This document shows, one piece after another, positions 1 through 35,307 of a DNA stretch of 35,307 nucleotides; the stretch's first letter is position 1; each line of letters starts with the position of its first letter. Under the pieces are notes generated by a model. That model had not been told where the DNA came from. It worked only from the letters and a program-made list of their open reading frames with translations, and searched no databases. The position numbers were made by a program, and so were the translations under genes. This DNA is from an uncultured Clostridia bacterium. GTDB taxonomy: Bacteria > Bacillota > Clostridia > Oscillospirales > Acutalibacteraceae. Where the stretch lies: assembly GCA_946491705.1 (NCBI GenBank), contig CAMLYM010000006.1, positions 1 to 35,307 of the forward strand, written 5' to 3'.

Positions 1-20
1 TTTCGTGGATGCGTTGATGT

Positions 21-598
21 GTGAAATAGATTCACAAGAAAAGCCTTAAAGCCTCTGCCGATTTCTGTGGATAGCCAAGTGTGTGAACATAGTTCACGTG
101 ACTCAGAGCCCTTCCCACTTCAAGCCATCCGCTTGCTTCTATGGGATTGGTGTTGAGTGAATATAGTTCACATCCCTGGGGATGCATCCGCCCGGCCACA
201 CAGGCCATTTTGGGCTGTGTGAATATGGTTCACATTATCGGTTTGTCCTTCCGAAAAAGGACGTTTGTTGGTAGGGGTGCTCGAATAGGTGAAATATATT
301 CACAAATAGGAAGGACCCATTCCCAGGCTCCGCCGATTTCTGTGGATGACCAGGTGTGTGAACGCAGTTCACGTGCCCGGGGCCCCCTGCAACAGGCATC
401 CGTCCGGCTTCGCGGACCATTAAGAAAGTGAACTTCATTCACATCCATACAGGCGGTATGGATAAGGACATTGTGAATTATATTCACAATGTCCCCGTAG
501 AACCGGTATATCCGTCATGGAAAAGCGATGACAACGGCTTCTTGCCACCCATTTGTCCCCATCTGCAATTTGCATTAGAATCTGTGAATATCATTCAC
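21..598. repeat. Array of nine GTGAA-N5-TTCAC dyads
   Basis: Nine 15-bp elements of the form GTGAA-N5-TTCAC start at 21, 83, 157, 219, 289, 358, 428, 473 and 584. Start-to-start spacing is 62, 74, 62, 70, 69, 70, 45 and 111 bp. Both five-base arms are identical in all nine. The five central bases vary, but the fifth is always A or G and the first is never G. The copy at 473 has complementary flanks that extend the stem to 12 bp per arm (466-494). No convincing gene lies in 1-640. The dyads resemble Rex or Crp/Fnr operators, but the spacing does not match Rex. The function is unknown, and they could be protein sites or RNA hairpins. Confidence 0.9.
51..375. repeat. Diverged direct repeat (51-100 and 326-375) within the dyad array
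   Basis: Bases 51-100 and 326-375 align without gaps and match at 43 of 50 positions. Each contains GCCGATTTCTGTGGAT followed by a GTGTGAAC-type dyad ending in CACGTG. Weaker similarity continues about 35 bp further, including a CATCCG-containing segment before the next dyad. The offset is 275 bp. Neighbouring dyads show similar offsets (21 to 289, 157 to 428), so the array looks like two or more old tandem copies of a unit of about 270 bp carrying four dyads. Confidence 0.75.
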
Positions 599-609
599 AA
601 TAAGGCAAA

Positions 610-637
610 AGCGTCCAGGCTCATGAGCCTGGGCGCT
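610..637. terminator. Bidirectional terminator-like hairpin downstream of the RACo-like gene
   Basis: The 28-bp segment is an almost perfect palindrome centred on CCAGGCTCATGAGCCTGG, with AGCG and CGCT at its outer ends. It lies 6 bp past the stop codon at 644 on the minus strand and is followed there by TTTTGCC. On the plus strand it is followed by CTTTTCC. It would end transcription of the RACo-like gene. Confidence 0.75.
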
Positions 638-643
638 CTTTTC

Positions 644-2224
644 CTATTCCTCCCCGTCTGGGAACAGCATGGCGTCTACATAGGCGTCGTTAAAGTCCGC
701 CCGGCCGGACAGCTCTATGTACTTGGCGTCCCAGGCGATCTGGGTCAGGCGGGCCCGGGCCCCGTCCTCTAAGAGAACCGCCCCGGCCCCCAATCCCGCC
801 GTGTTGCCCCCCGCCTGAGTCTTAGGAAGGAAGGCGGCGGGCAAGAGCCCGATGCGGCAGGCGCTTTTGGGGTTTAGCGCGCAGCCGAAGGACCCGGCCA
901 GCACCACCCGGTCCACCTCCGCCTCGGTTAAGCCCGCTTCCTTTAACAAAAGCGCGATGCCCGCCGCGAAGGCGGCCTTGGCCAATTGCAGCTCCCGGAT
1001 GTCCTGCTGGGTAACCGCTATGCCCTGTTCCTTGCTTAGCAGAAAAGCGGGCTGGCCGTCAAGCGCAAGGAAGCGCCCGGCAAGAGCCGGCGGCAGCTCC
1101 TCGCCGTCCATTCGCCCGGTTTCGTCCACCGCCCCGCAGTCTAAAAGCGCCGCCGCCGCGTCCAACAGCCCCGAGCCGCAGATGCCCGCCGCCGCTTCCC
1201 CGCCGATGGTGGTGACCGAAAGGCCCTCCTTGGTCAGCGTCACTTGGTTGATCGCGCCGGGGACCCCGCCCATCCCATAGCGGATGCGGGCTCCTTCCAG
1301 CGCCGGGCCCGCCGCCACCGAGCAGCAGAAAATCTCCCTGCCCCGGCTGAGGGCCATTTCCCCGTTGGTGCCGATGTCGATGAGCAGGGCATTTTCTCCG
1401 GGTTTCCCCAGGTCCGCCGCCAGGATGCCCGCCGTAATGTCCCCGCCCACGTAGGCGGAAAGGCAGCGGATGAGATGAACGGGGGCGTTGGGGTCGATAG
1501 AAAGCCCCAGCTCCCCGGCGGGCACGTCCCCGCCGAAGAGGGACTTAGGGGTAAAGGGCGCCTGGGCGATGGAGGCGGGGTCCAAGCCGCGCAGCAGGTG
1601 GAGCATGGTGGTGTTGGCCGCGATGACGCCCTTTTGCACCCGCTCCACCGCCGCCCCCGCCTTTTGGCAAGCGGAAGAAAGCATGTGGTTGAGGGTTCCC
1701 ACAATGGATGTTTGCAGGGCGGGAAGCGCCCCCTTCCCCGCCGCGTCGATGCGGGCGATCACGTCCGCCCCAAAGGTGCGCTGGGGATTTAGGGCGCTTT
1801 CGGTACTGAGGAGCCGGCGGCTTTTCAGGCCGAAGAGAGAAAGGGCCACCGTGGTGGTACCGATGTCAGCGGCGAAGCCCAGGGGCTCGGTTTCGCCGGC
1901 CGGTTCGCTGGGAGCAGGGGAGTTCTCCCCAGTCTGGGCTTCGGCGGGAGCCTGCAAAGTCACCGTCGCCTCCCCTTCCACCCGGGCAAAGCACGCCAGC
2001 CGCACGCCCGCCTCCCGGGCGCTTCCCAGCAGGATCGCTTCCTCGTCCGACATGGCCGAAAGTGCTCCCGTCGCCTTCACCCTGCATTTGCCGCAGGTGT
2101 GGCCCCCGCCGCAGGGTGCGTAGAAGGAAACGCCGCACCGGCCCAACAGGTCAAGCAGGGTTTCGCCCGGGTGGGCGCTGAGAAGGTCCGTCCGGTCCCC
2201 GCGGATCAATGTAACGTCTGGCAT
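644..2224 (-). CDS. RACo-like corrinoid activation protein (2Fe-2S plus ASKHA domain, DUF4445)
   Basis: This 526-residue protein has an N-terminal [2Fe-2S] ferredoxin domain with cysteines at about 38, 44 and 47 (APCGGGHTCGKC) and 78 (LACFARV). An ASKHA-type ATPase domain starts near GFAADIGTTTV (116-126). This is the architecture of reductive activators of corrinoid proteins, which use ATP to drive reduction of inactive Co(II) corrinoid to Co(I) in methyl-transfer pathways. No corrinoid protein or methyltransferase lies beside it, so its partner is elsewhere. I chose the ATG at 2224, with upstream GGAAAGG. A TTG at 2245 would add seven residues but has no ribosome binding site. An extended -10 box lies at 2260-2265. 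Confidence 0.85.
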   Translation of the reverse strand: MPDVTLIRGDRTDLLSAHPGETLLDLLGRCGVSFYAPCGGGHTCGKCRVKATGALSAMSDEEAILLGSAREAGVRLACFARVEGEATVTLQAPAEAQTGENSPAPSEPAGETEPLGFAADIGTTTVALSLFGLKSRRLLSTESALNPQRTFGADVIARIDAAGKGALPALQTSIVGTLNHMLSSACQKAGAAVERVQKGVIAANTTMLHLLRGLDPASIAQAPFTPKSLFGGDVPAGELGLSIDPNAPVHLIRCLSAYVGGDITAGILAADLGKPGENALLIDIGTNGEMALSRGREIFCCSVAAGPALEGARIRYGMGGVPGAINQVTLTKEGLSVTTIGGEAAAGICGSGLLDAAAALLDCGAVDETGRMDGEELPPALAGRFLALDGQPAFLLSKEQGIAVTQQDIRELQLAKAAFAAGIALLLKEAGLTEAEVDRVVLAGSFGCALNPKSACRIGLLPAAFLPKTQAGGNTAGLGAGAVLLEDGARARLTQIAWDAKYIELSGRADFNDAYVDAMLFPDGEE

Positions 2225-2259
2225 AAGCGCCGCCTGCCTTTCCAAGTTAGAGTATCACG

Positions 2260-2265
2260 AGTATA
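2260..2265 (-). promoter_or_regulatory. Extended -10 promoter of the RACo-like gene
   Basis: On the minus strand TATACT is preceded by TGC, giving an extended -10 box about 35 bp upstream of the ATG. No good -35 hexamer is visible at 17 bp; only a T-rich stretch is there. Confidence 0.5.
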
Positions 2266-2311
2266 GCACGAATCGGCGGGAAAAAACCACCCAGTTCCTG
2301 CAAAAAGCGCC

Positions 2312-2340
2312 TTGCGCGGGGGACTTTGTTCGCGTATACT
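2312..2340 (+). promoter_or_regulatory. Sigma-A-type promoter of mscS
   Basis: TTGCGC at 2312-2317 and TATACT at 2335-2340 are separated by exactly 17 bp. The start codon lies about 40 bp downstream. Confidence 0.6.
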
Positions 2341-2379
2341 GAAAGAAAAAACAGGCGTTTTTCGAAAGGAGCGGACCCG

Positions 2380-3195
2380 ATGGAGAAATTTATGGACTGG
2401 CTGTGGGCCGTGGTGGTGGAGTACGGGCCGAAGCTGCTCGTTGCGCTGATCGTGCTGCTGGTGGGGCTGTGGCTGGCAAAGCTGGTGACCAAGTTCGTCA
2501 TGAAGATGCTGCAACGGGGCAAGGTGGACGTGACCCTGCATTCCTTCATCCGTTCCACCGTCTATATCGCCCTGATGATTCTGGTGGTGGTCACCGTCTG
2601 CGGCACCCTGGGGGTGAACATGACCTCCATCATCACCGTCATCGGCGCGGCGGGCGCGGCCATCGCCCTAGCGTTGCAAGACAGCTTAAAGAACATTGCC
2701 AGCGGCATTCTCATCCTGGTTTCCCATCCCTTCCGGGTGGGGGACTATGTCCAGACCGAGGGCGTGGGCGGAACGGTTACGGAAATCCGCCTGTTTTACA
2801 CCACCCTGACCACCATAGACAACAGCCGTGTGGTCCTCCCCAACTCCCGCCTGACCGGCAATAACCTCATCAATTACAACGCCGAGGAGACCCGCCGCCT
2901 GGATCAGAACTTCTCCATCGGCTATCAGGACGACGTGGCCCTTGCCAAGGAAACCATCCTTATGCTGGCCTGTAAAAACGAGCTTACCATCCCGGAGCCG
3001 GAACCCACTGTTCAGATGGTGGAGCATGGGGATTCAGCCATAGTGCTGCAGCTGCGCTGCTGGACCAAAACCGGGGACTACTGGCAGCTTAAATTTGAGC
3101 TGCTCGAGCAGGTGAAGGCGGAGTTCGACCGCATCGGCATCTCCATTCCCTTTCACCAGGTCGACGTGCATGTAACGGGAGAAAAGGCGGAATAA
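2380..3195 (+). CDS. mscS: MscS-family small-conductance mechanosensitive channel
   Basis: This 271-residue membrane protein matches MscS in size and layout. A short N-terminus leads to membrane segments at about 16-38 and 57-76, then the pore helix at about 82-105 with the Gly/Ala-packing pattern GAAGAAIALALQDSLKNIA. The beta domain follows with VGDYVQ and NSRVVLPNS. Such channels open under membrane tension and release solutes during hypo-osmotic shock. The ATG at 2380 follows GAAAGGAG by 8 bp; an upstream in-frame extension lacks a ribosome binding site. The gene is a single-gene unit with its own promoter and a long terminator hairpin, divergent from the RACo-like gene. Confidence 0.93.
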   Translation: MEKFMDWLWAVVVEYGPKLLVALIVLLVGLWLAKLVTKFVMKMLQRGKVDVTLHSFIRSTVYIALMILVVVTVCGTLGVNMTSIITVIGAAGAAIALALQDSLKNIASGILILVSHPFRVGDYVQTEGVGGTVTEIRLFYTTLTTIDNSRVVLPNSRLTGNNLINYNAEETRRLDQNFSIGYQDDVALAKETILMLACKNELTIPEPEPTVQMVEHGDSAIVLQLRCWTKTGDYWQLKFELLEQVKAEFDRIGISIPFHQVDVHVTGEKAE

Positions 3196-3220
3196 CGCAG
3201 TTGGCCGGTACAAGGGGAAA

Positions 3221-3273
3221 ACAAAAGAAAGGGACGCCCCTGCTTTTTAAGCAGGGGCGTCCCTTTCTTTTGT
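3221..3273. terminator. Perfect 25-bp inverted repeat, bidirectional terminator
   Basis: Arms 3221-3245 and 3249-3273 are perfectly complementary around a TTT loop. A purine-rich outer half (AAAAGAAAGGGACG) becomes a CTTTCTTTT tract on either strand. It separates mscS (+) from the convergent XRE gene (-). Confidence 0.9.
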
Positions 3274-3307
3274 GAAAACGGCAAGGATATCGCCTTCGGC
3301 CGAAGTG

Positions 3308-3598
3308 TCAGGCGTGATGTGTGCGCCCCTTCAGATCGTCGATAAGCATCTGGATGTGAGCAATCTCTTCCGGATGAAGGGAGGTTACCTCAAGATAGAG
3401 CCTGGTGTCCAATCCCAGCAAATAATCGGTGCTTACCGAAAAAAAACGGGCCAGCTTTACCAGAACCTCAATGGAGGGCTGGATGTTGTTATTTTCCCAG
3501 TTTGAAATACTCTGCTTGGATACATTCAGCTTTTTCGCAAGCTCCACCTGGTTAAGACCCCTCGCTGCCCTAAGAGTTTTTATTTGTTCGTGCAACAT
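3308..3598 (-). CDS. XRE-family helix-turn-helix regulator
   Basis: This 96-residue Cro/C1-type repressor has its HTH at about residues 4-58: a first helix with IKTLRAARGLNQ, then ELAKKLNVSKQSISNWEN and the closing STDYLLGL. The C-terminal 35 residues resemble the tail of many Clostridia XRE regulators. The ATG at 3598 follows AAGGAG by 9 bp, and the apparent N-terminal extension upstream is unlikely. It is divergent from the broken secreted-protein gene at 3834, so autoregulation or control of that gene from the shared 230-bp spacer is plausible but inferred. The local base composition is AT-richer than the surrounding genes. Confidence 0.88.
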   Translation of the reverse strand: MLHEQIKTLRAARGLNQVELAKKLNVSKQSISNWENNNIQPSIEVLVKLARFFSVSTDYLLGLDTRLYLEVTSLHPEEIAHIQMLIDDLKGRTHHA

Positions 3599-3649
3599 AG
3601 AAAGAGTCTCCTTGAAGTCAAAGATCACAATACCATTATATAAATATAA

Positions 3650-3678
3650 TTGACAACATAAAAATACAAAGGTATTAT
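3650..3678 (+). promoter_or_regulatory. Strong sigma-A promoter for the secreted-protein islet
   Basis: TTGACA at 3650-3655 and TATTAT at 3673-3678 with a 17-bp spacer. Its -35 perfectly matches the consensus. It points toward the secreted-protein gene at 3834. Confidence 0.8.
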
Positions 3679-3833
3679 GATAATGGACGAGTTGTTTCAT
3701 TCAAGGAGGGTGGTTGGAAAATAGACGGTATCGAATTCCCGGAATTTACAGAAATAAACTGGCAACCATCCGGGGGCTGTGTCGAACAGCTTGGCTATGA
3801 TCAAATTTTAAAATCAGAAAGTAGGGTTGTACC

Positions 3834-4283
3834 ATGAAAAAAGAATTCTTTCCATTATGCTTACGCTGCTTCTGACCTTTTCGATGATACCTGCCGCTTC
3901 GTTGACCACTTACGCGGCAACAAGCGCCACAACCAGTTCGTCTTCGTATTGCACGGTGAAAATCAGCCAGTCCCTTATCAACAAACGAGGCAAGCAATAT
4001 GCCAATGTAAAAAATCAAGACTTACGATATGAGCGGCTGGTATAACACCGGGGCCAAAGTTCGTATCACGCTGAGAGACGGCAATGGGAACTACATTTGC
4101 AGTTGGGTTGGCAAAGGTGGCGACACCCTGAAGCTTGGGGATGCCCACCATGTTTATCGCATCTATGTAAGTTACTACGATAACCCTGGAAACAACTTTA
4201 TTTCGCAAGGAAATAGCTTTACCAACACAGGCGCATCGTATCAGTGGAAAATCTCTAACGCCAAAAACTGTAGCATTTCCTAG
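3834..4283 (+). pseudogene. Small secreted protein, reading frame interrupted at two A6 tracts
   Basis: The ATG at 3834 follows GTAGGG by 7 bp but reaches a stop after about 13 codons. One extra base in the A6 tract at 3837-3842 would open a textbook signal peptide (MKKRILSIMLTLLLTFSM, then a TYAATS cleavage region). That frame stops at 4045. Removing one base from a second A6 tract at 4009-4014 joins it to VKIKTYDMSGWYNTGAKVRI and on to the stop at 4283. The two shifts cancel, and the restored product has about 149 residues: an exported Ser/Thr-rich segment followed by a beta-rich domain rich in Gly, Asn, Tyr and Trp. I do not recognise the family. It may be a decayed gene, a phase-variable gene, a product of slippage, or contain two sequencing errors. 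Confidence 0.7.
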
Positions 4284-4312
4284 CCGATAGGCAATGAGAG
4301 GAGAAATTTAGA

Positions 4313-4609
4313 ATGACAAAACGCGAGCTCAAACAGGCATGGAAAAAGGAATGGAAGCAGAGCAAACCCGGGGTGTTTATTATGAAGGTGCTTTCGTATG
4401 TAGGGCTGGTCGTATCCATAGGCTTACTGGCCCTGGTCCCCAGTGCTTTTGGGAAGGAATGGAGCTTTAAATATCAATGGGGCTCCAAATTCTATATGAT
4501 TGCAGTGGGAGCTTTGCTCCTTTCCATAGCAGTTCTTATCGCGGTGAAATGCGTATCCTTCACTTCCTGGAAAAAATATTTCGAAGAGCATAAGGGCCAG
4601 CTTATGTAA
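4313..4609 (+). CDS. Small two-helix membrane protein, unknown family
   Basis: This 98-residue protein has a basic N-terminus (KRELKQAWKKEWKQSK), two hydrophobic segments at about 22-45 and 59-80, and a charged C-terminus. The ATG follows GAGAGGAG by 9 bp. It lies 29 bp after the secreted-protein remnant and probably shares its promoter. Both sit in an AT-richer islet, which may mean horizontal acquisition. No functional motif is visible, and a role linked to the upstream secreted protein is only a guess from position. It is convergent with the GH13 gene, 13 bp away. Confidence 0.75.
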   Translation: MTKRELKQAWKKEWKQSKPGVFIMKVLSYVGLVVSIGLLALVPSAFGKEWSFKYQWGSKFYMIAVGALLLSIAVLIAVKCVSFTSWKKYFEEHKGQLM

Positions 4610-4622
4610 ACGGGTGGGGCTC

Positions 4623-6524
4623 CTACTTTTTGCCTTCGTAAGGGTGGGGCCTATTCCCCAACCCAGCGTGCCGCAGCTGGCCGGAAGCGCCGGTAAAGGG
4701 CGGAAGGACCAGCTGGTTTCCCTGCACCTCTACGCCGTGCATGGCCACCTGGGGAACAAAGCCCTGGGGCATGGAGACCGTGCGGGTCTGATCCCCGGCG
4801 TTGACGGCGGTGAACAAAGAGGTGCGCTTACCGGTGCGCAGATAAGCGGCCACCGGCCCGTCGCAAGCCATGGGGACAAAGTCCCCGTCCGCCAAGCATG
4901 GGCAGGACCGTCTGAGCGCCCCCAGCTTCTGATACCAGCCGATGAGCGACCGGTCCTCATGCCCCCAGGGATAACAGCCCCGGTTGAAAGGGTCCCGATA
5001 GCCCTCCATCCCCGCCTCGTCCCCGTAATAGAGGCAAGGAATGCCCGGCAGGGTATATTGCAGCAGCGAGGCCAGCCGAAGGAGGATGAGCCCGTGGGCC
5101 CGCTGGCCCTCGGACAGGCTTTTCCCCGCCTGCCACTCTCGGCCGTACCCTTTGTCCGGTTCCCCAGCTAGGTAGGTGATCGCCCGTTCGGTGTCGTGGG
5201 TACCGATGTGGTTCATCAGCACCCGCAGGGCTGGGCGTGGATAGTTTTCACAGATGGAGAGCACCGCTTCCATCAAAAGGCCGCTATCCTTTGTGCGCAG
5301 ATATTCCAAAATCCCCTGCCGGAAGGGGTAATTCATCACGCTGTCCAGCTGTTCGCCCAGCAGAAATTTGCGGCGCGCCCCATAGCTTACCTTGTTGGAC
5401 GCGTCCTCCCAAACCTCGCCCAAAATAAAGTTCTGGTCGCTTTCCTCTTTGACCGCGCGCCGAAACTCGTCTAAAAACCCGTCGGGCAGCTCGTCCGCCA
5501 CGTCCAGCCGCCAGCCGGACGCACCCAACCGCAGCCATTTTTTCGCGATCCCCTCCTCGCCGCAGATAAAACGAAGAAAATCGGGGGATTCCTCCGTCAC
5601 CTCCGGCAGGGTGGTAAAGCCCCACCAGCTCTGGTACTGGTCCGGCCACTTCTGAAACTTGTACCAGGGATAATAGGGGGATTCGGTGGTGTTGTACGCG
5701 CCGTTGGGCGGGTAGCGGCCTTCCCGGTTGAAATAGACCGAGTCCGACCCCGTATGGCTGAACACGCCGTCGAGCACAACGCGGATGCGGTACTGCTGGG
5801 CGGTGCTGCACAGGCGGGCGAAATCCTCCTCGCTGCCCAGAAGCGGGTCGATGCGGCTGTAATCCGCCGTGTCGTAGCGGTGGTTGGAATGGGATTCGAA
5901 GATGGGGTTGAGGTAAAGGCAGGTGACGCCCAGCGCCTGCAAATAGGGGAGCTTTTGCCGGATGCCCTCCAGGTCCCCGCCGAAAAAGTCGGAATTGGTG
6001 ATCTTTCCCTCGCCGTTGGGGCGCCATTCCGGTTGTCCACCCCAGTCCTGCCGCAGGGTGCGCCCGGCGGGCAGATTCTCATGAGGCTTGCCGGACTTTG
6101 CAAACCGGTCGGGAAAGATCTGGTAGAGGATTCCCCCTGCCATCCAGGAGGGAGTCTGGTAATCCGGGTCGTAGGCGGTCAGCTGCCAGAATTCCCCTTT
6201 TCCGAACTTGCCCTTTCCTCCCCGGTCCCGGTGGATTTCTTCCAGTCCCTTAGCCGTGTCGCACTCAAAGGAGTACCAGTAAAGGCTGATGCGGCTGGGG
6301 ACGAAATCGCATTCCCACCACTCGTAGTCAAACCCTTCCATGCCGCACCAGAACAGGCCGTACACCTGAGCCTGCGTCTGGGAATCCTCCCGGATCACCA
6401 GGCGCACTCCGGAACAGTTCTTGCTGCGGGGGATGAGCACCTTAAAATGAACGTTCTGCCCGGCCTTGACCGCGCCAAAGGGAGAACGGTGAACAAGGCT
6501 GCGGGAATCAAAGGGACACAGCAT
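4623..6524 (-). CDS. GH13 alpha-amylase / neopullulanase-type glycosidase
   Basis: This 633-residue enzyme hydrolyses alpha-glucosidic bonds in starch-derived glucans or cyclodextrins. An N-terminal beta domain (about 1-115) precedes the (beta/alpha)8 barrel. All catalytic motifs are present: DGVFSHTG (252-259), the nucleophile Asp341 in GWRLDVADE, the acid/base Glu370 in ILGEVWED, and Asp444 in HIGTHDTE. PGIPCLYYGDEAG (493-505) is typical of neopullulanase and cyclomaltodextrinase relatives. No signal peptide is seen, so it is probably cytoplasmic. The ATG at 6524 follows TGAGGAG by 9 bp, and a longer frame upstream lacks a start signal. A strong hairpin separates it from the NUDIX gene upstream. 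Confidence 0.93.
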   Translation of the reverse strand: MLCPFDSRSLVHRSPFGAVKAGQNVHFKVLIPRSKNCSGVRLVIREDSQTQAQVYGLFWCGMEGFDYEWWECDFVPSRISLYWYSFECDTAKGLEEIHRDRGGKGKFGKGEFWQLTAYDPDYQTPSWMAGGILYQIFPDRFAKSGKPHENLPAGRTLRQDWGGQPEWRPNGEGKITNSDFFGGDLEGIRQKLPYLQALGVTCLYLNPIFESHSNHRYDTADYSRIDPLLGSEEDFARLCSTAQQYRIRVVLDGVFSHTGSDSVYFNREGRYPPNGAYNTTESPYYPWYKFQKWPDQYQSWWGFTTLPEVTEESPDFLRFICGEEGIAKKWLRLGASGWRLDVADELPDGFLDEFRRAVKEESDQNFILGEVWEDASNKVSYGARRKFLLGEQLDSVMNYPFRQGILEYLRTKDSGLLMEAVLSICENYPRPALRVLMNHIGTHDTERAITYLAGEPDKGYGREWQAGKSLSEGQRAHGLILLRLASLLQYTLPGIPCLYYGDEAGMEGYRDPFNRGCYPWGHEDRSLIGWYQKLGALRRSCPCLADGDFVPMACDGPVAAYLRTGKRTSLFTAVNAGDQTRTVSMPQGFVPQVAMHGVEVQGNQLVLPPFTGASGQLRHAGLGNRPHPYEGKK

Positions 6525-6558
6525 CCAAACACACTCCTCAAGTTCATGAAAAAGGATT

Positions 6559-6586
6559 GGCTGGGGCGGCGTTAGCCGCCCCAGCC
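6559..6586 (-). terminator. Intrinsic terminator or attenuator between NUDIX and GH13 genes
   Basis: Two perfect 12-bp arms (GGCTGGGGCGGC and complement) surround a four-base loop. On the minus strand the stem is followed by AATCCTTTTT. It lies after the NUDIX stop (6614) and about 35 bp before the GH13 start. Confidence 0.75.
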
Positions 6587-6613
6587 CGTCGATGGCACAA
6601 AGGGAGCGCAGGC

Positions 6614-7177
6614 TTATTCCTCCTGCCCGAAAAAGGAAACCCCTTGCTGCAGCAGAAGGGTCAGCTTCATGATGCACACCTGGGTTTTTGCGTCGGTGAT
6701 TTCACCGGACAGGCACATCTGCACCGCCTGCTCCAGCGGGACCTTGACCGGCTCGACAAATTCGTCCTGATCGGGGCGAGGTGCGGTAAAATGGGAAATT
6801 TTCGCCCCGTACATATAGATGGTTTCGCCGCAGTAGCCGGGGGTGGGCAGCATGAGCCCCAAATCCCGGTAACAGACGGCTACGCCGCCTGTTTCCTCCA
6901 AAAGCTCCCGTTTGCCGCCCTCCAGGGGGTCTTCTCCTTTTTCCAGCTTGCCTGCCGGAACCTCCAGCAGAATCTTGCGGTGAGGATAGCGAAACTGGCG
7001 CACCAGTAAAATTTCCCCTTCCTTGGTCAGCGCCCCTACGCACACGCCGCCCGTGTGCTCAACCACTTCCCGCTGGGCGGGCTTGCCGTTGGGAAGGAGA
7101 ACCTGGTCGACCCGGGTGTTGATCACCCGGCCTTTGAACTTATATTCCTGACTGACGGTGGTTTCCATGAATTCCAT
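6614..7177 (-). CDS. NUDIX hydrolase, ADP-ribose pyrophosphatase type
   Basis: This 187-residue protein carries a complete NUDIX box: GKLEKGEDPLEGGKRELLEE, then TGG. In it the RELLEE glutamates bind the catalytic metals. Upstream, EILLVRQFRYPHRKILLEVP is typical of ADP-ribose pyrophosphatases, which split ADP-ribose into AMP and ribose 5-phosphate. The length fits that subfamily. The first ATG (7177) is chosen because AGGAGG lies 5 bp upstream; a second in-frame ATG would be too far from it. The gene has its own promoter at 7225-7253. Confidence 0.93.
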   Translation of the reverse strand: MEFMETTVSQEYKFKGRVINTRVDQVLLPNGKPAQREVVEHTGGVCVGALTKEGEILLVRQFRYPHRKILLEVPAGKLEKGEDPLEGGKRELLEETGGVAVCYRDLGLMLPTPGYCGETIYMYGAKISHFTAPRPDQDEFVEPVKVPLEQAVQMCLSGEITDAKTQVCIMKLTLLLQQGVSFFGQEE

Positions 7178-7224
7178 GACTGCCTCCTACGCATACGCTG
7201 GGGCCTTTTGCCCCGAATGATTCT

Positions 7225-7253
7225 ATTATACGCGCAAAACCTGTAAAAACCAA
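7225..7253 (-). promoter_or_regulatory. Sigma-A promoter of the NUDIX gene
   Basis: On the minus strand TTGGTT (7248-7253) and a consensus TATAAT (7225-7230) are 17 bp apart, about 50 bp upstream of the ATG. Confidence 0.75.
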
Positions 7254-7360
7254 GAGATAGAAGCAGGATTGAACAAAGGAATCTGTTTTGGAATGGCGAT
7301 GGCGTGAGACGAGGGAAAATCTGTTCATGAAATTGTAGGGAATTTGTAACCGGGATGCCG

Positions 7361-7389
7361 TTGCAATTTCCCAATGGCAATGGTAGTAT
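7361..7389 (+). promoter_or_regulatory. Sigma-A-like promoter of the PdaC-like gene
   Basis: TTGCAA (7361-7366) and TAGTAT (7384-7389) with a 17-bp spacer, about 55 bp before the start codon at 7443. Confidence 0.6.
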
Positions 7390-7442
7390 GGTAGACATAA
7401 TTGCGCAATCATGATGACTTTTGAGAGTGAAGAGGGAGACAA

Positions 7443-8879
7443 ATGCGAAAACAGGTCCTTAGCACGCTGCTTGCGGCGATCCTGCTGCTCACCATTCTGG
7501 CCGGCTGCAACAAAGACCCGGTGTCTACCCCGGTGGCGGGCCCGGTTTCCTCTCAGGAGGATAGCAGTTCCTCGTCCTCGGATTCTTCCGTGCTGTCCCA
7601 ATCCTCCGCAACCCCACAGATCATCGGAGAGGACGACGGGGTGCGCATCATCCGCTACCGGGAGGAATCGGACGAATGCTACATCCATGTGCTGTACGGC
7701 GCGTTCAAGGTCAAAGAGCTGGACGCCATGGTCAAAGATGAGGTCTATCGGCGGATTGACCGGTTCCAGCAGCGCCTATCATCCGCTCTGAGCGAGACCA
7801 GTCGCAACGACACCTATCTGACCATGCAGTACGACCAGGTGCGGTACGATTCCGATACCGTCACGCTGGCTTTTGAAAGCAACGAAATGTGCTTGGGGCA
7901 GTTTATCCACGATTCCTTTACCTTCTGTGTAAACACCAGTACCGGCGAACGCAAATATCTGAGGGACTTTGTGGACTTTGACGCGGCAAAGGAATTTTTG
8001 GTAGAGCAGTCGGTGCAGACAGTCCTCAAACAGTATCCTCAGCTGGAAGAAGGCTATGTAAGGGATAAGATTGACGCGAACCTCAAGGACACCTCGGATT
8101 TTACCGTTGAACCGGACACCCTTACTCTGCTTTTCGACGCGGATTTGTTCGGCATGACCCAATACGGTGTGACCATCCAGGTGCCCATCTCCCGTGGAGA
8201 GATCGACGCCTATCTCAAAGAAAAAAAGGAGGCGGAGAAGTCCCAAAGCCAAACGCCCCAGGAACCGCCCGCCCAGCCGCCTGCCGAACCACCCGCCAGC
8301 ACCCCAACTCCGCCAGCACAGGGGGACAAGGTGGTCTGCCTGACCTTTGACGACGGCCCTCATCCCACCAACACCCCCGCCCTGCTGGACCTGCTGGGCC
8401 AGTACCAGGCGAAGGCCACCTTCTTCGTGGTGGGCAGCCGGGCGGAGCAGCATGGTCAGGTGCTCAGCCGGGCCGCAGCTGAGGGGCATGCTATAGGCAA
8501 CCACACCTACAGCCACGCGAACCTGACTAAGCTTTCCGAGGCGGACAAGCTCGCCCAGGTGGCGAACGCAGCCCAAGCCATTGAGAACGCCTGCGGTGTT
8601 TCTCCTAAGCTCATCCGCCCGCCTTACGGCGCCCGGGCGCCGGGGGAAACGGAAATTGCCGGTGAGGTCGTCACCCTCTGGGATGTGGATCCGCAAGACT
8701 GGAAATACAAAGATTCACAGCGGGTGGCCTCCCATATCCTTTCTCATGTACAAAGCGGTTCGATTGTATTGCTGCACGACCTGTACGCTACCTCGGTGGA
8801 GGCGGCCGGGATCGTTTTGCAGCAGCTTTCCGCCCAGGGCTACCGGTTTATCACGGTGGAAGAGCTGTGGGGGATGTAA
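7443..8879 (+). CDS. PdaC-like lipoprotein polysaccharide deacetylase
   Basis: This 478-residue protein starts with a lipoprotein signal (LAGC, lipidated Cys22), so it is anchored outside the membrane. A serine-rich linker precedes a region of about 65-250 that resembles the DUF4163/DUF3298 pair found in B. subtilis PdaC. A Pro-rich linker (about 270-292) leads to a NodB domain with all five motifs: TFDDGP (301-306), HTYSH (354-358, metal ligands with Asp304), RPPYGA (392-397), WDVDPQDW (413-420) and LLHD (443-446). It should remove N-acetyl groups from a cell-wall polysaccharide, probably peptidoglycan. The ATG follows GAGGGAG. Confidence 0.92.
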   Translation: MRKQVLSTLLAAILLLTILAGCNKDPVSTPVAGPVSSQEDSSSSSSDSSVLSQSSATPQIIGEDDGVRIIRYREESDECYIHVLYGAFKVKELDAMVKDEVYRRIDRFQQRLSSALSETSRNDTYLTMQYDQVRYDSDTVTLAFESNEMCLGQFIHDSFTFCVNTSTGERKYLRDFVDFDAAKEFLVEQSVQTVLKQYPQLEEGYVRDKIDANLKDTSDFTVEPDTLTLLFDADLFGMTQYGVTIQVPISRGEIDAYLKEKKEAEKSQSQTPQEPPAQPPAEPPASTPTPPAQGDKVVCLTFDDGPHPTNTPALLDLLGQYQAKATFFVVGSRAEQHGQVLSRAAAEGHAIGNHTYSHANLTKLSEADKLAQVANAAQAIENACGVSPKLIRPPYGARAPGETEIAGEVVTLWDVDPQDWKYKDSQRVASHILSHVQSGSIVLLHDLYATSVEAAGIVLQQLSAQGYRFITVEELWGM

Positions 8880-8929
8880 CAAGCAAAAGGACCGGCGTCC
8901 AAAAGAGAAGTTCCAATCCGATACAAAGG

Positions 8930-8975
8930 AAGCCGGCCAAAACGTGTGTTACCACGTTCTGACCGGCTTTTTCTT
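8930..8975 (+). terminator. Intrinsic terminator after the PdaC-like gene
   Basis: AAGCCGG pairs with CCGGCTT, and an inner stem AACGTG pairs with CACGTT, followed by TTTTTC. It lies between the convergent deacetylase and the small unknown gene at 9045. Confidence 0.8.
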
Positions 8976-9044
8976 ATCGTCGCCGCTCGGAAGGATCCCC
9001 ATCGTTCCGGTGGCACCGTGCCCATTCAGGAACCTTCTGCCGCT

Positions 9045-9320
9045 CTATCCCAGCGAGCGGACCAACTGCATGTCGTGCAGAATGTCCCAGAAAGTGGTTG
9101 GCGTTACCTGACTGCGCGCCAACAAGTGCAAGAATTCCAGCGCATCGTCGGAAGACATTACCATGTTATGGATTTCCTCCCGTTCCTCACTTCCGTCGGG
9201 ATGATACAAGATCACCTCAAAACAGAATTCGCTGGGACGTTCTTCGGTGACCAGGTAGTCCACCCGGATACACCTTTTCTCGGAAATGATGCACTGCTTT
9301 AACTTGTGATGCATTTTCAT
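9045..9320 (-). CDS. Small unknown protein, possibly DUF6514-like
   Basis: This 91-residue soluble protein (MKMHHKLKQC...) has an alternating beta-rich N-terminal half and a helical second half containing SSDDALEFLHLLARSQVTP. No signal peptide, membrane segment or catalytic motif is seen. Small conserved proteins of this type occur in Clostridia, and DUF6514 is a possible family, but I am not sure. The ATG at 9320 is chosen because GGAGGAG lies 3-10 bp upstream; a longer frame to 9359 would overlap the dyad. It is a monocistronic gene with a TATAAT box and a GTGA-type dyad in its leader. Confidence 0.7.
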   Translation of the reverse strand: MKMHHKLKQCIISEKRCIRVDYLVTEERPSEFCFEVILYHPDGSEEREEIHNMVMSSDDALEFLHLLARSQVTPTTFWDILHDMQLVRSLG

Positions 9321-9344
9321 CACGCTCCTCCTCCATTTGATAAT

Positions 9345-9380
9345 GTGAAAATATGTCACATTTCGATATCTATTATACTA
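9345..9380 (-). promoter_or_regulatory. -10 region and GTGA dyad upstream of the small unknown gene
   Basis: On the minus strand a consensus TATAAT box lies near 9373-9380. Downstream of it, just before the ribosome binding site, ATGTGA-N7-TCACAT spans 9344-9360. Written as GTGAA-N5-GTCAC (9345-9359) it is one base away from the twelve-copy dyad family. Its position downstream of the -10 box would suit a repressor site or a 5' UTR hairpin. Confidence 0.5.
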
Positions 9381-9505
9381 TAATTTTGTGAATTTGAAAC
9401 TATTACGCTTGACTTCTTTTCTGTGGATACGGAAGAATTTGTTGTACGGACGGGCCAAATCAACAGCAGGTCATTTTCGTGAGTCAAAATCCAATATTTT
9501 CTACG

Positions 9506-11980
9506 TCAAGTGTTGAAAACTTCCACCAAAGTTACTTCGTGCGGGTCTAAAGTTAGTATGATTTTTGCCTGTCCATCAAAACTGACGGTTTTAATCTTGA
9601 CATCCGGAGCGGCTTTGGCGCGAAGGATCTGGATATCACAGGGATGGCAATAGGTGGGCGCGCCCATCTTCAGCCATGCGTCGTAGCCGGACCCGTATTC
9701 CCGGTTGACCCGGTACCGTTTCATCCGATAGGTGCCGTTAACCCCGTTGAGGAGGAACGTAAAGGTTTTGGACATCTCCGTCGGAAAGATACCGTAGCGC
9801 TCGGTTTTGGTAAAGCCGTCCAGCTTCAGGGAGGCAAACGCCGCGTCGTAATGGCAGTAGTTCCAGCAGAGAATTTGGTAACAGCCGTCGTCGCTGGTGG
9901 TGATAATATGGTTATCGCTCACGGAAAGAACGGTATCGCCCAGACGCGTGAGCAGCCAGATGGCGTTATAGGAGCTTTTCTTGATGCCGCTTTCCGAGAG
10001 CATACCGCTGCCGCCGTAAAATCCGTCGGGCATGATGCTGGTTCCCAGAATGCGGATGTCGGTGAAGTTGGAAAAGCTGACCGAGGAGGCAAGCTCGCTG
10101 AACGCAATCATATTTTTGACAATAAAGGGCCCCATATAGCTGATATCATGAAGCAGATCGTCCGGGAACAGTGTGGTGTTGAAACGGCTGATTTGTACGG
10201 GAAGGGTGTTCAGGCCCAGCCGGTCCATTTCCTGTCGGATGGCGGCAACGTGCCGAACCGGCGCGTTTTCGTCGCCCAAGGCAAACTTGTTGCACTTGCA
10301 AAGCTCCTTCATGGTGGTGGGCCACAGATTTATGGCCTCTTCCTTGCGTACGCCGTCTGCCAGCACCACCTGAGTGACGTTCCATCCCAGGAAATCCAGC
10401 GTCACATCCTCCCGGCGCGTGTAGGCGGCGAATCCTTCCAGCCAGCCGTTATAACAGCTCGCCAGGCTGATGCCGCTGCATCCCACTTGTATGTTGCGGT
10501 CGAAGGATTTGACTGTGTAAAAGGTGCGGCAGAACAATTCGTAGAAGCTTTCCTTTGTTCCAGCCCAGTACCGTTTGGAATCGGGCGAGTTCCAAATGGC
10601 GAACTGCCATTCGGTTACCCGGCGTTTTCCATACCGGTCGATGAGATGGTGCATCAGGCCACGGATCATATCGATCCAGTAATTTAGGTTTTTCGGAGGG
10701 CTGGCTCCGCCCAGCGACGTATCCGCCGCCAAACGAATGGAGGTCTGTCCCAGCTCAATCACGGGCTTTACGCCCATGGGAACCACCGTGTCAAGCAGCT
10801 TGTCCACCAGGGTATAATCGAACATAGGCGAGCTGCCTGGCGACTCGTTGTATACCCGCATGTAGTAATTGAGCATATTGCCGCAGTAGATGTAGTCATA
10901 TTGGATTTCCTGCAAAAGAGAGGCAAACTGCTCTTTCCAGGCGTGACCCAGCCCGTCGCTGGCGTGCTCGAAGATGCATATCTTGTTCCAGACCTTATGT
11001 AAAGGCTTGCCGCGGTCGTATACGTTGAGTATAATTTTATGAGGTGTTTCCACCAGCGGGGTGGACGGTTTGGGATGATAATGAAGCTTGCGCAGAATAT
11101 CGTCGAGCATATCCGCGTCGAAATAGTGCTCCTCGCGCAGCTTGTGCCGGGCCAGCATGTTGACGGAATTTTTCCGATAATGGGTAGGCGTTTCGCCGTA
11201 AATATCACGGAAGGCTTTGTAATAGGCGGCCACCGTGGTGAACCCATGCTTTTGGGAAATCGCCAGAATGGTGGCCTTGGTGTCCAGCAGGTCGTGCAGG
11301 CTCATGCGTACCCGGACGCTGTTGATATACTGGGAGATGGGCATGCCGACTCGTTTGTGAAACAGCCGGGACAGGTACTGGGGATTGAGACAGGCTACTG
11401 AAGCCAGCGTGTCCAGCGACCATTCGGACAGGTAGTTTTTATCGATGTAATCGAGCACTACGCTCAGCGGGTCATCCGGTTTTAGAGACAGGGCCGCCGA
11501 ACGCCTTTCGGTTTCCTGAAAGGATTTTGCCAGCTGCTGGATGAGAAGATTGCATAAATTCAGCAGCGTCAGCGCGTAGCCGTCCTTTTGGGTGGAGGCC
11601 TCCATCAGCATTTCGGCGTAAAGCTGATAAACGTTGTCCAGGTCCTCGTCGGTGGCGGTGGGCGCCTGCAGGGAAAAGGTCATCGTTTTCAGTTCCGGCC
11701 AAACGTCGTAGTAGTTTTTCATGTCGATGCGCAGCAAGAGAATGAGCGCATCCCCTTGCCGGACAGTGACGTGATGCATTTGCATGGGATTGACAATTTG
11801 CAGCTGGCCCACCTTCATGTCGATGGAATTTTCACTGGTAGTAAGGGTTGTTTCACCGGCTAAGGGCAGGAGAATATTCAATTCGTGATGGCAATGCCAT
11901 GTTCCGTTGAAGCTTGTGACACAATAGATGCGAAAAGGCAGACGAGAAGAAAAGCTCAGAAGTTCGTGCATGGCGTTCAC
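9506..11980 (-). CDS. AraC-family regulator fused to a catalytically inactive GH39 domain
   Basis: This 824-residue protein combines an N-terminal cupin-like sensor (about 1-100; WHCHHELNILLP), a double-helix AraC DNA-binding domain (about 170-272; ending YGETPTHYRK) and a C-terminal GH39-like barrel (about 315-780). The GH39 acid/base motif, normally WNEP, reads WNSP (Ser465). The nucleophile motif, normally TEW or TEF, reads SRF (Arg599). The barrel therefore probably binds a sugar rather than cutting it. I chose the GTG at 11980 because AAGGGGG lies 7 bp upstream; an ATG at 11971 is an alternative. The promoter is at 12072-12100. No sugar-uptake operon is adjacent, so its target is unclear. 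Confidence 0.88.
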   Translation of the reverse strand: MNAMHELLSFSSRLPFRIYCVTSFNGTWHCHHELNILLPLAGETTLTTSENSIDMKVGQLQIVNPMQMHHVTVRQGDALILLLRIDMKNYYDVWPELKTMTFSLQAPTATDEDLDNVYQLYAEMLMEASTQKDGYALTLLNLCNLLIQQLAKSFQETERRSAALSLKPDDPLSVVLDYIDKNYLSEWSLDTLASVACLNPQYLSRLFHKRVGMPISQYINSVRVRMSLHDLLDTKATILAISQKHGFTTVAAYYKAFRDIYGETPTHYRKNSVNMLARHKLREEHYFDADMLDDILRKLHYHPKPSTPLVETPHKIILNVYDRGKPLHKVWNKICIFEHASDGLGHAWKEQFASLLQEIQYDYIYCGNMLNYYMRVYNESPGSSPMFDYTLVDKLLDTVVPMGVKPVIELGQTSIRLAADTSLGGASPPKNLNYWIDMIRGLMHHLIDRYGKRRVTEWQFAIWNSPDSKRYWAGTKESFYELFCRTFYTVKSFDRNIQVGCSGISLASCYNGWLEGFAAYTRREDVTLDFLGWNVTQVVLADGVRKEEAINLWPTTMKELCKCNKFALGDENAPVRHVAAIRQEMDRLGLNTLPVQISRFNTTLFPDDLLHDISYMGPFIVKNMIAFSELASSVSFSNFTDIRILGTSIMPDGFYGGSGMLSESGIKKSSYNAIWLLTRLGDTVLSVSDNHIITTSDDGCYQILCWNYCHYDAAFASLKLDGFTKTERYGIFPTEMSKTFTFLLNGVNGTYRMKRYRVNREYGSGYDAWLKMGAPTYCHPCDIQILRAKAAPDVKIKTVSFDGQAKIILTLDPHEVTLVEVFNT

Positions 11981-12071
11981 ATCATCACCCCCTTCGATTC
12001 GTTGGCTCAAAGCCCGCCGGTTCGCAAAAAAACAGCAGGAAGCTTGAAACCAGAATTGTAAAATATTCTAT

Positions 12072-12100
12072 AATATAAACAGTAATTCATTGAATTTCAA
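12072..12100 (-). promoter_or_regulatory. Sigma-A promoter of the AraC-GH39 gene
   Basis: On the minus strand TTGAAA (12095-12100) and TATATT (12072-12077) with a 17-bp spacer, about 90 bp upstream of the chosen start. Confidence 0.65.
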
Positions 12101-12165
12101 GATTATACCTGTTAAAAGAAAACGAAGTCAGCACCCCTTTCGTAAGAAGGCTTTCATTTTTGTGA

Positions 12166-12271
12166 CGCCTCATTCCAATGAAGCGCCTATAGGCCGGATG
12201 CCGATTCCGCTCGCATCCGGTGAAAAGCGGGTCTTCCGGAAGGCCGCGTGTCCGGCCGTTCTGTTTAACAG
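12166..12271. repeat. Cluster of compact dyads in the 280-bp gap after fhs
   Basis: Five short inverted repeats lie in this gap: 12166-12185 (CGCCTCATT/AATGAAGCG), 12194-12220 (CCGGATGC/GCATCCGG), 12233-12242 (CTTCCGGAAG), 12242-12257 (GGCCG/CGGCC) and 12261-12271 (CTGTT/AACAG). None is followed by a T-run, so none is an obvious intrinsic terminator. They fall in the 3' flank of fhs and could be a folded 3' UTR. No gene was found in 12011-12292. Confidence 0.5.
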
Positions 12272-12292
12272 ACCGGGCGGCAATCCACCCAC

Positions 12293-13972
12293 TCAAAAAA
12301 GTCCAATAATTTTTCCAGTGTCGTCCACATCGATGGACTGGGCTGCCGGAACTTTCGGCAGACCCGGCATGGTCATAATGTCCCCGGTGAGTACCACGAC
12401 GAAGCCCGCGCCCGCGGACACCTTTGCCCCGCGCACGGTGATGCGAAACCCCTTGGGCCAGCCCAATTTGGCCGGATCGTCGGAGAAGGAATACTGGGTT
12501 TTGGCCATACACACCGGGAAGCGGCCGAAGCCTAAGGTTTCCAGGCGGCTTAACTCCTTAGCCGCAGCGGGGGTGAAATCCACCCCGTCCGCCCCATATA
12601 CCTGGCAGGCCACCGTCTCCACCTTTTCTTTCAGAGACAAATCGTCTCCATACAAGGGCGAGAACCGGTTTTCTTTTTCGTCGATGGCGTCAAGAACGGC
12701 TTCTGCCAGTTCCACGCCGCCCTCGGAGCCCTTGGCCCATACCTCCGACAGCGCCACCGACGCGCCAAGTTTCGCGCATTCTTCCCGAATGAGCGCAAGT
12801 TCCGCCTCGGTGTCCTGGGGGAAGCGGTTGATAGCCACCACCACCGGAAGCCTGTACCGATTAGTCAGGTTCTCCAGATGGTGCAGCAGGTTCGGCAGGC
12901 CCTTTTTCAGCGCCGGGAGGTTTTCCTCGCCCAGGTGCTCCTTCGAGACGCCGCCATGATGCTTCAAAGCCCGCACCGTTGCCACCAGCACGGCGGCGGC
13001 GGGCGTCAAGCCGCCGAAGCGGCACTTGATGTCAAGAAACTTTTCCGCCCCCAAGTCCGCGCCGAAGCCGGCCTCCGTCACCACATAGTCCGCCAGCTTC
13101 AAGGCGGTTTTTGTGGCGGTGATGGAATTGCAGCCGTGGGCGATGTTGGCAAAGGGGCCGCCGTGGACAAAGGAAGGCGTATGTTCCAGCGTCTGGACCA
13201 GGTTGGGCTTGAGCGCGTCCTTTAACAGCGCGGCCATGGCGCCCTGGGCCTTCAAGTCTCCCGCGGTGACCGGGCGGTCCTCCCGGGTATAGCCCACCAC
13301 GATGCGGCCAAGACGGGCCTTCAGGTCCGCAAGGCTGCTCGACAGGCACAAAATCGCCATGATCTCCGAAGCCACCGTGATGTCGAACCCGTCTTCCCTG
13401 GGCACACCGTTGACCCGGCCGCCTAAGCCGTCGGTAATAACGCGCAGCTGCCGGTCGTTCATATCCACACACCGCTTCCAAGTGATGCGGCGCACGTCGA
13501 TCTGAAGCTCGTTGCCCTGAAAAATATGGTTGTCAAGCATGGCGGCCAGCAGGTTGTTGGCCGCGCCGATGGCGTGCATGTCTCCGGTAAAATGGAGGTT
13601 AATGTCCTCCATGGGCACCACCTGGGCGTAACCGCCGCCGGCGGCGCCCCCTTTGATGCCGAAAACCGGGCCTAAGGAAGGCTCCCGCAGGCACAGCAGG
13701 ACTTTTTTCCCAATGCGGTGCATGGCATCGGCCAGCCCCACGCTGGTGGTGGTCTTTCCTTCCCCGGCGGGCGTCGGGGAGATGGCGGTCACCAGAATCA
13801 GCTTGCCATCTGGTTTATCGGCCAGGGAATCGAGCAGGCTCAAATCCACTTTAGCTTTGTAGCGGCCATAGGGCTCCAGATAATGCTCAGGGATGCCGGC
13901 TGCCTCGGCAACCTGGAATATGGGCAGCATTTGATTCTCCTGCGCAATCTCAATATCGGTTTTGTAGTCCAT
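12293..13972 (-). CDS. fhs: Formate-tetrahydrofolate ligase
   Basis: This 559-residue enzyme makes 10-formyl-tetrahydrofolate from formate, THF and ATP, feeding one-carbon units into purine and methionine synthesis or the methyl branch of the Wood-Ljungdahl pathway. The length matches the family (about 556). The ATP-binding loop is [16 protein letters not shown] (about 65-80), followed by [19 protein letters not shown] and [17 protein letters not shown], both diagnostic. The ATG at 13972 matches the usual N-terminus; the upstream in-frame extension is not family-like. It stands alone, without folD or other one-carbon genes beside it, and has its own promoter. Confidence 0.97.
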
Positions 13973-14066
13973 GGGCCTGCACCGCCTCGTTTGTTTTTTG
14001 AGAGCAATCCACAAAAGTGGAAAGCCTGTTGAAAAGATTTCACTCACTGGTTTCTTTATGCAATTT

Positions 14067-14095
14067 ATTATATAGTATTTCCTATATTTTCGCAA
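14067..14095 (-). promoter_or_regulatory. Sigma-A promoter of fhs
   Basis: On the minus strand TTGCGA (14090-14095) and TATAAT (14067-14072) with a 17-bp spacer, about 95 bp upstream of the ATG. The rest of the AT-rich stretch 14096-14331 shows no convincing gene. A 23-codon frame at 14255-14326 has only a poorly spaced ribosome binding site. Confidence 0.7.
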
Positions 14096-14331
14096 TCAAA
14101 TATATGCAGAAGATTCGCACATTTTTGCTACTTTTTGCGAAAGTTTCGGTAAAAATAAGCGATTTATATGAAATTGTATTTTTAGTCGCCAAAAATTAAG
14201 TTGAAATGATAGATAAGTTGTACTAATTTTTGGGATTTATCACTGGAAAGGAAAATGACAATTTATCGAAACGGCGCGGATTTCTATGCGAAAGCGGAAG
14301 AGATGCGCTGTATTGTTTGTCAATAGAAAAA

Positions 14332-14367
14332 CCGCCCGCCATGTGACAAATACACACATGCGGGCGG
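14332..14367 (-). terminator. Intrinsic terminator of spoVT
   Basis: CCGCCCG-C-CATGTG and CACATGCGGGCGG form a stem with one bulged base around a nine-base loop. On the minus strand it is followed by TTTTTCTATT. It starts 12 bp after the spoVT stop codon. Confidence 0.85.
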
Positions 14368-14379
14368 TTGGTTTTTGAG

Positions 14380-14922
14380 TTATTCCTCCATTTGCTTTCC
14401 AAGGAAGCTGGCTGCGACTTGGATGAGCTTGAGCTCGGTGTCTCCGGGGATGGCGCCGTTTTCGGGCATCATCAGGATAACCGCTCCGGTCACGTCGCCG
14501 GCGGCGATGATCGGGATGGCGACGGCCGCCGCCCGGTCCACTCCTTCCACTGCCAGAAACCGGCGCTGGTCGCCGGCCTTGGTCACGTGGGTGCGGCGGG
14601 ACTCCATGATCTCCTCGAGCTGGGTGCTGACCCGGCGGTCCAGCGCTTCCTTCTTAGGGATGCCGGCGCTGGCCACGCAATGGTCCCGGTCGCAGATGAG
14701 CACCGGTACCCCGGCCGCGTGGTAGAGCACCTCGGCATACTGGGCGGCAAAGGGAGAAAGCTCCCCGATGGGGGAATACTTCTTGAAAATGACCTCGCCG
14801 TCGTTTTCCGTGTATATTTCAAGCGGGTCGCCTTCGCGGATGCGCATGGTTCTTCTGATTTCCTTGGGGATGACGACCCGTCCCAGGTCGTCGATCCGGC
14901 GGACAATTCCGGTTGCCTTCAT
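14380..14922 (-). CDS. spoVT: Stage V sporulation protein T
   Basis: This 180-residue regulator has an AbrB-type swapped-hairpin DNA-binding domain (1-50; MKATGIVRRIDDLGRVVIPK, then EIRR and REGDPLEIY) and a C-terminal GAF-like domain (about 55-178). This length and architecture define SpoVT, which tunes sigma-G-dependent gene expression in the forespore. The ATG follows GGAGGAG by 5 bp. In B. subtilis spoVT sits beside mfd; here it lies 2 kb beyond the mfd end, next to spoVAF. A sigma-G-like promoter is visible upstream. Confidence 0.97.
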   Translation of the reverse strand: MKATGIVRRIDDLGRVVIPKEIRRTMRIREGDPLEIYTENDGEVIFKKYSPIGELSPFAAQYAEVLYHAAGVPVLICDRDHCVASAGIPKKEALDRRVSTQLEEIMESRRTHVTKAGDQRRFLAVEGVDRAAAVAIPIIAAGDVTGAVILMMPENGAIPGDTELKLIQVAASFLGKQMEE

Positions 14923-14959
14923 ATATGAACTCCTCCAAAACGTATTGAATTTACAACCC

Positions 14960-14988
14960 TATTATTTTCCGCTATCCCGGTTTTATCC
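14960..14988 (-). promoter_or_regulatory. Possible sigma-G-type promoter of spoVT
   Basis: On the minus strand GGATA (14984-14988) and AATAATA (14960-14966) are 17 bp apart. The -10 part matches six of seven bases of the sigma-G pattern CATWHTA. The -35 part is one base off GHATR, and the usual spacer is 18. Confidence 0.45.
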
Positions 14989-15032
14989 ATTGTCTTTCAA
15001 AATAACTTTTCTTTTTGCCGGGCGTTTTTTCG

Positions 15033-15062
15033 GTATGTTTGGCCCTTGCGGTGCGAATACTT
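15033..15062 (+). promoter_or_regulatory. Probable sigma-G-type promoter of spoVAF
   Basis: GTATG (15033-15037) matches GHATR, and AATACTT (15056-15062) matches five of seven positions of CATWHTA, with the preferred 18-bp spacer. The ribosome binding site follows about 20 bp downstream. Forespore-specific expression is expected for a SpoVA/GerA-type gene. Confidence 0.6.
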
Positions 15063-15092
15063 TCCATAAGTATGTACCGTGGGAGGGATTGT

Positions 15093-16505
15093 ATGCGTAT
15101 CAGCCCGGACGTAAACCAAAACATCGACGTCTTTCAAAAGCGGCTCCACTGCGACCTGAATTTCGATATTGTATTCCGCGCCATCACCATCTGCGGAAGA
15201 ACCGCCGCCATGTTCTTTGTGGACGGCTTTGCCAAGGACGAGATCATCGAAAAGCTGATGGAATTTTTCTATTCTAATGTAGAGCCCGACCAGCTGGCCG
15301 ACGCCCATACCTTTTCCAAGGCCTGCGTGCCCTACTGCGAGGTGACGCTGCGCGAAGAGGAGGAGGAGATCGCCACCGGCATTCTCTCGGGCGAGCTTGC
15401 ACTGTTTGTGGACGGGTTCGACCGGTGCGTGGCCATCGACACGCGCACCTATCCCCAGCGTGGGACCGCGGAGCCGGAGAAGGACCGGGCCTTCCGGGGC
15501 TCCAAGGACGCCTTCGTGGAAACCCTCATCTTAAATACCGCCCTCATCCGCCGCCGCATCCGGGACCCCCAGCTTTGCATGGAGAACATGACGGTGGGCA
15601 CCAAGTCGAAAACCGACCTGTCGTTGTGCTACCTGGACGACAAGGTGGACAAAAAGCTCCTGACGAACATCAAAAACCGCATTTCCGCCGCCCAGGTGGA
15701 GGCGCTGACCATGAACCAGCAGAGCCTGGCGGACCTGTTGGTGAAAAAGAAGTGGTACAACCCGTTTCCGAAGTTTAAGTACACCGAGCGGCCGGACGTG
15801 TGCGCCGCCCAAATCCTGGAGGGGGACATTGTCATCCTGGTGGACAACGCCCCCTACGCCATGATCCTCCCCTCCGCCCTGTTCGACATTACCGACGAGG
15901 TCAACGACTACTACTTCCCGCCCATCACCGGCACCTACCTGCGCCTGACCCGGTTTCTGGTGACCATGGCCACCCTGCTGGTCACTCCGCTGTGGCTGAT
16001 GTTTTTGATGACGCCGGAGTGGATCCCCGACTGGCTTTCCTTCATCGTTCCCAAGGAGGAACCCCACATCCCCATCATTGCCCAGCTTCTGATCCTGGAA
16101 ATCGCCATCGACGGGCTCAAGCTCGCCTCTCTGAGCACGCCGAGCATGCTCACCACCTCCCTGAGCGTCATCAGCGCCATCGTGGTGGGGGATTTTGCAG
16201 TCCAGTCCGGCTGGTTCTCGGCGGAGACCATGCTCTATATGGCGCTGGTGGCCATCGCCACCTACACCCAGCCCAACTTCGAGCTGGGATACGCCATTAA
16301 GTTTATGCGGATGTTTTTGCTGCTGGTGACCTGGTTTTTCGGGGCATGGGGGTTCTTCATCGGCCTTGCCCTCATCTTCTTGGTGATGGTCAGCAATCGC
16401 ACCGTGTCGGGCGGCTGCTACCTCTATCCCCTGATTCCCTTTAACCCCAGGGACTTGATGCGAAAGTTCTTCCGGGTGCGGCTCAAGAGCAAGAACGAGC
16501 GGTAA
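15093..16505 (+). CDS. spoVAF: GerA-family spore germination protein, SpoVAF type
   Basis: This 470-residue membrane protein belongs to the GerA/SpoVAF family of spore inner-membrane proteins. The N-terminal soluble part holds the diagnostic block FVDGFDRCVAIDTRTYPQR, the EPEKDRAFRGSKDAFVE stretch and ALIRRRIRDPQL. The C-terminal part has about five hydrophobic segments starting near TYLRLTRFLVTMATLLVTPL. SpoVAF works with the SpoVA dipicolinic-acid channel and germinant receptors during germination. The ATG at 15093 follows GGGAGGG. It is divergent from spoVT, and no other spoVA genes are adjacent, which is unusual because spoVAF is often in the spoVA operon. Confidence 0.92.
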   Translation: MRISPDVNQNIDVFQKRLHCDLNFDIVFRAITICGRTAAMFFVDGFAKDEIIEKLMEFFYSNVEPDQLADAHTFSKACVPYCEVTLREEEEEIATGILSGELALFVDGFDRCVAIDTRTYPQRGTAEPEKDRAFRGSKDAFVETLILNTALIRRRIRDPQLCMENMTVGTKSKTDLSLCYLDDKVDKKLLTNIKNRISAAQVEALTMNQQSLADLLVKKKWYNPFPKFKYTERPDVCAAQILEGDIVILVDNAPYAMILPSALFDITDEVNDYYFPPITGTYLRLTRFLVTMATLLVTPLWLMFLMTPEWIPDWLSFIVPKEEPHIPIIAQLLILEIAIDGLKLASLSTPSMLTTSLSVISAIVVGDFAVQSGWFSAETMLYMALVAIATYTQPNFELGYAIKFMRMFLLLVTWFFGAWGFFIGLALIFLVMVSNRTVSGGCYLYPLIPFNPRDLMRKFFRVRLKSKNER

Positions 16506-16508
16506 AAG

Positions 16509-16553
16509 AAAGGCCCCGGCCGGATTCTCAATTGGAACCGGTCGGGGCCTTTT
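16509..16553. terminator. Terminator of spoVAF overlapping the end of the XRE gene
   Basis: AAAGGCCCCGGCCGG (16509-16523) pairs with CCGGTCGGGGCCTTTT (16538-16553). The right arm covers the last codons of the convergent XRE gene that ends at 16528, so one hairpin serves both convergent genes. Confidence 0.8.
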
Positions 16554-16752
16554 CCTGTGCGAATTCAAATAAGTCGTTGGGCGTGCAGTCAAAAATCTGG
16601 CAAAGCGCTTCGATGTTCTCCCGGCTGATGGATCGGGTTTCGTTGTTGAGCAGCCGCTGGAAGCTCTGATAGCTCATGCCCAGCTGCTTATGCAGCCAGT
16701 AAGCGGACTTCCCTTTTTGTTTCAAAAGCGTATGGATGCGCACGGTTACCAT
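16528..16752 (-). CDS. Small XRE/Cro-C1-type HTH protein
   Basis: This 74-residue protein is essentially one HTH domain: IHTLLKQKGKSAYWLHKQ (6-23), recognition helix around MSYQSFQRLLNN, and the closing CQIFDCTPNDLFEF common to this class. It probably binds DNA as a dimer; the targets are unknown. The ATG at 16752 follows AAGGGGG by 7 bp. It is convergent with spoVAF. Upstream, between it and the end of mfd, lie three GTGAA-N5-TTCAC hairpins. Confidence 0.88.
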   Translation of the reverse strand: MVTVRIHTLLKQKGKSAYWLHKQLGMSYQSFQRLLNNETRSISRENIEALCQIFDCTPNDLFEFAQEKAPTGSN

Positions 16753-16850
16753 GTCAAATCCCCCTTTTCTTTATTGTACAGGGGAAAATAGCGGGCGTCC
16801 ATGAACTATAGTTGGTTTTGTATGTGCACAATAGCTGTAGTCGCGTATGG

Positions 16851-16987
16851 AAAGAGCCCTTGTGTGAATATTGTTCACACAAGGGCTCTTTCTGCGTATT
16901 GGGGAAAAACAAAGGAAGAGTGTGAAATACATTCACACTCTTCCTTTTGCCGTGGCGGTTCGCTTGTCATGTGAATATGATTCACAT
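16851..16987. repeat. Second cluster of three GTGAA-N5-TTCAC hairpins
   Basis: Cores lie at 16864-16878, 16922-16936 and 16971-16985. The first sits in a perfect 18-bp-arm inverted repeat (16851-16891, outer arm AAAGAGCCCTT). The second has 16-bp arms (16911-16947, outer arm AAAGGAAGA). The third has 7-bp arms (16969-16987). The outer arms differ in sequence but remain complementary, while the inner GTGAA/TTCAC is constant and identical to the array at 21-598. This is the only content of the 256-bp gap between the XRE gene and mfd. Confidence 0.92.
16904..16947 (-). terminator. Probable mfd terminator built on a GTGAA-N5-TTCAC hairpin
   Basis: On the minus strand the 16-bp stem ending in TCTTCCTTT is followed directly by GTTTTTCCCC, a good intrinsic terminator. 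It lies about 60 bp after the mfd stop codon at 17009. Its tip is the conserved dyad. Confidence 0.75.
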
Positions 16988-17008
16988 ACTTCCGTGCCGC
17001 CCGGCTGG

Positions 17009-20000
17009 TCACGTCAGCTTCTGGCCGAACACGTCCCCCAAACAGTCCAGAGGCGACTGGCCCTTTGCCATCTTCACCTGCAAATAGGGCTTCTGCCCGG
17101 CGTTGAGCATCACCCGGCCCTTGAGCCGGGCGGCGACGGCGGAGCCGGCCTGCAAATCCAGCTTTCGCATGTATAAAAGAAGGCTGTCCCCCTTCTGGGA
17201 AATCTCGTAGATGCCCTGGGCGGCGGCCAGGCTGCGGGCTAGCGCCACCGACACAAGCCCTTCCACCGCCGGGGGGATTTCCCCGAATCGGTCGATGAGC
17301 TCGTCGAACACGTCGGACGCGTCCTCCTGGGAGCGGATGTCCGCAATCCGGCGGTAGACGTACAGCCGCTGCTGGGAGCTTTGGATGTACCGCTCGGGGA
17401 TGTGGGCCTCCACCTGCAGGTCCACCAAACACTCGTCCTCCCGCTTCTCGGGGGCTTCGCCCTTCTCTTCCCGGACCGCTTCGTTTAAAAGCTTCAGATA
17501 CATGTCGTACCCCACCGCTTCCATGTGCCCGTGCTGCTCGGCGCCTAGGATGTTGCCCGCGCCCCGGATTTCCAGGTCCCGCATGGCGATCTTAAACCCG
17601 GCGCCGAACTCGGTGAATTCCCTTATGGCGTTTAAGCGCTTGGTGGCGATGTCGGTGAGCACCTTGCCGCGCACAAAGGTCAGGTACGCGAAGGCCCGGC
17701 GAGAGGAGCGGCCCACCCGGCCGCGCAGCTGGTGCAGCTGGGACAGGCCCATCCGGTCGGCGTTTTCGATGATCAGGGTGTTGGCGTTGGGCACGTCCAC
17801 GCCGGTCTCGATGATGGTGGTGCACACCAGCACGTCGATTTCGTTCTCCAGAAGCTGGCTCCACACCTCGCTTAATTGCTCCTCGGTCATTTTCCCGTGG
17901 GCGACGCCCACCCGTGCCTCCGGAATCCGCTGGGAGAGGCGTGCCGCCACCCCTTCGATGGACTCCACGTGGTTGTGCAGATAATACACCTGCCCGCCCC
18001 GGCGCAGCTCCCGGCGGATGGCGTCGTCGAGAACCCCGGTGTCGTGCTCGAGCACATAGGTCTGCACCGGGCGGCGGTCCTGGGGTGCTTCCTCGATGAC
18101 CGACATGTCCCGGATGCCGGACATAGCCATGTTCAGCGTCCTGGGGATAGGGGTGGCGGACAACGTCAGGCAGTCCACCCCGGAGAGGGCCTCCTTGAGC
18201 CGCTCTTTCTGGGCCACGCCGAAGCGCTGCTCTTCGTCCACGATTACCAGCCCCAGGCGTTTAAACTGCACGTCCTTGGAAATGAGCCGGTGGGTGCCCA
18301 CAATGATGTCGATTTCCCCCCGGCGCAGCTGGGCGATGATTTTCTCCTGCTGCTTGGGGGTGCGGTACCGGGAGAGGACCTCCGCCTTCACCGGGAACCC
18401 TTCAAAGCGGGAGAGGATGGTCTGGTAGTGCTGCCAGGCCAGGATGGTGGTGGGCACCAGGATGGCGCACTGCATCCCCCCGTCCACGCACTTAAAGGCG
18501 GCGCGCAGGGCCACTTCCGTCTTGCCGAAGCCCACGTCCCCGCACAAAAGCCGGTCCATGGGGACTTCCCGTTCCATATCTCCCTTTATTTCCTCGATGC
18601 AGCGCAGCTGGTCCTCCGTTTCCTCGTAGGCAAACCGGCGCTCGAAGTCGTTTTGCAGGTCGGTGTCCGGGTCGAAAGCGTGGCCCTTCACCTGCATCCG
18701 CTCGGAATAGAGCTTGATGAGCTCCTTGGCCATGTCCTTGACCGCCTTGCGCACCCGCGACCGGGTTTTCTGCCACTCCGCGCCCCCTAAGCGGTTGAGC
18801 TTGATGAGAGAATCCTCTTTTGGCCCGATGTACTTGGAGACCAGGTCCAATTGGGTCACCGGGACATAGAGGGTGTCCCCCTTGTCGTACCGGATTTTGA
18901 TATAGTCCTTCACAAGGCCCTGGATTTCCAGCTTGTGAATGCCTTCGTAGATGCCGATGCCGTGGGTGATATGTACCACATAGTCCCCAGGGGTCAGCTC
19001 CGCCACGCTCTGGATGGATTCGCCGCCCTTATGGCGGCGTTTGCGCGGCTTTGCGGCAGCGCCCACCCGGCCGTGGGTAATGATCGCGGCGCTGGAAACC
19101 TCCATGCCTGCCGACAGCCCGCCGGGCAGGACGGTGACCACCCCCGGCTGCAGCTCGTCGCAGTCGGGTACAAAGCGGGCGGCAAGCCCCCGGGAAACAA
19201 GGTCGTCCGCCAGGGTTTTGGCGGCACGCTCGGTCCCCGCCAGCACCGCCACCGCTTTTTTCTGATGCAGCAGGGGGTCCAGGTCTTCCAGCAAAATGTC
19301 CAGGCTGCCGCCCCACAGGGAAAGCTGCCTTGCCTGGATGGTGACCAGCTCGCCCAAGGGCATGTCGTAGGCTGTGCGGGCGAAGGCGTCTAGGAACAGA
19401 ACGCCCCGGTCCCGGTATTCGGTGGAAAGCTGCCCGGGGTCCATGGTGAATTCCGTGAGCCCGCGGCACAAAACCCCTTCTTCCAAGAGGCCCTTTACGT
19501 CCTCCTGCAGCTGCCATTGGGAGGTGCGCACCCGCTCTTTGACCTTGGCCGGGTCGGAGAGGCAAAAAAGCATCCCGTCCGCATAGTCGAACAGGGTGGC
19601 GGGCGTCTCCCATAAAAGGGGCAGGTAGGCGTCCATGGCGGAGAGCTCCACCCCGTCTTTGAGCTTCTGGGCGTCCGAGTCAAGCCGCCCACGAGCGGCG
19701 GCCGCCATCTTGCCGCGCAGGGAGCCGGCCAGCTTTTCCAGCTTTAGCGCCAGCGCCTTGGGGTTCTCCACCGGCGTCTCGGTGGCCGGGGTGATGAAGG
19801 CACAGGAGAGAATGTCTACCCGCCGCTGGGACTCGATGGAGAAGGAAGTGATGGTGTCGATCTCGTCCCCCCACAGCTCCAGGCGCACCGGCAAGGCCGC
19901 GCCGGACGGGAAAAAGTCGATGATCCCGCCCCGGATGGAGAACTGGCCCATGCCGTCAATCTGTTCATACCGGCGGTATCCCGCCGCCAGCAGCGCCTGG

Positions 20001-20452
20001 GCCGCCTCCTTGACGGGAAAGGCCATGCCGGGCGTGAGTTCCCTGGTACGGCGTACAAGCTCTTCGGGAGGCATGGTAAAGAGCATGGCCGCGTCCGGCG
20101 TGGTCAAAACCACGTCGTACCGCCCTTTCATCATTCCGCACAGCACCGACAGCCTCTGGTGCTCGAACTCCCGGGACACCCCTTCCACCGGGCGAAAAGC
20201 CAGGTCTCTGGCTGGGAAGACAGCGGCCTTCAGGCCCATGGCCGTCAGGTCCTCCAAAAAGCGGCTGCATTCCCCTTCGTCCCCGCAGAGAAGGAGGGCC
20301 GGGCGCTTTGCCCTGCGGCACAAAGCGAAGAGAAACGCCGCTTTATGAATGTGGGAAAGCCCCGTCACCGCCATGGGAGTGCGGGCGGCGGCGCACCGGG
20401 CGACCACGCCGAATTCCGGCAGGGATTCGAACACGTCTACAAGAAAATTCAT
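17009..20452 (-). CDS. mfd: Transcription-repair coupling factor Mfd
   Basis: This 1147-residue protein has the full Mfd layout. A UvrB-like N-terminal module (about 1-440) includes GGIIDFFP. The RNA polymerase interaction (CarD-like) domain follows at about 480-545 (DYVVHITHGIGIYEGI). The RecG-like translocase has Walker A GDVGFGKTE (638-646) and DEEQRFGV, and a C-terminal TRCF domain completes it. It removes RNA polymerase stalled at DNA lesions and recruits UvrA. The ATG at 20452 follows GGGAGG by 5 bp; nine upstream in-frame residues are excluded. It is the last gene of the glmU-prs-pth block, but a hairpin at 20496-20520 separates it from the preceding gene. Confidence 0.98.
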   Translation of the reverse strand: MNFLVDVFESLPEFGVVARCAAARTPMAVTGLSHIHKAAFLFALCRRAKRPALLLCGDEGECSRFLEDLTAMGLKAAVFPARDLAFRPVEGVSREFEHQRLSVLCGMMKGRYDVVLTTPDAAMLFTMPPEELVRRTRELTPGMAFPVKEAAQALLAAGYRRYEQIDGMGQFSIRGGIIDFFPSGAALPVRLELWGDEIDTITSFSIESQRRVDILSCAFITPATETPVENPKALALKLEKLAGSLRGKMAAAARGRLDSDAQKLKDGVELSAMDAYLPLLWETPATLFDYADGMLFCLSDPAKVKERVRTSQWQLQEDVKGLLEEGVLCRGLTEFTMDPGQLSTEYRDRGVLFLDAFARTAYDMPLGELVTIQARQLSLWGGSLDILLEDLDPLLHQKKAVAVLAGTERAAKTLADDLVSRGLAARFVPDCDELQPGVVTVLPGGLSAGMEVSSAAIITHGRVGAAAKPRKRRHKGGESIQSVAELTPGDYVVHITHGIGIYEGIHKLEIQGLVKDYIKIRYDKGDTLYVPVTQLDLVSKYIGPKEDSLIKLNRLGGAEWQKTRSRVRKAVKDMAKELIKLYSERMQVKGHAFDPDTDLQNDFERRFAYEETEDQLRCIEEIKGDMEREVPMDRLLCGDVGFGKTEVALRAAFKCVDGGMQCAILVPTTILAWQHYQTILSRFEGFPVKAEVLSRYRTPKQQEKIIAQLRRGEIDIIVGTHRLISKDVQFKRLGLVIVDEEQRFGVAQKERLKEALSGVDCLTLSATPIPRTLNMAMSGIRDMSVIEEAPQDRRPVQTYVLEHDTGVLDDAIRRELRRGGQVYYLHNHVESIEGVAARLSQRIPEARVGVAHGKMTEEQLSEVWSQLLENEIDVLVCTTIIETGVDVPNANTLIIENADRMGLSQLHQLRGRVGRSSRRAFAYLTFVRGKVLTDIATKRLNAIREFTEFGAGFKIAMRDLEIRGAGNILGAEQHGHMEAVGYDMYLKLLNEAVREEKGEAPEKREDECLVDLQVEAHIPERYIQSSQQRLYVYRRIADIRSQEDASDVFDELIDRFGEIPPAVEGLVSVALARSLAAAQGIYEISQKGDSLLLYMRKLDLQAGSAVAARLKGRVMLNAGQKPYLQVKMAKGQSPLDCLGDVFGQKLT

Positions 20453-20495
20453 GGAAACCTCCCAGTCAGTCAAAAACAAACGGTAAGGAAAAAGC

Positions 20496-20520
20496 GCCCG
20501 GCGACCATCCGTCGCCGGGC
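20496..20520. terminator. Bidirectional terminator between the AI-2E-type permease gene and mfd
   Basis: GCCCGGCGAC (20496-20505) and GTCGCCGGGC (20511-20520) form a perfect 10-bp stem. TTTTT follows on the plus strand, and GCTTTTTCC on the minus strand. Confidence 0.85.
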
Positions 20521-20548
20521 TTTTTGCAACGTATATGATTGAGTTTGA

Positions 20549-21709
20549 TTAATAATCGTTGGTATCGGTAGGCATTCCCTTTTTCTTAAGAAGGCGCTCC
20601 ACACCGGTACGCACCAGCGCGTAGATCACCGCCAAAGCCGGCACACCGATGATCATACCCACCACGCCCCACAGGCCGCCGCCGACCAAAATGGCCACGA
20701 TGACCCAGAAGCCGGACAGCCCCGTGGACTCGCCCAGAATCTTCGGCCCGATGAAGTTGCCGTCCGCCTGCTGCAAAAGGATAATAAACACGGTGAAGAT
20801 CAGCGCCTGCCAGGGGTCCACCAGCAAAATCAGCAGGATGCTGGGGATGGCGCCGATGAAGGGGCCGAACATGGGAATCATGTTAAACACCGTGATGATC
20901 ACGCTGATGAGCGGCGCGTAAGGCAGGCCGAACAGGGCCATAAAGAGAAAACAGATGGCGCCGATGATCATCGAATCGAGAATTTTGCCCGACAAAAAGC
21001 CGGTAAACACCTTGTTGGTCTGCCGGGTCAGCTCAATAATCCGGTCGGCAATGGTTTTCTTGGAGACGGCGTACAGAATCTTCTTGGTCTGCCGGGCAAA
21101 AAGGTCCTTCGATAATAGCATATAAATAGAGATAAAGATGCCGAAAAAGAGGTCCTTGATTCCCATGGCCACGCCGAAGGCCGCGTTGCCCAGAACAGGG
21201 ATGAAGCCCTTGAGCCAGTTGACCAGGTCGTTGATAATCTGGTCCCAGTATTCCTGGACCATATGCATTTGATCCTCGGAAATGTGGAAATCGTCCAGGA
21301 GCTTGAGCACCCATTTCTCAGCTGTATCATAGTAGCCGGGAATGTTGGCGGCCAGGTCGGAAAGACTGGTGACCAACTGCGGCACCAGCAGCGCCACTAC
21401 ACCCACCACCACGATCAGCAAAACCAGAAAAGCAACCGCAATGGCAAGGCCCCGGTTGATGCGGGGATGGGGCTTTTTCTTGTCCAGCGCCTTGGCGCTG
21501 ACCCGTTCGAAAAATTTGACCATCGGGTTTAAGATAAACGCCAGCACAAAGCCGTAGATCACCGGCGTCAGGATCCCCATGAAATTCCCCAGGTATCCCA
21601 GAAAGACCGGCATGTTGTCCAGCAATGAGGAGAACAGCGTATAGGCCACCAGCACGCCCAGGGCATACAGGCTGATGATGAAATAGCGGCCTTTGAAATT
21701 GAATTTCAT
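20549..21709 (-). CDS. AI-2E-family (PF01594-type) membrane permease
   Basis: This 386-residue protein has about eight hydrophobic segments. The family-typical blocks are present: an N-terminal pair of helices with NPMVKFFERVS, a long amphipathic middle region (about 120-200) and the C-terminal FGLPYAPLISVIITVFNMIPMFG stretch with PWQALIFTVFIILLQQADGN and GPKILG. Family members have been linked to small-solute or Na+/H+ transport; the AI-2 export label is not supported for most. The ATG at 21709 overlaps the PAP2 stop codon (ATGA), with GGAGGG 5 bp upstream, so the two are translationally coupled. Confidence 0.92.
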   Translation of the reverse strand: MKFNFKGRYFIISLYALGVLVAYTLFSSLLDNMPVFLGYLGNFMGILTPVIYGFVLAFILNPMVKFFERVSAKALDKKKPHPRINRGLAIAVAFLVLLIVVVGVVALLVPQLVTSLSDLAANIPGYYDTAEKWVLKLLDDFHISEDQMHMVQEYWDQIINDLVNWLKGFIPVLGNAAFGVAMGIKDLFFGIFISIYMLLSKDLFARQTKKILYAVSKKTIADRIIELTRQTNKVFTGFLSGKILDSMIIGAICFLFMALFGLPYAPLISVIITVFNMIPMFGPFIGAIPSILLILLVDPWQALIFTVFIILLQQADGNFIGPKILGESTGLSGFWVIVAILVGGGLWGVVGMIIGVPALAVIYALVRTGVERLLKKKGMPTDTNDY

Positions 21710-22383
21710 CGGGACCCTCCTTTTTTCTCTTCCAAGGTGTGCCGGACCTGCTCGGCAAGAAAAATGTAGAACGCGAGCCACGCCCCACCCAGGGAAAAGC
21801 CCGCGAGCACGTCGCTGGAATAGTGGACGCCCAGGTACACCCGGCTGATTCCCACACAGGGAATGACCAGGAAAAGCAAAAGCATCAGCGGATATTTGTA
21901 CCGGCCCCGGCAGTACCGGGCCACCAGATAGATCAAAAAGCCGTAGAAACTGATGGCCACAAAGGAATGGCCGCTTGGGAAGCTGAAGCCGCCCACGTCC
22001 ACCAGTTGATTGATGTCGGGACGGGGCCGGTCGAACACGCTTTTGGCAAAGGTGTTGATGACGCTGGAAAGCAACAGGTTCACAGGAATGGCCAGCGCCG
22101 GGTAAAGTTTATGGCGAAAGAGGAAAAAGGCAAGCAGCAGAATAGAAATACCGATGAGAAATGCGGGAGAGCAAAGATTTGTCAGGAAAATAAAGGATCG
22201 GGTGGTCTGCGGCGTAATCATGGAAGAGAGGAAATGATAGATTGCGCTGTCAAACCCGGCGGTCCGGTCGTTAACGATGAGGACCGCCAGCACGGCGAAC
22301 ACCGCGAGTGGGAGCCCCATTCCCAGTAGCACCCGGTATTTCTGAAAGAACAGACGCACGCCGCGGGTTTTGCCCCCCGTCAT
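21706..22383 (-). CDS. PAP2-superfamily phosphatase, membrane-bound
   Basis: This 225-residue protein has about five or six hydrophobic segments and the three-part PAP2 signature: KSVFDRPRP, FSFPSGHSF and SRVYLGVHYSSD. The two histidines and conserved arginines are intact, so it should be an active lipid phosphatase, for example on undecaprenyl pyrophosphate or phosphatidylglycerol phosphate; the substrate cannot be told from sequence. The start ATG overlaps the pth stop by 4 bp, and its stop overlaps the next start the same way. Confidence 0.92.
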   Translation of the reverse strand: MTGGKTRGVRLFFQKYRVLLGMGLPLAVFAVLAVLIVNDRTAGFDSAIYHFLSSMITPQTTRSFIFLTNLCSPAFLIGISILLLAFFLFRHKLYPALAIPVNLLLSSVINTFAKSVFDRPRPDINQLVDVGGFSFPSGHSFVAISFYGFLIYLVARYCRGRYKYPLMLLLFLVIPCVGISRVYLGVHYSSDVLAGFSLGGAWLAFYIFLAEQVRHTLEEKKGGSR

Positions 22384-23021
22384 TTCGCATCCTCCCTGCC
22401 AGCGCCGGCCACAAAGCCGTTGCAGCGGTTCATGGCTTCGTCGGTCTTGCCCTGCACTAAGAGCTCAGCCGCGTCACAGGCGGCGTCAAGCGCTTTGGAC
22501 AGGGCCTCCCCCTCCTCCTTGGTGAAACTGGAGAGCACCCAGTCAGCCAGGTCGTACTCGGGCCGGGGCTTTGCCCCTACGCCGATCTTCACCCTGGGAA
22601 ACTGGTCCGAGCCCAGCAGGTAAAGGATGCTTTTGATGCCGTTGTGCCCCCCGTCCGACCCTTTACGCCGCACCCGCAGCCGCCCGGGAGGAAGGGAGAT
22701 GTCGTCAAACAGCACCACCACCCGCTGAGGCGGGATCTTATAAAAGGCTGCCGCGTCCCGCACCGCCTCGCCGGAAAGGTTCATAAAGGTCTGTGGCTTC
22801 ATCAGCAGGCAGCGCACGCCGGCAATCTGCGCGTCGGCGCACACCGCTTTGAACTTGATCCGGTCGATCTTAGCGTGATGGCGTTCGGCCAGCCGGTCCA
22901 CAGCCAGAAAACCCGCGTTGTGGCGGGTGGTCTCATATTTGCGGCCGGGGTTTCCCAGCCCGACGATCAGATATTCGATGGGACCGGCAGGCTGTACCGG
23001 CCGGCAAAAGGGGTGAAACAT
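22380..23021 (-). CDS. pth: Peptidyl-tRNA hydrolase
   Basis: This 213-residue enzyme frees tRNA from stalled peptidyl-tRNA. YLIVGLGNPGRKYETTRHNAGF (split as YLIVGLGNPG and the catalytic-His region TTRHNAGF, His34) is diagnostic, followed by MKPQTFMNLSG, DDISLPPGRLR and KGSDGGHNGIKS. The protein starts about 15 residues before the usual N-terminus. The ATG at 23021 lies 10 bp after AAAGGAG; an ATG at 23030 lies only 2 bp after it and is less likely. The pth position between prs and mfd matches B. subtilis spoVC. Confidence 0.96.
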   Translation of the reverse strand: MFHPFCRPVQPAGPIEYLIVGLGNPGRKYETTRHNAGFLAVDRLAERHHAKIDRIKFKAVCADAQIAGVRCLLMKPQTFMNLSGEAVRDAAAFYKIPPQRVVVLFDDISLPPGRLRVRRKGSDGGHNGIKSILYLLGSDQFPRVKIGVGAKPRPEYDLADWVLSSFTKEEGEALSKALDAACDAAELLVQGKTDEAMNRCNGFVAGAGREDAK

Positions 23022-23084
23022 TCGATCCATAACTCCTTTGCTGCCCTAGGCGGATACCATTAGGGTTGGATTTCGGGAGAGACT

Positions 23085-23750
23085 CTATGCAAGCGGCTGG
23101 TGGTCAAAGGAAAATTCCATGGCCGCCAGGAAGGCCCGGGCGATGGCCATGTGGCCGATGTGGTTGGGATGAACCCGGTCCCAGGCAATATTGGAGGAAT
23201 GCATGTGGCAAAGAAGCCGGTCGAGCGCTTCTTGGGTGTCTACAAACACGGAGCCCGTTTGTTCGGCGACCCGCTTTACAATCGCCCCGTATTCGTCCAT
23301 CCTTGCACGCATGGGGTCTTTTTTGTTGGGTTCCATATAATGGGGCGTCATAAGTACGATCCCCTTGACCTGGGGCTTTGCCTTGGCCGCCAGCTCACGC
23401 AGGGTGGCTTCGTACACGTCGGGCAGCACCCAAAGCTCGGGAGAAGCGGGAGAATCGAACTGCCGCCACACGTCGTTGACCCCCACCATGATGGAAAGCC
23501 AGTCCGGTTTGAGGGCCAGCGCGTCCGATTCGAAGCGGGCTTTCAGGTCCAAAGAGGTGTTGCCGTTTACCCCCATGTTCACCACCCGGATGTTACGCTC
23601 CGGATACACGCTCTGCATAAGGCCCGCCACGTCTCGCACGTAGCCTTGGCCATAGGGATGGTCCAGCCCCTCCCCCACCGGGCGCACCCGGCCACAGTCG
23701 GTCACCGAGTCCCCAATGAAGACGATCTTTTCGTTCGTTCCGATGCGCAT
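23085..23750 (-). CDS. SGNH/GDSL-family hydrolase
   Basis: This 221-residue hydrolase has the family blocks in order: GDSVTD (block I, nucleophile Ser), VNMGVNGNTS (block II, Gly), GVNDVW (block III, Asn) and DRVHPNHIGH (block V, Asp and His). It has no signal peptide, so it is likely a cytoplasmic esterase or deacetylase; the substrate is unknown. The ATG at 23750 follows AAAGGAG by 7 bp. It occupies the position between prs and pth where B. subtilis has ctc. Confidence 0.92.
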   Translation of the reverse strand: MRIGTNEKIVFIGDSVTDCGRVRPVGEGLDHPYGQGYVRDVAGLMQSVYPERNIRVVNMGVNGNTSLDLKARFESDALALKPDWLSIMVGVNDVWRQFDSPASPELWVLPDVYEATLRELAAKAKPQVKGIVLMTPHYMEPNKKDPMRARMDEYGAIVKRVAEQTGSVFVDTQEALDRLLCHMHSSNIAWDRVHPNHIGHMAIARAFLAAMEFSFDHQPLA

Positions 23751-23793
23751 ACAAACGCTCCTTTGCTTGATGTATGTGGATAGCCGCCGCCGG

Positions 23794-24753
23794 TTACAGG
23801 AACATGGGGGAAACCGGCGTATCCGTATAAATGCGCCAGATGGCTTCCGCAAACACGTCCGCCACCGACAGCACCTTGATTTTCTCGCTTTGGTGCTCGG
23901 GAGGCAGGGGGATGGTGTCGAGCAAAATGATTTCCTTGATCGGGGAGGCCTCGATGCGCTCCATCGCCTTGCCGGAGAGCACTCCGTGGGTGGCGCAGGC
24001 GTAGACTTCCTTGGCCCCGCCCCGCTCGATGACCGCCTTGGCCCCGTTGCACAGGGTGCCGGCGGTGTCGATCATGTCGTCCACTAAGATGACTCGTTTC
24101 CCTTTGACGTCGCCGATGATGTTCATCACTTCACTGACGTTTGCCTGCTGGCGGCGCTTGTCGATGATGGCGATGGGAATGCCGCAGCGCTCGGCGAAAT
24201 TGCGCGCCCGGGTGACCGAGCCGAAGTCGGGAGACACGGCCACCACATCCGAGCCGTCGGCAATAAAGTCCCCGGTAAAGTGAGGCGCTAAAATCGGGAC
24301 CCCCAGCAGATGGTCCACGGGGATGTTGAAAAAGCCCTGGATCTGGGGGGCGTGCAGGTCCATGGTCAGGACCCGGTTGGCGCCCGCGGCGGTAATCAGG
24401 TCGGCCACCAGCTTTGCGGAAATGGGATCGTGGGCCTTGGCCTTGCGGTCCTGCCTTGCGTAGCCGAAATAGGGGATGACCGCCGTAATCCGTGCGGCGG
24501 AGGCGCGCTTGACCGCGTCAATCATAATGAGCAGCTCCATTAAGTGCTCGTTGACCGGGGCGCAGGTGGACTGGACCAAAAAGACCTCCGAGCCGCGTAC
24601 CGATTCCTGGAACGAAACTGAGATTTCCCCGTCGCTGAAGGTGGATACCACGCATTTGCCCAGCGGCACCCCTAAGTGCCTGGCGATCTGTTTGGCCATG
24701 TCCGGGCAGGAATTGCCCGCGAAGATTTTAACGTCCTTGCCGTGTATGCTCAT
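23794..24753 (-). CDS. prs: Ribose-phosphate pyrophosphokinase
   Basis: This 319-residue enzyme makes PRPP from ribose 5-phosphate and ATP for nucleotide, His and Trp synthesis. DLHAPQIQGFF, YFGYARQDRK and the PRPP-binding loop RVILVDDMIDTAGTLC are all present, and the length is normal. The ATG at 24753 follows AAGGGGG by 7 bp; the longer frame upstream is not family-like. It lies 90 bp after glmU with an attenuator-like hairpin between them. Confidence 0.97.
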   Translation of the reverse strand: MSIHGKDVKIFAGNSCPDMAKQIARHLGVPLGKCVVSTFSDGEISVSFQESVRGSEVFLVQSTCAPVNEHLMELLIMIDAVKRASAARITAVIPYFGYARQDRKAKAHDPISAKLVADLITAAGANRVLTMDLHAPQIQGFFNIPVDHLLGVPILAPHFTGDFIADGSDVVAVSPDFGSVTRARNFAERCGIPIAIIDKRRQQANVSEVMNIIGDVKGKRVILVDDMIDTAGTLCNGAKAVIERGGAKEVYACATHGVLSGKAMERIEASPIKEIILLDTIPLPPEHQSEKIKVLSVADVFAEAIWRIYTDTPVSPMFL

Positions 24754-24812
24754 GAAGCGTCCCCCTTGCTGTATTCCCGCCGCGTGGGCGGCTCTCGTCA
24801 AACGCAGGAAAA

Positions 24813-24833
24813 GGGCAGACAAACCGCCTGCCC
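24813..24833 (-). terminator. Attenuator-like hairpin between glmU and prs
   Basis: On the minus strand GGGCAGGC and GTCTGCCC form an 8-bp stem with one G-T pair and a five-base loop, followed by TTTTCC. It starts 11 bp after the glmU stop and may reduce read-through into prs. Confidence 0.6.
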
Positions 24834-24843
24834 AACCTTGCGT

Positions 24844-26232
24844 CTATCCTTCGTCTTTTTCCCGCTTGCTGGTCACCCACATGGGCTTGACCACCTGCCG
24901 TGCCCGAGCGATGGCCAGGGCGTTTTCCGGCACGTCGTCGGTAATGGTGGACCCGGCCGCCGTATACCCGTATTCCCCAATGCGCACCGGGGCAATCAGG
25001 TTGGTGTTGCAGCCGATGAAGGCATGGTCCCCCACCACACAACGGTTTTTCGACTTGCCGTCGTAGTTGACCGTGACGCAGCCGCAGCCGAAGTTCACGT
25101 GTTCGCCCACGTCCGAATCTCCCACATAGGTCAGATGAGGCACCTTCGTGCCGCAGCCAACGACGGAATTCTTGATTTCCACAAAGTCGCCCACCTTCAC
25201 GCCGGCCTTCAGCTCGCTGTTTGGCCGGATGTGTACAAAAGGCCCGGCGGTAACCCCGTCGTGAACCGCAGACTGGTAACACTGAACGGCGTTGAGCTTT
25301 GCGTGGCTGCCCACCGTGCTGTCTTCCAAAAGGGTATTGGGACCGATGACGCAGTCTTCCCCGACGGTCACCCTGCCCCGCAGAATGGTGCCCGGTAAAA
25401 TCACCGTATCCTGCCCGATGGTCACGTCCGGGCCGATGAGCACCCCATCGGTGCAGGGGATGGAGACTCCTTTCAGCATCTGCTCTTTTAAAACAGCAGC
25501 CCGTGCCCGGTCGTTGAGGGCGGCCAGCTGGACCCGGTCGTTGGCACCCAGCACCACGTCCTCCGACGCGGCCGCAAAGGCGCCGGCCTTTTTGCCCTGT
25601 TCCAGAAGGAGTTCGATGGTATCGGTCAGGTAATATTCCCCGGTAACCGGGTTTTTCGGGAGCTTGGGCAGCACCGAAAGAAGATCGTCCACCGCGAACC
25701 AGTAGCCTCCGGAATTGATTTCCCGGATGGCCTTTTGGCCTTCGTCTGCGTTTTTCTCCTCCACAATGCCCGAGATCCCGCCCTGGGGCGTGCGCAAAAT
25801 CCGGCCGTATCCGGTGGGTTCCTTTACGACCGCGGAGATCACCGTCACCGCGTTCCCTTTTTTTCTATGTTCCTCATAGGCCCCGCGGATGCTCTCTCCG
25901 TCCATCAGCGGCGCGTCGCCGCAAAGGACCAGCACGCTCCCGCCCGCGTGGCGGGAAAGAAAGTCCGCTGCCTGCAAAACGGCGTGGCCAGTTCCCAGAC
26001 GCTCGCCCTGGCGCACGGTTTCGCAGCCGTCTCCCCGGCTTTGCAGATAGCCTTCCACCTCGCTGCAGCCATGGCCGGTAACGACGCACCGGTCGGCGGC
26101 GCCGGCAGCGGCCGCCGCGTCCAGCACCCAGCCCAGCATGGGCTTAAACAGCACTTCGCACAAAACCTTCGAATGCTTGGATTTCATCCGCTTGCCTTCT
26201 CCGGCAGCCAGAATCACCGCACAATTGTTCAT
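24844..26232 (-). CDS. glmU: Bifunctional UDP-GlcNAc pyrophosphorylase / GlcN-1-P acetyltransferase
   Basis: This 462-residue protein makes UDP-GlcNAc for peptidoglycan and other polymers. The N-terminal pyrophosphorylase half starts VILAAGEGKRMKS and has LCGDAPL. From about residue 250 the C-terminal half shows the hexapeptide repeats of a left-handed beta helix (IGPDVTIGQDTVI, then VIGPNTLLEDSTVG), and later GCVTVNYDGK and GCNTNLIAPV. The length is typical. The ATG follows a GAGG-containing leader, and a TATAAT box lies about 75 bp upstream. It begins the block that corresponds to B. subtilis glmU-prs-ctc-pth-mfd; spoVG is not present upstream. Confidence 0.97.
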   Translation of the reverse strand: MNNCAVILAAGEGKRMKSKHSKVLCEVLFKPMLGWVLDAAAAAGAADRCVVTGHGCSEVEGYLQSRGDGCETVRQGERLGTGHAVLQAADFLSRHAGGSVLVLCGDAPLMDGESIRGAYEEHRKKGNAVTVISAVVKEPTGYGRILRTPQGGISGIVEEKNADEGQKAIREINSGGYWFAVDDLLSVLPKLPKNPVTGEYYLTDTIELLLEQGKKAGAFAAASEDVVLGANDRVQLAALNDRARAAVLKEQMLKGVSIPCTDGVLIGPDVTIGQDTVILPGTILRGRVTVGEDCVIGPNTLLEDSTVGSHAKLNAVQCYQSAVHDGVTAGPFVHIRPNSELKAGVKVGDFVEIKNSVVGCGTKVPHLTYVGDSDVGEHVNFGCGCVTVNYDGKSKNRCVVGDHAFIGCNTNLIAPVRIGEYGYTAAGSTITDDVPENALAIARARQVVKPMWVTSKREKDEG

Positions 26233-26306
26233 AAACCTCGATCGCTCCCTCGCTGTTTCATTGGTCCTCCGGTTCCCTGCTACACTATATGAAGAAATAA
26301 CAATTC

Positions 26307-26312
26307 ATTATA
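26307..26312 (-). promoter_or_regulatory. -10 box of the glmU promoter
   Basis: A consensus TATAAT on the minus strand lies about 75 bp upstream of glmU. No good -35 hexamer is seen at 17 bp. It shares the 330-bp gap 26233-26561 with the divergent rpe promoter; no gene is seen in that gap. Confidence 0.5.
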
Positions 26313-26438
26313 CAAAGCAAGCAGGAAGGGAAAATGGATAAAACGTGAATTTCCCATTACGATTCTATTATCGCAAGTTTTCCCACCGAATTCAATAGGA
26401 ACTTTCACGAATTCTACCCGGGAATTGGCCCAATTTCG

Positions 26439-26467
26439 TTGACGGCAGGCGGGATATCGGTTATCAT
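26439..26467 (+). promoter_or_regulatory. Sigma-A promoter of rpe
   Basis: TTGACG (26439-26444) and TATCAT (26462-26467) with a 17-bp spacer leave a leader of about 85 nt before the ATG at 26562. No known riboswitch pattern was recognised in it. Confidence 0.7.
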
Positions 26468-26561
26468 TTAGGGTGAAGTAATAGTAGATTGTCCGCGGCT
26501 GAGGCCTGCTTTTCCGAAGAGAGGGCCAAAGTGCAGCATCTTATCTGGAGGTACGTTTCTT

Positions 26562-27233
26562 ATGGATATAAAGATTTCCCCTTCCATCCTTTCGGCGGAT
26601 TTTGCCCGTCTCTCGGCCGACGTGGACAAAGTCTCCGGCGCCGAGATGCTCCACATCGACGTGATGGACGGCCATTTTGTCCCCAACATCTCCATCGGCA
26701 CGCCGGTGGTCAAGTCCCTGCGAAAGGCGAGCCGCATGTTTTTCGACGTGCATTTGATGATTTCCGATCCGCTGAAATATGTAGGCCCCTTTGCGGACTG
26801 CGGGGCGGACCTGATTACCTTCCACGTGGAGAGCGGCTCGGATCCGGACGCGGTGATCGCCGCCATCCGGGAAAAGGGAAAAATCCCCGCCATCTCGGTC
26901 AAGCCGAAAACTCCGGCCCAGGCAGTGTACCCGTATCTTGACAAAGTGGGGATGGTGCTGGTCATGACGGTGGAGCCCGGCTTCGGCGGGCAGAGCTTCA
27001 TGGCCGACATGCTCCCGAAAATAAAAGCCCTCCGGCAGAAGGCCGAAGAGCTTTCCCTCGATCTGGATATTCAGGTGGACGGGGGGATTGATCTGAACAC
27101 GGCGCCTCTGGTGGCGCAGGCGGGCGCCAACGTGCTGGTGGCGGGCAGTTCGGTTTTCGGCAGCGGGGATCCCGCCGCTATGGTGGAGAAGCTGCGCGAA
27201 GCGGCAAGGGCCGCCTATGGCCGGGATCGGTAA
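26562..27233 (+). CDS. rpe: Ribulose-phosphate 3-epimerase
   Basis: This 223-residue TIM-barrel enzyme interconverts ribulose 5-phosphate and xylulose 5-phosphate in the pentose phosphate pathway. SPSILSADF (6-14), the metal-binding HIDVMDGHFVPN, FDVHLMI, MTVEPGFGGQSF and QVDGGID are all present. The length is standard. The ATG follows GGAGG by 10 bp. It has its own promoter, divergent from glmU, and supplies the pathway that feeds prs with ribose 5-phosphate. Confidence 0.97.
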   Translation: MDIKISPSILSADFARLSADVDKVSGAEMLHIDVMDGHFVPNISIGTPVVKSLRKASRMFFDVHLMISDPLKYVGPFADCGADLITFHVESGSDPDAVIAAIREKGKIPAISVKPKTPAQAVYPYLDKVGMVLVMTVEPGFGGQSFMADMLPKIKALRQKAEELSLDLDIQVDGGIDLNTAPLVAQAGANVLVAGSSVFGSGDPAAMVEKLREAARAAYGRDR

Positions 27234-27296
27234 ACAAGCCGGTTATGTAAGATTCACGTCCTGGCTTTTATCGTTCCGGGTAGGCGCAAACAAACG

Positions 27297-27884
27297 CTAC
27301 GTGCCGTACCGGCCGATTTTCATAATAGCGTCCTCTTCGGCCAAAAGCTGGCCGTGCTCGGCGGCATAGGCCGCCGCGGGCGCGCCTTCGCCGGCAAATT
27401 CGCCGTATTCCTTTAAAAGCGGTTCCAGTATGGAGACTTTCCCTTCCTTTGTATAGACCACCAGCCGGTATCCCCGGCCAAAGCGGTAGGCCGTGCTTTT
27501 GGGGATGCTTTCGCGCTGCTCGTGCCACAGGCGCGTGCATACGCACAAAAGTTCCTCTGCGCTTGGAAACTCGTATACATAAGGCCCGCACAGCCGCTTA
27601 CACTGCAATTTCCCCACCCCCTGCAGGGCTGTAAGGTCCCGCGGCAGCACCGTGAAATACAGGATACAGCCGCCGTCGAGCAGGGGCAGCGCCTCGATCA
27701 GCAACCGGCCGCCGGAGCTGTCGAAGCCGGTCTGGCGGCTGGCCTCGTCGAGCAGCTCCCAAATGACTCTGCGGGTCTCCATCTCGGCATAGTCCAGGTC
27801 GTCGAAGGAAAGGGACAGCGCGCGCAAATCCTCATATTTTAATGTGATTTTCAGACGGTCCTCCGAGCAGAGTTCTATTTTCAT
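27297..27884 (-). CDS. mecA: MecA-like adaptor protein
   Basis: This 195-residue protein matches the MecA family: the N-terminal substrate-binding half has MKIELCSEDRLKITLKYEDL and WELLDEASRQTGFD, with LLIEALPL; the C-terminal half resembles the ClpC-binding domain. MecA adaptors deliver substrates to the ClpC/ClpP protease and control processes such as competence. Similarity is clear in the N-terminal half and weaker after. The ATG at 27884 is chosen over an upstream TTG, although the ribosome binding site is weak. It is convergent with rpe and divergent from the Rnf-like operon. Confidence 0.82.
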   Translation of the reverse strand: MKIELCSEDRLKITLKYEDLRALSLSFDDLDYAEMETRRVIWELLDEASRQTGFDSSGGRLLIEALPLLDGGCILYFTVLPRDLTALQGVGKLQCKRLCGPYVYEFPSAEELLCVCTRLWHEQRESIPKSTAYRFGRGYRLVVYTKEGKVSILEPLLKEYGEFAGEGAPAAAYAAEHGQLLAEEDAIMKIGRYGT

Positions 27885-27981
27885 CAGCTTCAGCCCCAAT
27901 CGGTTCAGAATCGGAGGGCACCGGACCCTCTCCTCCCATCATATGCAGGTACCAACACGGATGCAAGAGGTGAAAAACAGG

Positions 27982-29505
27982 ATGACAATAATTTCTAGGC
28001 GCGGCATCTATCTGCCGAGCCATAAAAAGGAAACCCTTCGCAAGCCCATAGAATCAGCGGGCCTGCCCGACCGGCTGGCGATTCCGCTTTTTATAGACGG
28101 AGAGACGGACAATCCTTGCGTGCCCAGCGTGTCGGAGGACAGCCGGGTACGAAAGTATGAAACGGTGGGGGTGTTCGCCTCCGGGTTTCATGCCATTTCT
28201 CCCGTGGACGGGACAGTGCTGGAAATCCGGGAGATGGACGGGCTTCCCTATCTGATTTTGGAGCCCGACGAGGAGCAGCAGGAACCCTCGCCGCTGCCCG
28301 CCTTGGACCCCAAAACGGTTTTGGAGGATGAAATTTTCGAGCGGGCCAACCGCGCAGCGGTAACGGCTGGGGGCCGACCTCTCAGCGAGGTGCTCGATAC
28401 CTATAAAAAGAAGGGCGTCGTGCAGCTGTGGGCGGACGCCATTTGTGACGAAACGTATTCCACCGCCCGCATCGAGCTGCTGCGCACCCGCGGGGAAGAC
28501 CTTGTTGCCGGCCTGCAGTTGGCGGCCAGAGCCATCGGGGCCCAGGCGGCGGGGATTTTGGTTTCCGCCTTTTCTTCCCGTGGGTTACCCGAAGGGGTGG
28601 ACGGCCTGCCGGTGGAAAAGGCGCTGGGGAAATATCCGCTGCGCGACAGAGTCAGGGAAAAGCTGGCCATGACCCAGGGGGCGCTGTTGGACGCGGGAGC
28701 CCTGCTTGCCCTTTACGAAGCGGTGACTCTGGGAAAGGGCTGCGTCCAAACCCTTGTCACCGTCAACGGCAACTGCGTGGCCACTCCGAAAAACCTGTGG
28801 GTGGCCTGCGGTACGCCGGTTTCCTACCTGTTCGACGTGTGCGGCCTGACCGAGGAGCCTACCTGCTTTCTGCTGGGGGACGCCATGACCGGCCGCCTGG
28901 CCGACCGGAAGGACCCGGTGGCGCTGGGGACGGATACGGCCCTGGCCTTTGTCACCGATAAAATCCGCAAGCGTGCCTGTATCAACTGCGGGCGCTGCAT
29001 CGAGCGCTGTCCGAGGATGCTCTACCCCACGGAAATCGCCCGCGCTTTAGACGCGAAGGAATACGAACAGCTTTTGCGGCAGAATGCCGCCGCCTGCACC
29101 GGCTGCGGCGTCTGCTCGTATGTTTGCCCGGTGGGAATCGACCTGACGATGAAAACCAAGCGAGCCGTCAGGCAGGTGAGACGGCTGCTGGAGGAGGAAG
29201 AGCTGGCAAAAGCCCAGCGGATGCTTCCAAACGCCGTGCCGGAGGAAGAGCAGGAGACGGTTTTGAGCGGCTTTGGCCGGGACGATTTGTTCGATCCCGT
29301 TTTCTATGAGCCGGAGAAGGAGACGCTTTCTTTTTTCACGAAGTCCCTTACGCCTTCCAAGAAGCAGCCGGTTCCGAAGAACAAGAAGACGCAGAAAAAT
29401 CCTTCTTCTAAGAAAACCAATGGAAAAAATCCGTCCGCATCCGGGAAACCGGATTCCAAGGGAAAGTCCGGCGGCAAAAAGACCACGAAGGGGGCGAAGA
29501 AATGA
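27982..29505 (+). CDS. rnfC: RnfC-like subunit with altered FMN/NADH region and Lys-rich tail
   Basis: This 507-residue protein follows RnfC in outline: an N-terminal RGIYLPSHKKET (7-18) corresponds to the usual GGIHPPEHK block, then a barrel-sandwich region, a central alpha/beta region with KYP (217-219), and two [4Fe-4S] motifs at Cys333/336/339/343 and Cys372/375/378/382. The glycine-rich FMN/NADH motif, normally GGATFP, reads GGRPLSEVL (130-138), and the usual NGAECEP block reads ADAICDE. Residues about 455-507 are a Lys/Ser/Pro tail not expected in RnfC. The ATG at 27982 follows a weak AGGTGA; an earlier start would add a non-conserved extension. The stop overlaps the next start (ATGA). 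Confidence 0.85.
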   Translation: MTIISRRGIYLPSHKKETLRKPIESAGLPDRLAIPLFIDGETDNPCVPSVSEDSRVRKYETVGVFASGFHAISPVDGTVLEIREMDGLPYLILEPDEEQQEPSPLPALDPKTVLEDEIFERANRAAVTAGGRPLSEVLDTYKKKGVVQLWADAICDETYSTARIELLRTRGEDLVAGLQLAARAIGAQAAGILVSAFSSRGLPEGVDGLPVEKALGKYPLRDRVREKLAMTQGALLDAGALLALYEAVTLGKGCVQTLVTVNGNCVATPKNLWVACGTPVSYLFDVCGLTEEPTCFLLGDAMTGRLADRKDPVALGTDTALAFVTDKIRKRACINCGRCIERCPRMLYPTEIARALDAKEYEQLLRQNAAACTGCGVCSYVCPVGIDLTMKTKRAVRQVRRLLEEEELAKAQRMLPNAVPEEEQETVLSGFGRDDLFDPVFYEPEKETLSFFTKSLTPSKKQPVPKNKKTQKNPSSKKTNGKNPSASGKPDSKGKSGGKKTTKGAKK

Positions 29506-30485
29506 CGCGAACGAAAACCGCGCCCTTTGTCCGGCAGGGCGTTTCCTCCATGGCCATTTCCATGGACGTGCTTTTAGCCGGGCTGGTGCTTTTGGCCATG
29601 TCTTACCTCTATTACGGCTGGCGCCCGGTTTTGCTGGGCCTGATTGGAGGGGTTTCCTCCCTTGGCGCCCAGATTCTTGTGAGTCTTCTTCTTTCCCACC
29701 ACCTGCCGGCAAGACCGGTTTCCGCCGCGGCCTACGGCTTGACGGTGGCGTTACTGCTCCCTCCCTCGGCTCCCTACTGGATGCCGGTGGCGGGCGGCGT
29801 GTTTGCCACGGCGGTGGCATGCGTGCCCTTGGGCGGAGAGGGGCATTCTCCCTTTCATCCTGCTGCGGCGGGCGCTTCCTTCTTAACCATATGCTTCGCA
29901 GAGCAAATGTTTGCTTATCCGGCCCCGCGGGCGCCTATGACAAATTTTTTGCCGCTGGGAGACACGGCTTCGGTGATTGCGGGGACCTCCCCTGCCTCGG
30001 TGATGAAAAACGGGGTTTCTCCTCTGACCACCCTGACCGAAGCGGTCACCGGCCAGGCGGCTGGAGCCATCGGCGCGGTCTTTATCCTGATTATCGCCGC
30101 TTGTGCGGTGTACCTAATTGCCCGCCGGGCGGTGTACCTTTCTTCCATCCTGTCCTTCCTGGCGGGAATCTACCTCATCGGCTACCTGTGGCCCCGGCTC
30201 TCCACCGGCCCGATCACCTCGGGACTGTGGGAGCTTCTGAGCGGCAGCGTGGTTTTTGCGGCGGTGTTTTTGGTGGGGGACCGGCGGTACGCCTCCAAGC
30301 ATTTCTGGGTGCGCATCGTCTTGGGTCTGCTGACCGCTGCGGTCTGTATGGCCATGCGGTATTACGGCGTGTATGAGCAGGGCGCCTTCTTTGCAGTGCT
30401 GCTTGTCAACGCCGTGGTTCCGCTTTTTGACCGGCGCCTGACCCATCTGTTCGAAAAAGGAGGGGCTTTGCATGCCGAAGAATAG
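29502..30485 (+). CDS. rnfD: RnfD-like membrane subunit with altered flavin-attachment motif
   Basis: This 327-residue polytopic protein fits the NqrB/RnfD family. Landmarks include LTVALLLPPSAPYWMPVAGGVFA split over about 80-103, GGEGHSPFHPAAAG (111-124, canonical GxNxFNPA) and LLSGSVVFAAVFLVGD near the end. In canonical RnfD a Thr in the SGATPL-type motif carries covalent FMN. Here the aligned segment is AGTSPAS (160-166), with Ser163 at the flavin position and Thr162 before it. The later TDP motif reads GDR. It overlaps rnfC by 4 bp and rnfE by 14 bp, so it is part of one coupled operon. Confidence 0.85.
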   Translation: MTRTKTAPFVRQGVSSMAISMDVLLAGLVLLAMSYLYYGWRPVLLGLIGGVSSLGAQILVSLLLSHHLPARPVSAAAYGLTVALLLPPSAPYWMPVAGGVFATAVACVPLGGEGHSPFHPAAAGASFLTICFAEQMFAYPAPRAPMTNFLPLGDTASVIAGTSPASVMKNGVSPLTTLTEAVTGQAAGAIGAVFILIIAACAVYLIARRAVYLSSILSFLAGIYLIGYLWPRLSTGPITSGLWELLSGSVVFAAVFLVGDRRYASKHFWVRIVLGLLTAAVCMAMRYYGVYEQGAFFAVLLVNAVVPLFDRRLTHLFEKGGALHAEE

Positions 30486-31125
30486 GATGACCCCGGTTTC
30501 CGTGCCCGGCCCTTTGCTGGAACGGGCGGAGCACTGGCTTAGAAGGCCCATGCTGCTTTTCCTGCTGGCCGCCTTCCCGGCGGTCCTGGCGGCGACCAGC
30601 TTTTACGACGCCTTTCTTCTTTCGGTCATCACCCTGCTTCTCACGGTGACCACCCAGACGCTCTTGTCCCTGGCGGGCGGACGTTTGGCCCAGTGGGCGC
30701 GGATTCTTGTGGCAGCCCTGGTGTCCACCGCGGTGATGACCGGCCTGTTCTTCCTGGCAAGCATCTGGGCGACCGATTTCTTTGAGCGCAGCCTCTTTGT
30801 GCTCCCCATGCTGGCCTTACAGCCCATGGTGCTGCCTATGTCTGACCCGAAGGCCTTTTCCCTGCCGCCCAAAACGGCGGTGTGCGACGCGCTGGTGCGC
30901 AGCGCCGCTTTTGCCGCCGTCACGCTGGTGTGCGGGCTTTTGCGGGAGTTTTTGGCGGCCGGCACTTTGTTCGGCGCGCCCCTTTTCGGGGAAGGCGCCT
31001 CCCTGTTCCCTGCCTTCGCTGGTCCCTTTGGCGGGTTTGCGCTTTTAGGGATCGAAGCGGCCGTGGTGCAGGGAGTTTTGCAGCATCTGCGTCATAAAAA
31101 AGCGGAAGGAGGGCAAGACAAATGA
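30472..31125 (+). CDS. rnfE: RnfE-like membrane subunit lacking cluster cysteines
   Basis: This 217-residue protein has about six membrane helices. The block GLLREFLAAGTLFG (155-168) is the RnfE hallmark. The first cluster-binding block, LLGLCPLLAVTS in E. coli RsxE, aligns with LLAAFPAVLAATS, so Cys becomes Phe35. The second, TNCIVVGRAEAF, aligns with LQPMVLPMSDPKAF, so Cys becomes Pro118. The protein therefore cannot hold the intramembrane [2Fe-2S] cluster in the usual way. It starts inside the rnfD end, and its stop overlaps the rnfA start. Confidence 0.82.
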   Translation: MPKNRMTPVSVPGPLLERAEHWLRRPMLLFLLAAFPAVLAATSFYDAFLLSVITLLLTVTTQTLLSLAGGRLAQWARILVAALVSTAVMTGLFFLASIWATDFFERSLFVLPMLALQPMVLPMSDPKAFSLPPKTAVCDALVRSAAFAAVTLVCGLLREFLAAGTLFGAPLFGEGASLFPAFAGPFGGFALLGIEAAVVQGVLQHLRHKKAEGGQDK

Positions 31126-31721
31126 CCTTTCCAACCGCCTTTTTGCCGGTTGCCTTGTTTGCCGGCCTCCTTCGCAGCCTGCTTTTCGCGGGAGCTGGGC
31201 TGGATACCGCCCTCATCGGGGCGCGTACCCCCCGCCGCATCCCGCTGCTGGCTGGCCTTCTTCTTCTCTTCACCCTTCCGGCCACCCTCCTGGAAGCGGG
31301 CCTTATCCGACCTTATCTTACTGGCCTTGGCAATTACTTGCCCATGCTGGAGGCGGCTTTGTTTGTGGCCGTCAACGGGGTGCTCTTTGCCGTGGGGATG
31401 CTCCTTTTAAGCAAAAAACGCCCGGCCCTTTTGGAAAACCTGTGCCCGGAGCTGTGCGCCGCCGCATGGAACGCTTTGGTACTGGGCATATTTATGGGAG
31501 GCGAGGCGTCTTATACTACGGACCTTGGCGGCGCGGTGCTGACGGTGATTTTCGGTTGCCTGGCCTTTCTGGCGGCCTCCTGCCTGCTCATACCGGTGGA
31601 GCGTCTGTCTAATTCCCCGCGGGTTCCCAAGGCCTTTCGAGGCCTGCCCGCCCAGTTTCTCTATATCTCGATGATTTGCCTGGCTCTGGCCGGGTTTGCA
31701 TTCGGCGTCCCGGCACAGTAA
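31122..31721 (+). CDS. rnfA: RnfA-like membrane subunit lacking cluster cysteines
   Basis: This 199-residue protein has about six membrane helices and ends with VPKAFRGLPAQFLYISMICL, which matches the RsxA end VPAPFRG. The first cysteine block FLGLCPFMG aligns with FAGAGLDTA (Gly26 for Cys). The second, NCAVLGV, aligns with NALVLGI (Ala118 for Cys). Two nearby cysteines (108 and 112) are out of register. No rnfB follows; the next gene encodes a DUF4015-like protein. The ATG overlaps the rnfE stop by 4 bp. Confidence 0.82.
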   Translation: MTFPTAFLPVALFAGLLRSLLFAGAGLDTALIGARTPRRIPLLAGLLLLFTLPATLLEAGLIRPYLTGLGNYLPMLEAALFVAVNGVLFAVGMLLLSKKRPALLENLCPELCAAAWNALVLGIFMGGEASYTTDLGGAVLTVIFGCLAFLAASCLLIPVERLSNSPRVPKAFRGLPAQFLYISMICLALAGFAFGVPAQ

Positions 31722-31775
31722 TGGGACAAACGCCATCCGGTTTTTACGATCGGAGGAATCGACGGAGGTATGCAG

Positions 31776-32981
31776 ATGGAAAAAATCAAACGAAGAAAGT
31801 CCTTTCGGCGCAAGCGCAGTCCCTGGAAGATCATCCTGTTGATTTTAGGATGCGCGGTGCTGGTAGTGGGCGGCTTTTTCGCCGCGAGCATGATCGACAA
31901 TTACATCAATTATAAAAACAGCCAGCCCTCCGACGCGTCCTCGTCCTCTCCCTCGTCCCAACCCTCTTCCGACCCGGCGTCCCAGCCGGGCGGCGACGTG
32001 TCCTCCCAGGCCTCCAACCCCGGCCACACCACCCTCAAGGGGACCCGGGCGGTAACGGTGTCTGCCCAATCCTTAAGCAGCCGCGTGACCGAGCTGCTGG
32101 CCCTGGCGAAGGACGGGAAGATCAACGCCGTGGTGGTGGACATCAAGACCGAGGACGGCACCCTGCAATACGCCACCAACCTGGAAGCAGCCACCCGCGC
32201 CGGCGCGGCAAAGGCCGACGCCCCCGACCTTTCCACCGCCTTAAAGCAGCTCAAGGATGGCGGGGTCAAGACCATTGCCCGCATGTCCTGCTTTAAGGAC
32301 CCCAAAGCCGCCATGAAGCTTTCGGGCGCGGCGGTGATGTACCGCCCCAACCCGTCCCTCATCTGGCTTGACTCCACGAAAAACGGCAAGGCCTGGCTCA
32401 ACCCCTACGCCGACGCCGCCAAGACCTATCTGATTGACATCGCCGCCGAAGCGGCGGACATGGGCTTTGCCCAAATCCTGCTGGCAAACGTTCAGTTCCC
32501 CGACAACAACAGCTCCGCCAGCTATTATGGGGCTGCGGCTTCGAGCGTCAGCCAGTCCCAGGCGCTGACCGAGTTCGTCACCCAGATGAGTGACGCCATG
32601 CGGGCGAAGGATGTGGAGGTCCGCCTGCAAAGCGGGGCCCTGGCCGCCGCCGGCGGGACGAACACCATCTACGGCGGAGTCAACCCCGTCGCCTTGGGCG
32701 GCGAGGGCCTGGTGGTGGACCTGCGCGTGAGCGCTCTGGGTAAAAATCTGGCGATTGGGGAGGATACCATCGCCGACCCGGCCGCCGATCCGGTGACTAC
32801 CGTCGAGACGGTTGCCGCTGGGATGAAATCCGCCGGCGTGCAGCCCGTCTGCATTCTCGACGCGGACAGCACGAACCTTTCCGGCCAGATTTCCGCCCTG
32901 TCCGCCGCGGGCTTTGACGACTTTGTCCTCTACCGCGAAAGCGGAAGCTATACCGCCGGCGAGCTGACCACCAAAGACTGA
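31776..32981 (+). CDS. Membrane-anchored DUF4015-like (putative glycoside hydrolase) protein
   Basis: This 401-residue protein has a basic N-terminus, one membrane anchor (about 18-38) and a Ser/Pro linker (about 48-85), so the main domain lies outside the cell. The domain shows VVVDIKTEDGTLQY (119-132) and AAEAADMGFAQILLANVQFP, both in the order expected for the DUF4015 TIM-barrel family. The usual FDYIRFP motif reads LANVQFP, so its conserved Asp is missing. The ATG at 31776 follows GGAGG by 7 bp; an ATG at 31770 is too close to it. It starts 54 bp after the RnfA-like gene and may share its transcript. Activity is doubtful. Confidence 0.75.
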   Translation: MEKIKRRKSFRRKRSPWKIILLILGCAVLVVGGFFAASMIDNYINYKNSQPSDASSSSPSSQPSSDPASQPGGDVSSQASNPGHTTLKGTRAVTVSAQSLSSRVTELLALAKDGKINAVVVDIKTEDGTLQYATNLEAATRAGAAKADAPDLSTALKQLKDGGVKTIARMSCFKDPKAAMKLSGAAVMYRPNPSLIWLDSTKNGKAWLNPYADAAKTYLIDIAAEAADMGFAQILLANVQFPDNNSSASYYGAAASSVSQSQALTEFVTQMSDAMRAKDVEVRLQSGALAAAGGTNTIYGGVNPVALGGEGLVVDLRVSALGKNLAIGEDTIADPAADPVTTVETVAAGMKSAGVQPVCILDADSTNLSGQISALSAAGFDDFVLYRESGSYTAGELTTKD

Positions 32982-32995
32982 CGGGGCCACAAATC

Positions 32996-33024
32996 AAAGG
33001 GGCGGGGCAAAACCCCGCCCCTTT
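32996..33024 (+). terminator. Terminator of the Rnf-like operon unit
   Basis: AAAGGGGCGGGG and CCCCGCCCCTTT form a perfect 12-bp stem with a CAAAA loop. The T-run is short (TTT), and the next gene starts 25 bp later, so some read-through is possible. Confidence 0.75.
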
Positions 33025-33048
33025 CCATCTTGGAAGGAGGAAACGACC

Positions 33049-34209
33049 ATGTTAAAACGGGAAATCCCGTCGCTGGGCGTGACGGTGAGCCGCTTAGGCT
33101 TCGGCGCTATGCGCATGCCGGAACGGGACGGGAAGATTGAACGGGTGGAGGCCACCCGCATGATTGCGCACATGTTCGAGGCGGGCGTGACCTATTTCGA
33201 CACCGCCTACCCCTATCACAACGGCGAGTCGGAGGAAATGCTGGCCGGGGCGCTGCGCAGGTTCCCGCGGGAGCGCTTCTTTTTGGCGGACAAGCTGCCC
33301 TTTCTGGAATACAAGTCCGAAGCGGACTATAAGGCCGTCACCGAAGAGCAGTTCTCCCGCCTGGGGATGGATTATATCGACTTTCACCTGCTCCACGCCA
33401 TGAACGCCAAGCGCTGGAAATTTTTCAAAGAAATCGGCGTCCCCCAGTACCAGCAGGAGCTCAAGCGCCAGGGCCGCATCCGGTTTGCGGGCTTTTCCTT
33501 TCACGACTCCCCCGAGGCCCTGGAACAGATTCTCAACGACCAGCCGGACTGGGACTTTGTCCAGATCCAGCTCAATTACTTTGACTGGGCCTCTTCCCTG
33601 CGTTCCGGCGAGCTTTACAACATGCTGGCCGACCGGGGCATCCCCATCATCGTCATGGAACCCCTGCGGGGCGGAATGCTCGCCTCCCTTCCCCCTTACG
33701 CGCAGGACATTATTGCAACACGCCTCCCTGGCGTAACCCCCGCCAGCCTCGCGTACCGCTGGGTGGGGTCCCTCCCCTATGTGGACGTGATTTTAACCGG
33801 CGCCTCCACCATCGCCCAGGCGAAGGAGAACACCGCCGTGTTTGAGGACTTCTCCCCCCTGACCCAGAAGGAGTACGACGTGATCGACGAGGTGCTCGCC
33901 GCCATCGCCGCCAAGCCCAGCGTCCCCTGCACCGGCTGCCGGTACTGTGTCAGCGCCTGCCCCCAGGGAATCAACATTCCCCAGGTGTTTTACATATATA
34001 ATGAGCAGGGCAAGTTCGACTGCGACGGCACGACCCATTGGCGGTATCTCAATGAAATGAAACCCCAGGAGCGGGCGGAAAACTGCATCGAGTGCGGAGC
34101 GTGCGTCTCCCAATGTCCCCAGAAGATTGACATCCCCGAGGAGCTTAAGGTGGCCCGGAAAACCATCGGGGAAGCCTGCAAGCGGGCCGCCGCCGCGGAA
34201 AGCAAATAG
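33049..34209 (+). CDS. Aldo/keto reductase with C-terminal 2x[4Fe-4S] ferredoxin domain
   Basis: This 386-residue protein has an AKR barrel (1-280) with the tetrad residues Asp51 (FDTAYPY), Tyr56, Lys82 (LADKLP) and His116 (HLLHA). The C-terminal domain carries two CxxCxxCxxxCP motifs: CTGCRYCVSACP near 297 and CIECGACVSQCP from 346. Such fusions are common in Clostridia and may link NAD(P)H-dependent carbonyl reduction to ferredoxin; the substrate is unknown. The ATG follows AAGGAGG by 8 bp. It directly follows the Rnf-like operon unit, also a redox system, which may or may not be meaningful. Confidence 0.93.
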   Translation: MLKREIPSLGVTVSRLGFGAMRMPERDGKIERVEATRMIAHMFEAGVTYFDTAYPYHNGESEEMLAGALRRFPRERFFLADKLPFLEYKSEADYKAVTEEQFSRLGMDYIDFHLLHAMNAKRWKFFKEIGVPQYQQELKRQGRIRFAGFSFHDSPEALEQILNDQPDWDFVQIQLNYFDWASSLRSGELYNMLADRGIPIIVMEPLRGGMLASLPPYAQDIIATRLPGVTPASLAYRWVGSLPYVDVILTGASTIAQAKENTAVFEDFSPLTQKEYDVIDEVLAAIAAKPSVPCTGCRYCVSACPQGINIPQVFYIYNEQGKFDCDGTTHWRYLNEMKPQERAENCIECGACVSQCPQKIDIPEELKVARKTIGEACKRAAAAESK

Positions 34210-34382
34210 GCGCAGGTACCCATAAGCGCCGGGCAGGCCTGTCCGAGGTAAGGAGGGTCTGCCCGCGCCCGGAAGGCGGCTTTGCGCCTGTTTCGTCCTC
34301 CGGCTGGCAAGGGCGCGCGTTGGGCGCGGGTCTGCCTGCGCCCGGCTTAGAAAACCGGCACCGGCCGAAGACAAGCAGCCGG

Positions 34383-34403
34383 CGCGATTCCTTTCGCGTT
34401 TTT
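34383..34403 (+). terminator. Possible terminator after the aldo/keto reductase gene
   Basis: CGCGA and TCGCG around TTCCTT, followed by TTTTT, about 175 bp after the stop codon. The gap 34210-34432 is very GC-rich with several GGGCGC/GCGCCC dyads and no gene. The stem is short, so confidence is low. Confidence 0.45.
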
Positions 34404-34432
34404 GGAGGGAAGGGGCGGCCCGTCCCGACTGC

Positions 34433-34699
34433 CTACAAATCCTCCAGCAGGAGAAGGGCGGCCCAGCGCACGCCGGTCAGGAAGGAATGGTAGGCTACGT
34501 CCTCCGTAACTAGGCCGAAGCCGTCCACGATGGTCATGATCTGGTCAGCCTGGGCGCGGGGCAGGGTCTCCTGCAGCTGATTGGATAGACGGAAGGCCTC
34601 CGCCTCCGGGGCGTCTGAGCGCTGAAGACGTTCGTTGGCTTGCTTGAGCAGCGGCAGGTAGATTTGGGTGCCGAAGTAATGCTTAAAGTCGTCAACCAT
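34433..34699 (-). CDS. Small unknown helical protein, possibly DUF6809-like
   Basis: This 88-residue protein is almost all helix (KHYFGTQIYLPLLKQANERL at the start, then a C-terminal VAYHSFLTGVRWAALLLLEDL). The order of a short charged helix and a C-terminal glycine-containing helix resembles small Clostridia proteins annotated DUF6809, but I cannot confirm this. The ATG at 34699 follows GGGAGGT by 6 bp. The promoter is a near-perfect sigma-A site overlapped by a dyad, and the divergent gene encodes an XRE regulator, which suggests repression by it. Confidence 0.7.
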   Translation of the reverse strand: MVDDFKHYFGTQIYLPLLKQANERLQRSDAPEAEAFRLSNQLQETLPRAQADQIMTIVDGFGLVTEDVAYHSFLTGVRWAALLLLEDL

Positions 34700-34723
34700 G
34701 ATGATACCTCCCAAAACAGGAAC

Positions 34724-34769
34724 ATGACTCTACAGTCATAATAATATCCTCTTATAGTCATTATGTCAA
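34724..34769 (-). promoter_or_regulatory. Promoter with overlapping ATGACT operator
   Basis: On the minus strand TTGACA (34764-34769) and TATTAT (34741-34746) are 17 bp apart. A perfect dyad ATGACT-N4-AGTCAT (34724-34739) covers the expected start site. A third ATGACT half-site (34756-34761) lies in the spacer. This layout is typical of a repressed promoter. Confidence 0.75.
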
Positions 34770-34796
34770 TAGTAAATCGATAATTGTTTGCTTTTA

Positions 34797-34825
34797 TTGG
34801 GGTTATATTTAAAATGAAGTATAAA
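34797..34825 (+). promoter_or_regulatory. Promoter of the XRE gene
   Basis: TTGGGG (34797-34802) and TATAAA (34820-34825) with a 17-bp spacer, about 40 bp before the ATG and divergent from the operator-bearing promoter. Confidence 0.5.
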
Positions 34826-34863
34826 ATATACAATATTATTGTAAGTTCGGAAGGAGCCCCAAA

Positions 34864-35073
34864 ATGGGAATGTCAAATAAGATTAAAGCTCTGTTAAAAG
34901 TGAGAGGGCTTACGCAAGCGGAATTAGCTCATCGTTTGGATACCGTCCCTTCCAATATCTATAAGAAGCTTGCCCGGGACAATTTCTCAGAAAAAGAGCT
35001 CATTGAAATCGCAGAGGCTTTGGACTGCAAATACGAAGGATTCTTTTTCTTCGAAAACGACGGGAAAATCTGA
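34864..35073 (+). CDS. Small XRE-family HTH regulator
   Basis: This 69-residue protein is one HTH domain: IKALLKVRGLTQAELAHRLD, then SNIYKKLARDN as the recognition region. Its closing EIAEALDCKYEGFFFFEN is unusual only in its run of Phe. The ATG follows GAAGGAG by 7 bp. It faces away from the small gene at 34433, across a spacer holding ATGACT sites, so it is the best candidate to bind them; this is inference from position. Confidence 0.88.
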   Translation: MGMSNKIKALLKVRGLTQAELAHRLDTVPSNIYKKLARDNFSEKELIEIAEALDCKYEGFFFFENDGKI

Positions 35074-35236
35074 GCCGGTCCCCTTTCAAAAAGCCTGTAC
35101 TTTTGCCTATTTGTGATTTCGCACAAAATTCCCGCAACCCAAGGCGGGTAAAGCGTGCAACAGTCATGTGAAATCCTTTCCAATTTAAAAAAGGCGCGAT
35201 TTTCTCGATTTTTTCAAAATTTTTTTGAAAAAACCA

Positions 35237-35265
35237 TTGACAAAGAAACCTGGATTTGATATTAT
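35237..35265 (+). promoter_or_regulatory. Strong sigma-A promoter running off the window
   Basis: TTGACA (35237-35242) and TATTAT (35260-35265) with a 17-bp spacer. A T-rich and A-rich dyad at about 35210-35233 (TTTTTTCAAA/TTTGAAAAAA) just upstream could act as an UP element. The gene it drives lies beyond 35307. No gene is seen in 35074-35307. Confidence 0.75.
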
Positions 35266-35307
35266 AGTCAAGCACCGAACGGCGGGTCAGCAAAGTGGCC
35301 AAAAAGT

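Follow-up and report, generated by a model that had tools for sequence, protein, structure and literature searches.

The Rnf and Nqr complexes are redox-driven ion pumps built on a shared core. The Rnf complex (RnfABCDGE) is an ion-translocating ferredoxin:NAD+ oxidoreductase. Na+-NQR (NqrABCDEF) was proposed to originate from a duplicated rnf operon in which rnfB was lost, followed by the loss of the FMN/NAD and cluster sites in the RnfC counterpart (PMC4014512). As described in PMC12174285, NQR retains an RnfG-type subunit as well as the A/E and D cofactors; it also gained NqrF. For the NQR/RNF-like half systems described by Meheust et al. (2021), a one-way conduit with NqrB/RnfD as its basis was put forward (PMC8238504). 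These systems combine an RnfD-type domain with an NqrF-type NAD domain and a flavinylated partner, and are reported mainly from Actinobacteria and candidate phyla.

The window analysed here, a stretch of 35,307 nucleotides from an uncultured Acutalibacteraceae bacterium, harbours homologues of rnfC, D, E and A in canonical order. This second, derived rnf copy without G and B is hereafter designated Rnf2, with the subunits C2, D2, E2 and A2. In contrast to the Rnf complex, Rnf2 is devoid of B, G, the A/E [2Fe-2S] ligands and the FMN/NAD loop of C. Na+-NQR offers a precedent for an origin from an rnf duplicate with loss of rnfB, but Rnf2 differs from it in missing the A/E ligands and G while retaining the clusters of C; neither NqrF nor NqrC belongs to the window cluster, which consists of C, D, E and A only. 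The idea of a one-way conduit, as proposed below, is shared with the half systems, but Rnf2 retains E and A, and D2 has no NqrF-type domain (NQR2_RnfD_RnfE was the only Pfam domain over the cut-off). No Rnf cluster lacking B and G, or lacking the A/E cysteines, was found in open-licence PMC text, which is weak evidence of absence.

The Rnf2 cluster and its neighbours

The original prediction of a C-D-E-A cluster without G and B was confirmed. The open frames follow each other at positions 27982-31721 of the + strand with overlaps of 4, 14 and 4 bp (Table 1), and no rnfG or rnfB was found between D2 and E2 or after A2, neither among the frames of the window nor by Pfam search. No FMN_bind match was obtained near the window in the source genome. 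Ribosome-binding sites, all of them initially considered good, appeared so by eye for C2, E2 and A2, while the one preceding D2 was weaker. A search of the whole genome for a second, complete rnf operon revealed canonical rnfCDGEAB on another contig.

All four proteins scored under the curated NCBIfam rnf cut-offs. With Pfam, D2 matched NQR2_RnfD_RnfE (177.9 bits) and E2 matched Rnf-Nqr (44.4 bits), C2 gave matches to RnfC_N and to the 4Fe-4S dicluster and none to Complex1_51K, and A2 gave no match at all. The NCBIfam rnfA match of A2 was weak (E 8.5e-4). Profiles built from relatives recovered the solved chains of RnfA (7zc6_A, 1e-25), RnfD (7e-65) and RnfC (8e-68). The predicted model of C2 (ma665ba5e0b3d) matched RnfC (8ahx_C, E 2.8e-34), and that of A2 matched RnfA (8ahx_A) with a probability of 1.00 but an E-value of 0.019.

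Upstream of Rnf2, rpe was present in 47 and mecA in 35 of the 50 loci considered. A strong match to DUF4015 was detected downstream in 27/50 loci, and in addition in loci L118-L120; it was missing in several Rnf2 loci despite enough downstream sequence. Aldo/keto reductase gene(s) also follow CDEA in the window. The DUF4015 protein is a possible partner of Rnf2; the available portions of open-licence PMC text on DUF4015 contained no link to Rnf.

Table 1. Features of the Rnf2 locus and its surroundings (positions in the window).
Feature	Positions	Strand	Remarks
rpe	26562..27233	+	upstream neighbour; context only, not proposed as part
mecA	27297..27899	-	divergent neighbour (Pfam); context only, not proposed as part
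C2	27982..29505	+	RnfC-like, 507 aa; both [4Fe-4S] sites kept, Gly-rich FMN/NAD loop gone
Eight cluster Cys codons of C2	28978..29127	+	residues 333, 336, 339, 343, 372, 375, 378, 382
D2	29502..30485	+	RnfD-like, 327 aa
His119 of D2	29856..29858	+	at place of riboflavin-contacting Asn
Ser163 of D2	29988..29990	+	at place of covalent-FMN Thr
Asp260 of D2	30279..30281	+	riboflavin-contacting Asp, kept
E2	30472..31125	+	RnfE-like, 217 aa
Phe35 of E2	30574..30576	+	at place of [2Fe-2S] ligand Cys25
Pro118 of E2	30823..30825	+	at place of [2Fe-2S] ligand Cys108
A2	31122..31721	+	RnfA-like, 199 aa, very divergent
Asp28 of A2	31203..31205	+	at place of [2Fe-2S] ligand Cys25
Ala118 of A2	31473..31475	+	at place of [2Fe-2S] ligand Cys113
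DUF4015 protein	31770..32981	+	Pfam 127.3 bits; putative glycosyl hydrolase fold; next gene downstream

Cofactor sites in Rnf2

The substitution of the membrane [2Fe-2S] ligands extends to the other Rnf2 loci. In RnfA, C25 was kept in 0/47 and C113 in 6/47 loci, and in RnfE, C25 was kept in 22/50 and C108 in 0/50. At most one of the four A/E cluster cysteines was retained per locus (in the 47 loci where A and E are both present), compared with all four in 9 out of 10 canonical loci. Taken together with published mutants of A. woodii Rnf, this ligand loss predicts that the usual A/E electron route cannot work in Rnf2, which would thus not be the usual ferredoxin:NAD+ ion pump. Judged from these residues, the normal A/E route would be excluded whether the complex is an electron device or a complex without electron transfer, the two uses initially envisaged. 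The long E2 tails of lineages without C showed a LxxLMxxSLDDII-like C-terminal motif in 5 of 16 cases, too few to use.

The eight [4Fe-4S] cysteines are invariant in all 23 C2 sequences, and the FMN/NAD loop of C is replaced in Rnf2, leaving no FMN/NAD site of the RnfC type. C is absent altogether from 27 of the 50 loci, a few of which are cut by contig ends. It was not found elsewhere in any of the 12 C-less genomes tested; the sole match sits on a contig carrying rnfB, and an unlinked C was consequently rejected for these genomes. In the tree, the C-less loci of the family form one clade and do not represent 16 independent events.

In D2, the column of Ser163 is one of four invariant columns in the family (37/37), and the FMN position has changed from Thr to Ser in 40/50 Rnf2 loci. 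In family f24, the aligned residue is often Leu, Ile or Gly. The riboflavin contacts are partly conserved, Asn being kept in 25/50 and Asp in 36/50 loci. Within the family, Asn was found in 16 of 22 loci with C versus none of 16 without C (a tally which leaves out L067, cut by its contig end), yet in f24, nine out of ten loci have no C and still keep the Asn. According to our own mapping, the polar FMN contacts Arg130 and Glu185 of RnfD (C. tetanomorphum numbering) are replaced in most Rnf2.

The sequence around Ser163 is a poor fit to the ApbE motif; ApbE is described in PMC12052999 as able to use Ser. ApbE is retained in three genomes devoid of an FMN_bind protein (G104, G091 and G013), while Rnf2 occurs without any ApbE match in G195 and G170. 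ApbE was present in 8/10 genomes with Rnf2 only versus 19/35 with neither (p 0.27, not significant); when G013 and G141 were counted as Rnf2, the numbers were 10/12 versus 17/33 (p 0.09).

Possible roles of Rnf2

There is good support for the claim of a maintained and repurposed scaffold. Many genera contain CDEA or DEA in fixed synteny, and the C, D, E and A genes of Rnf2 are under purifying selection (dN/dS of 0.09-0.30 across three same-genus genomes). Rnf2 has probably been adapted to a new function and is still preserved by evolution. The chances appear about even that it constitutes a third functional class, derived from an rnf duplicate, in which the A/E branch is off and the D branch serves as a one-way flavin conduit or a redox-gated channel with new envelope partners, the order of loss being recorded in living intermediates.

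A half-conduit through D, with a flavin on the near-invariant Ser and fed by C where present, is tentatively favoured. Electron transfer may persist in the D branch alone. A cytosolic donor would reduce the [4Fe-4S] clusters of C2, which would deliver electrons first to the riboflavin site in D2 and then to the FMN on Ser163 at the outer side, where ApbE would have attached it. A2 and E2 would remain as partners of D2 in the membrane. The C-less lineages would need another donor, or may be further removed from redox work. This proposal draws on the loss of the A/E ligands, the cysteines of C2, the co-retention of Asn and C, Ser163, ApbE retention, purifying selection and the single clade formed by Rnf2. 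The ApbE association, the ApbE motif, the residues of f24, its Asn kept without C, and the changes at Arg130 and Glu185 argue against it. The window D2 itself has His for Asn, and no electron donor or acceptor was identified.

Nearly as likely, although still doubtful, is a non-redox membrane platform or channel. Here, only the folds of D2-E2-A2 would be in use. D would act as a pore or scaffold in concert with proteins of the envelope, the DUF4015 protein for example; the [4Fe-4S] sites in C2 would be regulatory or a remnant. Such a function agrees with the successive loss of redox parts while D, E and A persist, with the frequent absence of C, with the frequent downstream DUF4015 gene, and with the relationship of RnfD to ammonium/urea transporters indicated in PMC12174285. 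In two loci, the RnfG slot is occupied by a CAP-domain lipoprotein (see below), which points in the same direction. The eight cysteines in every C2 and the near-invariant Ser163 are difficult to reconcile with it, and DUF4015 is not a constant neighbour.

A redox-gated device is improbable. The C2 clusters and the riboflavin site of D2 would sense the cytosolic redox state and gate a pore in D2 with no net electron export. Within the family, clusters and riboflavin contacts do tend to persist together, but this correlation represents few independent events, the C-less lineages are left unexplained and a transport activity is not known.

Distribution and ancestry

The CDEA set without G and B recurs in related genomes. 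Rnf2 was detected in at least 69 of 200 genomes of the same family, a lower bound as G013 has Rnf2 but was missed by the threshold, and also in two further families within the order. This recurrence rules out a loss confined to one genome. CDEA is present in all three same-genus genomes; within the genus, no normal six-gene cluster was found at this place, but one does occur in family f3. A class-level set, surveyed for spread beyond the order, yielded 8/292 genomes at E 1e-31, all from families f1 and f24, with a threshold which overlooks diverged forms (in f24, for instance, L121 and L122 reach about 100 bits, inside the canonical RnfA range).

Neither RnfB (ferredoxin input) nor RnfG (covalent FMN) could be assigned to any frame in the 50 Rnf2 loci. 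Intra-locus gaps were covered for L040, L053, L061 and L064 (L059 and L116 are among those left out). L040 and L053 encode a secreted CAP-domain lipoprotein in the RnfG slot, and L061 and L064 showed no convincing gene; a G or B hidden in these gaps was rejected.

At E 1e-14, rnfB accompanies Rnf2 in 59 of the 69 genomes, as would suit a partial operon which acts as a normal Rnf variant by means of RnfB and RnfG borrowed from its canonical counterpart in the same genome. This is most unlikely, since the co-occurrence is not constant. Ten genomes lack rnfB, six of which were covered for rnfB alone. Canonical E/A and FMN_bind pieces in G073 indicate an assembly gap. In contrast, G104, G091 and G195 have E/A of the Rnf2 type only, with neither FMN_bind nor rnfB over the cut-off, and the less complete G013 shows the same. 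These Rnf2-only genomes indicate that Rnf2 does not depend on borrowed B or G, and together with the missing cluster ligands they contradict borrowing. A decaying pseudo-operon or assembly artefact, suggested by the strong divergence and the fragmented source assembly (157 contigs, 90.8% complete), is effectively excluded by the dN/dS values and by the occurrence across the family, including one- to three-contig assemblies (G152, G104, G099).

Annotation of these genes as RnfC/D/E/A would imply an energy-conserving pump, which is probably absent, the four examined genomes having the derived form only. A core without [2Fe-2S] cluster, RnfG and RnfB represents a natural separation-of-function set, with which the roles of D, E and A can be tested minus the A/E electrons, and D alone as an electron or solute carrier. 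It can also show the stepwise dismantling of a redox pump.

A pointer to the ancestry of Rnf2 came from family f3, where six- and five-gene rnf clusters adjoin the same DUF4015 gene. Two loci of a further family represent intermediate states. In the tree, calculated with FastTree only and displaying long branches, Rnf2 is a single clade with the intermediates as sister. Rnf2 may represent a third, derived branch of the Rnf/Nqr superfamily, descended from a canonical rnf operon whose redox parts would have been lost step by step, a placement we hold with some reserve. Among the canonical operons of the tree, L120 is the closest to Rnf2, and it likewise adjoins DUF4015.

Gene content and distribution of the second copy

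The succession of C, D, E and A genes with short overlaps, as given in the original prediction, was borne out in the window (overlaps of 4, 14 and 4 bp for C/D, D/E and E/A). The products C2, D2 and E2 were assigned to RnfC, RnfD and RnfE by Pfam and NCBIfam, all under the curated NCBIfam cut-offs, while A2 gave a weak NCBIfam rnfA match and no match in Pfam. Profiles of the relatives matched solved chains of RnfA (1e-25), RnfD (7e-65) and RnfC (8e-68). For the structure model of A2 (pLDDT 74), the top fold matches were RnfA and NqrE chains at E-values of 0.02-0.1, with none below 0.001. The model of C2 (pLDDT 80) matched RnfC at 2.8e-34; the fold of C2 is thus kept, though its FMN/NAD loop is not. 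The end of C2 is predicted to be disordered over 85 residues and is lysine-rich (15 Lys in the last 45), a tail confined to the window's genus among 23 C2. The cluster is followed by the gene of an aldo/keto reductase that has two 4Fe-4S motifs, located at the same position in all three genomes of this genus.

Coordinates of the cluster and of neighbouring or related features
Feature	Sequence	Position
C2 (RnfC-like)	window	27982-29505
Predicted disordered tail of C2	window	29248-29502
D2 (RnfD-like)	window	29502-30485
E2 (RnfE-like)	window	30472-31125
A2 (RnfA-like)	window	31122-31721
Aldo/keto reductase	window	33049-34209
CAP-domain protein	locus L040	8109-8891
CAP-domain protein	locus L053	5418-6191
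Six-gene rnf operon	locus L124	6387-11850
ApbE region	locus L131	4068-5988
ApbE region	locus L132	5073-6738

The genome assembly of the window (2.17 Mb, 157 contigs, 90.8% complete) was searched for a second, complete rnf operon, and a canonical rnfCDGEAB was indeed present on a separate contig. The window cluster is thus a second copy, here named Rnf2. Purifying selection was assessed by dN/dS across three same-genus genomes. The values for C (0.17-0.29), D (0.09-0.11), E (0.21-0.30) and A (0.13-0.17) resemble those of the neighbouring rpe (0.06-0.25), DUF4015 (0.18-0.21) and aldo/keto reductase (0.09-0.12) genes.

Searching 200 genomes of the same family (f1) with E2 gave matches in 113, many of them canonical RnfE; the 40 regions fetched comprised 38 Rnf2 loci and two canonical operons. 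An A2 profile scored canonical RnfA at about 85-108 bits versus 123-248 bits for the A protein of Rnf2 within the family. By this profile Rnf2 occurs in at least 69 of the 200 genomes, a lower bound because one genome with Rnf2 by synteny (G013) was missed and two Rnf2 loci of family f24 reached only about 100 bits. Second copies were also found in families f24 and f22 among 197 genomes of the order, and at class level (E 1e-31) the matches, in 8 of 292 genomes, all belonged to f1 or f24. Twenty further regions yielded 11 Rnf2 loci, two intermediates and seven six-gene or canonical-type operons. A cluster of this type thus recurs in relatives: in the 50 Rnf2 loci, window included, no G or B frame was assigned.

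Synteny and intermediate loci

Upstream of Rnf2, rpe was found in 47 of the 50 loci and mecA, on the opposite strand, in 35. The DUF4015 gene that follows A2 in the window had a strong match downstream in 27 loci and a weak partial one in three more; seven loci stop or turn unassigned at A or shortly past it. A was found in 47 loci and C in 23. In all 12 C-less genomes tested, RnfC was matched only on the contig that also carries the canonical rnfB.

Two genomes that share a genus encode a secreted CAP-domain protein (76 and 84 bits) between D2 and E2, in the RnfG slot. These loci (L040, L053) and L065 have no DUF4015 but, right after A2, a short protein that has a single membrane helix and is rich in Thr/Ser in its outer part, possibly a remnant of the DUF4015 anchor (L040 and L065 give weak DUF4015 matches here). 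E2 of C-less family loci (e.g. L040, L042, L049, L050, L053) mostly bears a long charged C-terminal tail, and an LxxLMxxSLDDII-like motif occurs near its end in 5 of 16.

Family f3 shows a stepwise path of loss. Its locus L120 is a six-gene operon adjoining DUF4015 with all four A/E cysteines. L118 has six genes; A is devoid of both cysteines and E of the second, B appears by eye to miss the first ferredoxin region, the part reducing the A/E cluster in Rnf, and G retains its flavin motif. L119 has no B, and its G matches FMN_bind (32 bits) with the flavin motif gone. In a FastTree of D+E+A from 59 loci, all Rnf2 formed a single clade (0.97), with the two intermediates as sister (1.0) and L120 next (0.99); branches are long, and further evidence comes from the DUF4015 neighbour that they have in common. 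The C-less loci of f1 included in the tree, except L067 on a cut contig, formed one clade of 15 (1.0).

Cofactor sites and possible function

In the Rnf of Acetobacterium woodii, four cysteines of RnfA and RnfE hold a [2Fe-2S] cluster, and RnfD holds riboflavin by Asn123 and Asp249 and FMN at Thr156; loss of the cluster cysteines or riboflavin contacts abolished activity and growth (PMC11889175; for the C. tetanomorphum structure, PMC9588780). In Rnf2, RnfA C25 was found in 0/47 and C113 in 6/47, all f24; RnfE C25 was kept in 22/50 and C108 in 0/50. Loci with both A and E keep at most one of the four, and all four are present in 9 of 10 canonical control loci. The exception, L124 of genome G216 (family f18), has RnfE without Cys108 and the first RnfA cysteine displaced by one residue; a second RnfA match lies on another contig. 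Components of the published route for electrons are missing from Rnf2, from which it follows that it would not be the usual ferredoxin:NAD+ pump.

In D2, the FMN position is Ser in 40 and Thr in 2 of the 50 loci, and the riboflavin contacts are kept in 25 (Asn) and 36 (Asp). In all 23 C2 the eight [4Fe-4S] cluster cysteines are present, but other residues stand in place of the Gly-rich loop and of the NGAECEPY motif. Among f1 loci, the riboflavin Asn is found in 16 of the 22 that have C and in none of the 16 that lack it, but the latter form a single clade. The reading tentatively favoured is that Rnf2 would act as a half-conduit running through D, fed by C2 in the loci that have it. A non-redox membrane platform or channel is an only slightly less likely alternative, and a redox-gated device is improbable.

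Rnf2 is a superfamily member by descent, lacking some of the features that define a functional Rnf or NQR. NQR, proposed to derive from an rnf duplicate that lost rnfB (PMC4014512), is a precedent; it differs in having kept the A/E site as well as a subunit of the G type (PMC12174285), and the NQR/RNF-like systems of PMC8238504 are constructed differently. No earlier description of a Rnf2-type cluster was found in the open-licence literature searched, which is weak evidence of absence.

Rnf2 in genomes without canonical rnf

Unlinked rnfG and rnfB always accompanying the cluster would have contradicted the original prediction. This was not observed: rnfB occurs alongside Rnf2 in 59 of 69 genomes and not in ten (E 1e-14), some of which are also devoid of FMN_bind. 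G073, among these ten, carries pieces of canonical E/A and of FMN_bind. G104 (99% complete, 2 contigs), G091 (98%) and G195 (94%) have E/A of Rnf2 type only, C2 only and no FMN_bind match; G013 (79%), not counted among the ten, likewise has E/A of Rnf2 type only and no FMN_bind. Weak sub-cut-off rnfB matches were obtained in G091 and G013, and the other six of the ten were judged by rnfB alone.

The FMN-attaching enzyme ApbE is kept in G104, G091 and G013, with no match in G195. ApbE is able to modify Ser (PMC12052999), which makes Ser163 of D2 a possible target, but the ApbE motif fits poorly there and the co-occurrence of ApbE with Rnf2 was not statistically significant. The apbE gene adjoins NusG_II and Hpre_diP_synt_I genes in G091 and Hpre_diP_synt_I in G013. 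Both neighbours also precede the canonical rnf operon in the window's genome, and the gene order around apbE in G091 and G013 resembles what flanks a canonical operon, with the rnf genes themselves gone. ApbE beside NusG_II and/or Hpre_diP_synt_I in genomes without canonical rnf was recorded at L131 and L132.
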